DNA from: Cytophagales bacterium
GTDB taxonomy: Bacteria; Bacteroidota; Bacteroidia; Cytophagales; Thermoflexibacteraceae
Direction of reading: 5' to 3'
DNA length: 48,002 nucleotides
Assembly: GCA_013299115.1 (NCBI GenBank)
Contig: JAAFKA010000034.1
Location: forward strand, 1-48,002
In this document: piece after piece, positions 1 through 48,002 of the stretch
Numbering within the stretch: the first letter of the stretch is position 1
Layout of the letters: each line of letters begins with the position of its first letter
Notes under the pieces: model-generated
Database searches by the model: none
The model's input: the letters and a program-made list of their open reading frames with translations, nothing else
Told to the model about the DNA's origin: nothing
Position numbers and translations under genes: made by a program

Positions 1-2
1 TA

Positions 3-119
3 TTGGGTGGTAGTAATTTACAAAAAAATAGACCTCTTGGAGTGGTAGCTTTATATAGAGGACAGCAAGTATTTGAAAATTTAAAACAAGGATACCTTTT
101 AGCGAAAACTTGTGGGTAA
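3..119 (+). CDS. C-terminal fragment of an unrecognised protein
   Basis: The reading frame is open from the left window edge to a TAA at 117-119 and gives 38 residues ending in LLAKTCG. The gene begins outside the window. The residues carry no motif that I can assign to a family. It is tandem with nothing: the next gene, the glycosyltransferase, lies on the other strand and converges on it. Confidence 0.35.
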   Translation: MGGSNLQKNRPLGVVALYRGQQVFENLKQGYLLAKTCG

Positions 120-209
120 TCGATAGGCTTTTAAAGTGTCCGATAAATTTGTCTACTTACTTAGTTGAAAAAAATAGCTTATTAACACAACCCAAAAGGT
201 AATTTTTCG

Positions 210-217
210 TAAATTTG
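210..217 (+). promoter_or_regulatory. Possible orphan -7 promoter box
   Basis: TAAATTTG matches the Bacteroidota -7 consensus TAnnTTTG exactly. It points towards the 3' end of the opposite-strand glycosyltransferase gene, and no convincing gene follows it on this strand. The next ATG, at 261, opens only 18 codons. It may be a promoter left behind after rearrangement, or a chance match in AT-rich DNA. Confidence 0.25.
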
Positions 218-264
218 CAGTTTGCTACCTACGGCACTAAGAAAACTCTTTCGTACCAAAATGA

Positions 265-1041
265 TTACAGTTTCCTATATTTCTCTTGCAATTTTGCATA
301 TTTTACAACGGGGTAGAAGGCAGAAAATAAAGCCCAGCAAAAACCTGCAAAACCATCAAACACCAGCCCACGACCAAAATATTTGTATGCAAAATCGAAA
401 GGAAGCCTAAACATACTGATAAAAAAAGGTTTATGTTTTTTTTGCTCATACAGTTCGGTAGCTGCCAAACTGGTATAACGGTTAAATTTTTTGAAGTAAT
501 CTTCAATATCTCTGTAACTATAATGTAGCATTTCGCCTTGCAAAGTTGCTGTTTTGCCCTGATAGACTTCTACAAACTCGTGAACTGCCAATTCATTAAA
601 ATTGGCAAATTTCCGATGAAATAGTCGCAGTTGTGGGTTGCGATATTCGCCACCAAATCTTAGCTTTTGGTGCATAAAAACCAAACTTCTCTGCAAATAA
701 TAGGCAACTATGGCGTGGTTGTCTGCCTCTGTTGTTAGCTTTTTTTGTGCTAACAGTTGGCTTAGTTCGTCTTTTAATTCAGGAGTTATTATTTCGTCTG
801 CATCTATGGACAAAATCCATTCGTTTGTAGCTTTGCCGACCGCAAACTTTTTTTGTGAGCCATATCCCTCAAACTTTTTGTAATAAACCAAACAACCATA
901 CTGTTCGCAAATAGCAACGGTGGCATCGGTACTTCCTGAATCAACAACTATAATTTCGCCAAGTCCTTGTAGGGCTTGCAAAGTTTTTTGTATGATTGCT
1001 TCCTCGTTTAAAGTGATAATGACGATTGACAGTTTTTGCAT
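265..1041 (-). CDS. Family 2 glycosyltransferase (LPS core type)
   Basis: This encodes a 258-residue GT-A fold glycosyltransferase that would move a sugar from a nucleotide-sugar donor onto a lipopolysaccharide or cell-surface glycan at the cytoplasmic side of the membrane. The N-terminus has the GT2 strand LSIVIITLNEE, then IIVVDSGSTDAT, and the metal-binding DXD equivalent in ILSIDADEII. The middle region (RNPQLRLFHR, HEFVEV) and aromatic C-terminus resemble the WaaE/KdtX-like LPS core group. The ATG at 1041 is preferred over the upstream alternative at 1074 because it begins directly before the first GT2 strand (MQKLSIV) and has a -7 box 22 bases upstream. No other polysaccharide gene adjoins it, so acceptor and sugar are unknown. 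Confidence 0.85.
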   Translation of the reverse strand: MQKLSIVIITLNEEAIIQKTLQALQGLGEIIVVDSGSTDATVAICEQYGCLVYYKKFEGYGSQKKFAVGKATNEWILSIDADEIITPELKDELSQLLAQKKLTTEADNHAIVAYYLQRSLVFMHQKLRFGGEYRNPQLRLFHRKFANFNELAVHEFVEVYQGKTATLQGEMLHYSYRDIEDYFKKFNRYTSLAATELYEQKKHKPFFISMFRLPFDFAYKYFGRGLVFDGFAGFCWALFSAFYPVVKYAKLQEKYRKL

Positions 1042-1062
1042 AACTAAATTTTTTTTCGTTTG

Positions 1063-1070
1063 CAAAAGTA
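1063..1070 (-). promoter_or_regulatory. -7 promoter box of the glycosyltransferase gene
   Basis: On the minus strand this reads TACTTTTG, an exact match to TAnnTTTG, and ends 22 bases before the chosen ATG at 1041. I see no clear -33 TTTG at the usual 19-22 base spacing. Confidence 0.4.
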
Positions 1071-1213
1071 CCAATAAATTATTGATTGGTAAAACAATTT
1101 ACTAATCAAAGATAGCTATTCTAAATAATTACCAAAAAACTTACTTCCCTTGCGTTTTGGCTGCAAAATTGCCTATTGAATAACAACTAACAGCCTTTAC
1201 AGGCAAAGCATAG

Positions 1214-4200
1214 ATGTTATTTCAACTTTCAATAGATAAGGCTTACAGCAGTTCGGAAAATAACCCCACAAGGGTTTTAAACCCTTGCGGGGTTGGGGTA
1301 AATTTTTTTGCAAAAATTCAAGGGTTGTGTTTCTATCTGTACGGTTGTCAAGGTCTTCGACCATTGCCAACGTACTTTTTTTGCGGTTTATTATATTTTT
1401 TATTTGCTTTTGCAGGCTTGGCTCAACAGTACAAACCCAAATTTCAGGTATTGGCAGTAGAGCAAGGCTTGTCGCAAAATGTGGTAACGGCAGTGCAGAC
1501 CGATGCACAAGGTTTTTTGTGGATTGGCACGCAAAAAGGTTTAAACCGATATGATGGCTATGAAATGAAACATTATTTTGCTACGCCAGACCAGCCTACT
1601 TCCTTGCCCGCAGATGTGATTCATTGCCTCTACAAAACCTCAAAAGGACAACTTTGGGTAGGCACAAGCAAAGGTTTGTGTCGTTACAATCCTGTAACAG
1701 ATGACTTCGAAAGGTTTGCACCCAAAATACAAAGCAATGATTTTCAGGTGTTTACTATGCTCGAAGACCAAAACAACCAACTTTGGTTGGGTACGCAAAA
1801 CGGCATTTACCGTTTCAGTGCAGACTTTCGGGTGTTCGAAAACTATAAATTGTCGCAGGGCAACGCCATGAAAGTAGAAGCCTTGTTTGAAGATTCGAAA
1901 GGCAATTTGTGGGCAGGCAGCACGCAAGGCTTGGCTAAGTTTGACCGCAAAGCCTACCGTTTGCTCATTGCCGTACCCAATATTAGTGTGAAAACCATAG
2001 CCGAAGACCACGAGGGCAACCTCTGGGCAGGCTGCACTTCGGGCTTGCACACCATTAACCTTGCCGATGCCTCCACCAAAACGCAACAATCTTATTTGGC
2101 TAATAATCCTATCAATGCCTTGGTCGTCGACTCGCAAAACATTTTGTGGATTGCCACCAATTGGGGGCTTTTTCGCCTCGATAAACAGCAAAATAAGTTG
2201 GATTTGTATAGCAAAACCAACCATACTTTGCAAAGCAACTACGTAAATTGTCTTTACAAAGACGACAAGCAAAACCTTTGGATTGGTACGTATAGCGGAT
2301 TGCATTTTACAAGTCCCTATTTTCGCCCTATTCAGCACATCAGGTATGAGCCTATGCAAGCCGAAGGCATCAGCAACGACACCATTACCTGCCTTTTGCA
2401 AGACAACAAGGGCAAGGTCTGGGTAGGCACTGCCAACGGCTTGAATGTTTACGACTCTCTTGCCAATGAATTTATCCGTTATTTTCAGCAAGCCGACCTG
2501 CCTCATGGCTTGATAGACAACCAAGTGCAGGCTTTGTACCAAGACAAGCAAAACAAAATTTGGATTGCCACGCAACAGGCTTTGACTTGTTTTGACACAG
2601 AAAAACGTGAATTTGAACATTTTTTGACAAAAGAATCTATTTACCAAATCGTAGGCAAACAAAAAGACAAAACTTTGCCCCAAATTACGGCTTTGGCAGA
2701 AGATGCAGAGGGTAATTTTTGGTTAGGTACGCAACGTGGCGAAATTTTGCGGTGGGACAAAGAGAAAAAACAGGCAAAAAAGCTCTATTTTCAGGCTTTG
2801 CAGTCGTATATGCAGGAGGAAAGTTTGCCCAAAATCCAATTTTTGATTTACCAACAGCCTTACATGTGGGTGGGTACGTTGGGTGCGGGGCTGTTTAGGC
2901 TGCACACCACCAACGGGGCTATGCAGCAGGTTTTCCAATTTGCCAACAACACAGACCAAAATCAACAAGGTGCTACGCCGCCTGTTGCCAAGCCTTTGGC
3001 AGTGAAGTTTCCTTTGTCCAGCAAACAACTTTGGACAGCTTGCCTCGATGAGCAGCAAAAATTGTGGATAGGTACAAACAACGGACTGAACTTGTTGAAT
3101 ACCAATACTTTGCAAGTAGAAAAAGTTTATACAGAAAAAGATGGATTGGCGGGCAACCAAATAAAAGGTGTGCTAAAAGTAGGGCAACAAGTCTGGGTGA
3201 GTACCGAAATGGGCATCAGCCGTTTGGATACTAAACAGCAAACTATCAAAAATTTTACTGTCAAAGACGGTTTGCAAGGCTATGATTTCAATCCTTCGGT
3301 GGCACTGAAAACCAAACAACAAACTGTTTACTTTGGTGGCAACAACGGCTTAAATTATTTTTCTTTGGCATCGATGCAAGAAAATAGGGAGTTGCCTACA
3401 ACCAAATTAATTAACTTTTATTGCCTTAACCTTACATCAAGATTAGACACGCAAATTGTAGTCAAAAAATATTTGGAATTGCAACCCAACCAAAATTCTT
3501 TGTACTTTGAGTTTGCTGCACTCAACTTCGTCAGTCCCGAAGATAATGCTTATGCTTACAAATTGGAAGGTTTTGACAAAGATTGGCATTTTGTGGGCAA
3601 AAGACGTTTTGCAAATTACACCAACTTGCCCGCAGGAAATTACAAATTTAAGGTAAAAGCAGCCAACAACGATGGCTATTGGAACTCACAACCTACTGAA
3701 ATTCAGTTTGTTATTAAAGCACCTTTTTGGCAAAAACTCTGGTTCTGGATTTTTGTCTTGTTTGCAGGTTTTACAGGACTTTATACTTTTGTGCAGCTAC
3801 GCATCAGACAACAACGTGCCATCAGAAAAGAATTGCAACGCCAAGTTACCCTCCGCACCCAAGAATTGGTGGAGCAGAAAAAGCAGATAGAACTAATAAA
3901 CCAAAATCTGGAAAGTGTGGTACAAGAAAGAACCAAAACTTTGACTGCAACCATAGCAGAAAATGAAAAAAACTTACAGGCTTTGCAAGACACTAATCTC
4001 GAATTAGATACCTTTACTTACCACGCCTCGCATGACCTCAAAGCCCCGTTGAGTTCCGTTTTGGGCTTAATCCAAATAGCAAAATTGGAAACACAGCCAG
4101 CCCTCACAGGCACGTACCTGACCATGATGGAGCAAAGCATACGAAAATTAGATGGGTTGGTGGCAGATTTATTGGCACTTTCTCGCAACAAACGAACAGA

Positions 4201-4681
4201 GTTAATCTCCGAAAACATAGATTGGTTGCAAGAAACCAATGATTGTTTGGCACAGTTGCAATATATGGATAATTTTTCGCAAATTGTGATTAACAAAAAC
4301 TTCCAATGCGAAACGCCGTTTCATTCAGACAGCAAACGTATTCGGATTTTGCTTAACAACCTGATTTCCAACGCCATAAAATACCAAAAATTGCCTTACG
4401 AACCTTATCCCACCATAGACATCAGCATAAAAACTGATGACGAAAAGGCAGTTATCGAAATCAAAGACAATGGCGAAGGCATACACCCCGATTTTCAGGC
4501 TAAAATTTTTAGTATGTTTTACCGAGCCACTAACAAAGCCTCTGGGTCTGGGCTGGGTTTATATATCACCAAATCTGTTGCCGAAAAACTCGGTGGCTCT
4601 ATTCAATTACATTCGGTTTGGCAGCATGGAACTACGGTGGTGGTGGTCTTGCCAAATTGGGAGTTGAAGGCTATGGAATAA
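1214..4681 (+). CDS. Hybrid-type periplasmic sensor histidine kinase (Reg_prop/Y_Y_Y)
   Basis: This 1155-residue membrane sensor kinase has about 14 Reg_prop blades (repeated forms such as LWIGTQKGLNRYD and LWVGTSKGLCRY) that should form two seven-bladed periplasmic propellers. They are followed by a Y_Y_Y domain (YKLEGFDKDWHF), one membrane helix near residues 836-858, a coiled coil, a HisKA domain with phospho-acceptor His940 (YHASHDLKAPL) and a HATPase domain (NNLISNAIKY, DNGEGI, GSGLGLYI). Unlike Bacteroides hybrid systems it ends after the ATPase, with no receiver or AraC domain, so a separate response regulator is needed. The ATG at 1214 is the only early ATG, but residues 17-55 are encoded by two palindromic repeats. 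A TTG at 1364 would start just before the hydrophobic signal segment and may be the true start. Confidence 0.88.
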   Translation: MLFQLSIDKAYSSSENNPTRVLNPCGVGVNFFAKIQGLCFYLYGCQGLRPLPTYFFCGLLYFLFAFAGLAQQYKPKFQVLAVEQGLSQNVVTAVQTDAQGFLWIGTQKGLNRYDGYEMKHYFATPDQPTSLPADVIHCLYKTSKGQLWVGTSKGLCRYNPVTDDFERFAPKIQSNDFQVFTMLEDQNNQLWLGTQNGIYRFSADFRVFENYKLSQGNAMKVEALFEDSKGNLWAGSTQGLAKFDRKAYRLLIAVPNISVKTIAEDHEGNLWAGCTSGLHTINLADASTKTQQSYLANNPINALVVDSQNILWIATNWGLFRLDKQQNKLDLYSKTNHTLQSNYVNCLYKDDKQNLWIGTYSGLHFTSPYFRPIQHIRYEPMQAEGISNDTITCLLQDNKGKVWVGTANGLNVYDSLANEFIRYFQQADLPHGLIDNQVQALYQDKQNKIWIATQQALTCFDTEKREFEHFLTKESIYQIVGKQKDKTLPQITALAEDAEGNFWLGTQRGEILRWDKEKKQAKKLYFQALQSYMQEESLPKIQFLIYQQPYMWVGTLGAGLFRLHTTNGAMQQVFQFANNTDQNQQGATPPVAKPLAVKFPLSSKQLWTACLDEQQKLWIGTNNGLNLLNTNTLQVEKVYTEKDGLAGNQIKGVLKVGQQVWVSTEMGISRLDTKQQTIKNFTVKDGLQGYDFNPSVALKTKQQTVYFGGNNGLNYFSLASMQENRELPTTKLINFYCLNLTSRLDTQIVVKKYLELQPNQNSLYFEFAALNFVSPEDNAYAYKLEGFDKDWHFVGKRRFANYTNLPAGNYKFKVKAANNDGYWNSQPTEIQFVIKAPFWQKLWFWIFVLFAGFTGLYTFVQLRIRQQRAIRKELQRQVTLRTQELVEQKKQIELINQNLESVVQERTKTLTATIAENEKNLQALQDTNLELDTFTYHASHDLKAPLSSVLGLIQIAKLETQPALTGTYLTMMEQSIRKLDGLVADLLALSRNKRTELISENIDWLQETNDCLAQLQYMDNFSQIVINKNFQCETPFHSDSKRIRILLNNLISNAIKYQKLPYEPYPTIDISIKTDDEKAVIEIKDNGEGIHPDFQAKIFSMFYRATNKASGSGLGLYITKSVAEKLGGSIQLHSVWQHGTTVVVVLPNWELKAME
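1263..1293. repeat. Palindromic repeat inside the kinase 5' end
   Basis: The arms ACCCCACAAGGGTT and AACCCTTGCGGGGT pair with one mismatch around a TTA centre. The element lies inside the open reading frame of the sensor kinase and is much richer in G+C than its surroundings. No second copy is visible in the window. Confidence 0.7.
1339..1375. repeat. REP-like palindrome, TTGTCAAGGTC family
   Basis: This imperfect inverted repeat has arms GTACGGTTGTCAAGGTC and GACCATTGCCAACGTAC around TTC. It belongs to the same family as the repeats at 22111-22174 and 44059-44138, all of which contain GTCAAGGTC paired with GACCATTGnCAACGTA. Here it lies in frame within the sensor kinase reading frame, just before the hydrophobic signal segment. 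Confidence 0.75.
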
Positions 4682-4807
4682 TAGCTCTTGTTTAGTATGT
4701 AATATAACTATTCCAGAAATCTTAAATTTGCTATATAATTTTACCGTAATAGTTTCTACTATATCAAAAAATTTGCTAATTTGCTGTTTCAAAATCATAA
4801 TTTGTAT

Positions 4808-4960
4808 ATGAAGGCAAAGCACAAAGCCAAATCTTTTGAGCAGTGGACAAGAGAAGCAAGCAGTGGCTTTGACGTTACCAAACCTCACGAATTTGAACAA
4901 ATGATACGCATACTAAAAGAACAAAAAAGATATATTGAAACCGAATTAGGGCTATTGTAG
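4808..4960 (+). CDS. Small basic hypothetical protein (50 aa)
   Basis: This ORF runs from ATG at 4808 to TAG at 4958-4960 and encodes 50 residues, beginning MKAKHKAKSFEQW and ending RYIETELGLL. The first ten residues are rich in lysine and the C-terminal half (roughly residues 26-48) looks like one amphipathic helix. It is the only open frame of any length in the gap between the kinase and the palindromic element, and no larger gene overlaps it. I do not recognise a family. A small DNA-binding or regulatory protein would fit the composition, but this is a guess. Confidence 0.4.
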   Translation: MKAKHKAKSFEQWTREASSGFDVTKPHEFEQMIRILKEQKRYIETELGLL

Positions 4961-4968
4961 TGGAATTT

Positions 4969-5059
4969 GGTAGTGCCACACAAGTAATGCTGAAACGCCA
5001 TTAGAACTAACATTTCTCAAAGAAATGTTAGTTCTGAGCATTATAGCTATGGCACTACC
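4969..5059. repeat. 91-bp MITE-like imperfect palindrome
   Basis: The outer arms GGTAGTGCCA (4969-4978) and TGGCACTACC (5050-5059) are perfect complements. The inner arms AGAACTAACATTTCT (5003-5017) and AGAAATGTTAGTTCT (5021-5035) are a perfect 15-bp stem with a 3-base loop. TAATGCT and AGCATTA also pair between them. The left arm has about ten extra bases. The size and terminal inverted repeats fit a small non-autonomous element, although no target duplication is obvious. It could also act as a terminator for the upstream small ORF. Confidence 0.65.
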
Positions 5060-5110
5060 TAAAATTTTTGCAATCAAATCAAACTTATATTTCTTTATGC
5101 CAAAAGGAAT

Positions 5111-5118
5111 TAATTTTG
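5111..5118 (+). promoter_or_regulatory. -7 promoter box of the TIR-like/PIN operon
   Basis: TAATTTTG matches TAnnTTTG exactly and ends 30 bases before the ATG at 5149. It lies within the longest possible version of the ORF (which would begin at 5068), supporting the later start. No clear -33 element is visible. Confidence 0.4.
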
Positions 5119-5148
5119 TATCTTTACAAAAAATTGAATAGGACTTTT

Positions 5149-5727
5149 ATGAAACCTACAACTATTTTTATTACTTACAACCCCAATATTGCAACAGAAC
5201 ATACCTTAGCTGTTCGATTACATACGATTGGTGCAGTGAATGGATTTCTTATGTATTTGCCAGATAGATATAATTCTAATACAATTTTAGATACGGAAAC
5301 TAAACAACGGATAAACAAAGCAGATTATTTGGTGTTTTTTTCGTTAGGCACACTCTCCCAAATTGTGAAACAGGAGATAGCTTATGCTTTCCAACATTTT
5401 CAAGACAAATCAAAAATCATAGTGATTTATGATGCAAAACAAGGAAAAAATTTAGAGGGAGAACTTACCAATTACTTTACTCCTTTTTATTTTAATCGTC
5501 AGCAAGGCAATCAAGATATATTGCTAAACCAAATTATTACCACCATTTTTAAACAACAGCACCAAGAAAATCAACAAAATATAGCCAAATTAGAACAAGA
5601 AAAGCAAAACTCACAAGGTATTATGGCTTTGTTGGGCATTGGTTTGGGCTTATTCATTTTGAGTTCTTTGGCAGAACCAGCAACTGAACCAACAAAAACG
5701 CAAAAGTCTGTAAAAAAGAAAAAATAA
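5149..5727 (+). CDS. TIR-like domain protein with C-terminal membrane anchor
   Basis: This 192-residue protein starts with a first strand TIFITYN and continues with a helix (LAVRLHTIG), the strand YLVFFS after a KAD turn, then TLSQIVKQEIAYAF and the strand KIIVIYD. This order resembles TIR-like domains, which cleave NAD or bind nucleotides. Glu76 in KQEIAYA is where the TIR catalytic glutamate would be expected. Residues 140-156 are Gln/Glu-rich, residues about 158-174 (MALLGIGLGLFIL) form one hydrophobic helix, and the tail is basic (KSVKKKK). The start at 5149 is chosen because the fold begins there and the -7 box lies upstream. A PIN-domain gene follows after 4 bases, so the two are probably co-transcribed and may be an effector pair. 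The TIR assignment is by pattern only. Confidence 0.6.
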   Translation: MKPTTIFITYNPNIATEHTLAVRLHTIGAVNGFLMYLPDRYNSNTILDTETKQRINKADYLVFFSLGTLSQIVKQEIAYAFQHFQDKSKIIVIYDAKQGKNLEGELTNYFTPFYFNRQQGNQDILLNQIITTIFKQQHQENQQNIAKLEQEKQNSQGIMALLGIGLGLFILSSLAEPATEPTKTQKSVKKKK

Positions 5728-5731
5728 ACAG

Positions 5732-6283
5732 ATGACTCCTGCTGTAATAGACACTTCTGCCATCAGTTCATGGTTTAAATTGCAACGCAGAGGCTTGAAT
5801 GTTTTTGATTTACTTCCTAATTTGATGCCTTATGCCCTCATTCCTCAAAAAGTAGTGTGTGAAGTAGAGGCACATTCGCCCGAAATGGAAAGACCTAATG
5901 ACTTTCAATGGTTCATTAACAATGTAGGAACTAATGAAACCAGTTTTTTTAGGTTATGCACAGCCTCCGACAGCGTAATTTTACAAGAGTTGATAAAATT
6001 ACCGAAAGTAGATGGCGGAGAAGCTGAAGCAGCAGCCCAAAGTAACAAAATAGCAGTAAATTGGTTGTTGATAGACGATAAAAAATGCTTACCTCAACTC
6101 CAAAAAGTATTTCCTGATTTCCACTTTCATAATTCCTTAACTCTTTTTTCTATTTTGGAACAAACAGCACTATTACCCAACCCCGAAGAAGCATTTGCTC
6201 AACTCAACAAGGTGTATAACTACAACACTGCTCAAAGACGACAAGCAATGCAAACGGCTGAACAATGGCTAAGATTAAAATGA
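5732..6283 (+). CDS. PIN-domain protein (predicted ribonuclease)
   Basis: This 183-residue protein has the acidic residues of the PIN fold in order: Asp7 in AVIDTSAIS, Glu44 in VVCEVEAH, Asp94 with Glu97/Glu99 in KVDGGEAEAAA, and Asp115/Asp116 in WLLIDDKKC. PIN proteins are Mg-dependent endoribonucleases, often the toxin of VapBC pairs. Here no antitoxin-like gene is present. Instead it follows a TIR-like membrane protein with a 4-base gap, which is unusual and suggests joint function. It is longer than typical VapC (about 130 residues), with a helical C-terminal extension from about residue 150. It resembles the DUF3368-type PIN group (VDGGEAEA motif). Confidence 0.7.
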   Translation: MTPAVIDTSAISSWFKLQRRGLNVFDLLPNLMPYALIPQKVVCEVEAHSPEMERPNDFQWFINNVGTNETSFFRLCTASDSVILQELIKLPKVDGGEAEAAAQSNKIAVNWLLIDDKKCLPQLQKVFPDFHFHNSLTLFSILEQTALLPNPEEAFAQLNKVYNYNTAQRRQAMQTAEQWLRLK

Positions 6284-6478
6284 AAAATTTGGTTTGCTTG
6301 TTTACAACCACCCGCAAAGTGGTAGTAAGTTGGTAAAAAACTGTTCATACAAATAGTTTTATAGCACAAAACTTTTCATATTGTTTTTGATAAGTTTTGT
6401 GGTAATTTTTGCCTAATTTTACGTGCAAACAAAAATTCAAAACTAAAAATTAAACATTCAACATTAAAAATTAACCAA

Positions 6479-9400
6479 ATGAACAAGAACTTTTTTATAC
6501 CTTCCAAATTTTTGCTGTTTTGTTTCACAGCAATTTTATTCTCAGCTTGCAACTTTTTCAACAAAGATAAAGTAACTCTCAACGGCAAAAACTTTGGCGA
6601 TGAAATAGATTTGCAACAAAACCTCACCTTTTCTTTTTCGGAAGACTTGGCAGCAGATAGTCTGATGGAGGATTGGCTGGCTACAGAATACATCAAGTTT
6701 AGTCCCGAAGTGAAGGGCAAATTTCAGTGGAAAACCCCGCGTGAGTTGGTTTTTTCTCCTGAATTGGGCTTTCTGCCCAGTACGGACTACGAGGCTACGC
6801 TGACCAACGAATTGGTGGCTAACCTGCCCGAAAAAGACAAAAAACTCAAATTAGACGGAGAAACAACTATCAAATTTCATACGCCTTACCTCACCTTGAT
6901 TAACTCCGAAGCCTATTGGGGAGCTAATACCCAAGGCGGAGCAGAAATGCGACTGAATTTGAACTTCAATTATCGAGTAAATCCTGCCGAAGTGGGCAAA
7001 TTGACGACCATTGCCGTAGAACAACAAAACGCAACTTTTAGGCTTTTGACTAACGAAAATGCTGCCACTGTGCAGTTGGCGGTTGCTCCTGCTGCGGGTG
7101 TGAAATACGACAAAAAAGTGGCGGACATTCGCATTGGCAAAGGCTTGACCTTGCCCGAAGGCAAATATGAAGCTGCCGAAATGAAGTTTGAAACCGAAAT
7201 TCCCGACCAACAAGATTTTCGAGTGCTGAACGTAGCAGGGATTTACGAGGCTGAAAGTCCTGTTATCAACATCACGACCAACCAAGCCGTAGGCATGACC
7301 CCTGCACAAATAGCCCAAAGTGTGCAAGTAGAGCCTGCCGTACAAACCGAAGTTACAGTAACCGAATTTGGTTTTCTACTCAAAGGCAAGTTTGAGTCGT
7401 CTGCCAACTATAAAATCACTGTGCAGAAAAATTTGCGAGGTATTTTGGGTAGCAATTTGGCTGACAACTTCGAGCAGTTTGTGGCTTTTTCTGAAATGCA
7501 GCCCTCTATCAAGTTTCCTAACCGCAAGGCTGTTTACCTTACCTCTAAAGGGCAACGCAACGTGGTTGTTCAGATTTTGGGAGTTCCCAAAGTGAGAATT
7601 TCGGTGTATAAAATTTTCAACAACAATATCAACGGCTACTTGCGCGACAAAGTTGGTTTTTCTGATTATAACTATGAGGATTATTATTATGACGAAAGTA
7701 GTTCGAGCAGTGGCATAGAAGATTATGGTTCGGAGGTTTTTAGCCAAGAATATGAAACCAATAAACTGCACAAAGGCAATGGTGGCGTGGTGTTCAACAT
7801 GGATTTTATAGACAGGTTGCCCGACTACAAAGGCATTTATGTTTTGGTGGTTCACTCCGCAACAGACCAATGGAAACGTGCAGCCAAAGTAGTTGCTTTT
7901 TCGGATATTGGTTTAATGGCAAGGCAGACAGACAACGATATTTGGGTTTTTGCCAATTCTATTTTAACGGCTCAACCCTTGAAAGACGTAGAAGTGAAAT
8001 TGGTAAGTAACAACAACCAAGAAATTTATACGGCAAAAACTGATGGCGATGGCGTGGCAAAATTTGAGAATCTGAAAAAGAAAACGGCAGGTTTTACAGT
8101 TACAATGATAACAGCCCAGCAAGCCACCAACGCCAACAACGACTTTACGTATATGCACTTTAACCAAGCAGCTATCAACATGAGTCGTTTTGAAACAGGC
8201 GGTATCAGGTTTACAGCAGACGAATATCAGAACAAAGTGGGTCAGTATCAGGCTTTTATCTATGGCGACAGAGAACTATACAGACCCGATGAAACGGTTT
8301 TTCTCAAAACTATTTTGCGTGATAAAACTTTCAATCCTGTGCCTTTCATTCCTATCAAGTTGCGTGTGTTGCTGCCCGATGGCAAAGAATTTGCCAATCT
8401 TCGAGGCACTTTAACCGAACAAGGTAGCTTTGAAACCTCGATAAAATTAGGCACTTCGGCTGTAACAGGAAGTTATACCATAGAAGTTTACACCTCGAAT
8501 GACATCTTTTTGAACTCCAAAACTTTCAACGTAGAGGAGTTTATGCCCGATAGAATAAAAGTTACAGGCACGTTGGACAAAGAAAGTTACCAAGCTGCCG
8601 AACAGGTAATTGTCAAAGCTACGGCTATGAACTTGTTTGGTACACCCGCCACCAACCGCAAATACGAAATTGCAGGCACACTTAATCGCAAGTCTTTCAG
8701 CCCCAAAGGTTTCGATGACTACAACTTTACTATTTTGGGTGCTGTTCCCAACATTGGAAGTTTGCCCCTCCAAGAAGGCGAAACAGACGACAAAGGCGAA
8801 ATCACTCACAGTTATACCTTGCCCGAAGTAAAATTTGCAGGGTTGCTCGATGGCGATATTTTTGTAACCGTATTTGACGAAACGGGCAGGACAGTTTCCA
8901 CCAAAAAAGGTTTTGAGGTCGAAACCCAAAAATTGTTTTATGGCTTAAAAATGGACGACTATTATGTAGCCACCCGCAGTGCCATTCCTGTTGGTTTGGT
9001 AGCCCTGAACAAGCAAGGGCAAGCAGCCACCTCCGCCAAAGGCAAACTCACAATTATTCGTTACGATTGGCAATCTGCCTTAGAAAAAGACTATTACGGC
9101 AATTTCCGCTATGTTTCGCACCGCAAAGAGGTCTTGATTTTGTCGCAAGAAATTACCATTCAGGGCAAAGGCACAACTTTTCCCTTCGTGGCAAACAGGT
9201 CGGGTGAATACGAAATCCGTTTGACAGCAGCCGACAACAACCAGACTTATGTTTCCAACCGTTTTTATGCTTACGGCTGGGGCTATACCGACAACACTTC
9301 GTTTGAGGTGGACAAAGATGGCGAAATCAAAATTGTGGCAGACAAAGAAAAATACAAAGTGGGCGACAAAGCAAAATTTTTGCTCAAAACACCTTTTGAG

Positions 9401-11947
9401 GGTAGAATTTTAGTTACAGTCGAGCAAGGCAATTTGCACAAATATTTGTACGTCAATTCAGACAAAAAAGCAGCCGAAGTGGAAATTGACATCAAAGACG
9501 AGTACATGCCAAATATGTACCTAACCGCCACCTTGATAAAACCCGCAGACCAAACCGCCATTCCTTTGACAGTTGCCCATGGTTTTCAATCGGTAACAGT
9601 TGAGAATGATAACAATGTGATACCGTTGGAAATCAAGGCAGTAGAAAAATCGAGGTCAGGCATAAAACAAGAAATTGTGGTGCAGTGTGGCAAAAAAGAG
9701 GCAAACATAGAGGTTACATTGGCTGTGGTGGACGAGGGAATTTTGTTGAAAAAAGCCTACCAAAATCCAAATCCTTACGATTTTTTCTTCCAAAAAAGAG
9801 CATTGGAAGTAAAAGGTTATGATATGTACCCACGTTTGTTCCCCGAAATCAAAACTTTGCCTAAACAATATGGAGCAGATGATTATGATTTGGGCAATAG
9901 AACCAATCCATTGGCAAACAAAAGAGTAAAACTCTTGTCATTTTGGAGTGGCACATTAAAAACCAATAGCAATGGCGAAGTTCGTTATGCGGTGCAGTTG
10001 CCCCAATTTTCGGGTTCGGTGCGAATAGTGGCAGTGGCAGCCAAAAATTCGGCTTTTGGTAGTGCAGCCAAAAATATGATAGTGGCAGACCCTGTGGTGT
10101 TAAGCACGTCTTTGCCGAGATTTTTATCGCCAAATGACGAAGTAAACGTGAAATTGACCTTGATGAACACTACCAACAAAGCTACCACAGGCACAGCCAC
10201 GCTGGGCGTATCGGGTGCGGTGCAACTCACAAGCAACGCCACCGAACAAATTAGCTTGCCCGCCAATGGCGAAAAAGTAGTAGAGTTTAAGGTAAAAGCA
10301 GCCAATTTGATAGGAACAGCCAAAATCAATGCAGGTTTTACAGCAGGTGGCGAAAAATATGCAGAAAATTTGGATATTACAGTTCGTCCAAGCACTTCGC
10401 TGTTAAAAACCTCTAATTCGGGTGTGATTAAGGGCAACGAAACCCTGAATTTAAAGGCAGACTACGTAGAAAGTTCTGTAACAGGCAAGTTGGTGATTGC
10501 TAAATCTCCTGTGGTGCAGTTTGCCAAAAATTTGGCTTATTTGGTGCAATACCCTTACGGCTGCGTAGAGCAAACGACTTCTACGGCTTTCCCTCAGATG
10601 TATTTTGGCGAAATTGCAAAATCTTTGGGAGATGAAAAACTGAAAAGCCTAAACCCCCAACGCAACGTGCAGGAGGCTATTCAGAAATTGCAAACGATGC
10701 AAATGTATAACGGGGCTTTGAGTTACTGGGAAGGTGGCACTTACGAGTCGTGGTGGGGTACGGTCTATGCTACGCATTTTGTAACTGAAAGCAAACGTGC
10801 TGGTTTTGAGGTAGATAAGAAATTTTTAGACAAGCTGTTGGCTTATTTGGAGATGAAAGTCAAACGCAAAAACACGCAAGATTACATTTATTTTGATGCC
10901 GAAAACAAAAGAATTGTAGGCAGAACAGCACCAAAAGAAGTGGCGTATAGCCTCTATGTTTTGGCACTTTGCAACCAAGCCGACAAAGCTACCATGAATT
11001 ATTACAAGGCAAACCCAAGTTTGTTGCCTTTGGATTCTAAATATTTGTTGGCAGCAGCCTACCAACTCATAGGAGATAAAGGGTCGGCTCGTACTCTATT
11101 GCCCGCCAAGTTTGAAGGTGAAAGAGCAGCCCAAGAGTTTGATGGCAGTTTTGCTTCACCCATACGTGATGAGGCTATTGCTCTGAACTGTTTGATAGAC
11201 ACAGACCCAAAAAATGCCCAAATTGAGGTCATGGCAAGGCATTTGTCGCAAGAAATGAAAAATGCAGCCTACCTAAACACCCAAGAAAATGCTTTTGGTT
11301 TGCTGGCTTTGGGCAAATTGGCAAAACAGGCAAACGAAAACGGAGCTAATGCAGCCACCATTACCGCCAACGGTAGCAAAGTGGGCAGTTTCAACGGCAC
11401 AGCCCTCACTTTGACCAAAGAAGTGGCAGGAAAAGAAGTGAAAATAGACGTGCAAGGCGGCGGCACTTTGTATTATTACTACGAAATTCAGGGCTTAAAC
11501 ACTTCGGGAGCATACAAAGAGGAAGACAATTACCTCAAAATTCGCCGCAGTTTCTATGACCGAAACGGCAGCAAACTCAGCAGCAACAGTTTCGAGCAAG
11601 GCGAATTGGTTGTAGTTCGTTTGGATTTACAGGCAATTAACACCACTGCTGTACCCAATGTAGTGGTTACGGATATGTTGCCCGCAGGTTTCGAGATAGA
11701 AAATCCACGTTTGGGCAACGTACCAGGGATAACTTGGATAAAAGATGCAGCCTCAGCCGAACATTTTGACTTCCGAGATGACCGAGTAAATATTTTTGTG
11801 GGGGCAACTTCCTCTGTCAAATCTTTTTACTACGTAGTCCGTTGTGTTTCGGCAGGCAACTTCCGCATGGGTCCCGCCAGTGCAGATGCCATGTATAATG
11901 GCGAATATCATAGCTACAATGGTGGGGGTGAGGTGGAGGTAAAGTAA
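6479..11947 (+). CDS. Alpha-2-macroglobulin family lipoprotein
   Basis: This 1822-residue protein starts with a lipoprotein signal (hydrophobic segment, then FSAC with Cys24), so it should be lipid-anchored in the envelope. Tandem macroglobulin domains follow, including the MG2-type DRELYRPDETVFLKT near residue 600 and the A2M domain (FWSGTLKTNSNGEV...FSGSVRIVAVAA) near residue 1160. The thioester motif PYGCVEQTTS is intact, with Cys1362 and Gln1365, followed by the helical thioester domain. Such proteins trap attacking proteases by covalent coupling. The common partner PbpC is not adjacent; the gene stands alone. The start is set by the lipoprotein signal. Confidence 0.93.
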   Translation: MNKNFFIPSKFLLFCFTAILFSACNFFNKDKVTLNGKNFGDEIDLQQNLTFSFSEDLAADSLMEDWLATEYIKFSPEVKGKFQWKTPRELVFSPELGFLPSTDYEATLTNELVANLPEKDKKLKLDGETTIKFHTPYLTLINSEAYWGANTQGGAEMRLNLNFNYRVNPAEVGKLTTIAVEQQNATFRLLTNENAATVQLAVAPAAGVKYDKKVADIRIGKGLTLPEGKYEAAEMKFETEIPDQQDFRVLNVAGIYEAESPVINITTNQAVGMTPAQIAQSVQVEPAVQTEVTVTEFGFLLKGKFESSANYKITVQKNLRGILGSNLADNFEQFVAFSEMQPSIKFPNRKAVYLTSKGQRNVVVQILGVPKVRISVYKIFNNNINGYLRDKVGFSDYNYEDYYYDESSSSSGIEDYGSEVFSQEYETNKLHKGNGGVVFNMDFIDRLPDYKGIYVLVVHSATDQWKRAAKVVAFSDIGLMARQTDNDIWVFANSILTAQPLKDVEVKLVSNNNQEIYTAKTDGDGVAKFENLKKKTAGFTVTMITAQQATNANNDFTYMHFNQAAINMSRFETGGIRFTADEYQNKVGQYQAFIYGDRELYRPDETVFLKTILRDKTFNPVPFIPIKLRVLLPDGKEFANLRGTLTEQGSFETSIKLGTSAVTGSYTIEVYTSNDIFLNSKTFNVEEFMPDRIKVTGTLDKESYQAAEQVIVKATAMNLFGTPATNRKYEIAGTLNRKSFSPKGFDDYNFTILGAVPNIGSLPLQEGETDDKGEITHSYTLPEVKFAGLLDGDIFVTVFDETGRTVSTKKGFEVETQKLFYGLKMDDYYVATRSAIPVGLVALNKQGQAATSAKGKLTIIRYDWQSALEKDYYGNFRYVSHRKEVLILSQEITIQGKGTTFPFVANRSGEYEIRLTAADNNQTYVSNRFYAYGWGYTDNTSFEVDKDGEIKIVADKEKYKVGDKAKFLLKTPFEGRILVTVEQGNLHKYLYVNSDKKAAEVEIDIKDEYMPNMYLTATLIKPADQTAIPLTVAHGFQSVTVENDNNVIPLEIKAVEKSRSGIKQEIVVQCGKKEANIEVTLAVVDEGILLKKAYQNPNPYDFFFQKRALEVKGYDMYPRLFPEIKTLPKQYGADDYDLGNRTNPLANKRVKLLSFWSGTLKTNSNGEVRYAVQLPQFSGSVRIVAVAAKNSAFGSAAKNMIVADPVVLSTSLPRFLSPNDEVNVKLTLMNTTNKATTGTATLGVSGAVQLTSNATEQISLPANGEKVVEFKVKAANLIGTAKINAGFTAGGEKYAENLDITVRPSTSLLKTSNSGVIKGNETLNLKADYVESSVTGKLVIAKSPVVQFAKNLAYLVQYPYGCVEQTTSTAFPQMYFGEIAKSLGDEKLKSLNPQRNVQEAIQKLQTMQMYNGALSYWEGGTYESWWGTVYATHFVTESKRAGFEVDKKFLDKLLAYLEMKVKRKNTQDYIYFDAENKRIVGRTAPKEVAYSLYVLALCNQADKATMNYYKANPSLLPLDSKYLLAAAYQLIGDKGSARTLLPAKFEGERAAQEFDGSFASPIRDEAIALNCLIDTDPKNAQIEVMARHLSQEMKNAAYLNTQENAFGLLALGKLAKQANENGANAATITANGSKVGSFNGTALTLTKEVAGKEVKIDVQGGGTLYYYYEIQGLNTSGAYKEEDNYLKIRRSFYDRNGSKLSSNSFEQGELVVVRLDLQAINTTAVPNVVVTDMLPAGFEIENPRLGNVPGITWIKDAASAEHFDFRDDRVNIFVGATSSVKSFYYVVRCVSAGNFRMGPASADAMYNGEYHSYNGGGEVEVK

Positions 11948-12064
11948 ACTCTATGAAAAATTTTGAAAAAATTAGTTTTTTTTCAAATTAATGAAAAAAA
12001 TCACCTAAAGATGTAACACTTTGTTATATCTTTACGTGAGTATGACAAACAACCCTCTAAAAAT

Positions 12065-12841
12065 ATGGCTACTCTACAAGAATTATTAGACATGGTGGAT
12101 AATTTGGAGTATGACAAATTATTTACAGAGTTACATAACTTAGGTTTAGACCGATGGTTTACTTTACTCAAAAAAGAATTTTTACTAAATCAGATGGATG
12201 TGCATTTTAATGAAAGATTAAAGGTGCAAATAAGTTCTGCCTTTCAAAATGAAAAAGATAAGAATACGCCTTTATTTACACTTAAAAAAGCTGCTTTAGG
12301 TTTAGGTTCTTTTTGTCTTTTTACTCTGCTTGCTTTTTCAGCCAATTCTTTTTTCAATGATAACCATAAGAAGTTAGGAACAGACAGTAAAAGTTCTGGT
12401 GGTGTCTATAGTAAGCAGACAGATACACTTTCATTGGCTAAATCTACAAAAGAAACACAAGCCCCAGTTTTATTAGCCAGTTATGGGGAAAAACTTACTC
12501 CAAAAGTAAAATCTCTGCCAGTTCAAACCCATACAAAAAAAACAAAAATAGAAAAACAAAATGTTAGCATAAACTCATCAGGGGGAACTAATGATGTTTG
12601 TAATCAATCTGACATAGGTAGCTTTAAAACCCATCTTCGTTTATTGATTGAAGCACCTGAAGGTAAGGGATTCGACCCTTGTTTTGAATGCATCAGAGCT
12701 AACCAATACATTGACTATGACAAAGCAAAATTTAATGATGTTTGTGCAAGAGTGCAGGCTATTATAATGTACTCTCCAGATAAAATAGATCAAGCTCGCA
12801 GTATGACTGCACTATTTATAGGAGAAATAAAAAAAAACTGA
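12065..12841 (+). CDS. EAD-like N-terminal domain membrane protein
   Basis: This protein has 258 residues in the standard frame. Residues 1-65 (LQELLDMVDNLEYDKLF, EFLLNQMDVHFNERLK) align without large gaps with the product of 46252-46536, which precedes a NACHT gene. I therefore read it as an effector-associated-domain (EAD)-like adaptor, a class of small helical domains that recruit partners by like-with-like contact. A hydrophobic helix lies at about 76-97, followed by a Ser/Thr/Lys-rich linker and a Cys-containing region (DPCFECIR). The frame ends in GEIKKN at a run of nine A then C and TGA; the -1 frame stays open for another 106 codons. It heads a block with two secreted-protein genes. 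Its composition is more AT-rich than the preceding macroglobulin gene. Confidence 0.65.
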   Translation: MATLQELLDMVDNLEYDKLFTELHNLGLDRWFTLLKKEFLLNQMDVHFNERLKVQISSAFQNEKDKNTPLFTLKKAALGLGSFCLFTLLAFSANSFFNDNHKKLGTDSKSSGGVYSKQTDTLSLAKSTKETQAPVLLASYGEKLTPKVKSLPVQTHTKKTKIEKQNVSINSSGGTNDVCNQSDIGSFKTHLRLLIEAPEGKGFDPCFECIRANQYIDYDKAKFNDVCARVQAIIMYSPDKIDQARSMTALFIGEIKKN

Positions 12842-13158
12842 TTGCGGAGGTACTACACGATGGTAGGACTATTGTCCTATCAGGCGTAGATGTTTTATCA
12901 CTGAAAGACTTGCAGTTTCCTCTCGATTTAAATTATGATAAAATTGAAGAAATAGACCTACGCAATAACCAATCTCTTATTTTGGATGAGAGTTTAATTA
13001 AATTCATAAGCAAGTGCCAAAATATTGAGTTTGTCTATGTTTGCGGTTGCACACAAATCTTAAAAGATTTATTAAATAAAAAAATAGCCAAACGTTTGAT
13101 AAAAATAGATACGACTATTTTTGAGAACTATCCTTGTAAAATCAAGAAGTACTACTAA
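12838..13158 (+). CDS. LRR-like extension, open in the -1 frame of the EAD gene
   Basis: The frame is open through the A-run at 12829-12837 to a TAA at 13156-13158 and encodes about 106 residues with no methionine at all; the first conventional start would be a TTG at 12910. The residues read KIEEIDLRNN, then FISKCQNIEFVYVCGCTQIL, which has the spacing of cysteine-containing leucine-rich repeats. It therefore looks like the C-terminal part of the EAD-like membrane protein, reached by -1 frameshifting at A AAA AAC TGA, or separated by a one-base deletion in the run. On the fused reading the LRR part lies beyond the membrane helix. Confidence 0.5.
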   Translation: MIAEVLHDGRTIVLSGVDVLSLKDLQFPLDLNYDKIEEIDLRNNQSLILDESLIKFISKCQNIEFVYVCGCTQILKDLLNKKIAKRLIKIDTTIFENYPCKIKKYY

Positions 13159-13211
13159 TAATGTCTGCAATAGCAAAGTTTTTTTGCGATATTTTTATTC
13201 TTTATTGGAAG

Positions 13212-13219
13212 TAAGTTTG
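13212..13219 (+). promoter_or_regulatory. Possible -7 box before the OmpA-like gene
   Basis: TAAGTTTG matches TAnnTTTG and ends 64 bases before the ATG at 13284. A TTTG at 13183-13186 could serve as the -33 element, although the 25-base spacing is longer than usual. Confidence 0.35.
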
Positions 13220-13283
13220 ATATAAAATAATACCATATTGATCTATTGATACTTGTTTATTCACTAAAACCATCTCTGTGTTT

Positions 13284-14837
13284 ATGAAACTGTGTAGGAC
13301 TCTCACATTCTTTTCTTTTCTTTTCTTTTTGGCACTCCTTCCTGCCTTTGCCCAACGTAAGTGTGAACCAGTTACTGACGGTATTGCATGGTTTTCTATG
13401 TTTCCTCGTATATTTGAGAGGCTGAATATTTTAACCAGAACAGACCCGAAGTATAAAAGTACTATAATAGAACTTGCAAAAAGTAGTCAGAATGGCTCTA
13501 TTTCTTGCGAGGACTTAGAGAAATATAAAAACTATCTAAGCAGGATGACGCCAGTTCAAAGAGAAGAAGTACATCCTATTACTTATAATTTATCTTTGGG
13601 TTTGGTTCAATATCTCATGTATCAAGACAAACAGTATTGCGGCGAACAGCTACCATGCAGTTTGGCTTATGCTCACCTCAAAATAGCTTATGACAATATA
13701 GATAATAGTGAAAGGTGGGATAGAGAGTTTAGCTTGATAAAAGATATTTGTAGTGAAACAGGAATTCAAATAAATAAAAGTTTTATTGAGAAGTTTTACA
13801 GAGAAACAAAAGAATGTAAATGTAAGATTCAGGTTGTTGCAATGGATTCTTTGGGTCATAAAATAACAGAAGTAAAATATTTAGAAGTGAATGGTTCTAT
13901 TCGTTTTGTCTTGGATATTAAGTCAGAATCAGAAATAGATTTTTCAAAAACAGAAATTCTATTTGATGATGATAAAGTTAATAAATACAAAAATTACAAT
14001 GATAAATTTAAGAAAGCCTCTAATAATTGTGAATTAGCTTTGCACATGGAAATTCCTGCTGCTAAAAAAGTAACATTCAAATTTTATCCTAAAGATGTTG
14101 CTTGTAATGAACAAGTAAGTACGTTAGTCCTCTCTATTAAGAAGGTATTTAGCCTTCCTGATATTAAAGTTGAGTTACGTAATGCTACATCTCTCACCAA
14201 TAAGATAGACCTATTAATGAAGAAAGAGAATTTAAGAACAGCAAAAGGGCTAATAGAAGTTACAGGAACAAATGCCTATGAATTTATGCGTATAAAAGTA
14301 GATCCATTGGCACTGCATTCAGTCTATCAAGATGGTTACATTAGTGGACAGTGGGCTGATGCTGAATTGAACAAATTAATTATAGTCATAAAAGAAGCCT
14401 TAGTATCTTGGACATCTGAAAAATATTTTGACGGAGATGAAACACCATTTTATACAGACGAAGTTTATATATATGGTGGCATATTAGGAGAAACTGACCC
14501 TGAAGATTTTGATAAATATTACACAGGTGAAGATATTACCTTTCCGTACTGTGAAAGTGATGAACCTACAGAAACTATAATGAATAAATTAACTGATTAT
14601 TGCAAAAACGACTGCAAGCAAAGTAAGAATATGATACTTCAAAATGGACAACGTATGAACAGTAATACACAACTTGGTTTCCTTAGAGCCTATACAGTTT
14701 TAAAAAGGTTTATGGAAAGCTACAAGAGGGGCTTTGAAAAGTCTTTTTGTATAGTTACAAAACAAAATAGTGAATGGGCGGGCGATGGCACACGCCAAAG
14801 AAGAATCTACTTGGTATTTAATATAAAGATAAACTAA
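13284..14837 (+). CDS. Secreted protein with divergent OmpA-like C-terminus
   Basis: This 517-residue protein has a clear signal peptide (LTFFSFLFFLALLPAFAQ, cleaved near residue 24). The N-terminal half is Cys-containing with no family I recognise. The C-terminal part, about residues 350-517, reads as a degenerate OmpA/peptidoglycan-associated domain: a helix NKLIIVIKEALVSW, a strand EVYIYGG, then NTQLGFLRAYTVLKRF (the usual N..LS..RA..V) and RQRRIYLVFNI near the end. A long acidic insertion interrupts it. This is an inference from motif order. ATG at 13284 is chosen over a GTG two codons earlier. The next gene starts 2 bases after its stop, so the two are co-transcribed. Confidence 0.6.
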   Translation: MKLCRTLTFFSFLFFLALLPAFAQRKCEPVTDGIAWFSMFPRIFERLNILTRTDPKYKSTIIELAKSSQNGSISCEDLEKYKNYLSRMTPVQREEVHPITYNLSLGLVQYLMYQDKQYCGEQLPCSLAYAHLKIAYDNIDNSERWDREFSLIKDICSETGIQINKSFIEKFYRETKECKCKIQVVAMDSLGHKITEVKYLEVNGSIRFVLDIKSESEIDFSKTEILFDDDKVNKYKNYNDKFKKASNNCELALHMEIPAAKKVTFKFYPKDVACNEQVSTLVLSIKKVFSLPDIKVELRNATSLTNKIDLLMKKENLRTAKGLIEVTGTNAYEFMRIKVDPLALHSVYQDGYISGQWADAELNKLIIVIKEALVSWTSEKYFDGDETPFYTDEVYIYGGILGETDPEDFDKYYTGEDITFPYCESDEPTETIMNKLTDYCKNDCKQSKNMILQNGQRMNSNTQLGFLRAYTVLKRFMESYKRGFEKSFCIVTKQNSEWAGDGTRQRRIYLVFNIKIN

Positions 14838-14839
14838 GA

Positions 14840-15658
14840 ATGAACAAAATACTCTTTATCATGTTGGTAATATTACTTACTACTTTTAGTAATTCTTGTG
14901 CTTTTGCCCAAACATATTGCGAACAAATCAAAAATAAACAAAAAAAATTACGAGATTCAGTAGTTAACCTATACATAAGTTATGATAGACTTCATGTGAA
15001 AAACACTGGAGACTTAAAGTTGAAGTATAGCGAAAATTTTAAAGCAGCCACAAGAACAGGATTGTATGGTCAGGATTTAACAATAGATTTTGTTATTATT
15101 ATGCAAGGAGATAGTACAGAGCAAAGACTAATAGATTCTAACTATGTACCTAATAAGAGTACTTGTAATTTGGTTAGTGAACTTAAAAATATTTTTAGAG
15201 ATTCTATAAGAAAGGATTTTGTAATTAATACTACTGTAACACTTATAAATCCCATAGATTATCACACCGACCCAACAAATCCTTTAAAACTAAAATATGG
15301 TGGTATGTATGGAGATTATTTAGTAAAACATTACACAGATTTAGAATATTATGGACGACAGACTCTTGTTGCTTTAAAGAATACTTTAATTAAACAACCT
15401 TTGTTTAATCAAGCATTTGCTGTTTTGCTTGCTTATGGCGTAGAGCATCAATTTTCTGCCGAGTATAATATCGTATCTTCTGAAATTTCAATAAACCGTT
15501 TAAAAACAAAACCGCCTAAATCTCAATTTAAAATAGAGATAGTATCCCAGATTGTATTCAAGGATTTGTATATAGAAAAATATAAAGAAATAAAACTTTT
15601 AGAGGCTAACATCAAAACATTAGAAGATGCCTTAATTATACTTAAATGTAGTAATTGA
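14840..15658 (+). CDS. Secreted hypothetical protein
   Basis: This 272-residue protein starts with a signal peptide (MNKILFIMLVILLTTFSNSCAFAQ); a Cys just before the cleavage site makes a lipoprotein possible but less likely. The mature part begins TYCEQIKNKQKKLRDS, is rich in Tyr, Asp and Lys, and ends in a helical segment (KYKEIKLLEANIKTLEDAL). I recognise no family. It follows the OmpA-like gene after 2 bases in the same very AT-rich composition. It probably acts in the periplasm with that protein and perhaps with the EAD-like membrane protein upstream. Confidence 0.6.
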   Translation: MNKILFIMLVILLTTFSNSCAFAQTYCEQIKNKQKKLRDSVVNLYISYDRLHVKNTGDLKLKYSENFKAATRTGLYGQDLTIDFVIIMQGDSTEQRLIDSNYVPNKSTCNLVSELKNIFRDSIRKDFVINTTVTLINPIDYHTDPTNPLKLKYGGMYGDYLVKHYTDLEYYGRQTLVALKNTLIKQPLFNQAFAVLLAYGVEHQFSAEYNIVSSEISINRLKTKPPKSQFKIEIVSQIVFKDLYIEKYKEIKLLEANIKTLEDALIILKCSN

Positions 15659-15682
15659 AAAAGTATAATTGAGCATTGAAAA

Positions 15683-16349
15683 GTTAGCTACACCCCCTCA
15701 TAAATCTTTTCCACTTCTATTGCCACTTGCAAACTTTCAAACCGCAAAATGTCTTGCATTTTGCCATATTGCTGCATAAAAACAGCATTTTCTTTGCCAC
15801 TCTTTTCTTTGGTATAATATTTTATCAAAGTTTGGTCTTGCCAAATCAAAATGTATTCTTGCAGACTTTCTATGCTTAGGTATTCACGCAATTTGTCGTT
15901 TTGGTCTATTTCGGCAGTGCTTGGCGACAAAATCTCGATAATCACCAAAGGATTGAGTAGCTGGTTGTTTTCATTGTACTGTTCTTTTTCCTTGTTTGTA
16001 ACTATGGCATCGGGCTTGCGATATTTTTTGAAAACAGCCAAATACAATTCGCAACCGTCTATGTGTATGCGGAATAAATTTTCGTCTGTTGCCCTATTCA
16101 AACGGCGGTTGAGATTAGACAAAATAATTTTGTGTTTTTTCGAAGCCATAGCCAATAAGGAGTTAATTTCTGTTTGTTCGGCAGCCAAAACAGCCGCTAC
16201 CACTTCTGCGTCTATGGGTTTGCCTGCGTGTTTGTCGTAAATAAAACCCTCCGAAAACTCAAAAGCAACCTCCAACTCCTCCAATTTTTGGCAGAAGTCA
16301 AAATATTCGGTGGCTGTATAAAGCCTTGTGGGTGCTGAGGTCATGGAAA
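15683..16349. repeat. Left copy of a 667-bp direct repeat (Uma2 unit)
   Basis: This unit covers a whole Uma2 gene from GTTAGCTACACC to CATGGAAA and recurs at 17204-17870 at a constant offset of 1521 bp. Similarity ends sharply on the 3' side of the genes and fades within a few bases beyond their start codons. A HEPN/MNT pair lies between the copies. Confidence 0.9.
15688..16344 (-). CDS. Uma2-family (DUF820) predicted nuclease, copy 1
   Basis: This 218-residue protein has the PD-(D/E)XK-like core of Uma2 proteins: RKPDAIV, then PLVIIEILSPSTAEIDQNDKLREY and LQEYILI. The Asp of PDAIV, Glu of IIEIL and the following Asp and Lys are the expected metal and catalytic residues. The family is widespread in cyanobacteria and Bacteroidota and its biological role is uncertain. 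It is nearly identical to the gene at 17209-17865; the differences cluster in one patch, where this copy reads RRLNRATDENL between ILSNLN and FRIHIDG. Strand and spacing place it divergent from the HEPN gene at 16453. Confidence 0.85.
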   Translation of the reverse strand: MTSAPTRLYTATEYFDFCQKLEELEVAFEFSEGFIYDKHAGKPIDAEVVAAVLAAEQTEINSLLAMASKKHKIILSNLNRRLNRATDENLFRIHIDGCELYLAVFKKYRKPDAIVTNKEKEQYNENNQLLNPLVIIEILSPSTAEIDQNDKLREYLSIESLQEYILIWQDQTLIKYYTKEKSGKENAVFMQQYGKMQDILRFESLQVAIEVEKIYEGV

Positions 16350-16409
16350 CAAAATTGGATAGTAAGGTATGAAATTTATACTAAAATAAGAAAATATTTC
16401 TCTTTTTGT

Positions 16410-16417
16410 TATATTTG
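16410..16417 (+). promoter_or_regulatory. -7 promoter box of the HEPN/MNT pair
   Basis: TATATTTG matches TAnnTTTG exactly, 35 bases before the HEPN ATG. It lies outside the Uma2 repeat unit, so the toxin-antitoxin pair brings its own promoter. Confidence 0.45.
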
Positions 16418-16452
16418 CCACACAAAATTATATTAAGCACAAACATACAAAA

Positions 16453-16881
16453 ATGCAAGACATTCGCTGGCAACAAAGGTTTAGCAATTTTCGGAGGGCA
16501 TTGGCTCAATTAGAAAAAGCTGTTGAGTTGGTAGCCGAAAGACAACTATCTGAACTCGAAATACAAGGACTTATTCAAGGTTTTGAATATACATATGAGT
16601 TAGCTTGGAATGTGTTGAAAGATTATTTGCAATATCAAGGAAACCAAGAATTGACAGGGGCAAGAGATACCATCACAGAGGCTTTTCGAGTTCGGTTAAT
16701 CACAAAAGGCGAGGCATGGATGCGTATGTTTAGAGATAGAAACCAAACTTCACATACGTATAATGAAACAACCGCAATTTTGGTGGCAGATGCTGTGGTT
16801 ACGATTTACTATGATTTATTCAAGGAATTAGAAACTGTCATGGCTGCAAAAATAAACCCAAATCCTCCTTTATTGGACTAA
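16453..16881 (+). CDS. HEPN-family protein (HI0074-like), toxin of a HEPN/MNT pair
   Basis: This 142-residue all-helical protein belongs to the nucleotidyltransferase substrate-binding group typified by HI0074. Its helices include FEYTYELAWNVLKDYLQYQG, and the R-x4-6-H signature is present as RDRNQTSH (residues 94/96-101). HEPN proteins are often ribonucleases, kept inactive by the partner MNT enzyme that modifies residues near this motif. The partner gene follows after 4 bases. The pair sits exactly between two direct copies of a Uma2 gene. Confidence 0.88.
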   Translation: MQDIRWQQRFSNFRRALAQLEKAVELVAERQLSELEIQGLIQGFEYTYELAWNVLKDYLQYQGNQELTGARDTITEAFRVRLITKGEAWMRMFRDRNQTSHTYNETTAILVADAVVTIYYDLFKELETVMAAKINPNPPLLD

Positions 16882-16885
16882 TTTA

Positions 16886-17200
16886 ATGCTAAAAATGACG
16901 AACAAATACGGCTTATCAGCAGAAACTTTTGAGCAAATACAGGCTACTTTTCGCAAGTTCCCACAAGTGCAGCAAGCTATTTTGTATGGTTCACGGGCAA
17001 AAGGTAATTTTCATAATGGGTCAGACATAGACATTGTGTTGCAAGGCAAGGACTTGAATTTACAGGTGCTTGCAGACATTGGGCTTAGTTTAGACGACCT
17101 TTTTTTACCCTATAAAATTGACCTCAGCATTTGGCAACACATCAACAATCCAGATTTATTAAGTCATATAGAAAGGGTAGGTGTTGTGATAAACAAGTAG
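16886..17200 (+). CDS. MNT minimal nucleotidyltransferase (antitoxin)
   Basis: This 104-residue protein has the polymerase-beta-like nucleotidyltransferase motif LYGSRAKGNFHNGSDIDIV: Gly35-Ser36 and the metal ligands Asp47 and Asp49. In HEPN/MNT systems such enzymes transfer AMP to the HEPN toxin and silence it. ATG at 16886 and ATG at 16895 are both possible starts; the first is closer to the upstream stop. The stop at 17200 is only 8 bases from the converging Uma2 gene. Confidence 0.88.
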   Translation: MLKMTNKYGLSAETFEQIQATFRKFPQVQQAILYGSRAKGNFHNGSDIDIVLQGKDLNLQVLADIGLSLDDLFLPYKIDLSIWQHINNPDLLSHIERVGVVINK

Positions 17201-17203
17201 CTT

Positions 17204-17870
17204 GTTAGCTACACCCCCTCATAAATCTTTTCCACTTCTATTGCCACTTGCAAACTTTCAAACCGCAAAATGTCTTGCATTTTGTCATATTGCTGCATAA
17301 AAACAGCATTTTCTTGGCTATTTTTTTCTTTGGTGTAGTGTTTTATCAAAGTTTGGTCTTGCCAAATCAAAATGTATTCTTGCAAACTTTCTATGCTCAT
17401 ATATTCACGCAATTTGTCGTTTTGGTCTATTTCGGCAGTGCTTGGCGAGAGGATTTCGATAATCACTAAGGGGTTAAGTAGTTGGTCGTTTTCATTGTAA
17501 AGTTCTTTTTCCTTGTTTGTAACTATGGCATCGGGCTTGCGATATTTTTTGAAAACAGCCAAATATAATTCGCAACCGTCTATGTGTATGCGGAAACCAT
17601 TTGGCAACGCAAAAGTAGCCAAGTGCATATTGAGATTAGACAAAATAATTTTGTGCTTTTTTGAAGCCATAGCCAATAAGGAGTTAATGTCTGTTTGTTT
17701 GGCAGCCAAAACAGCAGCTACCACTTCTGCGTCTATGGGCTTGCCTGCGTGCTTGTCGTAAATAAAACCCTCCGAAAACTCAAAAGCAGCCTCCAACTCC
17801 TCCAATTTTTGGCAGAAGTCAAAATATTCGGTGGCTGTATAAAGCCTTGTGGGTGCTGAGGTCATGGAAA
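17204..17870. repeat. Right copy of the 667-bp direct repeat (Uma2 unit)
   Basis: This is the second copy of the unit at 15683-16349, in the same orientation. After CATGGAAA both flanks continue with TTGGATA, with an extra CAAAA in the left copy, so the original duplicated segment was slightly longer. Recombination between the copies would remove the HEPN/MNT pair and leave one Uma2 gene. Confidence 0.9.
17209..17865 (-). CDS. Uma2-family (DUF820) predicted nuclease, copy 2
   Basis: This 218-residue protein is the same length as copy 1 and nearly identical to it, with the same core PDAIV, IIEILSPSTAEIDQNDKL and SLQEYILIW. The clearest difference is an 11-residue patch that here reads MHLATFALPNG between ILSNLN and FRIHIDG, while flanking sequence is almost unchanged. 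Such a block fits gene conversion from a third relative, not point mutation. A few scattered changes (for example KEKNSQENA for KEKSGKENA) show the duplication is not brand new. Confidence 0.85.
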   Translation of the reverse strand: MTSAPTRLYTATEYFDFCQKLEELEAAFEFSEGFIYDKHAGKPIDAEVVAAVLAAKQTDINSLLAMASKKHKIILSNLNMHLATFALPNGFRIHIDGCELYLAVFKKYRKPDAIVTNKEKELYNENDQLLNPLVIIEILSPSTAEIDQNDKLREYMSIESLQEYILIWQDQTLIKHYTKEKNSQENAVFMQQYDKMQDILRFESLQVAIEVEKIYEGV

Positions 17871-17926
17871 TTGGATAAGTTGGTTTGGCGAAGTTACAAA
17901 AAATAGACGAATAGTTTTCAAAGAAT

Positions 17927-18012
17927 ATTTATCAAAAAGTGTGGCAAAGATAACATCTTGCGAGTTGTCGCATCATTAAAAGATGTCATCTTTGCCACAC
18001 TTTTTGATAAAT
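17927..18012. repeat. 33-bp-stem inverted repeat
   Basis: Two 33-base arms (17927-17959 and 17980-18012) pair with a single mismatch around a 20-base loop. They contain AAAAAGTGTGGCAAAGAT and ATCTTTGCCACACTTTTT. The stem is far longer than a normal terminator and resembles a small palindromic mobile element or a strong cruciform. It lies between the start of Uma2 copy 2 and the secreted protein gene. I see no other copy in the window. The rest of the 17871-18394 gap holds a REP palindrome, a promoter and a structured leader. Confidence 0.75.
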
Positions 18013-18137
18013 AATTAACTTTTATGTAGATAATTTTGGTTGCCTAACAATTCTTGTGAAAATGTGGGTATGTGATTTAAGTAGTTAGACTTAAATAATC
18101 GACAATATTTTAAACTCTATATAGCTGATTATCACAT

Positions 18138-18166
18138 TTATCCGACACCTCAAAGGTGTCGGATAA
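18138..18166. repeat. REP palindrome (TCCGACACCT family), distant copy
   Basis: This 29-bp hairpin has arms TTATCCGACACCT and AGGTGTCGGATAA around CAA. It is the same family as the copies flanking the RAYT gene at 37163-37753. It lies about 19 kb from that gene, which shows that the element is dispersed. Confidence 0.85.
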
Positions 18167-18250
18167 TTAGGTTCAATTACTTATAAACTCTATTAGTAAA
18201 ATTGCAATTTTCTTTTTTTTAAACCAAATCACTTTAAGTTATTTTTTTCG

Positions 18251-18258
18251 TACTTTTG
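18251..18258 (+). promoter_or_regulatory. -7 promoter box of the type IX secreted protein gene
   Basis: TACTTTTG matches TAnnTTTG exactly. Transcription from it should begin near 18263, at the first copy of the leader repeat, giving a 5' leader of about 130 bases before the ATG at 18395. Confidence 0.45.
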
Positions 18259-18262
18259 CACC

Positions 18263-18356
18263 AGTTTTGGTTTTGAGAAACCAAAACCACATAAAAATTT
18301 TTGGTTTCTCAAAACCAAAACCAAAAAAAGTTTTGGTTTTGAGAAACTAAAACCAC
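18263..18356 (+). promoter_or_regulatory. Leader with alternating complementary repeats
   Basis: Unit 1 (18263-18290) and unit 3 (18329-18356) are 28-base direct repeats with one difference, built around GTTTTGGTTTTGAGAAAC. Unit 2 (about 18298-18322) is their inverse (GGTTTCTCAAAACCAAAACC). Unit 2 can therefore pair with unit 1 or with unit 3 but not both. This is the geometry of an attenuator or a phase-dependent leader, placed just after a promoter box and before a large secreted protein. No ligand or leader peptide is evident. Confidence 0.5.
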
Positions 18357-18394
18357 TTTGAACCACGTAAAAATCAAAAAATCAAACTAAAAAA

Positions 18395-21300
18395 ATGAAA
18401 ACCTTGCATTTGCTCAAAATCCTTTTCGTGGCTTGCTTTTTATGTGCAGTGCTACCGCAAACAGCCCAAGCCCAACAGTGGGAGTGGGTCTTAGTCCCTC
18501 AAAATGCGAATGGGGCAGCCCTCCGCACTAATTTTTACCTCCACGCAGCCGACAAAACAGGCAATTTGTATGCAGTGAGCCAATCGGCAGATACGGTAAA
18601 CATAGGCAACAGCCAATTAGTCAAGCCTTTTTTGACTAAGTTTAGTCCCTTAGGCGGTGTTATTTGGTCTAAAAGCATAGATTTTGGAAACAATTATCGT
18701 TATAATTCCATAGTAAGGGCTATTCAATGTGATACCAATGAAAATGTCTATTTATCGGGCTACGTACCCAAAGAATATACAACAGGTGTCAATTTGGGCG
18801 ATGGCAAAATCATAGCCAAAGACAATTATTTTCTTGCCAAATACTCTCCACAAGGCGACTGTTTATGGGCAAAGGTAATCAAAGGACATTTTTCGCAAGG
18901 TGAAGCCAGACCTTATGGCAACTTTGTGATGACCTTAGACAAAGAAAATAATTTGTACTTGTATCACGACACAGATGTAAATTATACCATAGACAACCTA
19001 ACTTATACCATTGCCCCTGCCAATACAGTAAATGGTGTTTTAACAAAATACAACAGCGAAGGTGCAATCCAATGGATACGCAAACTCTATGATTATGAAA
19101 GTGGTTTGAATAGTTTTACGTTGCCTTTGTTGAAAAATTTAAAAACAGACAGCCAAAATAACATCATAGGAGTTTTTGAAATGCAACTAATAGCTAATAT
19201 TTTTGGCAGACAAATAATTGGTGGTATGCCAGTTGATATGTTTAAACAAAATGATATAGTAATTGCCAAGGTGGATAATAACTTTACTATAGCTTGGTTT
19301 AAGTTGGTTCAAAAAAATAGTTCTCAATTTAGCTATGGGTTAAATATAGATAAAGACGATAATATTTTATTCAACTATTTTGGTTATACTTATTGGGACC
19401 CTGGTATAGGTAGAAGTTCTAATTTAATTATTAAATACAATCCTACTGGTAATGTTGTTTGGGAAAAAGATGTTAGTGAAAGCATTGGATTTGCTTATGA
19501 TGGGAGTTCCACTATGGGTAATTATTTTGCCACACATAAATTGAGTACCCTAAATCCTGTTACCAATCATTTACTTTGTTTTGGGGCTTTTGGTAGTGGA
19601 GGGACGCAATTAGAAAGTAATTTGAAAGTGAATAGTCTTAAAAGACCTCTATATGATTGTCGCCTTGACCTTTTAGTAACTTCACTCAACCCTGAAGGCA
19701 AGTTTCAATGGGCAGTACAGGGTTTAACAGATGCAACTTGTGTGCTTATCTTTGATAAGACACTGCCTTCTCTAAACGAAATTGTAAGCAGTCAAGCAGG
19801 GCATAGTTATGTGGCGGGTTATCTGTACGACTCGTTGCAAGTAAATGGCACTTGGTATCTGAACAAACGCAAAAGACCTTATGACTTGCCTTTGGGTACT
19901 TTCATTGCCAAAATAGCCCAATTTTGCCCCGAGCCAGCCTTGCCTGTTTCTGTGCAACCAGCCCTTTGCAAGCCTACACAGTTGAGTGTGCCAGCCTGTG
20001 CAGATTGTCGTTTTCAGTGGTACAAAGACTCGCAACCCATAGCCCAAGCCACGCAAAACAGCTATGCTGCCGATATTTCGGGTAGTTATTCCGTAACCAT
20101 AGCCAAACCTACTTGTATGCTGCGGAGTGAGCAAGTAGCCGTAAAAGTGCAGTTTCCAGAGTTGCCCGCCGTCATTATGGGCAATGCCCAACGCAACCTC
20201 TGCCGTTTGGCTGATACGCTGAAAGCCCGACCTGTGGCGGGGGCAAACTACCAATGGTACAGAAATGGCGAAAAAATTGGTAGCAACTCCCCCAACTTGT
20301 TCATCAACCAAAGTGGAACTTATACAGTGGCGTTGCAGAAAGCAGATTGCAGCATTACCTCCAATTCCAATGCCGTAGTAGTCAATTTTATTCAGATTCC
20401 TGTTTCTATTGACCTCCCTGCTACTGCAACAAATTGTGAAAGAATGAATTTAAGTGTTAGTATAAGCAATATTCCCAATCCTTCCAATCCACCTTTTTAC
20501 CAATATGAGTGGAGAAAAGATGGGCAAGTGGTGTCGGTTAGCCCTGCACCTTTCATAGCCACAGAGTCGGGCAGCTATACAGTAACAGTTCGTAGAGATT
20601 CGTGTATTGGTATATCTCAAACTGTTTTTGTGAAAATAGTACCCAATGAGGCACTTTCCTTACTGCCACTATCTAATTCTGTTGTTTGCGACTCTGTAAC
20701 CTTATTTGTCAAAGAAAAAGCTGAAGCCTATATCTGGACAAGAAATGGAGAATATTGGCGTTACACCCAACAACCTACTTTATTTGTTACAGAAAGTGGC
20801 AGCTACAGAGTTATTTTGGGTGGTAATTGTAGTATTTTTTCTGCTCCTGCGGTGGTAACAGTAGTGAAAAAGCCAAGTGTCAAATTATTGCAAAGTTCTC
20901 CTGTTTATTTTTGTGGCAATGGTTTGTTGGCAATAGACAATCCTTCGCCAGATTTGGTTTATTGGTGGTACAAGGATGGCAAACACCTGCCCGAAGCCAA
21001 CAACCAAGCTACCTTGCGTTTGGGTGCTGATGGGGCGGGGGAATATCGAGTAGAGGTAAAAGACAAAGGCACTATTTGCTCCTCTTTTTCTGCACCTGTA
21101 CGAGCGGAGGCAAACAAAATAAAGGCTGCTTTGCGACCCAATGCCCCTACTTTTTTCTGTGAGAGAGGGCTGTTGCAAGCAGATTCGTCTTCCTTGTTTA
21201 GCTATGAATGGGCAAGGCTTTTACCTACGGGCAAGCAAATAGTTGGTAACAGACCTACTTTAACTGTAACAAAATCAGGTACTTACCAACTGAAAATACA

Positions 21301-22081
21301 GCAAGCCACCTGTGCCGACTCTTTGACTCTGCCTGTGGTGGTCTATCAATTTCCAACCAACTTGACTATTCAGGGTAGTGCTTCGTTTTTTTGCAGCAAT
21401 AGCCCTGCCGCAGTCATTCGTTTGGAAGCTACACCCTTGCCCGATGCCACGTATAGTTGGTTTCTCAATGGCAATACCTTGCCCCAAACTTCCGCAGCCA
21501 TACAAGTTAGTCAAACAGGTACTTACACTGCCTCTGCCAAATTGCCAAATGGTTGCCAAAAATCAATAGGGCAATTTACCATTCGCAACCAACCTGCCGC
21601 CTTCGTTTCAATAAATACCAAACTCAACAGTACAAATTTGGCTAATTGGGTGCTTTTTCCAAACCCCACCCAAACCACTTTGCGATTGGAAAGTGCAGAA
21701 AAAACACCATTAACCATACAAATTCATTCGCCACAACCTACTTGGACAAATATAAAATGGTATCATAACGACAAATTATTGGAAACAGCAACAGGAAAAA
21801 CCTCAATAACTTCTGCTGAGTCAGGTTTTTATACCGCAAGATTGACCGATGCCAATGGCTGCGAAACTTCGGGTAGTGTGCAGGTAAATTCACCCAAACC
21901 AGAGGAAATTCAGGCAAGTATTGTGGATTTGTTGGGCAGAATAGTTTGGCAGCAGACCTTGCCCACTTCGGCTTTGCAAACAGCTTTGAGCATAGAGGTT
22001 GGGTATTTGGCACCGAGTCTATATTTTCTGCATTTGCAAAGTGCAAAGGACAAGGTGGTGAAGAAGTTTGTGAAGGAATAA
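18395..22081 (+). CDS. Large secreted protein with Ig-like repeats and type IX sorting domain
   Basis: This 1228-residue protein has a signal peptide (LLKILFVACFLCAVLPQTAQA). Residues about 27-510 resemble a beta-propeller of the SBBP type (LTKFSPLGGVIWSKSI, LAKYSPQGDCLWAKV). Seven Ig/PKD-like repeats follow, each about 85 residues, with the pattern C...WYKDG...SGSYTV...C. The C-terminus is a type A sorting signal: VLFPNPTQTTLRLES (from residue 1086), IVDLLGRIVWQQTL and YLAPSLYFLHLQ, ending KKFVKE. An eighth Ig-like unit lies inside the sorting domain. The protein should cross the outer membrane by type IX secretion and stay on the surface or be released; adhesion or surface display is a plausible role. 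Confidence 0.85.
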   Translation: MKTLHLLKILFVACFLCAVLPQTAQAQQWEWVLVPQNANGAALRTNFYLHAADKTGNLYAVSQSADTVNIGNSQLVKPFLTKFSPLGGVIWSKSIDFGNNYRYNSIVRAIQCDTNENVYLSGYVPKEYTTGVNLGDGKIIAKDNYFLAKYSPQGDCLWAKVIKGHFSQGEARPYGNFVMTLDKENNLYLYHDTDVNYTIDNLTYTIAPANTVNGVLTKYNSEGAIQWIRKLYDYESGLNSFTLPLLKNLKTDSQNNIIGVFEMQLIANIFGRQIIGGMPVDMFKQNDIVIAKVDNNFTIAWFKLVQKNSSQFSYGLNIDKDDNILFNYFGYTYWDPGIGRSSNLIIKYNPTGNVVWEKDVSESIGFAYDGSSTMGNYFATHKLSTLNPVTNHLLCFGAFGSGGTQLESNLKVNSLKRPLYDCRLDLLVTSLNPEGKFQWAVQGLTDATCVLIFDKTLPSLNEIVSSQAGHSYVAGYLYDSLQVNGTWYLNKRKRPYDLPLGTFIAKIAQFCPEPALPVSVQPALCKPTQLSVPACADCRFQWYKDSQPIAQATQNSYAADISGSYSVTIAKPTCMLRSEQVAVKVQFPELPAVIMGNAQRNLCRLADTLKARPVAGANYQWYRNGEKIGSNSPNLFINQSGTYTVALQKADCSITSNSNAVVVNFIQIPVSIDLPATATNCERMNLSVSISNIPNPSNPPFYQYEWRKDGQVVSVSPAPFIATESGSYTVTVRRDSCIGISQTVFVKIVPNEALSLLPLSNSVVCDSVTLFVKEKAEAYIWTRNGEYWRYTQQPTLFVTESGSYRVILGGNCSIFSAPAVVTVVKKPSVKLLQSSPVYFCGNGLLAIDNPSPDLVYWWYKDGKHLPEANNQATLRLGADGAGEYRVEVKDKGTICSSFSAPVRAEANKIKAALRPNAPTFFCERGLLQADSSSLFSYEWARLLPTGKQIVGNRPTLTVTKSGTYQLKIQQATCADSLTLPVVVYQFPTNLTIQGSASFFCSNSPAAVIRLEATPLPDATYSWFLNGNTLPQTSAAIQVSQTGTYTASAKLPNGCQKSIGQFTIRNQPAAFVSINTKLNSTNLANWVLFPNPTQTTLRLESAEKTPLTIQIHSPQPTWTNIKWYHNDKLLETATGKTSITSAESGFYTARLTDANGCETSGSVQVNSPKPEEIQASIVDLLGRIVWQQTLPTSALQTALSIEVGYLAPSLYFLHLQSAKDKVVKKFVKE

Positions 22082-22110
22082 AAATTTGCAATTTTTTATA
22101 CGTTGGCAAT

Positions 22111-22174
22111 ACTTTTTATACGTTGGCAATGGCTTAGGCAGCCCCGTCAAGACCTTGACAATCGTATAAAAAGT
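22111..22174. repeat. REP-like inverted repeat, TTGTCAAGGTC family
   Basis: The arms ACTTTTTATACGTTGGCAAT plus GG (22111-22132) and CCTTGACAATCGTATAAAAAGT (22153-22174) pair with a few mismatches. It belongs to the family seen at 1339-1375 and 44059-44138. A partial direct copy of the left arm, TTTTTATACGTTGGCAAT, precedes it at 22093-22110. It lies just after the secreted protein gene and could also act as its terminator. Confidence 0.75.
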
Positions 22175-22209
22175 ATTGATATATAAAATTTTTGAAATTT
22201 AGCTTTTAT

Positions 22210-22261
22210 TTTTAACTTACTTTTTTAATATTTGTAAATATTTTTAAAAAGTAAGTTAAAA
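22210..22261. promoter_or_regulatory. Perfect 16-bp inverted repeat upstream of amt
   Basis: TTTTAACTTACTTTTT (22210-22225) and AAAAAGTAAGTTAAAA (22246-22261) are exact complements separated by 20 bases, ending 24 bases before the amt ATG. It could be an operator for a nitrogen-responsive dimer or an RNA hairpin in the leader. Which one cannot be told from sequence alone. Confidence 0.5.
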
Positions 22262-22285
22262 TTTAGACCTAAATTTTAAAAAATT

Positions 22286-23632
22286 ATGAACAAAAGATGG
22301 TTAGTGCCTTTTGGTGTGTTGTTTTGTTTGGCAATTTTGGGTATGTTTTTGCCCTCTACACCTTACACCATAGACAGCACCCAAATTAATGCAGGAGATA
22401 CGGCATGGATGCTTACTGCCACAGGTCTGGTTTTGCTAATGACCCCAGGTCTTTCGTTTTTTTATGCAGGTATGGTCAGATTTAAAAACCTGATATCCAC
22501 CATGTTGCAAAGTTTTATTGCGTTGGGCGTAGTCAGTTTACTTTGGGTAGTCGTGGGTTTTAGCTTGGCGTTTGGCGAAAGTTTAGGCGGAGAAAAAACA
22601 GGTTTTATTGGCAATCCAGCTACTTATTTTATGTTTCAGCACGTAACAGGTTTGCCTGTTGCAGAATTTGCAGCCACCATTCCTTTTGCTTTGTTTGCCT
22701 TGTTTCAACTCAAATTTGCCATCATTACGCCTGCCCTCATCACAGGAGGTTTTGCCGAAAGAATACGTTTTTCTGCCTTTTTGCTCTTTATTTGCCTTTT
22801 TGTCTTGTGTATTTACACGCCATTGGCTCACGCCACGTGGCACCCCAACGGCTTTTTGAGAAACTGGGGCGTATTAGATTTTGCAGGAGGAACCGTCGTG
22901 CATATTTCAGCAGGTTTTGCAGCCTTAGCAGGGGCAATTTTTTTGGGCAAACGCAAACACCAAGCCGACGAACCTTCCAATATTCCTTACGTCATGCTCG
23001 GAACAGGTATGCTTTGGTTTGGCTGGTTTGGTTTCAATGGCGGCTCGGCTTTGGCAGCTAACGAAACAGCTACTTTAGCTTTTTTGACTACCAACACCGC
23101 CTCCGCAACGGCTATGCTCACATGGATTTTTTTCGATGGACTAACAGGCAAAAAACCTTCGGCAATGGGGGCTTGCATAGGTGCAGTGGTTGGTTTGGTG
23201 GCTATTACCCCCGCAGCAGCCTTTGTAAACGTAGGGCAGAGTATTTTTATTGGCTTTTTTGCAAGCATTATGAGCAACTTGGCAGTGCGGTATAAAAACA
23301 AAATTGGTTTAGATGATACCCTCGATGTTTTTCCTTGTCATGGTGTCGGTGGCATTGTGGGGATGCTACTCACAGGAGTTTTTGCAAAAGATGTAGGGCT
23401 AGTTTACGGACAAACCCACACGTTTATTTATCACCTCTTGACTTTGGTGTTGGTTGGTTGTTTCACTTTTGGTGGCTCTTATTTGCTCTATTTTCTGACC
23501 GACAAAATCATTCCCCTGCGTGTGGTAGCCGAAAAAGAGGAATTAGGCTTAGATTTGAGCCAACACAACGAAATAGCAGCCAGCATAGAAACTACCTCTG
23601 CTAAATATGCAAACACAAAACAATGTTCATGA
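22286..23632 (+). CDS. amt: Ammonium transporter, Amt family
   Basis: This 448-residue inner-membrane channel conducts ammonium. It has an extra N-terminal hydrophobic segment, then the Amt core: WMLTATGLVLLMTPGLSFFYAG, the Asp of VLDFAGGTVVH, and the conserved pore histidines His206 (GGTVVHISAG) and His352 (FPCHGVGGI). The length is normal for the family. The usual partner glnK/glnB does not follow; the next gene converges from the opposite strand with 6 bases between the stops. A perfect inverted repeat lies just upstream and may regulate it. Confidence 0.95.
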   Translation: MNKRWLVPFGVLFCLAILGMFLPSTPYTIDSTQINAGDTAWMLTATGLVLLMTPGLSFFYAGMVRFKNLISTMLQSFIALGVVSLLWVVVGFSLAFGESLGGEKTGFIGNPATYFMFQHVTGLPVAEFAATIPFALFALFQLKFAIITPALITGGFAERIRFSAFLLFICLFVLCIYTPLAHATWHPNGFLRNWGVLDFAGGTVVHISAGFAALAGAIFLGKRKHQADEPSNIPYVMLGTGMLWFGWFGFNGGSALAANETATLAFLTTNTASATAMLTWIFFDGLTGKKPSAMGACIGAVVGLVAITPAAAFVNVGQSIFIGFFASIMSNLAVRYKNKIGLDDTLDVFPCHGVGGIVGMLLTGVFAKDVGLVYGQTHTFIYHLLTLVLVGCFTFGGSYLLYFLTDKIIPLRVVAEKEELGLDLSQHNEIAASIETTSAKYANTKQCS

Positions 23633-23638
23633 TTTATT

Positions 23639-24022
23639 TTACCCTTGTGTAGTAACTTTTAATCCAACAATTCCTGCTAAGATTAAGAGTAAGAAAAAAA
23701 TATTAGCCCAAGAGAAATGAGCCTTAAACCATGCAATTTCCACAATCCTTGCCCCAATCAGTGCCAATGCCATCCAGACAGCAAAAGCCGTAGAAGCAGG
23801 AATTTTACGCATGGCAATAGAAAACAAAATGATATTGGTAACTCCAAAAATAATATAACCAATTAGAGGAAGTAGGATTTGAAATTGGGTTTGGTCTTCA
23901 AAAAATTTAGACCAAGTAATGTTCCACACTTTTTTGAAGTCCAAAAACTTCACACTATAAATCCAGCACACTTCCAAGCAAGCTGCCACTACCAAATAAA
24001 TCCAATGAATACTCGAAGCCAT
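23639..24022 (-). CDS. Small multidrug resistance (SMR) family transporter
   Basis: This 127-residue protein has four predicted membrane helices. The conserved Glu17 in AACLEVCW corresponds to the substrate- and proton-binding Glu14 of EmrE, and helix 3 carries IPASTAFAVWMALALIGA. These point to the drug/metabolite SMR family. It is somewhat longer than EmrE (110) because of an insertion after helix 1 (DFKKVWNITWSKFFEDQ). The substrate could be quaternary ammonium compounds or guanidinium; the sequence does not decide. It converges with amt. Confidence 0.82.
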   Translation of the reverse strand: MASSIHWIYLVVAACLEVCWIYSVKFLDFKKVWNITWSKFFEDQTQFQILLPLIGYIIFGVTNIILFSIAMRKIPASTAFAVWMALALIGARIVEIAWFKAHFSWANIFFLLLILAGIVGLKVTTQG

Positions 24023-24105
24023 TTTATCTGTTTAGGTTTTAGTTTTGCAAAGGTGCAAATAAAATTCCAAAATTAATAAAATTATCAATTACAATAGGAA
24101 AAATA

Positions 24106-24135
24106 AAAAGCAAATCAAGGCTTTGATTTGCTTTT
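24106..24135 (-). terminator. Rho-independent terminator of the 36-residue protein gene
   Basis: AAAAGCAAATCAA and TTGATTTGCTTTT form a perfect 13-bp stem with a 4-base loop. On the minus strand it is followed by a T-rich stretch (TTTTTATTTTT), 15 bases after the stop of the small gene at 24150-24260. Its presence supports that small gene being transcribed. Confidence 0.65.
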
Positions 24136-24149
24136 CTATTTAATTTTTA

Positions 24150-24260
24150 CTAAGATTTTCCCGGTTTTATGCGGTTTTTCTCTCCTTTTTCCAACCAAAT
24201 TCCTACTGCAAAAGTTACAGCAAAGATGGCAGCATAGACAATAATTAGCTCGATGGGCAT
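24150..24260 (-). CDS. Small single-pass membrane protein (36 aa)
   Basis: ATG at 24258-24260 opens 36 residues, beginning MPIELIIVYAAIFAVTFAVG and ending in a basic tail (EKGEKNRIKPGKS). It has one membrane helix and a positively charged end, a common shape for small subunits of membrane complexes. A good terminator follows. A longer frame to 24491 exists but overlaps the divergent kinase gene, so the short form is preferred. The function is unknown. Confidence 0.5.
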   Translation of the reverse strand: MPIELIIVYAAIFAVTFAVGIWLEKGEKNRIKPGKS

Positions 24261-24373
24261 AGTTGTAAAAGTTTTTTGATTTTTTAAAGATACAAATTTG
24301 ATACTTTCAAACTTTAACTGCAAATTTAAGACGTAATTCGAACAAACAAAGCCAAAGCTAATTAAAAAAAATA

Positions 24374-26281
24374 ATGTTTTTGCGTTTTTATCTTCTTTGC
24401 TGCACTGCGGCACTCTGTTTAGGTGGGCAGGTGGCTTATGCCCAAGACCAACAGCACAGAGATAGTTTGCTTGCACTCCTTCCAAATGCAAAACACGACA
24501 CCACCCGAATTATTTTGCTCGGTCAGCTGGCAGATGCCATCAGCTATGCCTCTCCCGACAGTACCTTAGAATACGCCAAAAAAATGCTTGCCCTTGCCGA
24601 AACCATAGGCTATAATCGGGGCAAGGGCAGGGCTTATTTGTTTATGTCTTATGCTTATTTTGACAAAGGAGAATTTGACAATGCCCTGCAAAGTTTGCGG
24701 TCTGCCCAAGAGATTAATGAGATAAGCAATGACAAACTTTTAGCAGCCGAAACTACGGAAATGATGGGGCTGATTTATGGCGAACAACAGAAATACGAAA
24801 CCTCATTGGAGTATCATTTGAAGGCATTGGAAATTGTCAATGAACTTAATCCATTGGTTTACAAGCAAGTAAATAAGATGAAGGCAGATTGTTATAGCAA
24901 TATTGGCAATATTTACCAACAACTTCGCAACTATGACAAAGCCTTAACTTACTATAAAAAGTGCCAACCTTTGGAAAGAGTAGAAGACAGAGGCATGACC
25001 AATATTGCCATTGCAGGGATTTTTATTGCCAAAAATGACAACAAAAAAGCCTTGCGCTATGCCAAAGAAGGTTTAGATTCGTTGCGAAAACACAACTCAG
25101 AATTAGGTGTTCTCGATGCTTGCAACACCATTTCTGAAATTTATAGGAGAGAAAAAAATTACAATTTAGCCCTGCGTTACATAGGCGAAGCCATAGAAAC
25201 AGCCCGAAAATCTAATCGCAAAGCCACTTTGAGAGATTATTACAGTCGCACAGCACGCATTTATAGGGACATGGGCAATTTTGAGAAAGCCTACGACTAC
25301 CAACGCCTCTATATGCAGATGAAAGACTCGGTACTCAACGAAGAAACAGCAGCCAAAATAGAATACCTAACCACCGAACACGAACATGAAAAGAACGAAA
25401 AAGACCTGAAAATTCTTACCGAATACAACGCCTTGCAAAAAGAGGAAATTCAGAACAAAAATAAATTGTTTATTGCCACTGCTTTAATTGCGGTTTTGTT
25501 GTTGGCTTTAATTGGGGCTGCTTTGTTTTATGCAAAGGAAAAAAACAGGCAAAATATTCGCCTACGCAGGCAACGCGAGGAGCAACGCAAATTGAATCAG
25601 GTAAAAAACAAATTGTTTTCTATCATAGCCCATGACGTGAAAATTCCACTTCATGCCCTCAATGGTTTGCTCACTTTGTTTCAGTATCCGCTGACCCAAG
25701 AAGAACTGCAAGAAGTGATTTCGGAGGTGCAACTTTCTACCAAATCTTTGACGGATACCTTAGAAAATTTGTTTCAATGGGCATCTTCGCAGATGCAAGG
25801 CATACAGGTACAGCCCGAACAGACTGACCTCCACACCATAGTCAAGCACAACATAGACCTGTTGCACGAAGCTGCTCGACAAAAAAATATTGCTTTGCAG
25901 AACGAAGTACAACAAACTACCCCTATCTTTGCAGACCAAAACCAAATTCGTTTGATAGTTCGCAACCTGTTGAGCAACGCCATAAAGTTTACGCCCAATG
26001 GAGGTATGATTACGATTAGGGCAAACTACCAAAATGAATACCTTGTGTTGGCTGTAAAAGACAACGGCGTGGGGATTTCGGAGGAAAATTTGCAAAAATT
26101 ATTTCACAAAGACAACAATTTTACCACCGCAGGCACTAACAATGAGTTGGGTACAGGTTTGGGCTTAATTCTTTGCAAAGAATTTGCAGAGGCAAATAAA
26201 GGCAGTATTGGGTGCGAAAGCAAAAAAGGTGAAGGCACTACTTTTTTTGTGAAAATACCAAAAGAGAAAACTAAAAATTAA
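24374..26281 (+). CDS. TPR-containing sensor histidine kinase
   Basis: This 635-residue kinase has a signal peptide (LLCCTAALCLGGQVAYA), about six periplasmic tetratricopeptide repeats (for example YSNIGNIYQQLRNYDKALTY), and a membrane helix at about 364-385 (LFIATALIAVLLLALIGAAL). A cytoplasmic HisKA domain follows with phospho-acceptor His420 in IIAHDVKIPL, then a HATPase domain (NLLSNAIKFTPNGG, VKDNGVGIS, GTGLGLILCKEFAE). The H-box has VKIPL where DLRSPL is more common. No response regulator adjoins it; a small ABM-domain gene follows after 12 bases and probably shares the transcript. Confidence 0.9.
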   Translation: MFLRFYLLCCTAALCLGGQVAYAQDQQHRDSLLALLPNAKHDTTRIILLGQLADAISYASPDSTLEYAKKMLALAETIGYNRGKGRAYLFMSYAYFDKGEFDNALQSLRSAQEINEISNDKLLAAETTEMMGLIYGEQQKYETSLEYHLKALEIVNELNPLVYKQVNKMKADCYSNIGNIYQQLRNYDKALTYYKKCQPLERVEDRGMTNIAIAGIFIAKNDNKKALRYAKEGLDSLRKHNSELGVLDACNTISEIYRREKNYNLALRYIGEAIETARKSNRKATLRDYYSRTARIYRDMGNFEKAYDYQRLYMQMKDSVLNEETAAKIEYLTTEHEHEKNEKDLKILTEYNALQKEEIQNKNKLFIATALIAVLLLALIGAALFYAKEKNRQNIRLRRQREEQRKLNQVKNKLFSIIAHDVKIPLHALNGLLTLFQYPLTQEELQEVISEVQLSTKSLTDTLENLFQWASSQMQGIQVQPEQTDLHTIVKHNIDLLHEAARQKNIALQNEVQQTTPIFADQNQIRLIVRNLLSNAIKFTPNGGMITIRANYQNEYLVLAVKDNGVGISEENLQKLFHKDNNFTTAGTNNELGTGLGLILCKEFAEANKGSIGCESKKGEGTTFFVKIPKEKTKN

Positions 26282-26293
26282 AAACTAAAAATT

Positions 26294-26587
26294 ATGTTAG
26301 TTCGTATAGTCCGCATGACTTTTCAGCCTGATAAAATTGACGATTTTTTGGCTATTTTCAACTCCACAAAAGATAAAATCAGAGGTTTTGCTGGTTGTCA
26401 GCATCTTGAACTGTTGCAAGACAGTGGAAACACTGCTGTTTTCATTACCTACAGCCATTGGACAGACAGCAACGCCTTAGAAAACTATCGAAACTCTGCA
26501 CTTTTTCAGGCTACTTGGGCTACTACCAAAGCCTTGTTTGCAGACAAACCTGTGGCTTTCAGTAATTATTTGGTGACGAAATTGTAA
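26294..26587 (+). CDS. Antibiotic biosynthesis monooxygenase (ABM) domain protein
   Basis: This 97-residue single-domain protein has the dimeric ferredoxin-like ABM pattern: a first strand MLVRIVRMTFQPDKIDDF, a middle part GCQHLELLQD, and the ending YRNSALFQATWATTKALF followed by a strand FSNYLV. Relatives include quinone or heme-degrading monooxygenases and many of unknown substrate. It follows the TPR kinase with a 12-base gap on the same strand, and its stop is 1 base from the converging pyrR gene. Confidence 0.75.
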   Translation: MLVRIVRMTFQPDKIDDFLAIFNSTKDKIRGFAGCQHLELLQDSGNTAVFITYSHWTDSNALENYRNSALFQATWATTKALFADKPVAFSNYLVTKL

Positions 26588-26588
26588 G

Positions 26589-27128
26589 TTACTGCGTTAC
26601 CAAATAAATTTGGTCTGTGGCGTTGCCTTGTTCTTTCCACTCTACTTGTACTCTTTGCGACAAAATGGTATTAACAGCCCTGCCTACGTAGTCGGGTTGT
26701 ATGGGCAAATCTCGACTATAAATTCGGTCTATCAGCACCAACAGCTCCACCTTTTGGGGTCTGCCAAACTCTGCCAAAGCCGACAAAGCAGCCCGAATGG
26801 TTCTGCCTGTGTATAGCACATCATCTACGAGCAACACTCTTTTTTCCTCTATCACAAAGGGCATAAAAGTAGAATTTGCCTTTAAAGGTTCGTTGCGGCG
26901 GCGAAAATCATCACGATAAAAAGTAGTGTCTAAGTAGCCCAAAGGTATCTGCACTTGCTCCATTTGTTGGAGTTTTTTGGCTATTCTTTCGGCAAAAAAT
27001 TTGCCTCTGGGCTGCATACCCACAATAACAGATTGGCTGAAATCTTGGTGATTTTCAATTACTTGCTGGCATAGCCGACTGATGGTAATATCAAGTTGTG
27101 TTTCCGAAAAAAGGAGTAGTTTTTCCAA
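26589..27128 (-). CDS. pyrR: PyrR bifunctional pyrimidine regulator / uracil phosphoribosyltransferase
   Basis: This 179-residue protein has the phosphoribosyltransferase PRPP loop VLLVDDVLYTGRTIRAAL and the PyrR-typical segments VGMQPRGKFFAERIA, GYLDTTFYRDDF and LPIQPDYVGR. In Bacillus PyrR binds pyr mRNA and also makes UMP from uracil. In Bacteroidota only the enzyme or an unexplored regulatory role may apply. No pyr biosynthesis gene is near. It is the last gene of a tight minus-strand run after the phosphatase and sigma factor genes (gaps of 1 and 4 bases). Confidence 0.92.
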   Translation of the reverse strand: MEKLLLFSETQLDITISRLCQQVIENHQDFSQSVIVGMQPRGKFFAERIAKKLQQMEQVQIPLGYLDTTFYRDDFRRRNEPLKANSTFMPFVIEEKRVLLVDDVLYTGRTIRAALSALAEFGRPQKVELLVLIDRIYSRDLPIQPDYVGRAVNTILSQRVQVEWKEQGNATDQIYLVTQ

Positions 27129-27129
27129 T

Positions 27130-27765
27130 TTATTTTCCCATTAAGAGTTTGAGGTTGCGTTTGCCGTTTTGAATATAGCTTTTCACTTTTTGGAGGTCAT
27201 AGCCTGTCAAAGTTACAATTTCTTTGTAACATTTTTCTTGTAAATAAAATAATTTGATACAAATTTTTTGCTCCTCCGCCAATTTTTCTATCATTTGTTC
27301 CAATAAAACAAGGTCTTGTTCCTTGTCAAATTCTCCAAAATTGTCAAATTCTTCGGTTATTGCTCCTACCAACTGCCAAAATCTATCGCCATCGAGGTCG
27401 TCTTCTTGATTTGACGAGGAAGGCAACAACGTAGAAACAGCTATTTCTTTGTGTTGTTGCTGTTTGCGAAGCCACATCAAACATTCGTTTTTAGCAACTT
27501 GATAGAGCCACGCCTGAAAATTGGCAATAGGTTGTTCGGTTTTTTTGAGTTTTTGGCTTAGTTTTTCAAAGAGTTGCATCACCAAATCTTGGCTGTCCTC
27601 CTCATTTTTGAGGTATCGCAAGCAAACGCCATAAACCAACACCATATAACGGTCGTATAAGCTACCCAACTGTTGCAAGTTCCCTGTTTGTTGGTAGCTT
27701 TGCAACAGTTCTAAATCTGTAAGTTCTCTGGATTTGGTAGAAAAAATATGACCAAGAAAAGACAT
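27130..27765 (-). CDS. ECF-type sigma-70 family RNA polymerase sigma factor
   Basis: This 211-residue protein has region 2 (LGSLYDRYMVLVYGVCLRYL, EDSQDLVMQLFEKL, NFQAWLYQVAKNECLMWL) and region 4 (LAEEQKICIKLFYLQEKCYKEI with helix LQKVKSYIQNGKRNL). The linker between the regions is long and acidic (EDDLDGDRF). No anti-sigma gene adjoins it. It lies between a secreted phosphatase gene and pyrR with almost no spacing, so it is probably expressed with both. Confidence 0.88.
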   Translation of the reverse strand: MSFLGHIFSTKSRELTDLELLQSYQQTGNLQQLGSLYDRYMVLVYGVCLRYLKNEEDSQDLVMQLFEKLSQKLKKTEQPIANFQAWLYQVAKNECLMWLRKQQQHKEIAVSTLLPSSSNQEDDLDGDRFWQLVGAITEEFDNFGEFDKEQDLVLLEQMIEKLAEEQKICIKLFYLQEKCYKEIVTLTGYDLQKVKSYIQNGKRNLKLLMGK

Positions 27766-27769
27766 TCAA

Positions 27770-28777
27770 TTAATTTTTTTTGACAACAGCCTTGTGCAAA
27801 ATATTTCCTTTTTCGTCTATTATCTGCACAATGGCTTGCGTGGCTTGCAGCGTAACAGTCATAAACCCGTGTGCAGATTTGCTGAAAACAGTCATGTCTG
27901 TTTTGCTAACAGGGCGTATTTCTGACCCCGCACCCGAAACAAAATGGTGTACTTTTTTGTCCTTTGGTTTTTGGTGTTGCAAGTCGTGTTCATGCCCCGC
28001 AAAATACATATCTACTTTGTATTTTTCGAAAGTTGCATCAAAAGCATTGATAATATCTTGTGTTTTGCCCAATCTTACGCCTGTGGTGTAAAGCGGATGA
28101 TGCCCAACTACTATTTTCCACTTGGCGTTGGAGGCTGCTAAGGTCTGTTCTATCCACCTTTTTTGGGCTGCGGTGTCTTGCTTGGCAAGGTCGGTGTGCC
28201 TTTCGTCATAGAGGGCAGGGTCAAACGGACAAGTATCAATGAATAAAAACAAGGCTTTTTCTCCTGTTTTTTTGTCAAAAACTCTTTCTATGGCATAATA
28301 ACGGTCATTCATTCGCCAACGTCTGCTCACTTTGGTATAGTCAATTTCGGCTTGCGGGTTTCCTCTATAATCGTGATTGCCCAATACAGGATACCAGTCA
28401 CACATGAGAGAGTGGCTGGTGTAAATATTTTCAAAAGAAGACTGCCATGCAGGGTCTTGCGTGCTTGCCACGCCGTTTACATAAAAATTATCACCCGTAG
28501 AAACCACAAAATGAGCATCTAATTGTTCGGCTGCTTCGCCCATACGGTCTGCTACTTCCTGCTGCCCAAACTGTCCGTTGCGTCCCCAGTCGCCTACGAC
28601 CAAAAAATTGTAACCTTCTGTTGGCACTTCCAAATCCTTGATTTTATAGCCTTCATAGCCCGCAGGCGTTGTAACGGGTATAAGATTGCGGTTGGGTCTT
28701 GGTGAAGTTTTTTGAGCAAAAAGTTCGGCAGAAGACCAGCTTACCACTAATAAAAAGAGCAAAAAGAATTTTGACAT
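27770..28777 (-). CDS. Secreted metallophosphoesterase, purple acid phosphatase-like
   Basis: This 335-residue enzyme has a signal peptide (FFLLFLLVVSWSSAELFA). The calcineurin-fold metal motifs appear in order: VVGDWG, STGDNFY, VLGNHDY, VVGHHPLY and FAGHEHDLQ. The set and order match tartrate-resistant acid phosphatases (type 5), which hydrolyse phosphomonoesters. It should act in the periplasm or outside the cell. It is first in a minus-strand run with a sigma factor and pyrR, and a -7 box lies 26 bases upstream. Confidence 0.88.
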   Translation of the reverse strand: MSKFFLLFLLVVSWSSAELFAQKTSPRPNRNLIPVTTPAGYEGYKIKDLEVPTEGYNFLVVGDWGRNGQFGQQEVADRMGEAAEQLDAHFVVSTGDNFYVNGVASTQDPAWQSSFENIYTSHSLMCDWYPVLGNHDYRGNPQAEIDYTKVSRRWRMNDRYYAIERVFDKKTGEKALFLFIDTCPFDPALYDERHTDLAKQDTAAQKRWIEQTLAASNAKWKIVVGHHPLYTTGVRLGKTQDIINAFDATFEKYKVDMYFAGHEHDLQHQKPKDKKVHHFVSGAGSEIRPVSKTDMTVFSKSAHGFMTVTLQATQAIVQIIDEKGNILHKAVVKKN

Positions 28778-28803
28778 TCTCGATTAAAGAGTTTTGTGAA
28801 TGA

Positions 28804-28811
28804 CAAAGTTA
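28804..28811 (-). promoter_or_regulatory. -7 promoter box of the phosphatase-sigma-pyrR operon
   Basis: On the minus strand it reads TAACTTTG, an exact TAnnTTTG match, 26 bases before the phosphatase ATG at 28777. A usable -33 TTTG at normal spacing is not visible. Confidence 0.45.
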
Positions 28812-28900
28812 CAACTTTTTTGCAGGGGAGTAAGAAAATAGCAAATCTTTTTGTTGGGGCTGTTTATTAGTTTTGGGTAAATGACTACAAACTTTCACAA

Positions 28901-29821
28901 CTATCTACCTATTCCATGATTTTCATTAACCACTTTCACAAAAATCTCGTGCATCGTGGGCAAATGTTCCTGAAAAGAATCAATCGTAGTCTGTTGAGCA
29001 GCCCAAATAAGCAGGTCATTGGTGTTGCGTTTTGGCAATTTAATATGTTGGCGAACAATATTATCGGGCAATTGATTAGTTGCAACTAACTCAAAATCAA
29101 TAGGATAATTTGTTAAAGCTGCTTGTGTATCTATTACAAACGTATTAGTTTTGAAAGAGTTTTTGACCTCATTTTTTTTGCCATCTATAATTTTTTGCGA
29201 CTTATTGATAATTGTCAAATAATCACACATTTCCTCGACATTGTCCATGCGGTGCGTAGAAAAAATAATCGTGCAGCCTTTATTGCGGAGTTCCAAAATC
29301 TCATCTCTAATCACGTTTGAATTCACAGGGTCGAATCCCGAAAAAGGTTCGTCGAGAATCAGCAGTTTGGGTTCATTTAGCACAGTGGCAATGAATTGGA
29401 CTTTTTGCTGCATACCTTTTGAGAGGTCTTCTATGTTTTTGTTCCACCACGCCATTAAATCCAATTTTTCTAACCACTGGCGTATGCGAATCTTGGCTTC
29501 TTGTTTGGGCATATCACGCAGTTGTGCTAAGTACAAAAGTTGTTCGCCAATTTTCATTTTTTTGTATAATCCCCTTTCTTCGGGCAAATAACCAATTTGG
29601 GCGGTGTGCTTGGGTTGCAATTTTTCGCCATCAAACAAAATCTCACCTTCGTCAGCAGCCGTAATTTGCGTAATGAGCCTAATCAACGAAGTTTTGCCAG
29701 CCCCATTGGGACCCAACAAGCCAAAAATAGTCTGGGGCAATACACTGATACTCACTTCGTTAAGTGCTGTATGTGTATCATATTTTTTTACAATTTTGCG
29801 AACTTCGAGAATGGGAGGCAT
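28901..29821 (-). CDS. ABC transporter ATP-binding protein (ABC-2/NatA type)
   Basis: This 306-residue ATPase has Walker A GPNGAGKTS, signature LSKGMQQK, Walker B LLILDEPFSGFDP and an H-loop in FSTHRMD. The C-terminal 80 residues form the DUF4162-type extension of ABC-2 export ATPases. Such ATPases work with a membrane subunit, which normally lies directly downstream; here the next gene downstream on this strand is the phosphatase, so the permease is elsewhere or lost. It diverges from the membrane protein gene at 29896. Confidence 0.9.
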   Translation of the reverse strand: MPPILEVRKIVKKYDTHTALNEVSISVLPQTIFGLLGPNGAGKTSLIRLITQITAADEGEILFDGEKLQPKHTAQIGYLPEERGLYKKMKIGEQLLYLAQLRDMPKQEAKIRIRQWLEKLDLMAWWNKNIEDLSKGMQQKVQFIATVLNEPKLLILDEPFSGFDPVNSNVIRDEILELRNKGCTIIFSTHRMDNVEEMCDYLTIINKSQKIIDGKKNEVKNSFKTNTFVIDTQAALTNYPIDFELVATNQLPDNIVRQHIKLPKRNTNDLLIWAAQQTTIDSFQEHLPTMHEIFVKVVNENHGIGR

Positions 29822-29895
29822 GAGAATTTTTAGTTTTGAATATTGATTTTTTAGTTTAATCTTGCGAATTGTTTTCCAAAGTTAATCATCTTGTT

Positions 29896-31029
29896 GTGAA
29901 AAGTCAAATAAAACCTTATACCTTGTTTTTTCTTTTAATAGCCTTGTGTAGCATAGGAATTTGGACTTGGCTTACCGCCAAAGGTTTGGGGGCTACCTTC
30001 GATTCACAAAACTATTGGTATGCTGCACAAACCTTCAGAAATAGTGAGGAATATTGCTCGCCGACAGGCTATTATACCGTTTGGACGCCACTTTTCCCAA
30101 CTTTATTGGCTATTTTAGGCATAGCAACTACTCAATTTCTTGCCTTATTGCTCAATTTAGGTGGTTTATATGTAGTAAACCGACCTTTTTGGTTTTATTT
30201 TGCTCATTTGCCACAAAATAAATGGATAGGATATAGTCAGATTTTACACTTGTTAGTCCACCCTGTATTTTTACTTATTCACTTTTTTGTATGGTCAGAG
30301 GCTTGGTTTATGGTGTTATTGGTAGCTTGTTGCATTTTACTTAAACAACTAGCCACTGATGCCACAAAGCACAAAAAAATTAATGAATTCACTTTTTGGA
30401 CTTTGATTTTATTAAGCAATTTACTCTGTATGCAACGGCTGGCAGGCGTATTTTTTGTAGGTGCTTTTATACTTTGGGTCTGTTTTTGGCAATCTTGGAA
30501 ACGAGGTTTATTATTTGCTTGTTTGGCTTTGTCCAGTTTGAGTATGTGGTCTATTCGCAATGCCCTGATACAAGGCAGACCCGATTTTTTAGACAATATT
30601 TTTGCCGTTTCTTGGCTATACAGCCAAACCAATTATACACATAGTTTATTGGGGCTGTTTTTCCCTGTGCAGCTTTTGCCCACTTACCTCCAATTAGTAG
30701 GACTTTGGACTTTAATAGGGGCTTTGGGTTGGGTACTATTTCGAAGCCGACAAATTACTATGAAGTTATATAGTTGGCTGATATTATGTTACTTAGCTTG
30801 TATGTTTTTTATCCGAGTAAACATACCCTGGTCAAGTGATAGGTATTGCAGCCCTGTGTCTTTTTTGCTTATTCTTATCTTTTGGTATTACTTTCAAAAA
30901 TTATTTGCTCATAGCCAATCTATGTATCAACGCCTATTTTTAGGCTTATTAGCAACGGCTGTGATAGGCTACAATTTGTTGCGACTATACAAAAACGTAG
31001 AAATTTGGCTGCAACATCATTTAGTATAG
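29896..31029 (+). CDS. Polytopic membrane protein, GT-C glycosyltransferase-like
   Basis: This protein has about 378 residues and roughly nine to ten membrane helices. The first periplasmic loop has LGATFDSQNYWYAAQTF, which puts an Asp and aromatic residues where GT-C enzymes (dolichyl/polyprenyl-phosphate sugar users) keep the catalytic acid. The rest is hydrophobic with basic turns and no other clear motif. No ATG lies near the start: GTG at 29896 and TTG at 29869 both fit, and GTG is chosen as the stronger start. The sugar and acceptor are unknown. Confidence 0.65.
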   Translation: MKSQIKPYTLFFLLIALCSIGIWTWLTAKGLGATFDSQNYWYAAQTFRNSEEYCSPTGYYTVWTPLFPTLLAILGIATTQFLALLLNLGGLYVVNRPFWFYFAHLPQNKWIGYSQILHLLVHPVFLLIHFFVWSEAWFMVLLVACCILLKQLATDATKHKKINEFTFWTLILLSNLLCMQRLAGVFFVGAFILWVCFWQSWKRGLLFACLALSSLSMWSIRNALIQGRPDFLDNIFAVSWLYSQTNYTHSLLGLFFPVQLLPTYLQLVGLWTLIGALGWVLFRSRQITMKLYSWLILCYLACMFFIRVNIPWSSDRYCSPVSFLLILIFWYYFQKLFAHSQSMYQRLFLGLLATAVIGYNLLRLYKNVEIWLQHHLV

Positions 31030-31265
31030 TTTGGTTAAGATAGTTTGGTGGCAATGACTTGTTGCTTTCTCTTTTTATGAAATAAGTAGGCAATTTTGTA
31101 AAAAGAAAAATAAAGTTGTTATTTTGCAAAGACTGTTTGATAAAGACCAAAGTTCTCAAAAATACAGTATTACAAAAGCAAAACAAAAATTTTAATACCA
31201 TGCAACCATTTTGCCACTAAAAGGGTCATACCAATAGAGGCACTTATTCTTCATTTGTTCTATAT

Positions 31266-31829
31266 ATGTCAATCTTTCAACAATACAATGAAGAAAAGTT
31301 AATTGCCGAGTGTAAAAAAGGAAGCCGAAAAGCCCAGCAACAACTGTACGAAAAGTTTTACAAAAAAATGTACGTTACTGCCCTTCGCTATGCCAAAACC
31401 ACTTTTGAGGCAGAGGATATCTTGCAGGATTCATTTGTAAAAGTTTTTAACAACATAGAAGGGTTTAATGGAGATTCGAGTGTAGAGTATTGGATAAAAC
31501 GAATAGTGATTTTTACGGCTCTCAAATACAACCGTAGAAAAATGGACAAAGCTGGTGTAACCTTTGACATAGACCAAATGGAAAGCCACCAAGAACCCAA
31601 CGCAGATTCGACCTTCTCTAACTATAATTTCCAACAACTGCTCGGTTTCATTCAGCAGTTAGCTCCGAAGTACCAACTGATTTTTAACCTCTACGCTATT
31701 GAAGGGTATCAACACAAAGAAATAGCCGAAATGTTAGACATCTCAGAGGGTACTTCCAAATCGCAATATGCAAGGGCTAGGGCTGCCTTGCAAGAAATGA
31801 TTGCCCAAGAAGAACTAAAAGTATTATGA
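31266..31829 (+). CDS. ECF-type sigma factor
   Basis: This 187-residue protein has sigma region 2 (AQQQLYEKFYKKMYVTALRY, FEAEDILQDSFVKVF, VEYWIKRIV) and region 4 (LAPKYQLIFNLYAIEGYQHKEIAEMLDISEGTSKSQYARA). The stop overlaps the start of the next gene by four bases (ATGA), which implies translational coupling to its likely membrane partner. The 236-base gap upstream holds no convincing gene. Confidence 0.92.
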   Translation: MSIFQQYNEEKLIAECKKGSRKAQQQLYEKFYKKMYVTALRYAKTTFEAEDILQDSFVKVFNNIEGFNGDSSVEYWIKRIVIFTALKYNRRKMDKAGVTFDIDQMESHQEPNADSTFSNYNFQQLLGFIQQLAPKYQLIFNLYAIEGYQHKEIAEMLDISEGTSKSQYARARAALQEMIAQEELKVL

Positions 31830-33310
31830 AAAACGAGGACAAAAATTTTGAGGAATTTTTCCGCAATGCGTTTGAAGGTGCTGAACTCACTCCTTCCAAC
31901 AAACTGTGGCAAAATATTTCCGACCAGCTCGACAAAGCACCAAACCGCAAACCTTTTTGGTGGATGGGTGGCGTGGCTGCTTCGCTTATCGTCTTTTTCA
32001 TAGCCTACGTTTTGGTCTATAATCCTTTCGGTAAACCTGCCGAACAACTTGCCGCTGCCTCATACTCGACTACTACGCAAATTCAGCAACCAACTACCAA
32101 AGCAAACAATAACGCAAGTTCGAAAGAAATTGCAACTTTGGGAACAAATACAACGCAAAATCATTCGACTGCAAATCATTCGACTGCAAACAATCCAGCA
32201 ACTAAACAAGTTGCTACAAGCAATACAAATAAAAATCAAGTAGTTGATAATCAAACTGTTGCAAATAACAAAGGCAATAATACAAAAACAGACCAATCGA
32301 CTACCAAAAAATTGGTGGCTTTGGGTGCTGTTACAGCATTGGAAAATAACAAACAGACAAACAACCAAAAGCAAACCAAAACTGTAGAGTTGTTGGCTGT
32401 TCAAACTAATACAAAAGACAAAAATAGCAAAGCAAACGAGCAAGGAAACAGCAAAGTAAACGAGCAAACGATGCCTGTGGTGGTGGCTGCAACAGAAATT
32501 TTGCAACCTCTGATTCTTCTTACACCAAAAGGCTATGCCACGCTGACTAAGATAGAAATTCCTTTGTTGGTAGTACCAATTAGCACTGTAAACCAAAATT
32601 TGCAGGTGGCAGCACCTACCCAAAACACCCAACTCAAATGGGAACTTGGTTTTTTGGCTGCTTACCAACATTTTCAACCTAATTTTTCGGGTGTGAATGA
32701 TGCTGCAAAACCTTATCCTTTTGTGAGTAACAGTAGGGGTTTAGGTTTTGATTATAGTGCAAATAAATTAGGTCAAGATTTGGTTAGCCATATCAACAAT
32801 ACCCAATCTTTTGCCGTAGGTTTGCAAATCAGCCGAAACCTCATAGGAAACTTCGGTTTGCGTAGTGGTTTGCTTTATAACCAAATGAGTTACGAAGTCA
32901 ATACAATTACTTTTGCAAATAACCCTGTTGCGGTTGAAGCCCCAAAACCAAATGTACTTTCCAACCAAACCCAATTATTGAGTGTGCCTTTATTGGCTTT
33001 TTATCAACAACAGACAGGCAAATTGGTCTATGGTGTGCAGTTGGGTATGCAAACAGATGTATTGTTGCAAAATACTTTGACTAATCAGTTGGAGCAAAGT
33101 AAAAATCACGTCTATTCTTTTGGTAGTTACAATTCCTTGAATTTCAATGGGTTGGCAGGTCTAAAAGTAGGTTATTTGCTCATGCCACATTGGTTGGTGA
33201 GCATAGAAGGCAATTACCGCAAAGCCTTACACTCTGTTTACGACAACCCAAATTTGCAAGCTACTCCGCATTGGCTACAAGTAGGTGTGGGATTAGGCTA
33301 TAAATTCTAA
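31826..33310 (+). CDS. Membrane protein with anti-sigma-like N-terminus and beta-barrel-like C-terminus
   Basis: This 494-residue protein has a cytoplasmic N-terminus of about 45 residues (FEEFFRNAFEGAELTPSNKL) like Bacteroidota proteins paired with ECF sigma factors, then one helix (GGVAASLIVFFIAYVLVY). A long Asn/Thr/Gln/Lys-rich spacer follows, including a tandem 15-base duplication (two copies of AATCATTCGACTGCA). From about residue 270 it has an outer-membrane-barrel-like half (GLRSGLLYNQMSYEVN, ending VGVGLGYKF). The four-base overlap with the sigma gene suggests it regulates that factor. A single chain with both an inner-membrane helix and a barrel-like end could reach across the periplasm. 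Confidence 0.7.
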   Translation: MKNEDKNFEEFFRNAFEGAELTPSNKLWQNISDQLDKAPNRKPFWWMGGVAASLIVFFIAYVLVYNPFGKPAEQLAAASYSTTTQIQQPTTKANNNASSKEIATLGTNTTQNHSTANHSTANNPATKQVATSNTNKNQVVDNQTVANNKGNNTKTDQSTTKKLVALGAVTALENNKQTNNQKQTKTVELLAVQTNTKDKNSKANEQGNSKVNEQTMPVVVAATEILQPLILLTPKGYATLTKIEIPLLVVPISTVNQNLQVAAPTQNTQLKWELGFLAAYQHFQPNFSGVNDAAKPYPFVSNSRGLGFDYSANKLGQDLVSHINNTQSFAVGLQISRNLIGNFGLRSGLLYNQMSYEVNTITFANNPVAVEAPKPNVLSNQTQLLSVPLLAFYQQQTGKLVYGVQLGMQTDVLLQNTLTNQLEQSKNHVYSFGSYNSLNFNGLAGLKVGYLLMPHWLVSIEGNYRKALHSVYDNPNLQATPHWLQVGVGLGYKF

Positions 33311-33462
33311 AATAAAATGTAATTGTTTAGGATGATGTAAGTTGCGTAGTATAAAAAGTGTAAAATTTTATCAAAAGACTATTTTTGTACTTTCTCACAC
33401 TACAAACATAGCTTTATGAAAGATTTTATGCTTGCAATTTGCTGTTTTATTAAGATATTTTA

Positions 33463-33485
33463 TTCCAATTTTTCCCTATCTTTGC
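33463..33485 (+). repeat. 23-bp duplicate of the alaS promoter region
   Basis: This block contains CCAATTTTTCCCTATCTTTG and is identical over 23 bases to 34263-34285, exactly 800 bases away, including the TATCTTTG -7 box. No gene follows it on this strand; it faces a terminator and the 3' end of an opposite-strand gene. The other parts of the 33311-33637 gap show nothing more. Confidence 0.75.
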
Positions 33486-33515
33486 TCCAGAACTTATAAA
33501 ATATCATAGAAAAAC

Positions 33516-33543
33516 AAAAGCCCCAACTTGCGTTGAGGCTTTT
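33516..33543 (-). terminator. Rho-independent terminator
   Basis: AAAAGCCCCAAC and GTTGAGGCTTTT form a 12-bp stem (one G-T type mismatch) with loop TTGC. On the minus strand the stem is followed by TTTTGTTTTT, so it best serves the gene at 33638-34222, although it could stop transcription from both sides. Confidence 0.8.
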
Positions 33544-33637
33544 TAAGTTACTTTTCTGCACTCGGAGCATAATAGTTCTATTTCAAACTAACAGCGGCAA
33601 TCGAGAATCACAATGCAAAGGTAGGAAAGTTAAATTT

Positions 33638-34222
33638 CTAAAATAACCTTTTTGCTTGTAATTCTTCCATCATCAAATCATATTCAGATTTTGAGATATA
33701 TTTATCTCTATACAACCACTTAAATTGATATTCTAACTCTTCCAAAGATAATAATTCATCAAGCAAAAAGTATTTGTTACGAATATAATTGCGTTTAGCT
33801 TCTTTCATATCTGCAATAAATTGGTCTACTTCTTGGCATCTTTGTTTAGTGTCGTAATAAAAATCTATGTTATATTTACCTTGTATTATTTTGCGACTTC
33901 TATCTTTATAGAAATAAAAATTGAGTGCAATTAGCAAAAAAAAGAGGCAAAAAGATGATACTCTTACAAAATCGGACTTAGGATATTTAATATCTAAAAG
34001 ACAAATTATTAAAACAATATTTATAAGAATAGAAACGCAAAGATAAACTATACCTGAGCTAAGTTTTAGTTCAGTTGTATAAGTTTCAAATCCTATATCT
34101 TCATATTTGATATTAAACTTGTGGTATTCAGTGAATGATTTTATTTCAACTTCCAAAAACTCAGAGTTAATTGTATATTTCTTAAACTCTTGAAACTTCT
34201 TTTGGTGTAAGATTTTTTCCAT
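33638..34222 (-). CDS. Two-helix membrane protein of unknown function
   Basis: This 194-residue protein has an N-terminal soluble part (FLEVEIKSFTEYHKFNIKYED) that could be a PH-like YcxB strand region. Two adjacent membrane helices follow (IVYLCVSILINIVLIICLL and SFCLFFLLIALNFYFY), then a cytoplasmic part ending in a SHOCT-like short helix pair (KYISKSEYDLMMEELQ). I know no specific function. It is more AT-rich than alaS and is bracketed by a duplicated piece of the alaS promoter region, which suggests insertion. Confidence 0.6.
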   Translation of the reverse strand: MEKILHQKKFQEFKKYTINSEFLEVEIKSFTEYHKFNIKYEDIGFETYTTELKLSSGIVYLCVSILINIVLIICLLDIKYPKSDFVRVSSFCLFFLLIALNFYFYKDRSRKIIQGKYNIDFYYDTKQRCQEVDQFIADMKEAKRNYIRNKYFLLDELLSLEELEYQFKWLYRDKYISKSEYDLMMEELQAKRLF

Positions 34223-34262
34223 TTGATTTACTTTTTACAAAGTTATAAAAAATCTCTAAAAG

Positions 34263-34285
34263 TTCCAATTTTTCCCTATCTTTGC
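34263..34285 (+). repeat. 23-bp repeat at the alaS promoter (functional copy)
   Basis: This is the partner of 33463-33485. This copy keeps its gene: alaS begins 83 bases downstream. The gene at 33638-34222 and its terminator lie between the two copies. Confidence 0.75.
34277..34284 (+). promoter_or_regulatory. -7 promoter box of alaS
   Basis: TATCTTTG matches TAnnTTTG exactly, 84 bases before the alaS ATG. The transcript would contain the palindrome at 34320-34352. Confidence 0.5.
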
Positions 34286-34319
34286 CCCCAAAACTCAAAA
34301 ATAAACCTAAAAAATACTA

Positions 34320-34352
34320 AACCTTATAAGGTCTTTAAGACCTTATAAGGTT
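34320..34352. repeat. 33-bp palindrome in the alaS leader
   Basis: AACCTTATAAGGTCTT and AAGACCTTATAAGGTT are perfect 16-base arms around a single T; each arm itself contains the smaller palindrome CCTTATAAGG. It ends 16 bases before the alaS start codon, so an RNA hairpin here would lie next to the ribosome landing site. It could be a mobile repeat or a regulatory hairpin. Confidence 0.7.
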
Positions 34353-34368
34353 TTCATACAAAATATTT

Positions 34369-37014
34369 ATGAAAGCTAACGAAATACGCAAAACCTTTTT
34401 GGATTTTTTTGCTTCTAAGCAACACTTAATTGTGCCGTCTGCACCCATTGTGCCAAAAAACGACAGTACACTGATGTTTATCAATTCGGGTATGGCTCCG
34501 TTCAAAGATTTTTTCTTGGGCAACGGAAATCCACCTTCAAAACGCATTGCCGATACGCAAAAATGTTTGCGAGTTTCGGGCAAGCACAATGACCTCGAAG
34601 ATGTAGGCATTGACACCTATCACCACACACTTTTTGAGATGTTGGGAAATTGGTCGTTTGGCGACTATTTTAAGCAAGATGCCATTACTTGGGCGTGGGA
34701 ATTGTTGGTTGATGTCTATAAATTACCAAAAGATAGGTTGTATGTTTCTGTTTTTGGTGGCGACAAAAATGATGGTTTAGCCCCTGATAATGAGGCTTTT
34801 GCAATTTGGGAGAAAATTCTTGGTGGCAAAGAACGGATTTTGTACGGCTCGAAAAAAGATAATTTTTGGGAAATGGGCGAAACAGGTCCTTGTGGTTGCT
34901 GTTCAGAAATTCACATAGATTTGCGACCAGACGAAGAACGTAAACAAGTTTCGGGTTATGATTTGGTAAACAATGACCACCCACAAGTTATCGAAATTTG
35001 GAACAATGTGTTTATGGAATTTGAACGGAAGGCAGATAAAAGTCTTGTCAAATTGCCCGCAAAACACGTAGATACAGGAATGGGTTTTGAAAGATTGGTA
35101 CGTGCCATTCAAAACAAAACTTCAAATTATGATACAGATATTTTTACGCCAACTTTGGCAATTATAGAAGCACTTTCGGGCTTAAAATACGGACAAAATG
35201 AGCCTACGGATATTGCTATGCGTGTAATTGCCGACCATATTCGTGCTATTGCTTTCACGATTGCAGACGGACAATTACCTTCTAATGTGAAACAAGGTTA
35301 TGTAATTCGCCGAATTTTGCGTAGGGCTGTGCGTTATGGTTATAGCAAATTGAATTTGAAAGAACCGTTTTTGGTAAAATTAATTCCAAATTTAGCAGCA
35401 CAATTTTCGGAGGTTTTCCCAGAATTGAAAGCACAACAGGAGTTTGTTAGTCGTGTGATTTTGGAAGAAGAAACTTCGTTTTTGCGTACCTTAGAAAATG
35501 GTTTGCGTTTGTTTGAGGCTATTAAACCGAATGTAAAAAATAATTTGATTGAGGGTAAAGTAGTATTTGAATTGTACGATACTTTTGGGTTTCCGTTAGA
35601 TTTAACAGCTTTGATTGCCAGAGAAAATGGAATGTCGATAGACGAAGCAGGTTTTACAGTTTTGATGCAAGAGCAAAAAGATAGGTCAAGACAGGCTACA
35701 AAAGTTGAAAAAGGTGATTGGATTGTGCTTGATGAGGAATTTGAAAAAACGGAATTTATTGGCTACGAATACCAAGAATGTACGACCAAAATTGTGAAAT
35801 ACAGAGAGGTGAAAGATGCCAAACAAAGCTATTTCCAAATTGTATTGGAAAAAACTCCGTTTTATGCAGAAAGTGGTGGACAAGTGGGAGATAAAGGAAT
35901 TTTGGAAGTTGGCGGACAAAAATTAAATGTTTTTGATACCAAAAAGGAAAATGATTTGCTAGTGCATTTGGTTGTTAAGAACAAGGAAACAGCAGACTTT
36001 CCAAGTCTTAAAGACTTGGAAAGTTTACAAGTGAAAGCAAAGATTGACAAAAACCGCAGAAGTTTAACCGAAAATAACCACAGTGCAACGCACTTAGCAC
36101 ACGCAGCTTTGCGTCAAGTGTTGGGAACTCACGTTGCTCAAAAAGGTTCTTTGGTAAATGACGAGGTTTTGCGTTTTGACTTTTCGCACTTTGCAAAAGT
36201 TACAGATGAGGAATTGGCAAAAGTGGAAACTATTGTAAATCAGAAGATTAGGGAAAATATTGCCCTCGAACAACGCCAAAATGTGCCGATTGAAGAAGCT
36301 AAAAATTTGGGTGCAATGGCTTTGTTTGGCGAAAAATACGGTGATTTTGTTCGTGTCATTACGTTTGACAAAAATTATTCTGTTGAGTTGTGCGGTGGTA
36401 CTCACGTGCCAAATACAGGGAAAATTGGTGCTTTCAAATTTATTGCAGAAAGTTCAGTAGCAGCAGGTGTAAGGCGTATTGAGGCTGTTACTTCTACCAA
36501 AGCAGAGGAATTAGTAGCTGCAAAATTGAAAGTTGTTGATGATTTGGTGGAATTGCTAAAAAATCCAAAGGACATTGTAAAAACTGTAAGCAATTTGTTA
36601 GACGAAAAAGCAGAGTTGCAAAAACAAATTGAGGCGTATCAACACAAAGAAATTCAGGCAGTTAAGCAAAGTTTATTAGGCAAGATAACGCAGAAAAATG
36701 GCGTTTCTGTGATTGCCGAAATCGTAACTTTGCCCCACGCAGAGGCTTTGCGTACTGTTGCCTTTGAACTCAAAAACCAGGTAGAAAACTTGTTTTTAGT
36801 TTTGGCTTCTGACATTGCAGGAAAACCACAAATTGCGGTGATAATTGCCGAAAACTTGGTACAAGACAAAGGTTTGCACGCAGGAAATATCGTCAAGGAA
36901 CTTGCCTCAGCAATTAAAGGCGGCGGCGGCGGACAAGCATTTTTTGCTACCGCAGGCGGAAATGATGTGAGTGGATTGGGGAAAGTGGTTGAGAAAGGGA
37001 AAGGGTTGGTTTAA
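34369..37014 (+). CDS. alaS: Alanyl-tRNA synthetase
   Basis: This 881-residue enzyme charges tRNA-Ala. The class II core begins at once (IRKTFLDFFASKQHLIVPSAP), with motif 2 in YHHTLFEMLGNWSFGDYF. The editing domain has the zinc/catalytic motifs HSATHLAHAAL and LCGGTHVPNTG. The C-Ala part ends in GGGGGQAFFATAGGNDVSGL. Length and domain order are normal. The gene is intact, but its last 84 bases are copied at 37845-37928, and its promoter region is copied at 33463-33485. REP palindromes follow 7 bases after the stop. Confidence 0.97.
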   Translation: MKANEIRKTFLDFFASKQHLIVPSAPIVPKNDSTLMFINSGMAPFKDFFLGNGNPPSKRIADTQKCLRVSGKHNDLEDVGIDTYHHTLFEMLGNWSFGDYFKQDAITWAWELLVDVYKLPKDRLYVSVFGGDKNDGLAPDNEAFAIWEKILGGKERILYGSKKDNFWEMGETGPCGCCSEIHIDLRPDEERKQVSGYDLVNNDHPQVIEIWNNVFMEFERKADKSLVKLPAKHVDTGMGFERLVRAIQNKTSNYDTDIFTPTLAIIEALSGLKYGQNEPTDIAMRVIADHIRAIAFTIADGQLPSNVKQGYVIRRILRRAVRYGYSKLNLKEPFLVKLIPNLAAQFSEVFPELKAQQEFVSRVILEEETSFLRTLENGLRLFEAIKPNVKNNLIEGKVVFELYDTFGFPLDLTALIARENGMSIDEAGFTVLMQEQKDRSRQATKVEKGDWIVLDEEFEKTEFIGYEYQECTTKIVKYREVKDAKQSYFQIVLEKTPFYAESGGQVGDKGILEVGGQKLNVFDTKKENDLLVHLVVKNKETADFPSLKDLESLQVKAKIDKNRRSLTENNHSATHLAHAALRQVLGTHVAQKGSLVNDEVLRFDFSHFAKVTDEELAKVETIVNQKIRENIALEQRQNVPIEEAKNLGAMALFGEKYGDFVRVITFDKNYSVELCGGTHVPNTGKIGAFKFIAESSVAAGVRRIEAVTSTKAEELVAAKLKVVDDLVELLKNPKDIVKTVSNLLDEKAELQKQIEAYQHKEIQAVKQSLLGKITQKNGVSVIAEIVTLPHAEALRTVAFELKNQVENLFLVLASDIAGKPQIAVIIAENLVQDKGLHAGNIVKELASAIKGGGGGQAFFATAGGNDVSGLGKVVEKGKGLV

Positions 37015-37021
37015 ATACGAT

Positions 37022-37131
37022 TTGTCCGACACCTTGAAGGTGTCGGACAAGTGTTTTTATTTATCCTACACCTTGAAGGTGTCGGATAAATCGTATTTAT
37101 TTCTATCAGACACCTACAAGATGTCGGATAA
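37022..37131. repeat. Three REP palindromes upstream of the RAYT gene
   Basis: Three 29-bp hairpins of the TCCGACACCT family lie at 37022-37050 (perfect arms TTGTCCGACACCT and AGGTGTCGGACAA), 37061-37089 (one mismatch, CCTACACC) and 37103-37131 (more degenerate, ATCAGACACCTACAAGATGT). The first is followed by GTGTTTTTATT, which also follows the copy at 37802-37830. They fill the space between alaS and the RAYT gene. Confidence 0.9.
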
Positions 37132-37162
37132 ATTTTGAAACTAAATTTTATTGATAGAAACT

Positions 37163-37753
37163 ATGCAAATTACTGAAAATCAGCTTTATCACATTTATAA
37201 TAGAGGCAATAACAAGCAACAACTCTTTTTTAATCGTGACAATTATTTGTATTTTCTAACTTTTGTTCGTAAGCATATCTTACCTCATTGTGAAATTTTG
37301 GCGTATTGTTTAATGCCTAATCATTTTCATTTTTTGATTTATGCAACTGAAAATGCAGCTAAGAAAATCAAATTAGGAAATATAGAAGTTACTACGTTAG
37401 GAAATGGTTTTAGAATTTCTTTAAGCAGTTATGCAAAGGGTGTGAATGTGCAACAGCAAAGACAAAATGTATTATTTAAGCCAAAAACGGAGGCAAAACC
37501 ATTGATAGATGGTTCAGCTAATTATGGTTTTACTTGCTTTCAATACATTCACCAAAACCCTTACAAAGCTGGTTTGGTAAGCAAAATAGAAGATTGGGAG
37601 TTTTCTTCTTTCCGAGATTATGCAGGTTTGCGAAAAGGTACACTTTGTAATCAAACATTTGCCAATGAATTTATTGATTTTGACAGAGATAATTTTCTGC
37701 AACAGTCATACAACGTGATAGATGAAAAGTTGTTGCAAAAGATTTTTTTATAG
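37163..37753 (+). CDS. REP-associated tyrosine transposase (RAYT), Y1/HUH family
   Basis: This 196-residue protein has the RAYT order of motifs: YHIYNRGNNKQQLFF, the metal-binding HUH pair His54/His56 in CLMPNHFHFLIY, the candidate nucleophile Tyr90 in SLSSYAKGVNV, then YIHQNPYKAGLVSK and WEFSSFRDYAG. Such enzymes cut and join single-stranded DNA at REP hairpins. ATG at 37163 is chosen over TTG at 37151 because the conserved part starts there. REP palindromes lie on both sides (three before, three after), making a complete REP/RAYT unit. It sits directly behind alaS, whose 3' end is duplicated on its far side. Confidence 0.93.
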   Translation: MQITENQLYHIYNRGNNKQQLFFNRDNYLYFLTFVRKHILPHCEILAYCLMPNHFHFLIYATENAAKKIKLGNIEVTTLGNGFRISLSSYAKGVNVQQQRQNVLFKPKTEAKPLIDGSANYGFTCFQYIHQNPYKAGLVSKIEDWEFSSFRDYAGLRKGTLCNQTFANEFIDFDRDNFLQQSYNVIDEKLLQKIFL

Positions 37754-37758
37754 CCAAC

Positions 37759-37830
37759 TTGTCCGACACCTTTTAGGTGTCGGACAAATGCCGAAAGAAA
37801 TTTGTCCGATACCTCGAAGGTATCGGACAA
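37759..37830. repeat. Two REP palindromes downstream of the RAYT gene
   Basis: The copies lie at 37759-37787 (perfect arms, loop TTT) and 37802-37830. In the second, GACACC has become GATACC and the partner GGTGTC has become GGTATC, so pairing is kept by a matched change. This argues that the hairpin itself is used. Confidence 0.9.
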
Positions 37831-37844
37831 GTGTTTTTATTGTT

Positions 37845-37928
37845 GGACAAGCATTTTTTGCTACCGCAGGCGGAAATGATGTGAGTGGATTGGGGAAAGT
37901 GGTGGAGAAAGGGAAAGGGTTGGTGTAA
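37845..37928 (+). pseudogene. Duplicate of the alaS 3' end (84 bp)
   Basis: This block, from GGACAAGC to the stop TAA, repeats alaS 36931-37014 with two T-to-G changes that leave the encoded residues unchanged (ending VEKGKGLV). It is preceded and followed by REP copies, as the real alaS end is followed by one. It has no start of its own and cannot be functional. Confidence 0.9.
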
Positions 37929-37935
37929 AGATAAT

Positions 37936-37964
37936 TTGTCCGACACCTCGAAGGTGTCGGATAA
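37936..37964. repeat. REP palindrome after the duplicated alaS end
   Basis: The arms TTGTCCGACACCT and AGGTGTCGGATAA (loop CGA) pair with one mismatch. It lies 7 bases after the stop of the alaS tail copy, the same distance as between the real alaS stop and the first REP copy. Confidence 0.9.
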
Positions 37965-38013
37965 ATTTGAACAGATTTGAATTGCCTAAAATATAACCAT
38001 ATATGTTAATGCT

Positions 38014-38076
38014 ATGCTTAAAAAACATATTTTAATTGCCCTACTAACTTTTTTAGTGAATATTCTTTTTAAGTAG
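38014..38076 (+). pseudogene. Truncated signal-peptide ORF
   Basis: ATG at 38014 encodes 20 residues (MLKKHILIALLTFLVNILFK), a typical start of an exported protein, then a TAG at 38074-38076. The end coincides with the 3' end of the transposase relic on the other strand, so an exported-protein gene may have been cut off by that element. Confidence 0.35.
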
Positions 38077-38878
38077 CAGTTGGTTTTTGCATTCCTAAAA
38101 CGACTTTAATTTTCCTTAGATAAGTGTCTTCCTTTCGTAAAAAATAATGAGTTCTTTGTATTCTTTTAATCAACCTCATCATCCTTTCTGCGTCATTGTT
38201 GGTCTTGTCTGCCTTGTATCCAGTTCGTAAATAGGCAATGGTTTTTTCAAAATTATCTTTGATAAAAGTCCAGACTTTCTTCATTGGTTTTGCAAGTTTA
38301 TCCCAATAGGTTTCCTCCAATATATCCTTATAAGCGTATGCTTGTGCGGGATTTTGAACAGTCGCATACAAGGTTAGTAAGTCTTCTTTGAAGGCGTAAT
38401 TCAGGCTTACATCGGGATGTTTTTCACAGAATAGTAACACATTTTCTCTCTCGGTGTGGGTTAATTTTTCTTGCCCTTTCAGCATTAAAAAGGAGATGCG
38501 ATGAGCTTGTTTGCGATGTTTGAGTAGCTAGTTGGCAGTTCTATGTGCTTGTAAAGTCTTTTTAAGTGCTTTATTGACTTGTTGTACCAGGTGGAAAATA
38601 CAAAATTGGTGCAAGGCATTGACAAACAAATTACTAATGACAGACTCATAGGCAGGCAGCATATCAGTAACAACTAATGCCACCTTTTCTGCTACTAAAC
38701 CATTGGCTATCAACTCTTTATAATGTGCTGTAATGGCTTCCATACTATTACTAGCTGCTAAGTTGGCGTGCAAAGCTACACTCTTTGCGGTGCTATCAGT
38801 CTTGCCCGCACTGGCGATGACAAACTGTGTTCGGTATTTTACACTACTTTTGCTCAGTTTTTGGCTCTTTTTGGCTTG
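38069..38878 (-). pseudogene. Relic of an ISL3-like DDE transposase
   Basis: The frame is open from 38878 (just after a TAA) to the stop at 38069 except for one in-frame TAG at 38528-38530. It keeps VVTDMLPAYESVISNLF and HQFCIFHLVQQVNK in the upstream part and TNNDAERMMRLIKRIQRTHY near the end, a pattern like the ISL3 transposase catalytic domain. The N-terminal DNA-binding part and the first catalytic Asp are missing. It is therefore inactive twice over, by truncation and nonsense mutation. No clear terminal inverted repeats are left. Confidence 0.75.
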
Positions 38879-38932
38879 TTACAGATAACAAGGTAAACGC
38901 TAAAATGTGCCAAATTTGCACTGAAAGTGCGA

Positions 38933-38950
38933 AACGGACTAAAGTCCGTT
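38933..38950. repeat. Short palindrome AACGGACT/AGTCCGTT
   Basis: Two perfect 8-base arms surround AA. It lies between the transposase relic and the stranded smc promoter. The remaining sequence of this 38879-39175 gap holds only that promoter and the smc start fragment. Confidence 0.5.
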
Positions 38951-39017
38951 ATACAATTTAATTAAAAATAAAATTGCATTTCAAAGTTGAATCTGCGAGT
39001 ACAAACATATATTCGGT

Positions 39018-39025
39018 TAATTTTG
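39018..39025 (+). promoter_or_regulatory. -7 promoter box, probably the original smc promoter
   Basis: TAATTTTG matches TAnnTTTG exactly, 5 bases before the ATG of the smc start fragment. The intact smc gene, 900 bases downstream, has no equally good box directly upstream, so its native promoter may have stayed here. Confidence 0.4.
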
Positions 39026-39030
39026 CTTGT

Positions 39031-39132
39031 ATGCTCCTCACCAAACTCGAAATAAAAGGCTTTAAATCATTTGCTGGCAAAATTGTCATCAATTTTGACA
39101 AAGGAATTAATGGGAAAAGATTTGTTAATTAA
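39031..39132 (+). pseudogene. Duplicated 5' fragment of smc
   Basis: ATG at 39031 opens 33 codons whose first 28 match the smc start (MLLTKLEIKGFKSFA.KIVINFDKGI) with Gly for Asp at residue 16 and mostly silent base changes. The match breaks off at NGKRFVN followed by TAA, before the Walker A motif. The intact gene starts at 39919. A two-gene RelE-like cassette lies between. Confidence 0.9.
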
Positions 39133-39175
39133 AAAATATATCGTAAATTTGTTAAGATAATAAAACAAAACAGCT

Positions 39176-39541
39176 ATGGAGGAAATACTAGTTGAAACTA
39201 CAAAAAGTTTTGATAAAGACTTAAAAAAACTTTCTGAAAAAGAGCAAAATCTTATATCCGAAAAACTTAATTTTCTAATTAGTTCTATTAGAGAAAAAGG
39301 TAATACTAAGCAATTATATAGACTTCAAAAACTTAAATTGCCTAATGATTTAAGTAGTTCTTTATTTGTTTTCAAAATAGATGTACAATTAAGGGCAATA
39401 CTTACCTTTGAGAAAGACCCTTTATTTAATCAGTCCGTAATGACACTTATGAGAGTTGTTAGACATAGTGATTTAGACAAAACTTTCAAGTCTGTTTCCG
39501 AATCTCTATACCAAGATATGGTTAATTTTAATAACGCATAA
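39176..39541 (+). CDS. RelE/ParE-superfamily-like protein, probable toxin
   Basis: This 121-residue protein has the order TTKSFDKDLKKLSEKE, KLPNDLSSSLFVFKID, QLRAILTFEKDP and VMTLMRVVRHSDLDKTF, which resembles the RelE/ParE toxin fold (core strand LRAILTFE, then a final strand with V..H). Such toxins act on ribosome-bound mRNA or gyrase. The next gene begins 2 bases after the stop. The pair is bracketed by two copies of the smc start, suggesting that it was inserted there. Confidence 0.6.
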   Translation: MEEILVETTKSFDKDLKKLSEKEQNLISEKLNFLISSIREKGNTKQLYRLQKLKLPNDLSSSLFVFKIDVQLRAILTFEKDPLFNQSVMTLMRVVRHSDLDKTFKSVSESLYQDMVNFNNA

Positions 39542-39543
39542 AT

Positions 39544-39876
39544 ATGGCGGAAATTAAAAAGCTACTTAATGAATTTGGGGTTATTTATGAAGCCAATAAA
39601 ATCTTACCACAAGACCTAAAATTAGATTTTTTAGAAGCTTTGGCTGAATTAGAAAATAACGAATGTCACAAAAATAGAAATTTTCCAAAAACAAGACTTC
39701 ATAAAGTAACTGGAATACAACAAGCTATTTATAGAGCAGATATTGATAAAATGTCAGGTTGGCGTATTCACGTGCAGTACAAAGATGGTTGTTTGGTGTT
39801 GAAAGATATAATTGAGGGACAAGCCCATGATGATGTAATAAAAGTCATTAACCGTAAAAAGAATAGATATAATTAG
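39544..39876 (+). CDS. Partner protein of the RelE-like toxin, itself RelE-like
   Basis: This 110-residue protein has a C-terminal half reading RLHKVTGIQQAIYRADI, GWRIHVQYKDGCLVLKDII and HDDVIKVINRKKNRY. That also looks like a RelE-type core (Y.A.I, WRI..QY, H at the end), while the N-terminal 45 residues are helical and acidic. If both partners are RelE-like, this is not a standard toxin-antitoxin pair, unless the helical N-terminus is the antitoxin part. A terminator follows directly. Confidence 0.55.
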   Translation: MAEIKKLLNEFGVIYEANKILPQDLKLDFLEALAELENNECHKNRNFPKTRLHKVTGIQQAIYRADIDKMSGWRIHVQYKDGCLVLKDIIEGQAHDDVIKVINRKKNRYN

Positions 39877-39902
39877 AAAACCATCAAAGTTTTGATGGTT
39901 TT
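39877..39902 (+). terminator. Terminator of the RelE-like pair
   Basis: AAAACCATCAAA and TTTGATGGTTTT are perfect 12-base arms with GT between, followed by TATTTTG. It overlaps the stretch immediately upstream of smc (ATG at 39919), so read-through from the upstream pair into smc should be limited. Confidence 0.75.
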
Positions 39903-39918
39903 TATTTTGATTAACTCA

Positions 39919-42900
39919 ATGCTCCTTACCAAACTCGAAATAAAAGGCTTTAAATCATTTGCCGACAAAATTGTTATCAATTTTGACAAGGGCATCACAG
40001 GAATTGTGGGTCCGAATGGCTGCGGAAAATCCAATGTAGTCGATGCGATACGTTGGGTACTTGGCGAACAACGCACCAAAAATTTGCGGTCAGACAAAAT
40101 GGAAAACATCATTTTCAATGGCACAAAAGATAGAAAACCTACTCAACTTGCCGAAGTTTCGCTAACTTTTGACAATAATAAAGGACTTTTACCGACTGAA
40201 TACTCAACGGTTACGATAACTCGCCGACTTTTCCGCACAGGTGATAGCGAATATTTGCTAAATGGTGTGGGTTGTCGGTTGAAAGACATTAACAATTTGT
40301 TTCTTGATACAGGAATTGGCTCGGATAGTTATGCTATTATTGAGTTGAAAATGATAGATGAATTGTTGAATGACAACAATAATTCGAGGCGTGGGCTGTT
40401 TGAGGAAGCTGCGGGAATTTCAAAGTTTAAAATTCGTAAAAAGGAAACTTTGAAAAAATTGGAAGATACTGATGCCGATTTGGAAAGAGTGGAAGATTTA
40501 CTTTTTGAGATTGTCAAGAACTTAAAAACTCTCGAAAAACAAGCTAAACAAGCCGAAAAATATTTTGCTACCAAAGCCGAATATAAAAAACTAAGTATTG
40601 AAGTTGGTAAAAAAGTATTAGATAGACAGGCAAATAGTTTGGCAAGTTTGCAAGTAAAATTGAATAATGAGAAGTCGCAACGAATTGAAACGCAAGGACT
40701 TATAGAGAAAAATGAGAACGAAATTGAAACTATCAAACTGAAAAGTTTAGATAAGGAAAAATTGTATAATTCTCGTCAAAAAACTTTACAAGAGCATATT
40801 AACAAAATTCGTCAATATGAAAGTGATAAACGGATACGCCAAGAAAGGCTAAAATTGTTGCAAGAAAAGCAACAAACTCTAACAAAACAACAGCAAGAAG
40901 ACGAACAAAATTTGCAGTTTTTGAATGAACAACTTGCAAAATTGCAAATTGACAAAGCAACTGCGATACAAAAAGTTGCAGAAACTGAACAAATATTACA
41001 TAGCTTAAAAGCAGCATTAGACAAGCAAAAAGCAGAAAATTATGGTTTGCAACAAAATGTTACAGAGTTTTCAAAACAAATTAAAAGCAAGCAAGAAGAA
41101 TTGTATCAAGCTAAAAAAGCATTGGAAATAAACCAATTACAATATAATTCGCTAAGACAAGAACTCGAAAAATCGGCAAATGCGGACAGCCAACAACGCC
41201 AAAGTTTAACCGAATTTGACGACAGAATTGCAGATTTGAAAGAAGAAATCTCGGAAATAGAAACGGAAATCAAAACGGTAACACAAGAGGAAGAAAATCG
41301 TCAAACACAACTTGTTGATAAACAAGCATTTACAGACAAACTAAGAGAAGAATTAGCTTTGCAAAACCGCAGCGTAGATGCGTTGCAAAATGAATATAAT
41401 TTGACAAAGTCCTTAGTGGATAATCTCGAAGGTTTTCCCGAAGCTATAAAATATCTGAAACAGCATTACGAAAGTTTCAAAAACATTCCTTTGTTATCTG
41501 ATATTTTGACTTGCGAACCGCAATATCGTGTGGCTATTGAGAATTTTTTAGAGCCTTATATGAATTGCTACATTGTGGCTACGGAAAATGAAGCCTTTGC
41601 AGCCATAGAATTATTGAGTGATAAGCAAAAAGGAAAAGCAAGTTTTTTTGTTTTAGAAAATTTGCAAAATATTGATAATCAAGTAGTTGAAAATAAAGAT
41701 GGTGTAATTTCGGCTTTGCAAATTGTAGAATTTGAGGAGCAATACAGAAATTTATTGGGTGCTTTATTGGCAAATGTTTTTATAGCCCCCCAGCCCCCGA
41801 AGGGGGAGTTACATTTATTACGTCAAACTCCCCCTTCGGGGGTTGGGGGGCTTGCTTGGGGTTTTATTTGTGAAAATATTATCTACAAACCTTACACCAT
41901 TTCTGGTGGTTCTGTTGGTGCTTTTGAGGGCAAAAGAATTGGTAGGGCAAAGAATTTAGAGAAATTGCAAATAGAAATTGCAAAGCTAAAAACAGAAATT
42001 GCAGCCAAAACAGAAGCCTTACAAACTGAAAATTTGGCTATTGCAAATCTCAAAAATGCAACGCAAACAAAACACATTTCAAACTTGCAAAGACAACTTT
42101 CTGAAAAACAGCAAAGTCTTATTGCAGTTTGGACAAAGCAAGAACAATTAGCTAATTTGTTGAAAAACAATGAATTACGCAAAGAAGATATGCAGGAAAA
42201 AATGCAAATTCTGAAAGAGGAAATGCTTGATAATGAACCCTTCATAAAATCTTTGTTATTGGAATTGCAAACTGTGGAACAACTTTTAAGTGCTGCAAAT
42301 ACAAATTTGATAGCAGCAAACGAATTGCAAAATCAACAAAGTAATGCCTATAATCAACAAAATTTGGCGTATTATCAAAGTAAAAATCAAGTAGAAAATT
42401 TGCAAAAAGAAATAGAATTTCGCAGCAATAATTTGGAGAATATTACACAAAGAATTTCACGAAATCAACAAGAAATTAACAGTGCAAAAACAGAATTAGA
42501 GAAGTTAGAAAATAGCCAAGAAGTCAGCGAAGGAGAATTAGAAAGTTTGCAAGACGAAAAACTAAGCATTGAGGCAGGTGTGGCAGAGGCAGAAAAAGAC
42601 TATTTTGCAAGTCGTGGAGATATTACGGAAACGGAGAAAAACTTACGTGATTTAACTCGCAAACGTGATGGAATTGATGTGTTGGTGATGGAATTACAAA
42701 ACAAAGTGAATGAAAGCCTGATGCAGGTTAATTCAGTAAAAGATAGGCTTTCGGTAGAATTTGAGGTAGATTTGGAGGCAGAAATGCGACAAAATGCAGA
42801 AATTAGCCCATTAGCGGAGGAATTTCTGCGAGAAGAACAGCGAAAAGCAAAAGATGCCTTAGAAAAAATTGGTTCTATCAATCCGATGGCAATGGAGGCG

Positions 42901-43470
42901 TATAACGAAATTAAGGAAAGACACGATTTTATTGTGGCACAAAAAGACGATTTATTACGTGCAAAAACTTCGCTTTTAACCACAGTTTCGGAAATTGATA
43001 CCGTTGCAAAAGATACATTTTTGTCGGCTTTTGAGAAAATTCGGGCAAATTTTCAGGTGGTTTTTCGTTCTTTATTTACAGAAGACGACACTTGCGATTT
43101 GTATTTGGCTGATGCAAATGATGTTTTGGAAAGTAAAATTGAGATAATGGCAAAACCAAAAGGCAAACGTCCTTTGACAATTAACCAACTTTCGGGTGGC
43201 GAAAAAACTCTGACTGCAACGGCTTTGTTATTTTCTATTTACTTGCTTCGCCCTGCACCGTTTTGTATTTTTGACGAGGTTGATGCCCCGCTTGATGATG
43301 CGAATGTGGATAAATTTAACAATATTATTCGCAAATTTTCGGATAATTCGCAGTTTATTATTGTAACACACAACAAACGGACTATGTCGGCAACGGATAT
43401 TATGTATGGCGTTACAATGATTGAACAGGGGGTTTCGAGGGTGGTGGCGGTGGATTTGAGGGAGATGTAA
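39919..43470 (+). CDS. smc: Chromosome segregation protein SMC
   Basis: This 1183-residue ATPase compacts and segregates chromosomes. It has Walker A GPNGCGKSN (Gly31-Ser38), two long coiled coils, a hinge around residues 510-690, and at the C-terminus the signature LSGGEKTLTATALLF and Walker B CIFDEVDAPLDDANV. The ATG at 39919 is chosen over upstream TTG/ATG options because the family starts at MLLTKLEIKGFKSFA. The hinge holds an in-frame palindromic insertion at residues about 623-645. The partners scpA/scpB are not adjacent. A copy of its first 80 bases lies upstream at 39031. Confidence 0.96.
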   Translation: MLLTKLEIKGFKSFADKIVINFDKGITGIVGPNGCGKSNVVDAIRWVLGEQRTKNLRSDKMENIIFNGTKDRKPTQLAEVSLTFDNNKGLLPTEYSTVTITRRLFRTGDSEYLLNGVGCRLKDINNLFLDTGIGSDSYAIIELKMIDELLNDNNNSRRGLFEEAAGISKFKIRKKETLKKLEDTDADLERVEDLLFEIVKNLKTLEKQAKQAEKYFATKAEYKKLSIEVGKKVLDRQANSLASLQVKLNNEKSQRIETQGLIEKNENEIETIKLKSLDKEKLYNSRQKTLQEHINKIRQYESDKRIRQERLKLLQEKQQTLTKQQQEDEQNLQFLNEQLAKLQIDKATAIQKVAETEQILHSLKAALDKQKAENYGLQQNVTEFSKQIKSKQEELYQAKKALEINQLQYNSLRQELEKSANADSQQRQSLTEFDDRIADLKEEISEIETEIKTVTQEEENRQTQLVDKQAFTDKLREELALQNRSVDALQNEYNLTKSLVDNLEGFPEAIKYLKQHYESFKNIPLLSDILTCEPQYRVAIENFLEPYMNCYIVATENEAFAAIELLSDKQKGKASFFVLENLQNIDNQVVENKDGVISALQIVEFEEQYRNLLGALLANVFIAPQPPKGELHLLRQTPPSGVGGLAWGFICENIIYKPYTISGGSVGAFEGKRIGRAKNLEKLQIEIAKLKTEIAAKTEALQTENLAIANLKNATQTKHISNLQRQLSEKQQSLIAVWTKQEQLANLLKNNELRKEDMQEKMQILKEEMLDNEPFIKSLLLELQTVEQLLSAANTNLIAANELQNQQSNAYNQQNLAYYQSKNQVENLQKEIEFRSNNLENITQRISRNQQEINSAKTELEKLENSQEVSEGELESLQDEKLSIEAGVAEAEKDYFASRGDITETEKNLRDLTRKRDGIDVLVMELQNKVNESLMQVNSVKDRLSVEFEVDLEAEMRQNAEISPLAEEFLREEQRKAKDALEKIGSINPMAMEAYNEIKERHDFIVAQKDDLLRAKTSLLTTVSEIDTVAKDTFLSAFEKIRANFQVVFRSLFTEDDTCDLYLADANDVLESKIEIMAKPKGKRPLTINQLSGGEKTLTATALLFSIYLLRPAPFCIFDEVDAPLDDANVDKFNNIIRKFSDNSQFIIVTHNKRTMSATDIMYGVTMIEQGVSRVVAVDLREM
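41785..41851. repeat. GC-rich palindromic repeat inside the smc hinge
   Basis: The 26-base arms at 41785-41810 (GCCCCCCAGCCCCCGAAGGG onward) and 41826-41851 (ending CGGGGGTTGGGGGGC) pair with one mismatch around a 15-base loop. The G+C content contrasts sharply with the surrounding gene. It keeps the reading frame and encodes APQPPKGELHLLRQTPPSGV and a few more residues between ANVFI and FICENIIYKPY. Proline/glycine-rich peptides of this kind mark a repeat inserted into a coding region. Confidence 0.9.
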
Positions 43471-43562
43471 TAAAAAAAGTATATTTTATTTTGTTATTTA
43501 TTGTTTTTTACATTAATTTTAAAAGTTTAAATACTTTAAAAACAAAACAATAATTTTTTATT

Positions 43563-44018
43563 ATGGAAATAGATTATGGTGCTTTAAAAGTAGGTACACC
43601 ACTTGTTAGAGCAAAGGGATTTGGTATTGAACATCACGCACTTTATGTAGGTAAAGATACAGAAACAGGTGAACATTTGGTAGCTGAAAATCAAATATGT
43701 AAAGGCGTGCAGTTTATAACACTAAAACAATTTCGTAGTGAAGGTAAATTGCTAAAAGTAGATTACAAAAATTTTTCTATTGCAGACCAAAAAAAAATAA
43801 TACAAAAGACCTACGAAAGAATTGGAGCTAATTATGATTTGCTAAGTTATAATTGTGAGCATTTTGTTAATGATATTCTCAATGACAAAATAGAGAGTAA
43901 GCAAGTTGATAATTTTGCTACATTAACTTTAATTGGTTTAGGCATTGTTGGTCTTGTTTTGGTCTTACCCAATAATGAACCTGTAAAATCAAAAAGGCAG
44001 GCTCGTAAGAAAAAATAA
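43563..44018 (+). CDS. LRAT/NlpC-like (NC-domain) protein with C-terminal membrane anchor
   Basis: This 151-residue protein has the permuted papain-like fold of lecithin:retinol acyltransferase relatives. The candidate catalytic His24/His25 lie in GIEHHALYVG, and Cys98 lies in the hallmark motif YNCEHFVNDIL. Relatives are acyltransferases, phospholipases or peptidases. Residues about 119-135 (ATLTLIGLGIVGLVLVL) form one helix, and the tail is basic (KSKRQARKKK), as in animal PLAAT enzymes that attack membranes. It could be a membrane-acting effector. It opens a series of conflict-type genes downstream of smc. Confidence 0.75.
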   Translation: MEIDYGALKVGTPLVRAKGFGIEHHALYVGKDTETGEHLVAENQICKGVQFITLKQFRSEGKLLKVDYKNFSIADQKKIIQKTYERIGANYDLLSYNCEHFVNDILNDKIESKQVDNFATLTLIGLGIVGLVLVLPNNEPVKSKRQARKKK

Positions 44019-44058
44019 CTTAACTTTTTTGTAATTATTTAGGTGGCATTACTTTTTA

Positions 44059-44138
44059 TACGTTGTCAATGGTCGAAGACCTTGACAATCGTAATTATTT
44101 AGCTACGATTGTCAAGGTCTTCGACCATTGACAACGTA
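44059..44138. repeat. Pair of 35-bp palindromes in perfect inverse orientation
   Basis: The segments 44059-44093 (TACGTTGTCAATGGTC onward) and 44104-44138 (ending GACCATTGACAACGTA) are exact reverse complements over 35 bases, separated by ATTATTTAGC. Each is itself an imperfect hairpin. They belong to the family at 1339-1375 and 22111-22174. The pair ends 40 bases before the HNH gene start. Confidence 0.9.
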
Positions 44139-44178
44139 CCTAAGTAATTACAATTTCTTTTTCATAATCAACAAAAAT

Positions 44179-44526
44179 ATGGCAAATAAACAAAATAATC
44201 AAGTTACCATTTCACAAGGCTTGGCTGGTTTTTCTGATGTTGATATTAGAAGAGTTTGGGAAAAAGCTAATCCAATACCAAACGAAAATCCTATTTATTG
44301 GCGAAAAGATAAATATGGCAATGTAATTTCGTTTCGTGCATATGGAAAACAAACATCAGAATATGGTTGGCAAATAGACCATTCAAAGCCTTTATCAAAG
44401 GGCGGAACAAATCATATAAATAATTTACAACCTCTATTTTGGAAAGAAAATAATTTGAAAGGAAATAAATATCCTTATAAAAAAATAGGTAAATCATTGG
44501 GAAAAACAGAAAGAGAAGATGAATAA
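44179..44526 (+). CDS. HNH-family endonuclease-like protein
   Basis: This 115-residue protein has the C-terminal HNH motif WQIDHSKPLSKGG (Asp67, His68), then NNLQPLFW (Asn82) and KENNLKGNK (Asn91). These supply the metal-binding and nucleophile-activating residues of the beta-beta-alpha metal fold. The N-terminal part (IRRVWEKANPIPNENP, WRKDKYGNVISF) looks like a recognition or toxin-delivery segment. The start at 44179 is chosen because an upstream TTG lies inside the palindromic repeat. Its last 8 bases overlap the next gene, so the two are coupled. Confidence 0.8.
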   Translation: MANKQNNQVTISQGLAGFSDVDIRRVWEKANPIPNENPIYWRKDKYGNVISFRAYGKQTSEYGWQIDHSKPLSKGGTNHINNLQPLFWKENNLKGNKYPYKKIGKSLGKTEREDE

Positions 44527-44743
44527 ACAACGAAAAAAAGAAATTGCCACTATTTTAGCAGACTTAGAGGCAATAAAAGTACGAATAGAAACGGTGCAAA
44601 GTGATGAACAAGAAGCCTTAGACAATTTGCCCGAAAACTTACAGAGTTCTCAAAAAGGTGATGAGATGCAAGGTTATATTGATACTTTTGAGGAAGTTTT
44701 AGGCTTTCTTGATGATGCAATATCAACTCTTGATGTTGTTTAA
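44519..44743 (+). CDS. Small acidic coiled-coil protein, HNH partner
   Basis: This 74-residue, strongly acidic and helical protein has the central motif EQEALDNLPENLQSSQKG and a C-terminal helix DTFEEVLGFLDDAI. Similar small proteins with NLPENLQ-type cores occur in phages and their hosts, without a known function as far as I can recall. It starts inside the HNH gene (8-base overlap). An immunity or inhibitor role for the HNH protein is plausible from the coupling and opposite charge, but is only inferred. Confidence 0.6.
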   Translation: MNKQRKKEIATILADLEAIKVRIETVQSDEQEALDNLPENLQSSQKGDEMQGYIDTFEEVLGFLDDAISTLDVV

Positions 44744-44883
44744 GCTATTAAGAATTTAAACATTATTATTGCCTTATTGCAAAAAGACAAGGAGTAAAGC
44801 TTGTGTTTTTACCATCAGTTATTGCAAGATGCGTTGGGGAAGTGAAGGTTTTTTGAGGGAAATTTAAAGAAATCTGCAAAATC

Positions 44884-45336
44884 TTATCCTTGATTTTCTA
44901 TAAAATGGACTTTAAAAAACACCTCATCTAAATGCAAAAAATCCTTATCTGTTGTGATTAAATTTGCTTGGGCTTTGTGTGTAGAGGCAGCTATCCATAA
45001 ATCATTTTTACCCATATTCCTTGCACTTACTCCTTTGGGTAATTTTTTTTGTGGGTGCAAACCTTGACTATACAAATCTATATTTACATAATTATCCAAT
45101 AGTAAAGTATTGATTTCCAATACATTCAACTTAGAAAGTATTAAATTTAAAGTTTCCTTTTTAGTATCTCCCCAACTATTTCTTTCGGCAAAGGCAAGTA
45201 TTTCTGCCAAACTGACAAATGACACAAATGTTTGATTTTCCTCATCAAAAGGGCTAAAAGTGAGTTCTATCCATTGCCAAGTTTTTGAATTACGAACAAT
45301 ATGTACTAACACATTGGTATCTATAACATATTTCAT
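44884..45336 (-). CDS. VapC-type PIN-domain toxin
   Basis: This 150-residue protein has the PIN acidic residues in place: Asp6 in YVIDTNVLV, Glu45 in VSLAEILAF, Asp112 in GKNDLWIAAS and Asp130/Asp132 in LITTDKDFLHL. VapC toxins cut tRNA or rRNA. Its ATG overlaps the stop of the upstream antitoxin gene by four bases (ATGA), the common VapBC arrangement. Confidence 0.9.
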   Translation of the reverse strand: MKYVIDTNVLVHIVRNSKTWQWIELTFSPFDEENQTFVSFVSLAEILAFAERNSWGDTKKETLNLILSKLNVLEINTLLLDNYVNIDLYSQGLHPQKKLPKGVSARNMGKNDLWIAASTHKAQANLITTDKDFLHLDEVFFKVHFIENQG

Positions 45337-45623
45337 TTTCCAAAATTAATTAAACTCGGTTCATCTGCCAATAAACCTACAATTTCATTTTGCTGAATTG
45401 CTTTATATTGGTGGTTTTGGGTTTCTAAATCTGCAAATTTTATGATATGCAAATTTGCAAGAGGCATATAATTTTCTACTTCTTGCGTGGTTTTTTCTAT
45501 ATCTTGTAATGCGGTTTGCTGACTTAAATCTAAGATAAGTTGCTGTTTTTCTATGGCTGACAACTGCAAAACAAGCCGAAAAATATCTTGATAGGTAAAT
45601 TGAACTTGTGCTGTTATGGGCAT
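45333..45623 (-). CDS. Putative antitoxin of the VapC-type toxin
   Basis: This 96-residue protein has an N-terminus reading TYQDIFRLVLQLSAIEKQQLILDLSQQ, a helical segment like those of DUF2281/VapB-like antitoxins. The rest is polar and probably wraps the toxin. A longer start at 45629 would use TTG, so ATG at 45623 is preferred. Assignment rests largely on position and the four-base overlap with the PIN gene. Confidence 0.7.
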   Translation of the reverse strand: MPITAQVQFTYQDIFRLVLQLSAIEKQQLILDLSQQTALQDIEKTTQEVENYMPLANLHIIKFADLETQNHQYKAIQQNEIVGLLADEPSLINFGK

Positions 45624-45768
45624 ATACAAATATGTTTTATGATAACAAAGTTAATTATTTTTGGATTTATTAGCAAAAATGAAGTGCTAATATTGATAAA
45701 ATTTTGTAAAACATTTCATTTTCCTTAGCTTATTTCCTAAATTTACGTATAAATCTAAAACATAACAA

Positions 45769-46149
45769 ATGGAAGCAGCAACATCTTATTTGGAAGCCTT
45801 GCGATATATGGACAATGCGAAAGAAACCCTCCAAAAAGCAGGCAAAGACGAAGGACTTTACAAAGATAAAAAATATGTCCGCACCGCATCGGGCATTGCT
45901 TACAACGCTATTTTGATTGCTATTGACGAATATTTGCACCGCAAAGAGGGCAACAGCTATAAAAAAGCAAAATCTATTGAGGAATATAAAAGCCGAATTA
46001 CTAATAAAGATAAGAAATTATTAGCCTTGTTAGTCAGTGCTTATGATAGTTTGCACATTAACGGATATTATATTGGCACTACCTCTGTGGATACTATTGT
46101 GAGTGGGCTTAATAAGGCTTACCAAATTATTGAGTATATAAGAGATTAA
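45769..46149 (+). CDS. HEPN-like small protein (DUF5618-type)
   Basis: This 126-residue all-helical protein begins ATSYLEALRYMDNAKETLQK, followed by YKDKKYVRTASGIAYNAILI and EYLHRKEG, a pattern I associate with DUF5618 and HEPN-fold proteins. No R-x4-6-H ribonuclease motif is obvious, so it may be a non-catalytic HEPN relative. It lies alone between VapBC and the EAD gene, with a strong palindromic terminator behind it. Confidence 0.65.
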   Translation: MEAATSYLEALRYMDNAKETLQKAGKDEGLYKDKKYVRTASGIAYNAILIAIDEYLHRKEGNSYKKAKSIEEYKSRITNKDKKLLALLVSAYDSLHINGYYIGTTSVDTIVSGLNKAYQIIEYIRD

Positions 46150-46162
46150 GGTTTTTGTTTTC

Positions 46163-46207
46163 AAAATAAAAGGTGTCATCTTTTAAAAAGATGACACCTT
46201 TTATTTT
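46163..46207 (+). terminator. Perfect 22-bp-stem palindrome, likely terminator
   Basis: The arms at 46163-46184 (AAAATAAAAGGTGTCATC...) and 46186-46207 are exact complements over 22 bases around a single A. The stem is followed by TTTTATTTTAC-like sequence and lies 14 bases after the HEPN-like gene. It may equally be a small mobile palindrome. Confidence 0.7.
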
Positions 46208-46251
46208 ACTAAATCTATAAAAATTAGTATTTTTCAAAAAAATATGAATTT

Positions 46252-46536
46252 ATGAAAAATAAAGAGGAATTGCTGCGAATGGCTGATGCACTTCACTACG
46301 CAGATTTATTTGAGGAATTAGATAATTTAGGTTTTAAAGGCGAAATCTATGAAACTCTAAAAGCAGAATTTTTATTGAATAAAACAGATATTCATTGGAA
46401 TAATCGGCTAAAAACGTGCATAAGTTCTTTTTTTAGTCAAAATAAGGAAAATATGCTTTCAGAAAAACCCAGCATTATTCAAAATGCCGAAAAAATTTAC
46501 AATACAGGAAAAATTGATAACGCAAATTTTTCGTAA
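46252..46536 (+). CDS. EAD-like adaptor domain, 5' part of a split EAD-NACHT gene
   Basis: This 94-residue protein has residues 1-65 (EELLRMADALHYADLF, EFLLNKTDIHWNNRLK) aligning with the N-terminus of the membrane protein at 12065. The frame ends at a TAA just after TTTTT (46526-46531). Adding one T would continue the frame as NANFFVTNNVTM into the NACHT reading frame, including the NGDNNIVIQDVNGST linker that often joins EADs to STAND NTPases. It is therefore probably the first part of one protein, now split by a one-base deletion or a recoding site. Confidence 0.65.
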   Translation: MKNKEELLRMADALHYADLFEELDNLGFKGEIYETLKAEFLLNKTDIHWNNRLKTCISSFFSQNKENMLSEKPSIIQNAEKIYNTGKIDNANFS

Positions 46537-46550
46537 CCAACAATGTTACT

Positions 46551-47798
46551 ATGCACAAAATCAATGAGATAACAGTCAATGGGGATAATAATATTGTTAT
46601 CCAAGACGTGAATGGAAGCACAATCAACATCTATTTGGACAATGAGGAAAGTGTAGAAAAATTGCTCAAAGATTATGTACAAGAATTAGATGCAATAAAA
46701 TTATTAGTAATCCAAAATAATAAACTCAAAAGAGTTTCAGATGCTATTTTTAAGAAAGAACATATTGAAAATGATTTACTTGACCGTTGGGAAACAATAA
46801 AGAATTTAGAAAGTCGTTATGAAAACCGAATGACAGAAAAAATGAAAACCGAATTACGTTTTCAATTAGAATTAAATTTGGAATATAGCATAGAAGGCAC
46901 AAATGAAACCTACGTAAAAGACTATTACATAGACAGTTACGAAGAAAAATCGGCAGAAAGTTTTGATATTTTATTTGCTGATTATGTTACAAAACTCAAA
47001 AGATTATTGATTTTGGGAGAAGCAGGTTCGGGCAAAACTGTTTTATTGTTGCAATTTGCTTTGAAATTAATCGCAGTTGCTAAACAAGATTTTGATTATC
47101 CTTTGCCTGTGTTTTTGAGTTTGGCAACTTGGCGAGATGAAAAGCAAAGTTTTGAAACTTGGTTAGAAGAAAATTTAGTTGCCCAATTCTCTTTTTCAAA
47201 GAAATATGCAAAGGAATTAGCCCCAACAAATAATTTCCTGTTGTTGTTAGATGGTTTAGACGAAATACCCGAAAATGACCGTAAAGTTTGCTTAGAAAAA
47301 TTGCGAATATATTTAGACAAAGTAGAAAAATCGCAAACAACAACTAAAAATTATGCAACTGTAATTCTTAGCAGCCGACAACAAGAATATTTTGCTTTAC
47401 ATACACAAGCACCTGTACGAGCTACTATTCAGGTGGCTGACCTCACGCCCGAAAATGTGTGTAAGGAATTGGAAAGAATAAAGCAAAGCCAAGACACGAA
47501 TGCAAAAATTTTACTAAACCGCATAGCGGAAAACCCGACCATAGCCCCAAAACTAAAAAGTGCTTTTGAAGTATATTTAGCGTGGAATATGGCAGAAAGT
47601 TTTGATTTTTCGCAACTCAATAGCGAAAATTTGGTTAATGCTTATTTGAACCAAGAAATCAAAAAAGTAGAAATCAAATATAATTATCCCAAAGCAAGGC
47701 ATTATTTGAGTTTTTTGGCAAGTAAAATGAGGGAGAATAAGAAGGGAATTGTGTTTGAATTGGTAGATATGCAACCTAGTGTTACATCTCATAAATAA
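46551..47798 (+). pseudogene. NACHT/STAND NTPase, truncated by an IS element
   Basis: The reading frame encodes 415 residues. The linker NNIVIQDVNGSTINIYLD comes first, then the Walker A LGEAGSGKTV (residues 156-163) and the NACHT-type Walker B LLLLDGLDEIP (about 229-239), followed by the helical NACHT-associated region (LTPENVCKELERI). It stops at ELVDMQPSVTSHK, in the middle of the conserved part after the winged helix. The junction matches the left end of an IS630-like element, so the C-terminal sensor repeats are missing here. Such STAND proteins act as immune sensors in bacteria. Confidence 0.85.
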
Positions 47799-47828
47799 GT
47801 GCCTATTTTTTATTTTACTTTTTTTGGT

Positions 47829-47836
47829 TATCTTTG
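47829..47836 (+). promoter_or_regulatory. -7 promoter box of the IS transposase
   Basis: TATCTTTG matches TAnnTTTG exactly, but it ends only 4 bases before the ATG, so a transcript from it would be nearly leaderless. Confidence 0.35.
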
Positions 47837-47840
47837 TGCT

Positions 47841-48002
47841 ATGAAAAGTCCCACCATAGTTTTGAGTTCCCTACCACGTGAATTCTTAACCACCTTATCC
47901 AAACAAACTACAGGCAGTTCTCGTGATAGAGAACGGGCAACAATTATTTTACATCTCTCTGATGGTTTGTCAGGTCTACAAGTAAGTAAGTCTTTAGGTT
48001 TA
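47841..48002 (+). CDS. IS630-family transposase, N-terminal part
   Basis: ATG at 47841 opens 54 codons to the window edge. The region SSRDRERATIILHLSDGLSG followed by LQVSKSLGL is the helix-turn-helix start of IS630 transposases (R.RA.IIL....G....Q.A..L). The catalytic DDE part lies outside the window. The gene is transcribed in the same direction as the NACHT gene that it interrupts. Confidence 0.8.
   Translation, partial: MKSPTIVLSSLPREFLTTLSKQTTGSSRDRERATIILHLSDGLSGLQVSKSLGL

What the first reader, a model, noticed from the sequence alone, without database searches (positions are those of the whole stretch)
39018..39998. The start of smc is duplicated and brackets a RelE-like gene pair
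About 80 bases beginning at the smc ATG occur at 39031 and 39919; between them lie two RelE-like genes and their terminator. The better -7 promoter box is attached to the broken upstream copy. The cassette may have brought a replacement smc start, sparing the essential gene while separating it from its promoter.
Basis: partly seen in the sequence, partly recalled or inferred. Interest (0 to 1): 0.7.

Follow-up and report, generated by a model that had tools for sequence, protein, structure and literature searches.

The report
Toxin-type gene pair docked at smc
A mobile-looking pair of toxin-like genes sits between an essential chromosome-packing gene (smc) and a broken copy of that gene's first 77 letters, and a sister species carries a different toxin-type pair in the same slot, so the start of an essential gene looks like a reused docking site for selfish genes.

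Summary
In detail: 77 nt from the smc ATG occur twice (39031-39107 broken, 39919-39995 live; 71/77 identical) around two RelE-fold genes and a terminator, and the -7 promoter box stays with the broken copy.
It is not a one-off. The only same-genus genome held also has a duplicated smc start (71 nt, 87%) around a different pair (Panacea antitoxin-like gene plus partner). In the same window the alaS 3' end (120 nt, 94%) brackets a REP-type transposase gene. In 1.65 Mb of this genome I count 7 gene ends duplicated around conflict or mobile genes, including an AbiEii pair, a type II R-M system, a gasdermin cluster and a TIR-LRR protein; 0.40 Mb of another genus of the family gave none that convinced me. 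One slot (epimerase) has an empty counterpart in the sister species. Relatives of the RelE pair elsewhere are bracketed by direct repeats in 6 of 75 loci (controls 6 of 606).
Best reading: insertion with long target duplication, published for restriction-modification genes, here with toxin and defence cargo. The duplication spares the gene but puts it behind the cassette. Whether the live smc start was copied at insertion or imported is unresolved.

The parts
39018..39025 (+). TAATTTTG, -7 promoter box 13 nt before the broken smc start (the presumed original smc promoter)
   Evidence: motif enriched 25/142 vs 3/142; role inferred
39031..39107 (+). broken copy of the first 77 nt of smc; its frame closes at 39132
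39144..39151 (+). TAAATTTG box upstream of P1, probable promoter of the pair
   Evidence: role inferred
39176..39541 (+). P1, 121 aa, RelE/YafQ-type fold
   Evidence: weak YafQ hit below cut-off
39544..39876 (+). P2, 110 aa, strongly conserved, probably HigB/RelE-like fold
39876..39903 (+). terminator-like hairpin after P2 (12 pairs, 3 G-C)
39919..39995 (+). live copy of the 77 nt, start of intact smc
39919..43470 (+). smc, 1183 aa from this ATG, intact
   Evidence: SMC_N 7e-58, SMC_hinge 1e-16
36931..37050 (+). second slot in the window: 3' end of alaS (34369-37014) plus downstream palindrome, first copy
37151..37753 (+). REP-associated tyrosine transposase-like gene inside the alaS slot
   Evidence: NF047646 E 3e-12, below its cut-off; Y1_Tnp E 6e-4, below its cut-off
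37845..37964 (+). second, broken copy of the alaS 3' end, 94%
   Evidence: 7 differences listed
38069..38773 (-). two remnants of an ISL3-type transposase upstream of the broken smc start; on one side of the pair only

Best explanation
The P1-P2 pair was inserted at the 5' end of smc together with a long direct duplication of the target (77 nt): insertion with long target duplication, the process proposed for restriction-modification genes. The duplication leaves one dead copy next to the old promoter and gives a complete smc downstream of the insert, so the essential gene survives and the event is viable. smc now lies behind P1-P2 and their terminator, with no -7 box of its own, so it is probably transcribed by read-through from the pair's promoter (inferred). 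Recombination between the 77-nt repeats would remove the pair cleanly and restore promoter-smc; if the pair is addictive, such cells would be selected against (inferred). Shown: anatomy, a different pair in the same slot of the sister species, other slots, an empty site for one slot. Inferred: the insertion event at smc itself, read-through, addiction.
For: Repeat and gene anatomy. Sister species G001: smc start duplicated (71 nt, 87%) around a Panacea-domain gene (E 1.6e-24) and a partner. Second slot in the window, alaS 3' end around a transposase-like gene. Scan of 1.648 Mb of the own genome: 7 gene ends duplicated around conflict or mobile genes; 0.407 Mb of G001: 2 (cargo). Empty site: in G001 the methyltransferase and epimerase genes overlap by 4 nt, in the own genome an AbiEii pair and the repeated 85 nt lie between them. 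Copy identities run 99.4, 98, 97, 94, 94, 92, 90, 89, 87%, as expected for events of different age. Relatives of the pair: direct repeats bracket it within 700 nt in 6 of 75 loci, 6 of 606 control places (Fisher p 0.0008, or 0.004 with the two Nostocales at one site counted once). P2 is 52-79% identical across phyla, so the pair travels.
Against: No strain with an empty smc site is held, so insertion at smc is not seen directly. The first 60 nt of the four smc copies do not group by species: G001's broken copy is nearer to the own genome's live smc (4 differences) than to its own live copy (6), unlike a simple copy-then-decay story. 69 of the 75 relatives of the pair show no bracketing repeat. 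Of 10 random ORFs of this genome 2 hit PADLOC at E 1e-6 or better, so defence-type genes are common here anyway. The scan thresholds and the choice of 'convincing' cases were mine.
Confidence: 0.63

Rival explanations
1. Import by homologous recombination: another lineage carried a cassette directly before its smc; incoming DNA paired with the conserved start of the resident smc, so the live start is the donor's and the broken one is the resident's.
For: 5 of 6 differences between the copies are synonymous. G001's live copy differs from the other three by 6-8 of 60 nt, the other three from each other by 4-6. Same-amino-acid codons are identical between the species in 51 of 71 for codons 1-78 and 57 of 115 for codons 79-208 (Fisher p 0.004), like a recombination tract. 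Two different cargoes at one slot follow naturally.
Against: The break at codon 78 was chosen after looking, and codons 209-234 are again at 0.765. Young slots have near-identical copies (99.4, 98, 97%), which needs no donor. The counts at smc are tiny.
Confidence: 0.24
2. One ancestral smc-start duplication in the genus, followed by exchange of the cargo between the repeats in each species.
For: Both genomes of the genus that are held have the duplication with different cargo; all four copies are about equally far apart.
Against: Neighbourhoods upstream of the broken copies differ: alaS, transposase and IS remnant here, a PD-T4-4-like pair and a long ORF I read as dnaB in G001. A dead copy as old as the species split should have decayed more.
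Confidence: 0.08
3. IS-driven rearrangement or plain partial duplication of smc, with the pair arriving later and unrelated.
For: IS remnant next to the broken copy; repeats like its end occur at many contig ends.
Against: IS sequence on one side only; the epimerase, thrA and other slots were found with no IS in the bracketed genes; cargo of toxin or defence type recurs.
Confidence: 0.05

Closest known systems
Insertion with long target duplication of restriction-modification genes (Nobusato et al. 2000, Gene 259:99; seen only as cited in PMC1643837, PMC3031569, PMC3874152 and PMC2654758)
   Same: Gene unit without a transposase of its own found between direct repeats of target sequence of the order of 100 bp; the thrA slot of this genome holds an R-M system.
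   Different: Cargo at smc is a RelE-fold pair; other slots hold AbiEii, Panacea, gasdermin/CHAT, TIR-LRR or NB-ARC genes; here the duplicated target is often the end of a conserved gene; one slot (smc start) is occupied by different cargo in two species.
RelE/ParE superfamily toxin-antitoxin modules (YafQ, YoeB, HigB)
   Same: Two short adjacent genes; P1 and probably P2 have the fold.
   Different: No recognisable DNA-binding antitoxin gene; both proteins look like toxins by fold; P2 is unusually conserved for such a module.
Integrative elements that enter a gene end and restore it
   Same: The target gene is kept whole by a duplicated end (comparison recalled).
   Different: No integrase or recombinase among the two genes of the cassette.

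Membership tests
Insertion with long target duplication | insert flanked by direct repeats of target sequence, order of 100 bp | tested here: met
   77 nt at smc, 120 nt at alaS
Insertion with long target duplication | related genome with the target uninterrupted and single | tested here: inconclusive
   met for the epimerase slot; for smc the only same-genus genome is itself occupied; of 13 other genomes tested none showed an in-register duplicated start, two with under 600 nt upstream
Insertion with long target duplication | cargo is a restriction-modification system | tested here: not met
   smc cargo is a RelE-fold pair; R-M only in the thrA slot. The definition is therefore applied to the process, not to the cargo
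RelE/ParE superfamily | toxin fold | tested here: met
   P1; for P2 only suggestive
Type II toxin-antitoxin module | neutralising antitoxin gene next to the toxin | tested here: inconclusive
   no antitoxin family hit for either protein; P2 or P1 could be the antitoxin
Type II toxin-antitoxin module | toxicity and neutralisation | not testable with these tools
   needs expression
Integron gene cassette | attC sites and nearby integrase | not tested
   no attC model was run; the repeats around the pair in Pelagicoccus L305 look attC-like to me (recalled motif); the smc repeat is coding sequence
Composite transposon | IS on both sides | tested here: not met
   ISL3-type remnants upstream only; downstream is smc

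The most novel reading that the evidence does not exclude
Ends of conserved, essential genes serve as interchangeable docking slots for selfish conflict genes: a cassette enters, duplicates the gene's end so that the gene survives, and places it in its own transcription unit, so that the host gene and the toxin become co-dependent; the same slot (smc start; alaS end) is reoccupied by different cassettes in different species, as if exchanged between the repeats.
Probability: 0.35. Interest if true: 0.8.

Novelty: new variant of a known kind. Interest (0 to 1): 0.6.

Why it matters
How small toxin and defence genes move without a transposase is an open question. Here several kinds of them (RelE pair, AbiEii, Panacea, R-M, gasdermin, TIR-LRR, NB-ARC, PD-(D/E)XK) share one footprint in one genus, with copies of graded age and, for one slot, an empty counterpart. 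That gives a material in which the mechanism can be tested. A footprint of this kind is also a way to find unknown defence genes: look between a gene and a broken copy of its own end. For smc, an essential gene would depend on a toxin operon for its transcription.

Tried and rejected
Chance repeat: rejected. Assembly artefact: unlikely, as the copies differ (6 of 77) and the flanks differ; not tested with reads. A third smc start further upstream in either genome: none found. Duplicated smc starts in other relatives: 14 loci tested (G001 and 13 others); only G001 is clear; L040 (34 vs shuffle maximum 30) and L044 (31 vs 30) slightly exceed the shuffles with gapped, out-of-register matches, and L043 and L050 had only 402 and 554 nt upstream.

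Searches for the pair that found nothing: genome contigs with P1 alone, viral contigs with P2 and P1, PDB with P1 alone (P2 alone gave only one weak unrelated hit). In 395 genomes of the class only the own genome has P2; in 395 of the phylum 4 including the own have P1. The P1 profile's best PDB hit is a designed TIM barrel (E 0.005), just ahead of YoeB (E 0.006), so the profile search alone would not carry the RelE claim.

Scan hits that I set aside as paralogues, repeat arrays or wrong orientation: G000 C34 219174, 185110, 185113, 7408; C1 134103, 134162, 134184, 134915, 33299; C74 147401; G004 C4 195948 (simple-sequence array). Of 34 non-array repeat pairs of the own genome 7 are the gene-end slots, 17 were opened and 10 were not. 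Of the 17, four hold conflict or mobile genes between intergenic repeats: PIN pair 64 nt 97%, AAA pair 53 nt 96%, Fic gene 65 nt 92%, REP-type gene 284 nt 91% (the REP label is from reading the sequence, Pfam gave none); the others look ordinary. Of 10 G001 pairs, 2 are the slots and 3 more were opened; 1 G004 pair was not opened. The first version of the scan returned nothing because the BLAST settings were wrong; one search is the working one.

Papers: passages only of PMC3031569, PMC1643837, PMC3874152 and PMC2654758; Nobusato 2000 not seen; Furuta 2010 (PMC2853133) not held. I saw no paper on long target duplication of toxin-antitoxin or gasdermin genes in the listings; that is a held open-access library only.

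Full report
WHAT IS THERE. The first 77 nt of smc stand at 39031-39107 and 39919-39995, 92% identical, 888 nt apart. The six differences are five synonymous and one D-to-G change. The downstream copy begins an intact smc (SMC_N 7e-58, hinge 1e-16); the upstream copy runs out of frame at 39132. Between them are P1 (121 aa), P2 (110 aa) and a terminator-like hairpin at 39876-39903. A TAnnTTTG box lies 13 nt before the broken start, another before P1, none within 60 nt before the live start. In this genome the box is found before 25 of 142 long ORFs against 3 of 142 random places.

THE PAIR. P1 folds as a RelE/YafQ-type protein: pLDDT 85, the 12 best PDB matches are all RelE-superfamily toxins, with modest TM-scores. 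P2 is probably the same fold (pLDDT 71, best matches HigB on the ribosome and YafQ). Family libraries recognise neither above cut-off. P2 relatives were found on a Nostoc and an Anaerococcus plasmid (70% and 53%) and in 113 candidate loci of named genomes, 80 kept, mostly cyanobacteria by their titles, with some Bacteroidota, Planctomycetota and others. A P1 relative is detected in 80 of 82 of those loci (80 plus the two plasmids). The 38 P2 sequences that I aligned have 80% mean column identity, the 46 P1 sequences 53%. The pair is thus a unit that crosses phyla.

THE SISTER SPECIES. Only one other genome of the genus is held. Its smc is 65% identical, and it too has a broken copy of the smc start, 71 nt, 87%, 1156 nt upstream. 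Between the copies lie a Panacea-domain gene (E 1.6e-24) and a 145-aa partner without a family. Upstream of that broken copy is a PD-T4-4-like gene pair (E 5e-74 and 5e-9). So the slot exists in both species with different cargo. As rough arithmetic (mine, assuming some 9,000 gene ends and about two dozen slots per genome), an independent hit on the same gene end would be rare; the smc start is either preferred, or inherited and refilled.

OTHER SLOTS. In the window, 120 nt covering the end of alaS are repeated at 94% around a transposase-like gene. I scanned 1.648 Mb of the own genome, 0.407 Mb of G001 and 0.400 Mb of G004, another genus of the family. Own genome, seven gene-end slots: smc/RelE pair; alaS/REP-type gene; epimerase start 85 nt 89% / 93-aa gene plus AbiEii (1e-13); aspartokinase-homoserine dehydrogenase start 180 nt 99.4% / methyltransferase, type II restriction enzyme (8e-75), a gene without a family and a helix-turn-helix gene; C1 3' end 93 nt 98% / ParA-LRR-TIR protein and a partner; C74 3' end 72 nt 94% / bacterial gasdermin (6e-30), CHAT, TPR and a gene that I read as REP-type; C74 3' end 99 nt 90% of a gene that I read as dnaE / NB-ARC, TPR and Y1 transposase-like genes. 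G001: smc, and a desaturase 3' end 68 nt 97% around a PD-(D/E)XK gene (7e-44). G004: one flagged hit, a simple-sequence array, which I did not count. As background, 2 of 10 random ORFs of the own genome hit PADLOC at 1e-6 or better.

EMPTY SITE AND A SECOND HOT SPOT. In G001 a methyltransferase gene and the epimerase gene overlap by four bases; in the own genome the AbiEii pair stands between them, the first 85 nt of the epimerase remain beside the methyltransferase, and the AbiEii stop overlaps the epimerase ATG. This is the clearest proof of insertion with target duplication. In G009, another genus, the alaS end is followed by a PD-(D/E)XK gene and a 104-nt copy of the alaS end (3 mismatches), then a gene that I read as HEPN, and a further degenerate alaS-end match beyond the DNA held. 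That PD-(D/E)XK protein is 41.5% identical to the one in the desaturase slot of G001. G006 and G001 show no repeat after alaS in the stretch held.

THE PAIR ELSEWHERE. Within 700 nt on each side, direct repeats of at least 35 nt bracket the pair in 6 of 75 loci with enough flank, against 6 of 606 control places (p 0.0008). They include 84 nt 97.6% in a Sphingobacteriales genome, 65 nt 97% in Phormidium, and 45 nt at the end of a gene that I read as clpB in two Nostocales (one site; p 0.004 if counted once). One (Pelagicoccus, 43 nt) looks like integron attC sites to me and one (L287) lies in repeat-rich DNA. 69 of 75 show none.

COPIED OR IMPORTED? Identities of 97-99% in the young slots suggest copying at insertion, then decay. 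At smc the picture is less simple. In the first 60 nt the live copy of G001 differs by 6-8 from the other three, and these by 4-6 from each other; G001's broken copy is nearer to the own genome's live smc (4) than to its own (6). Synonymous identity between the species is 51 of 71 for codons 1-78 and 57 of 115 for codons 79-208, but codons 209-234 are high again. I keep import as the main rival.

HOW IT PROBABLY WORKS. Insertion duplicates the end of the gene, so the gene survives; insertions that broke smc would be lost. smc then depends on read-through from the pair, or on an unseen promoter. Clean loss by recombination between the repeats remains possible, and an addictive pair would punish it. 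These last steps are inference.

WHAT IS KNOWN. Restriction-modification genes are reported to insert with long and variable target duplications of the order of 100 bp (passages in PMC3874152, PMC3031569, PMC1643837). The process is the same by its footprint. New here are the toxin and defence cargo, the recurrent use of conserved gene ends, and one slot filled differently in two species. I found no report of this. That the organism is a member of Bacteroidota is my inference from the promoter type; its name was not given.

Noticed in passing
window 36931-37964: End of alaS duplicated around a REP-associated transposase-like gene, with six copies of a TTGTCCGACACC palindrome nearby.
   Followed up: partly
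window 34369-37014: alaS is 93-95% identical (protein) to that of the sister species, while smc is 65% and aspartokinase-homoserine dehydrogenase 76%; possible recent exchange of alaS.
   Followed up: no
window 38943-39011: Stretch repeated in dozens of places in the genome, several at contig starts; likely an IS end.
   Followed up: no
L153:14446-19963: Bacterial gasdermin, CHAT protease and TPR genes lie between two copies of a gene's 3' end.
   Followed up: partly
L118:12652-15588: Type II R-M system between two 99.4% identical copies of the aspartokinase-homoserine dehydrogenase start, promoter box included; the youngest slot seen.
   Followed up: partly
L223 and L130:4480-5076: A PD-(D/E)XK gene family occurs in two different gene-end slots in two genera; a relative also lies beside the RelE pair in Calothrix L282.
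   Followed up: partly
A3 / window 39544-39876: P2 is about 80% conserved over very distant bacteria, unusual for a toxin-type protein.
   Followed up: no
L268 and L297, P2 region: P2 reading frames with a stop in two Bacteroidota relatives, judging by failed translations and a short ORF in L268.
   Followed up: no
window 15683-17870: Two long direct repeats (300 nt 92%, 241 nt 97%) 1521 nt apart.
   Followed up: no
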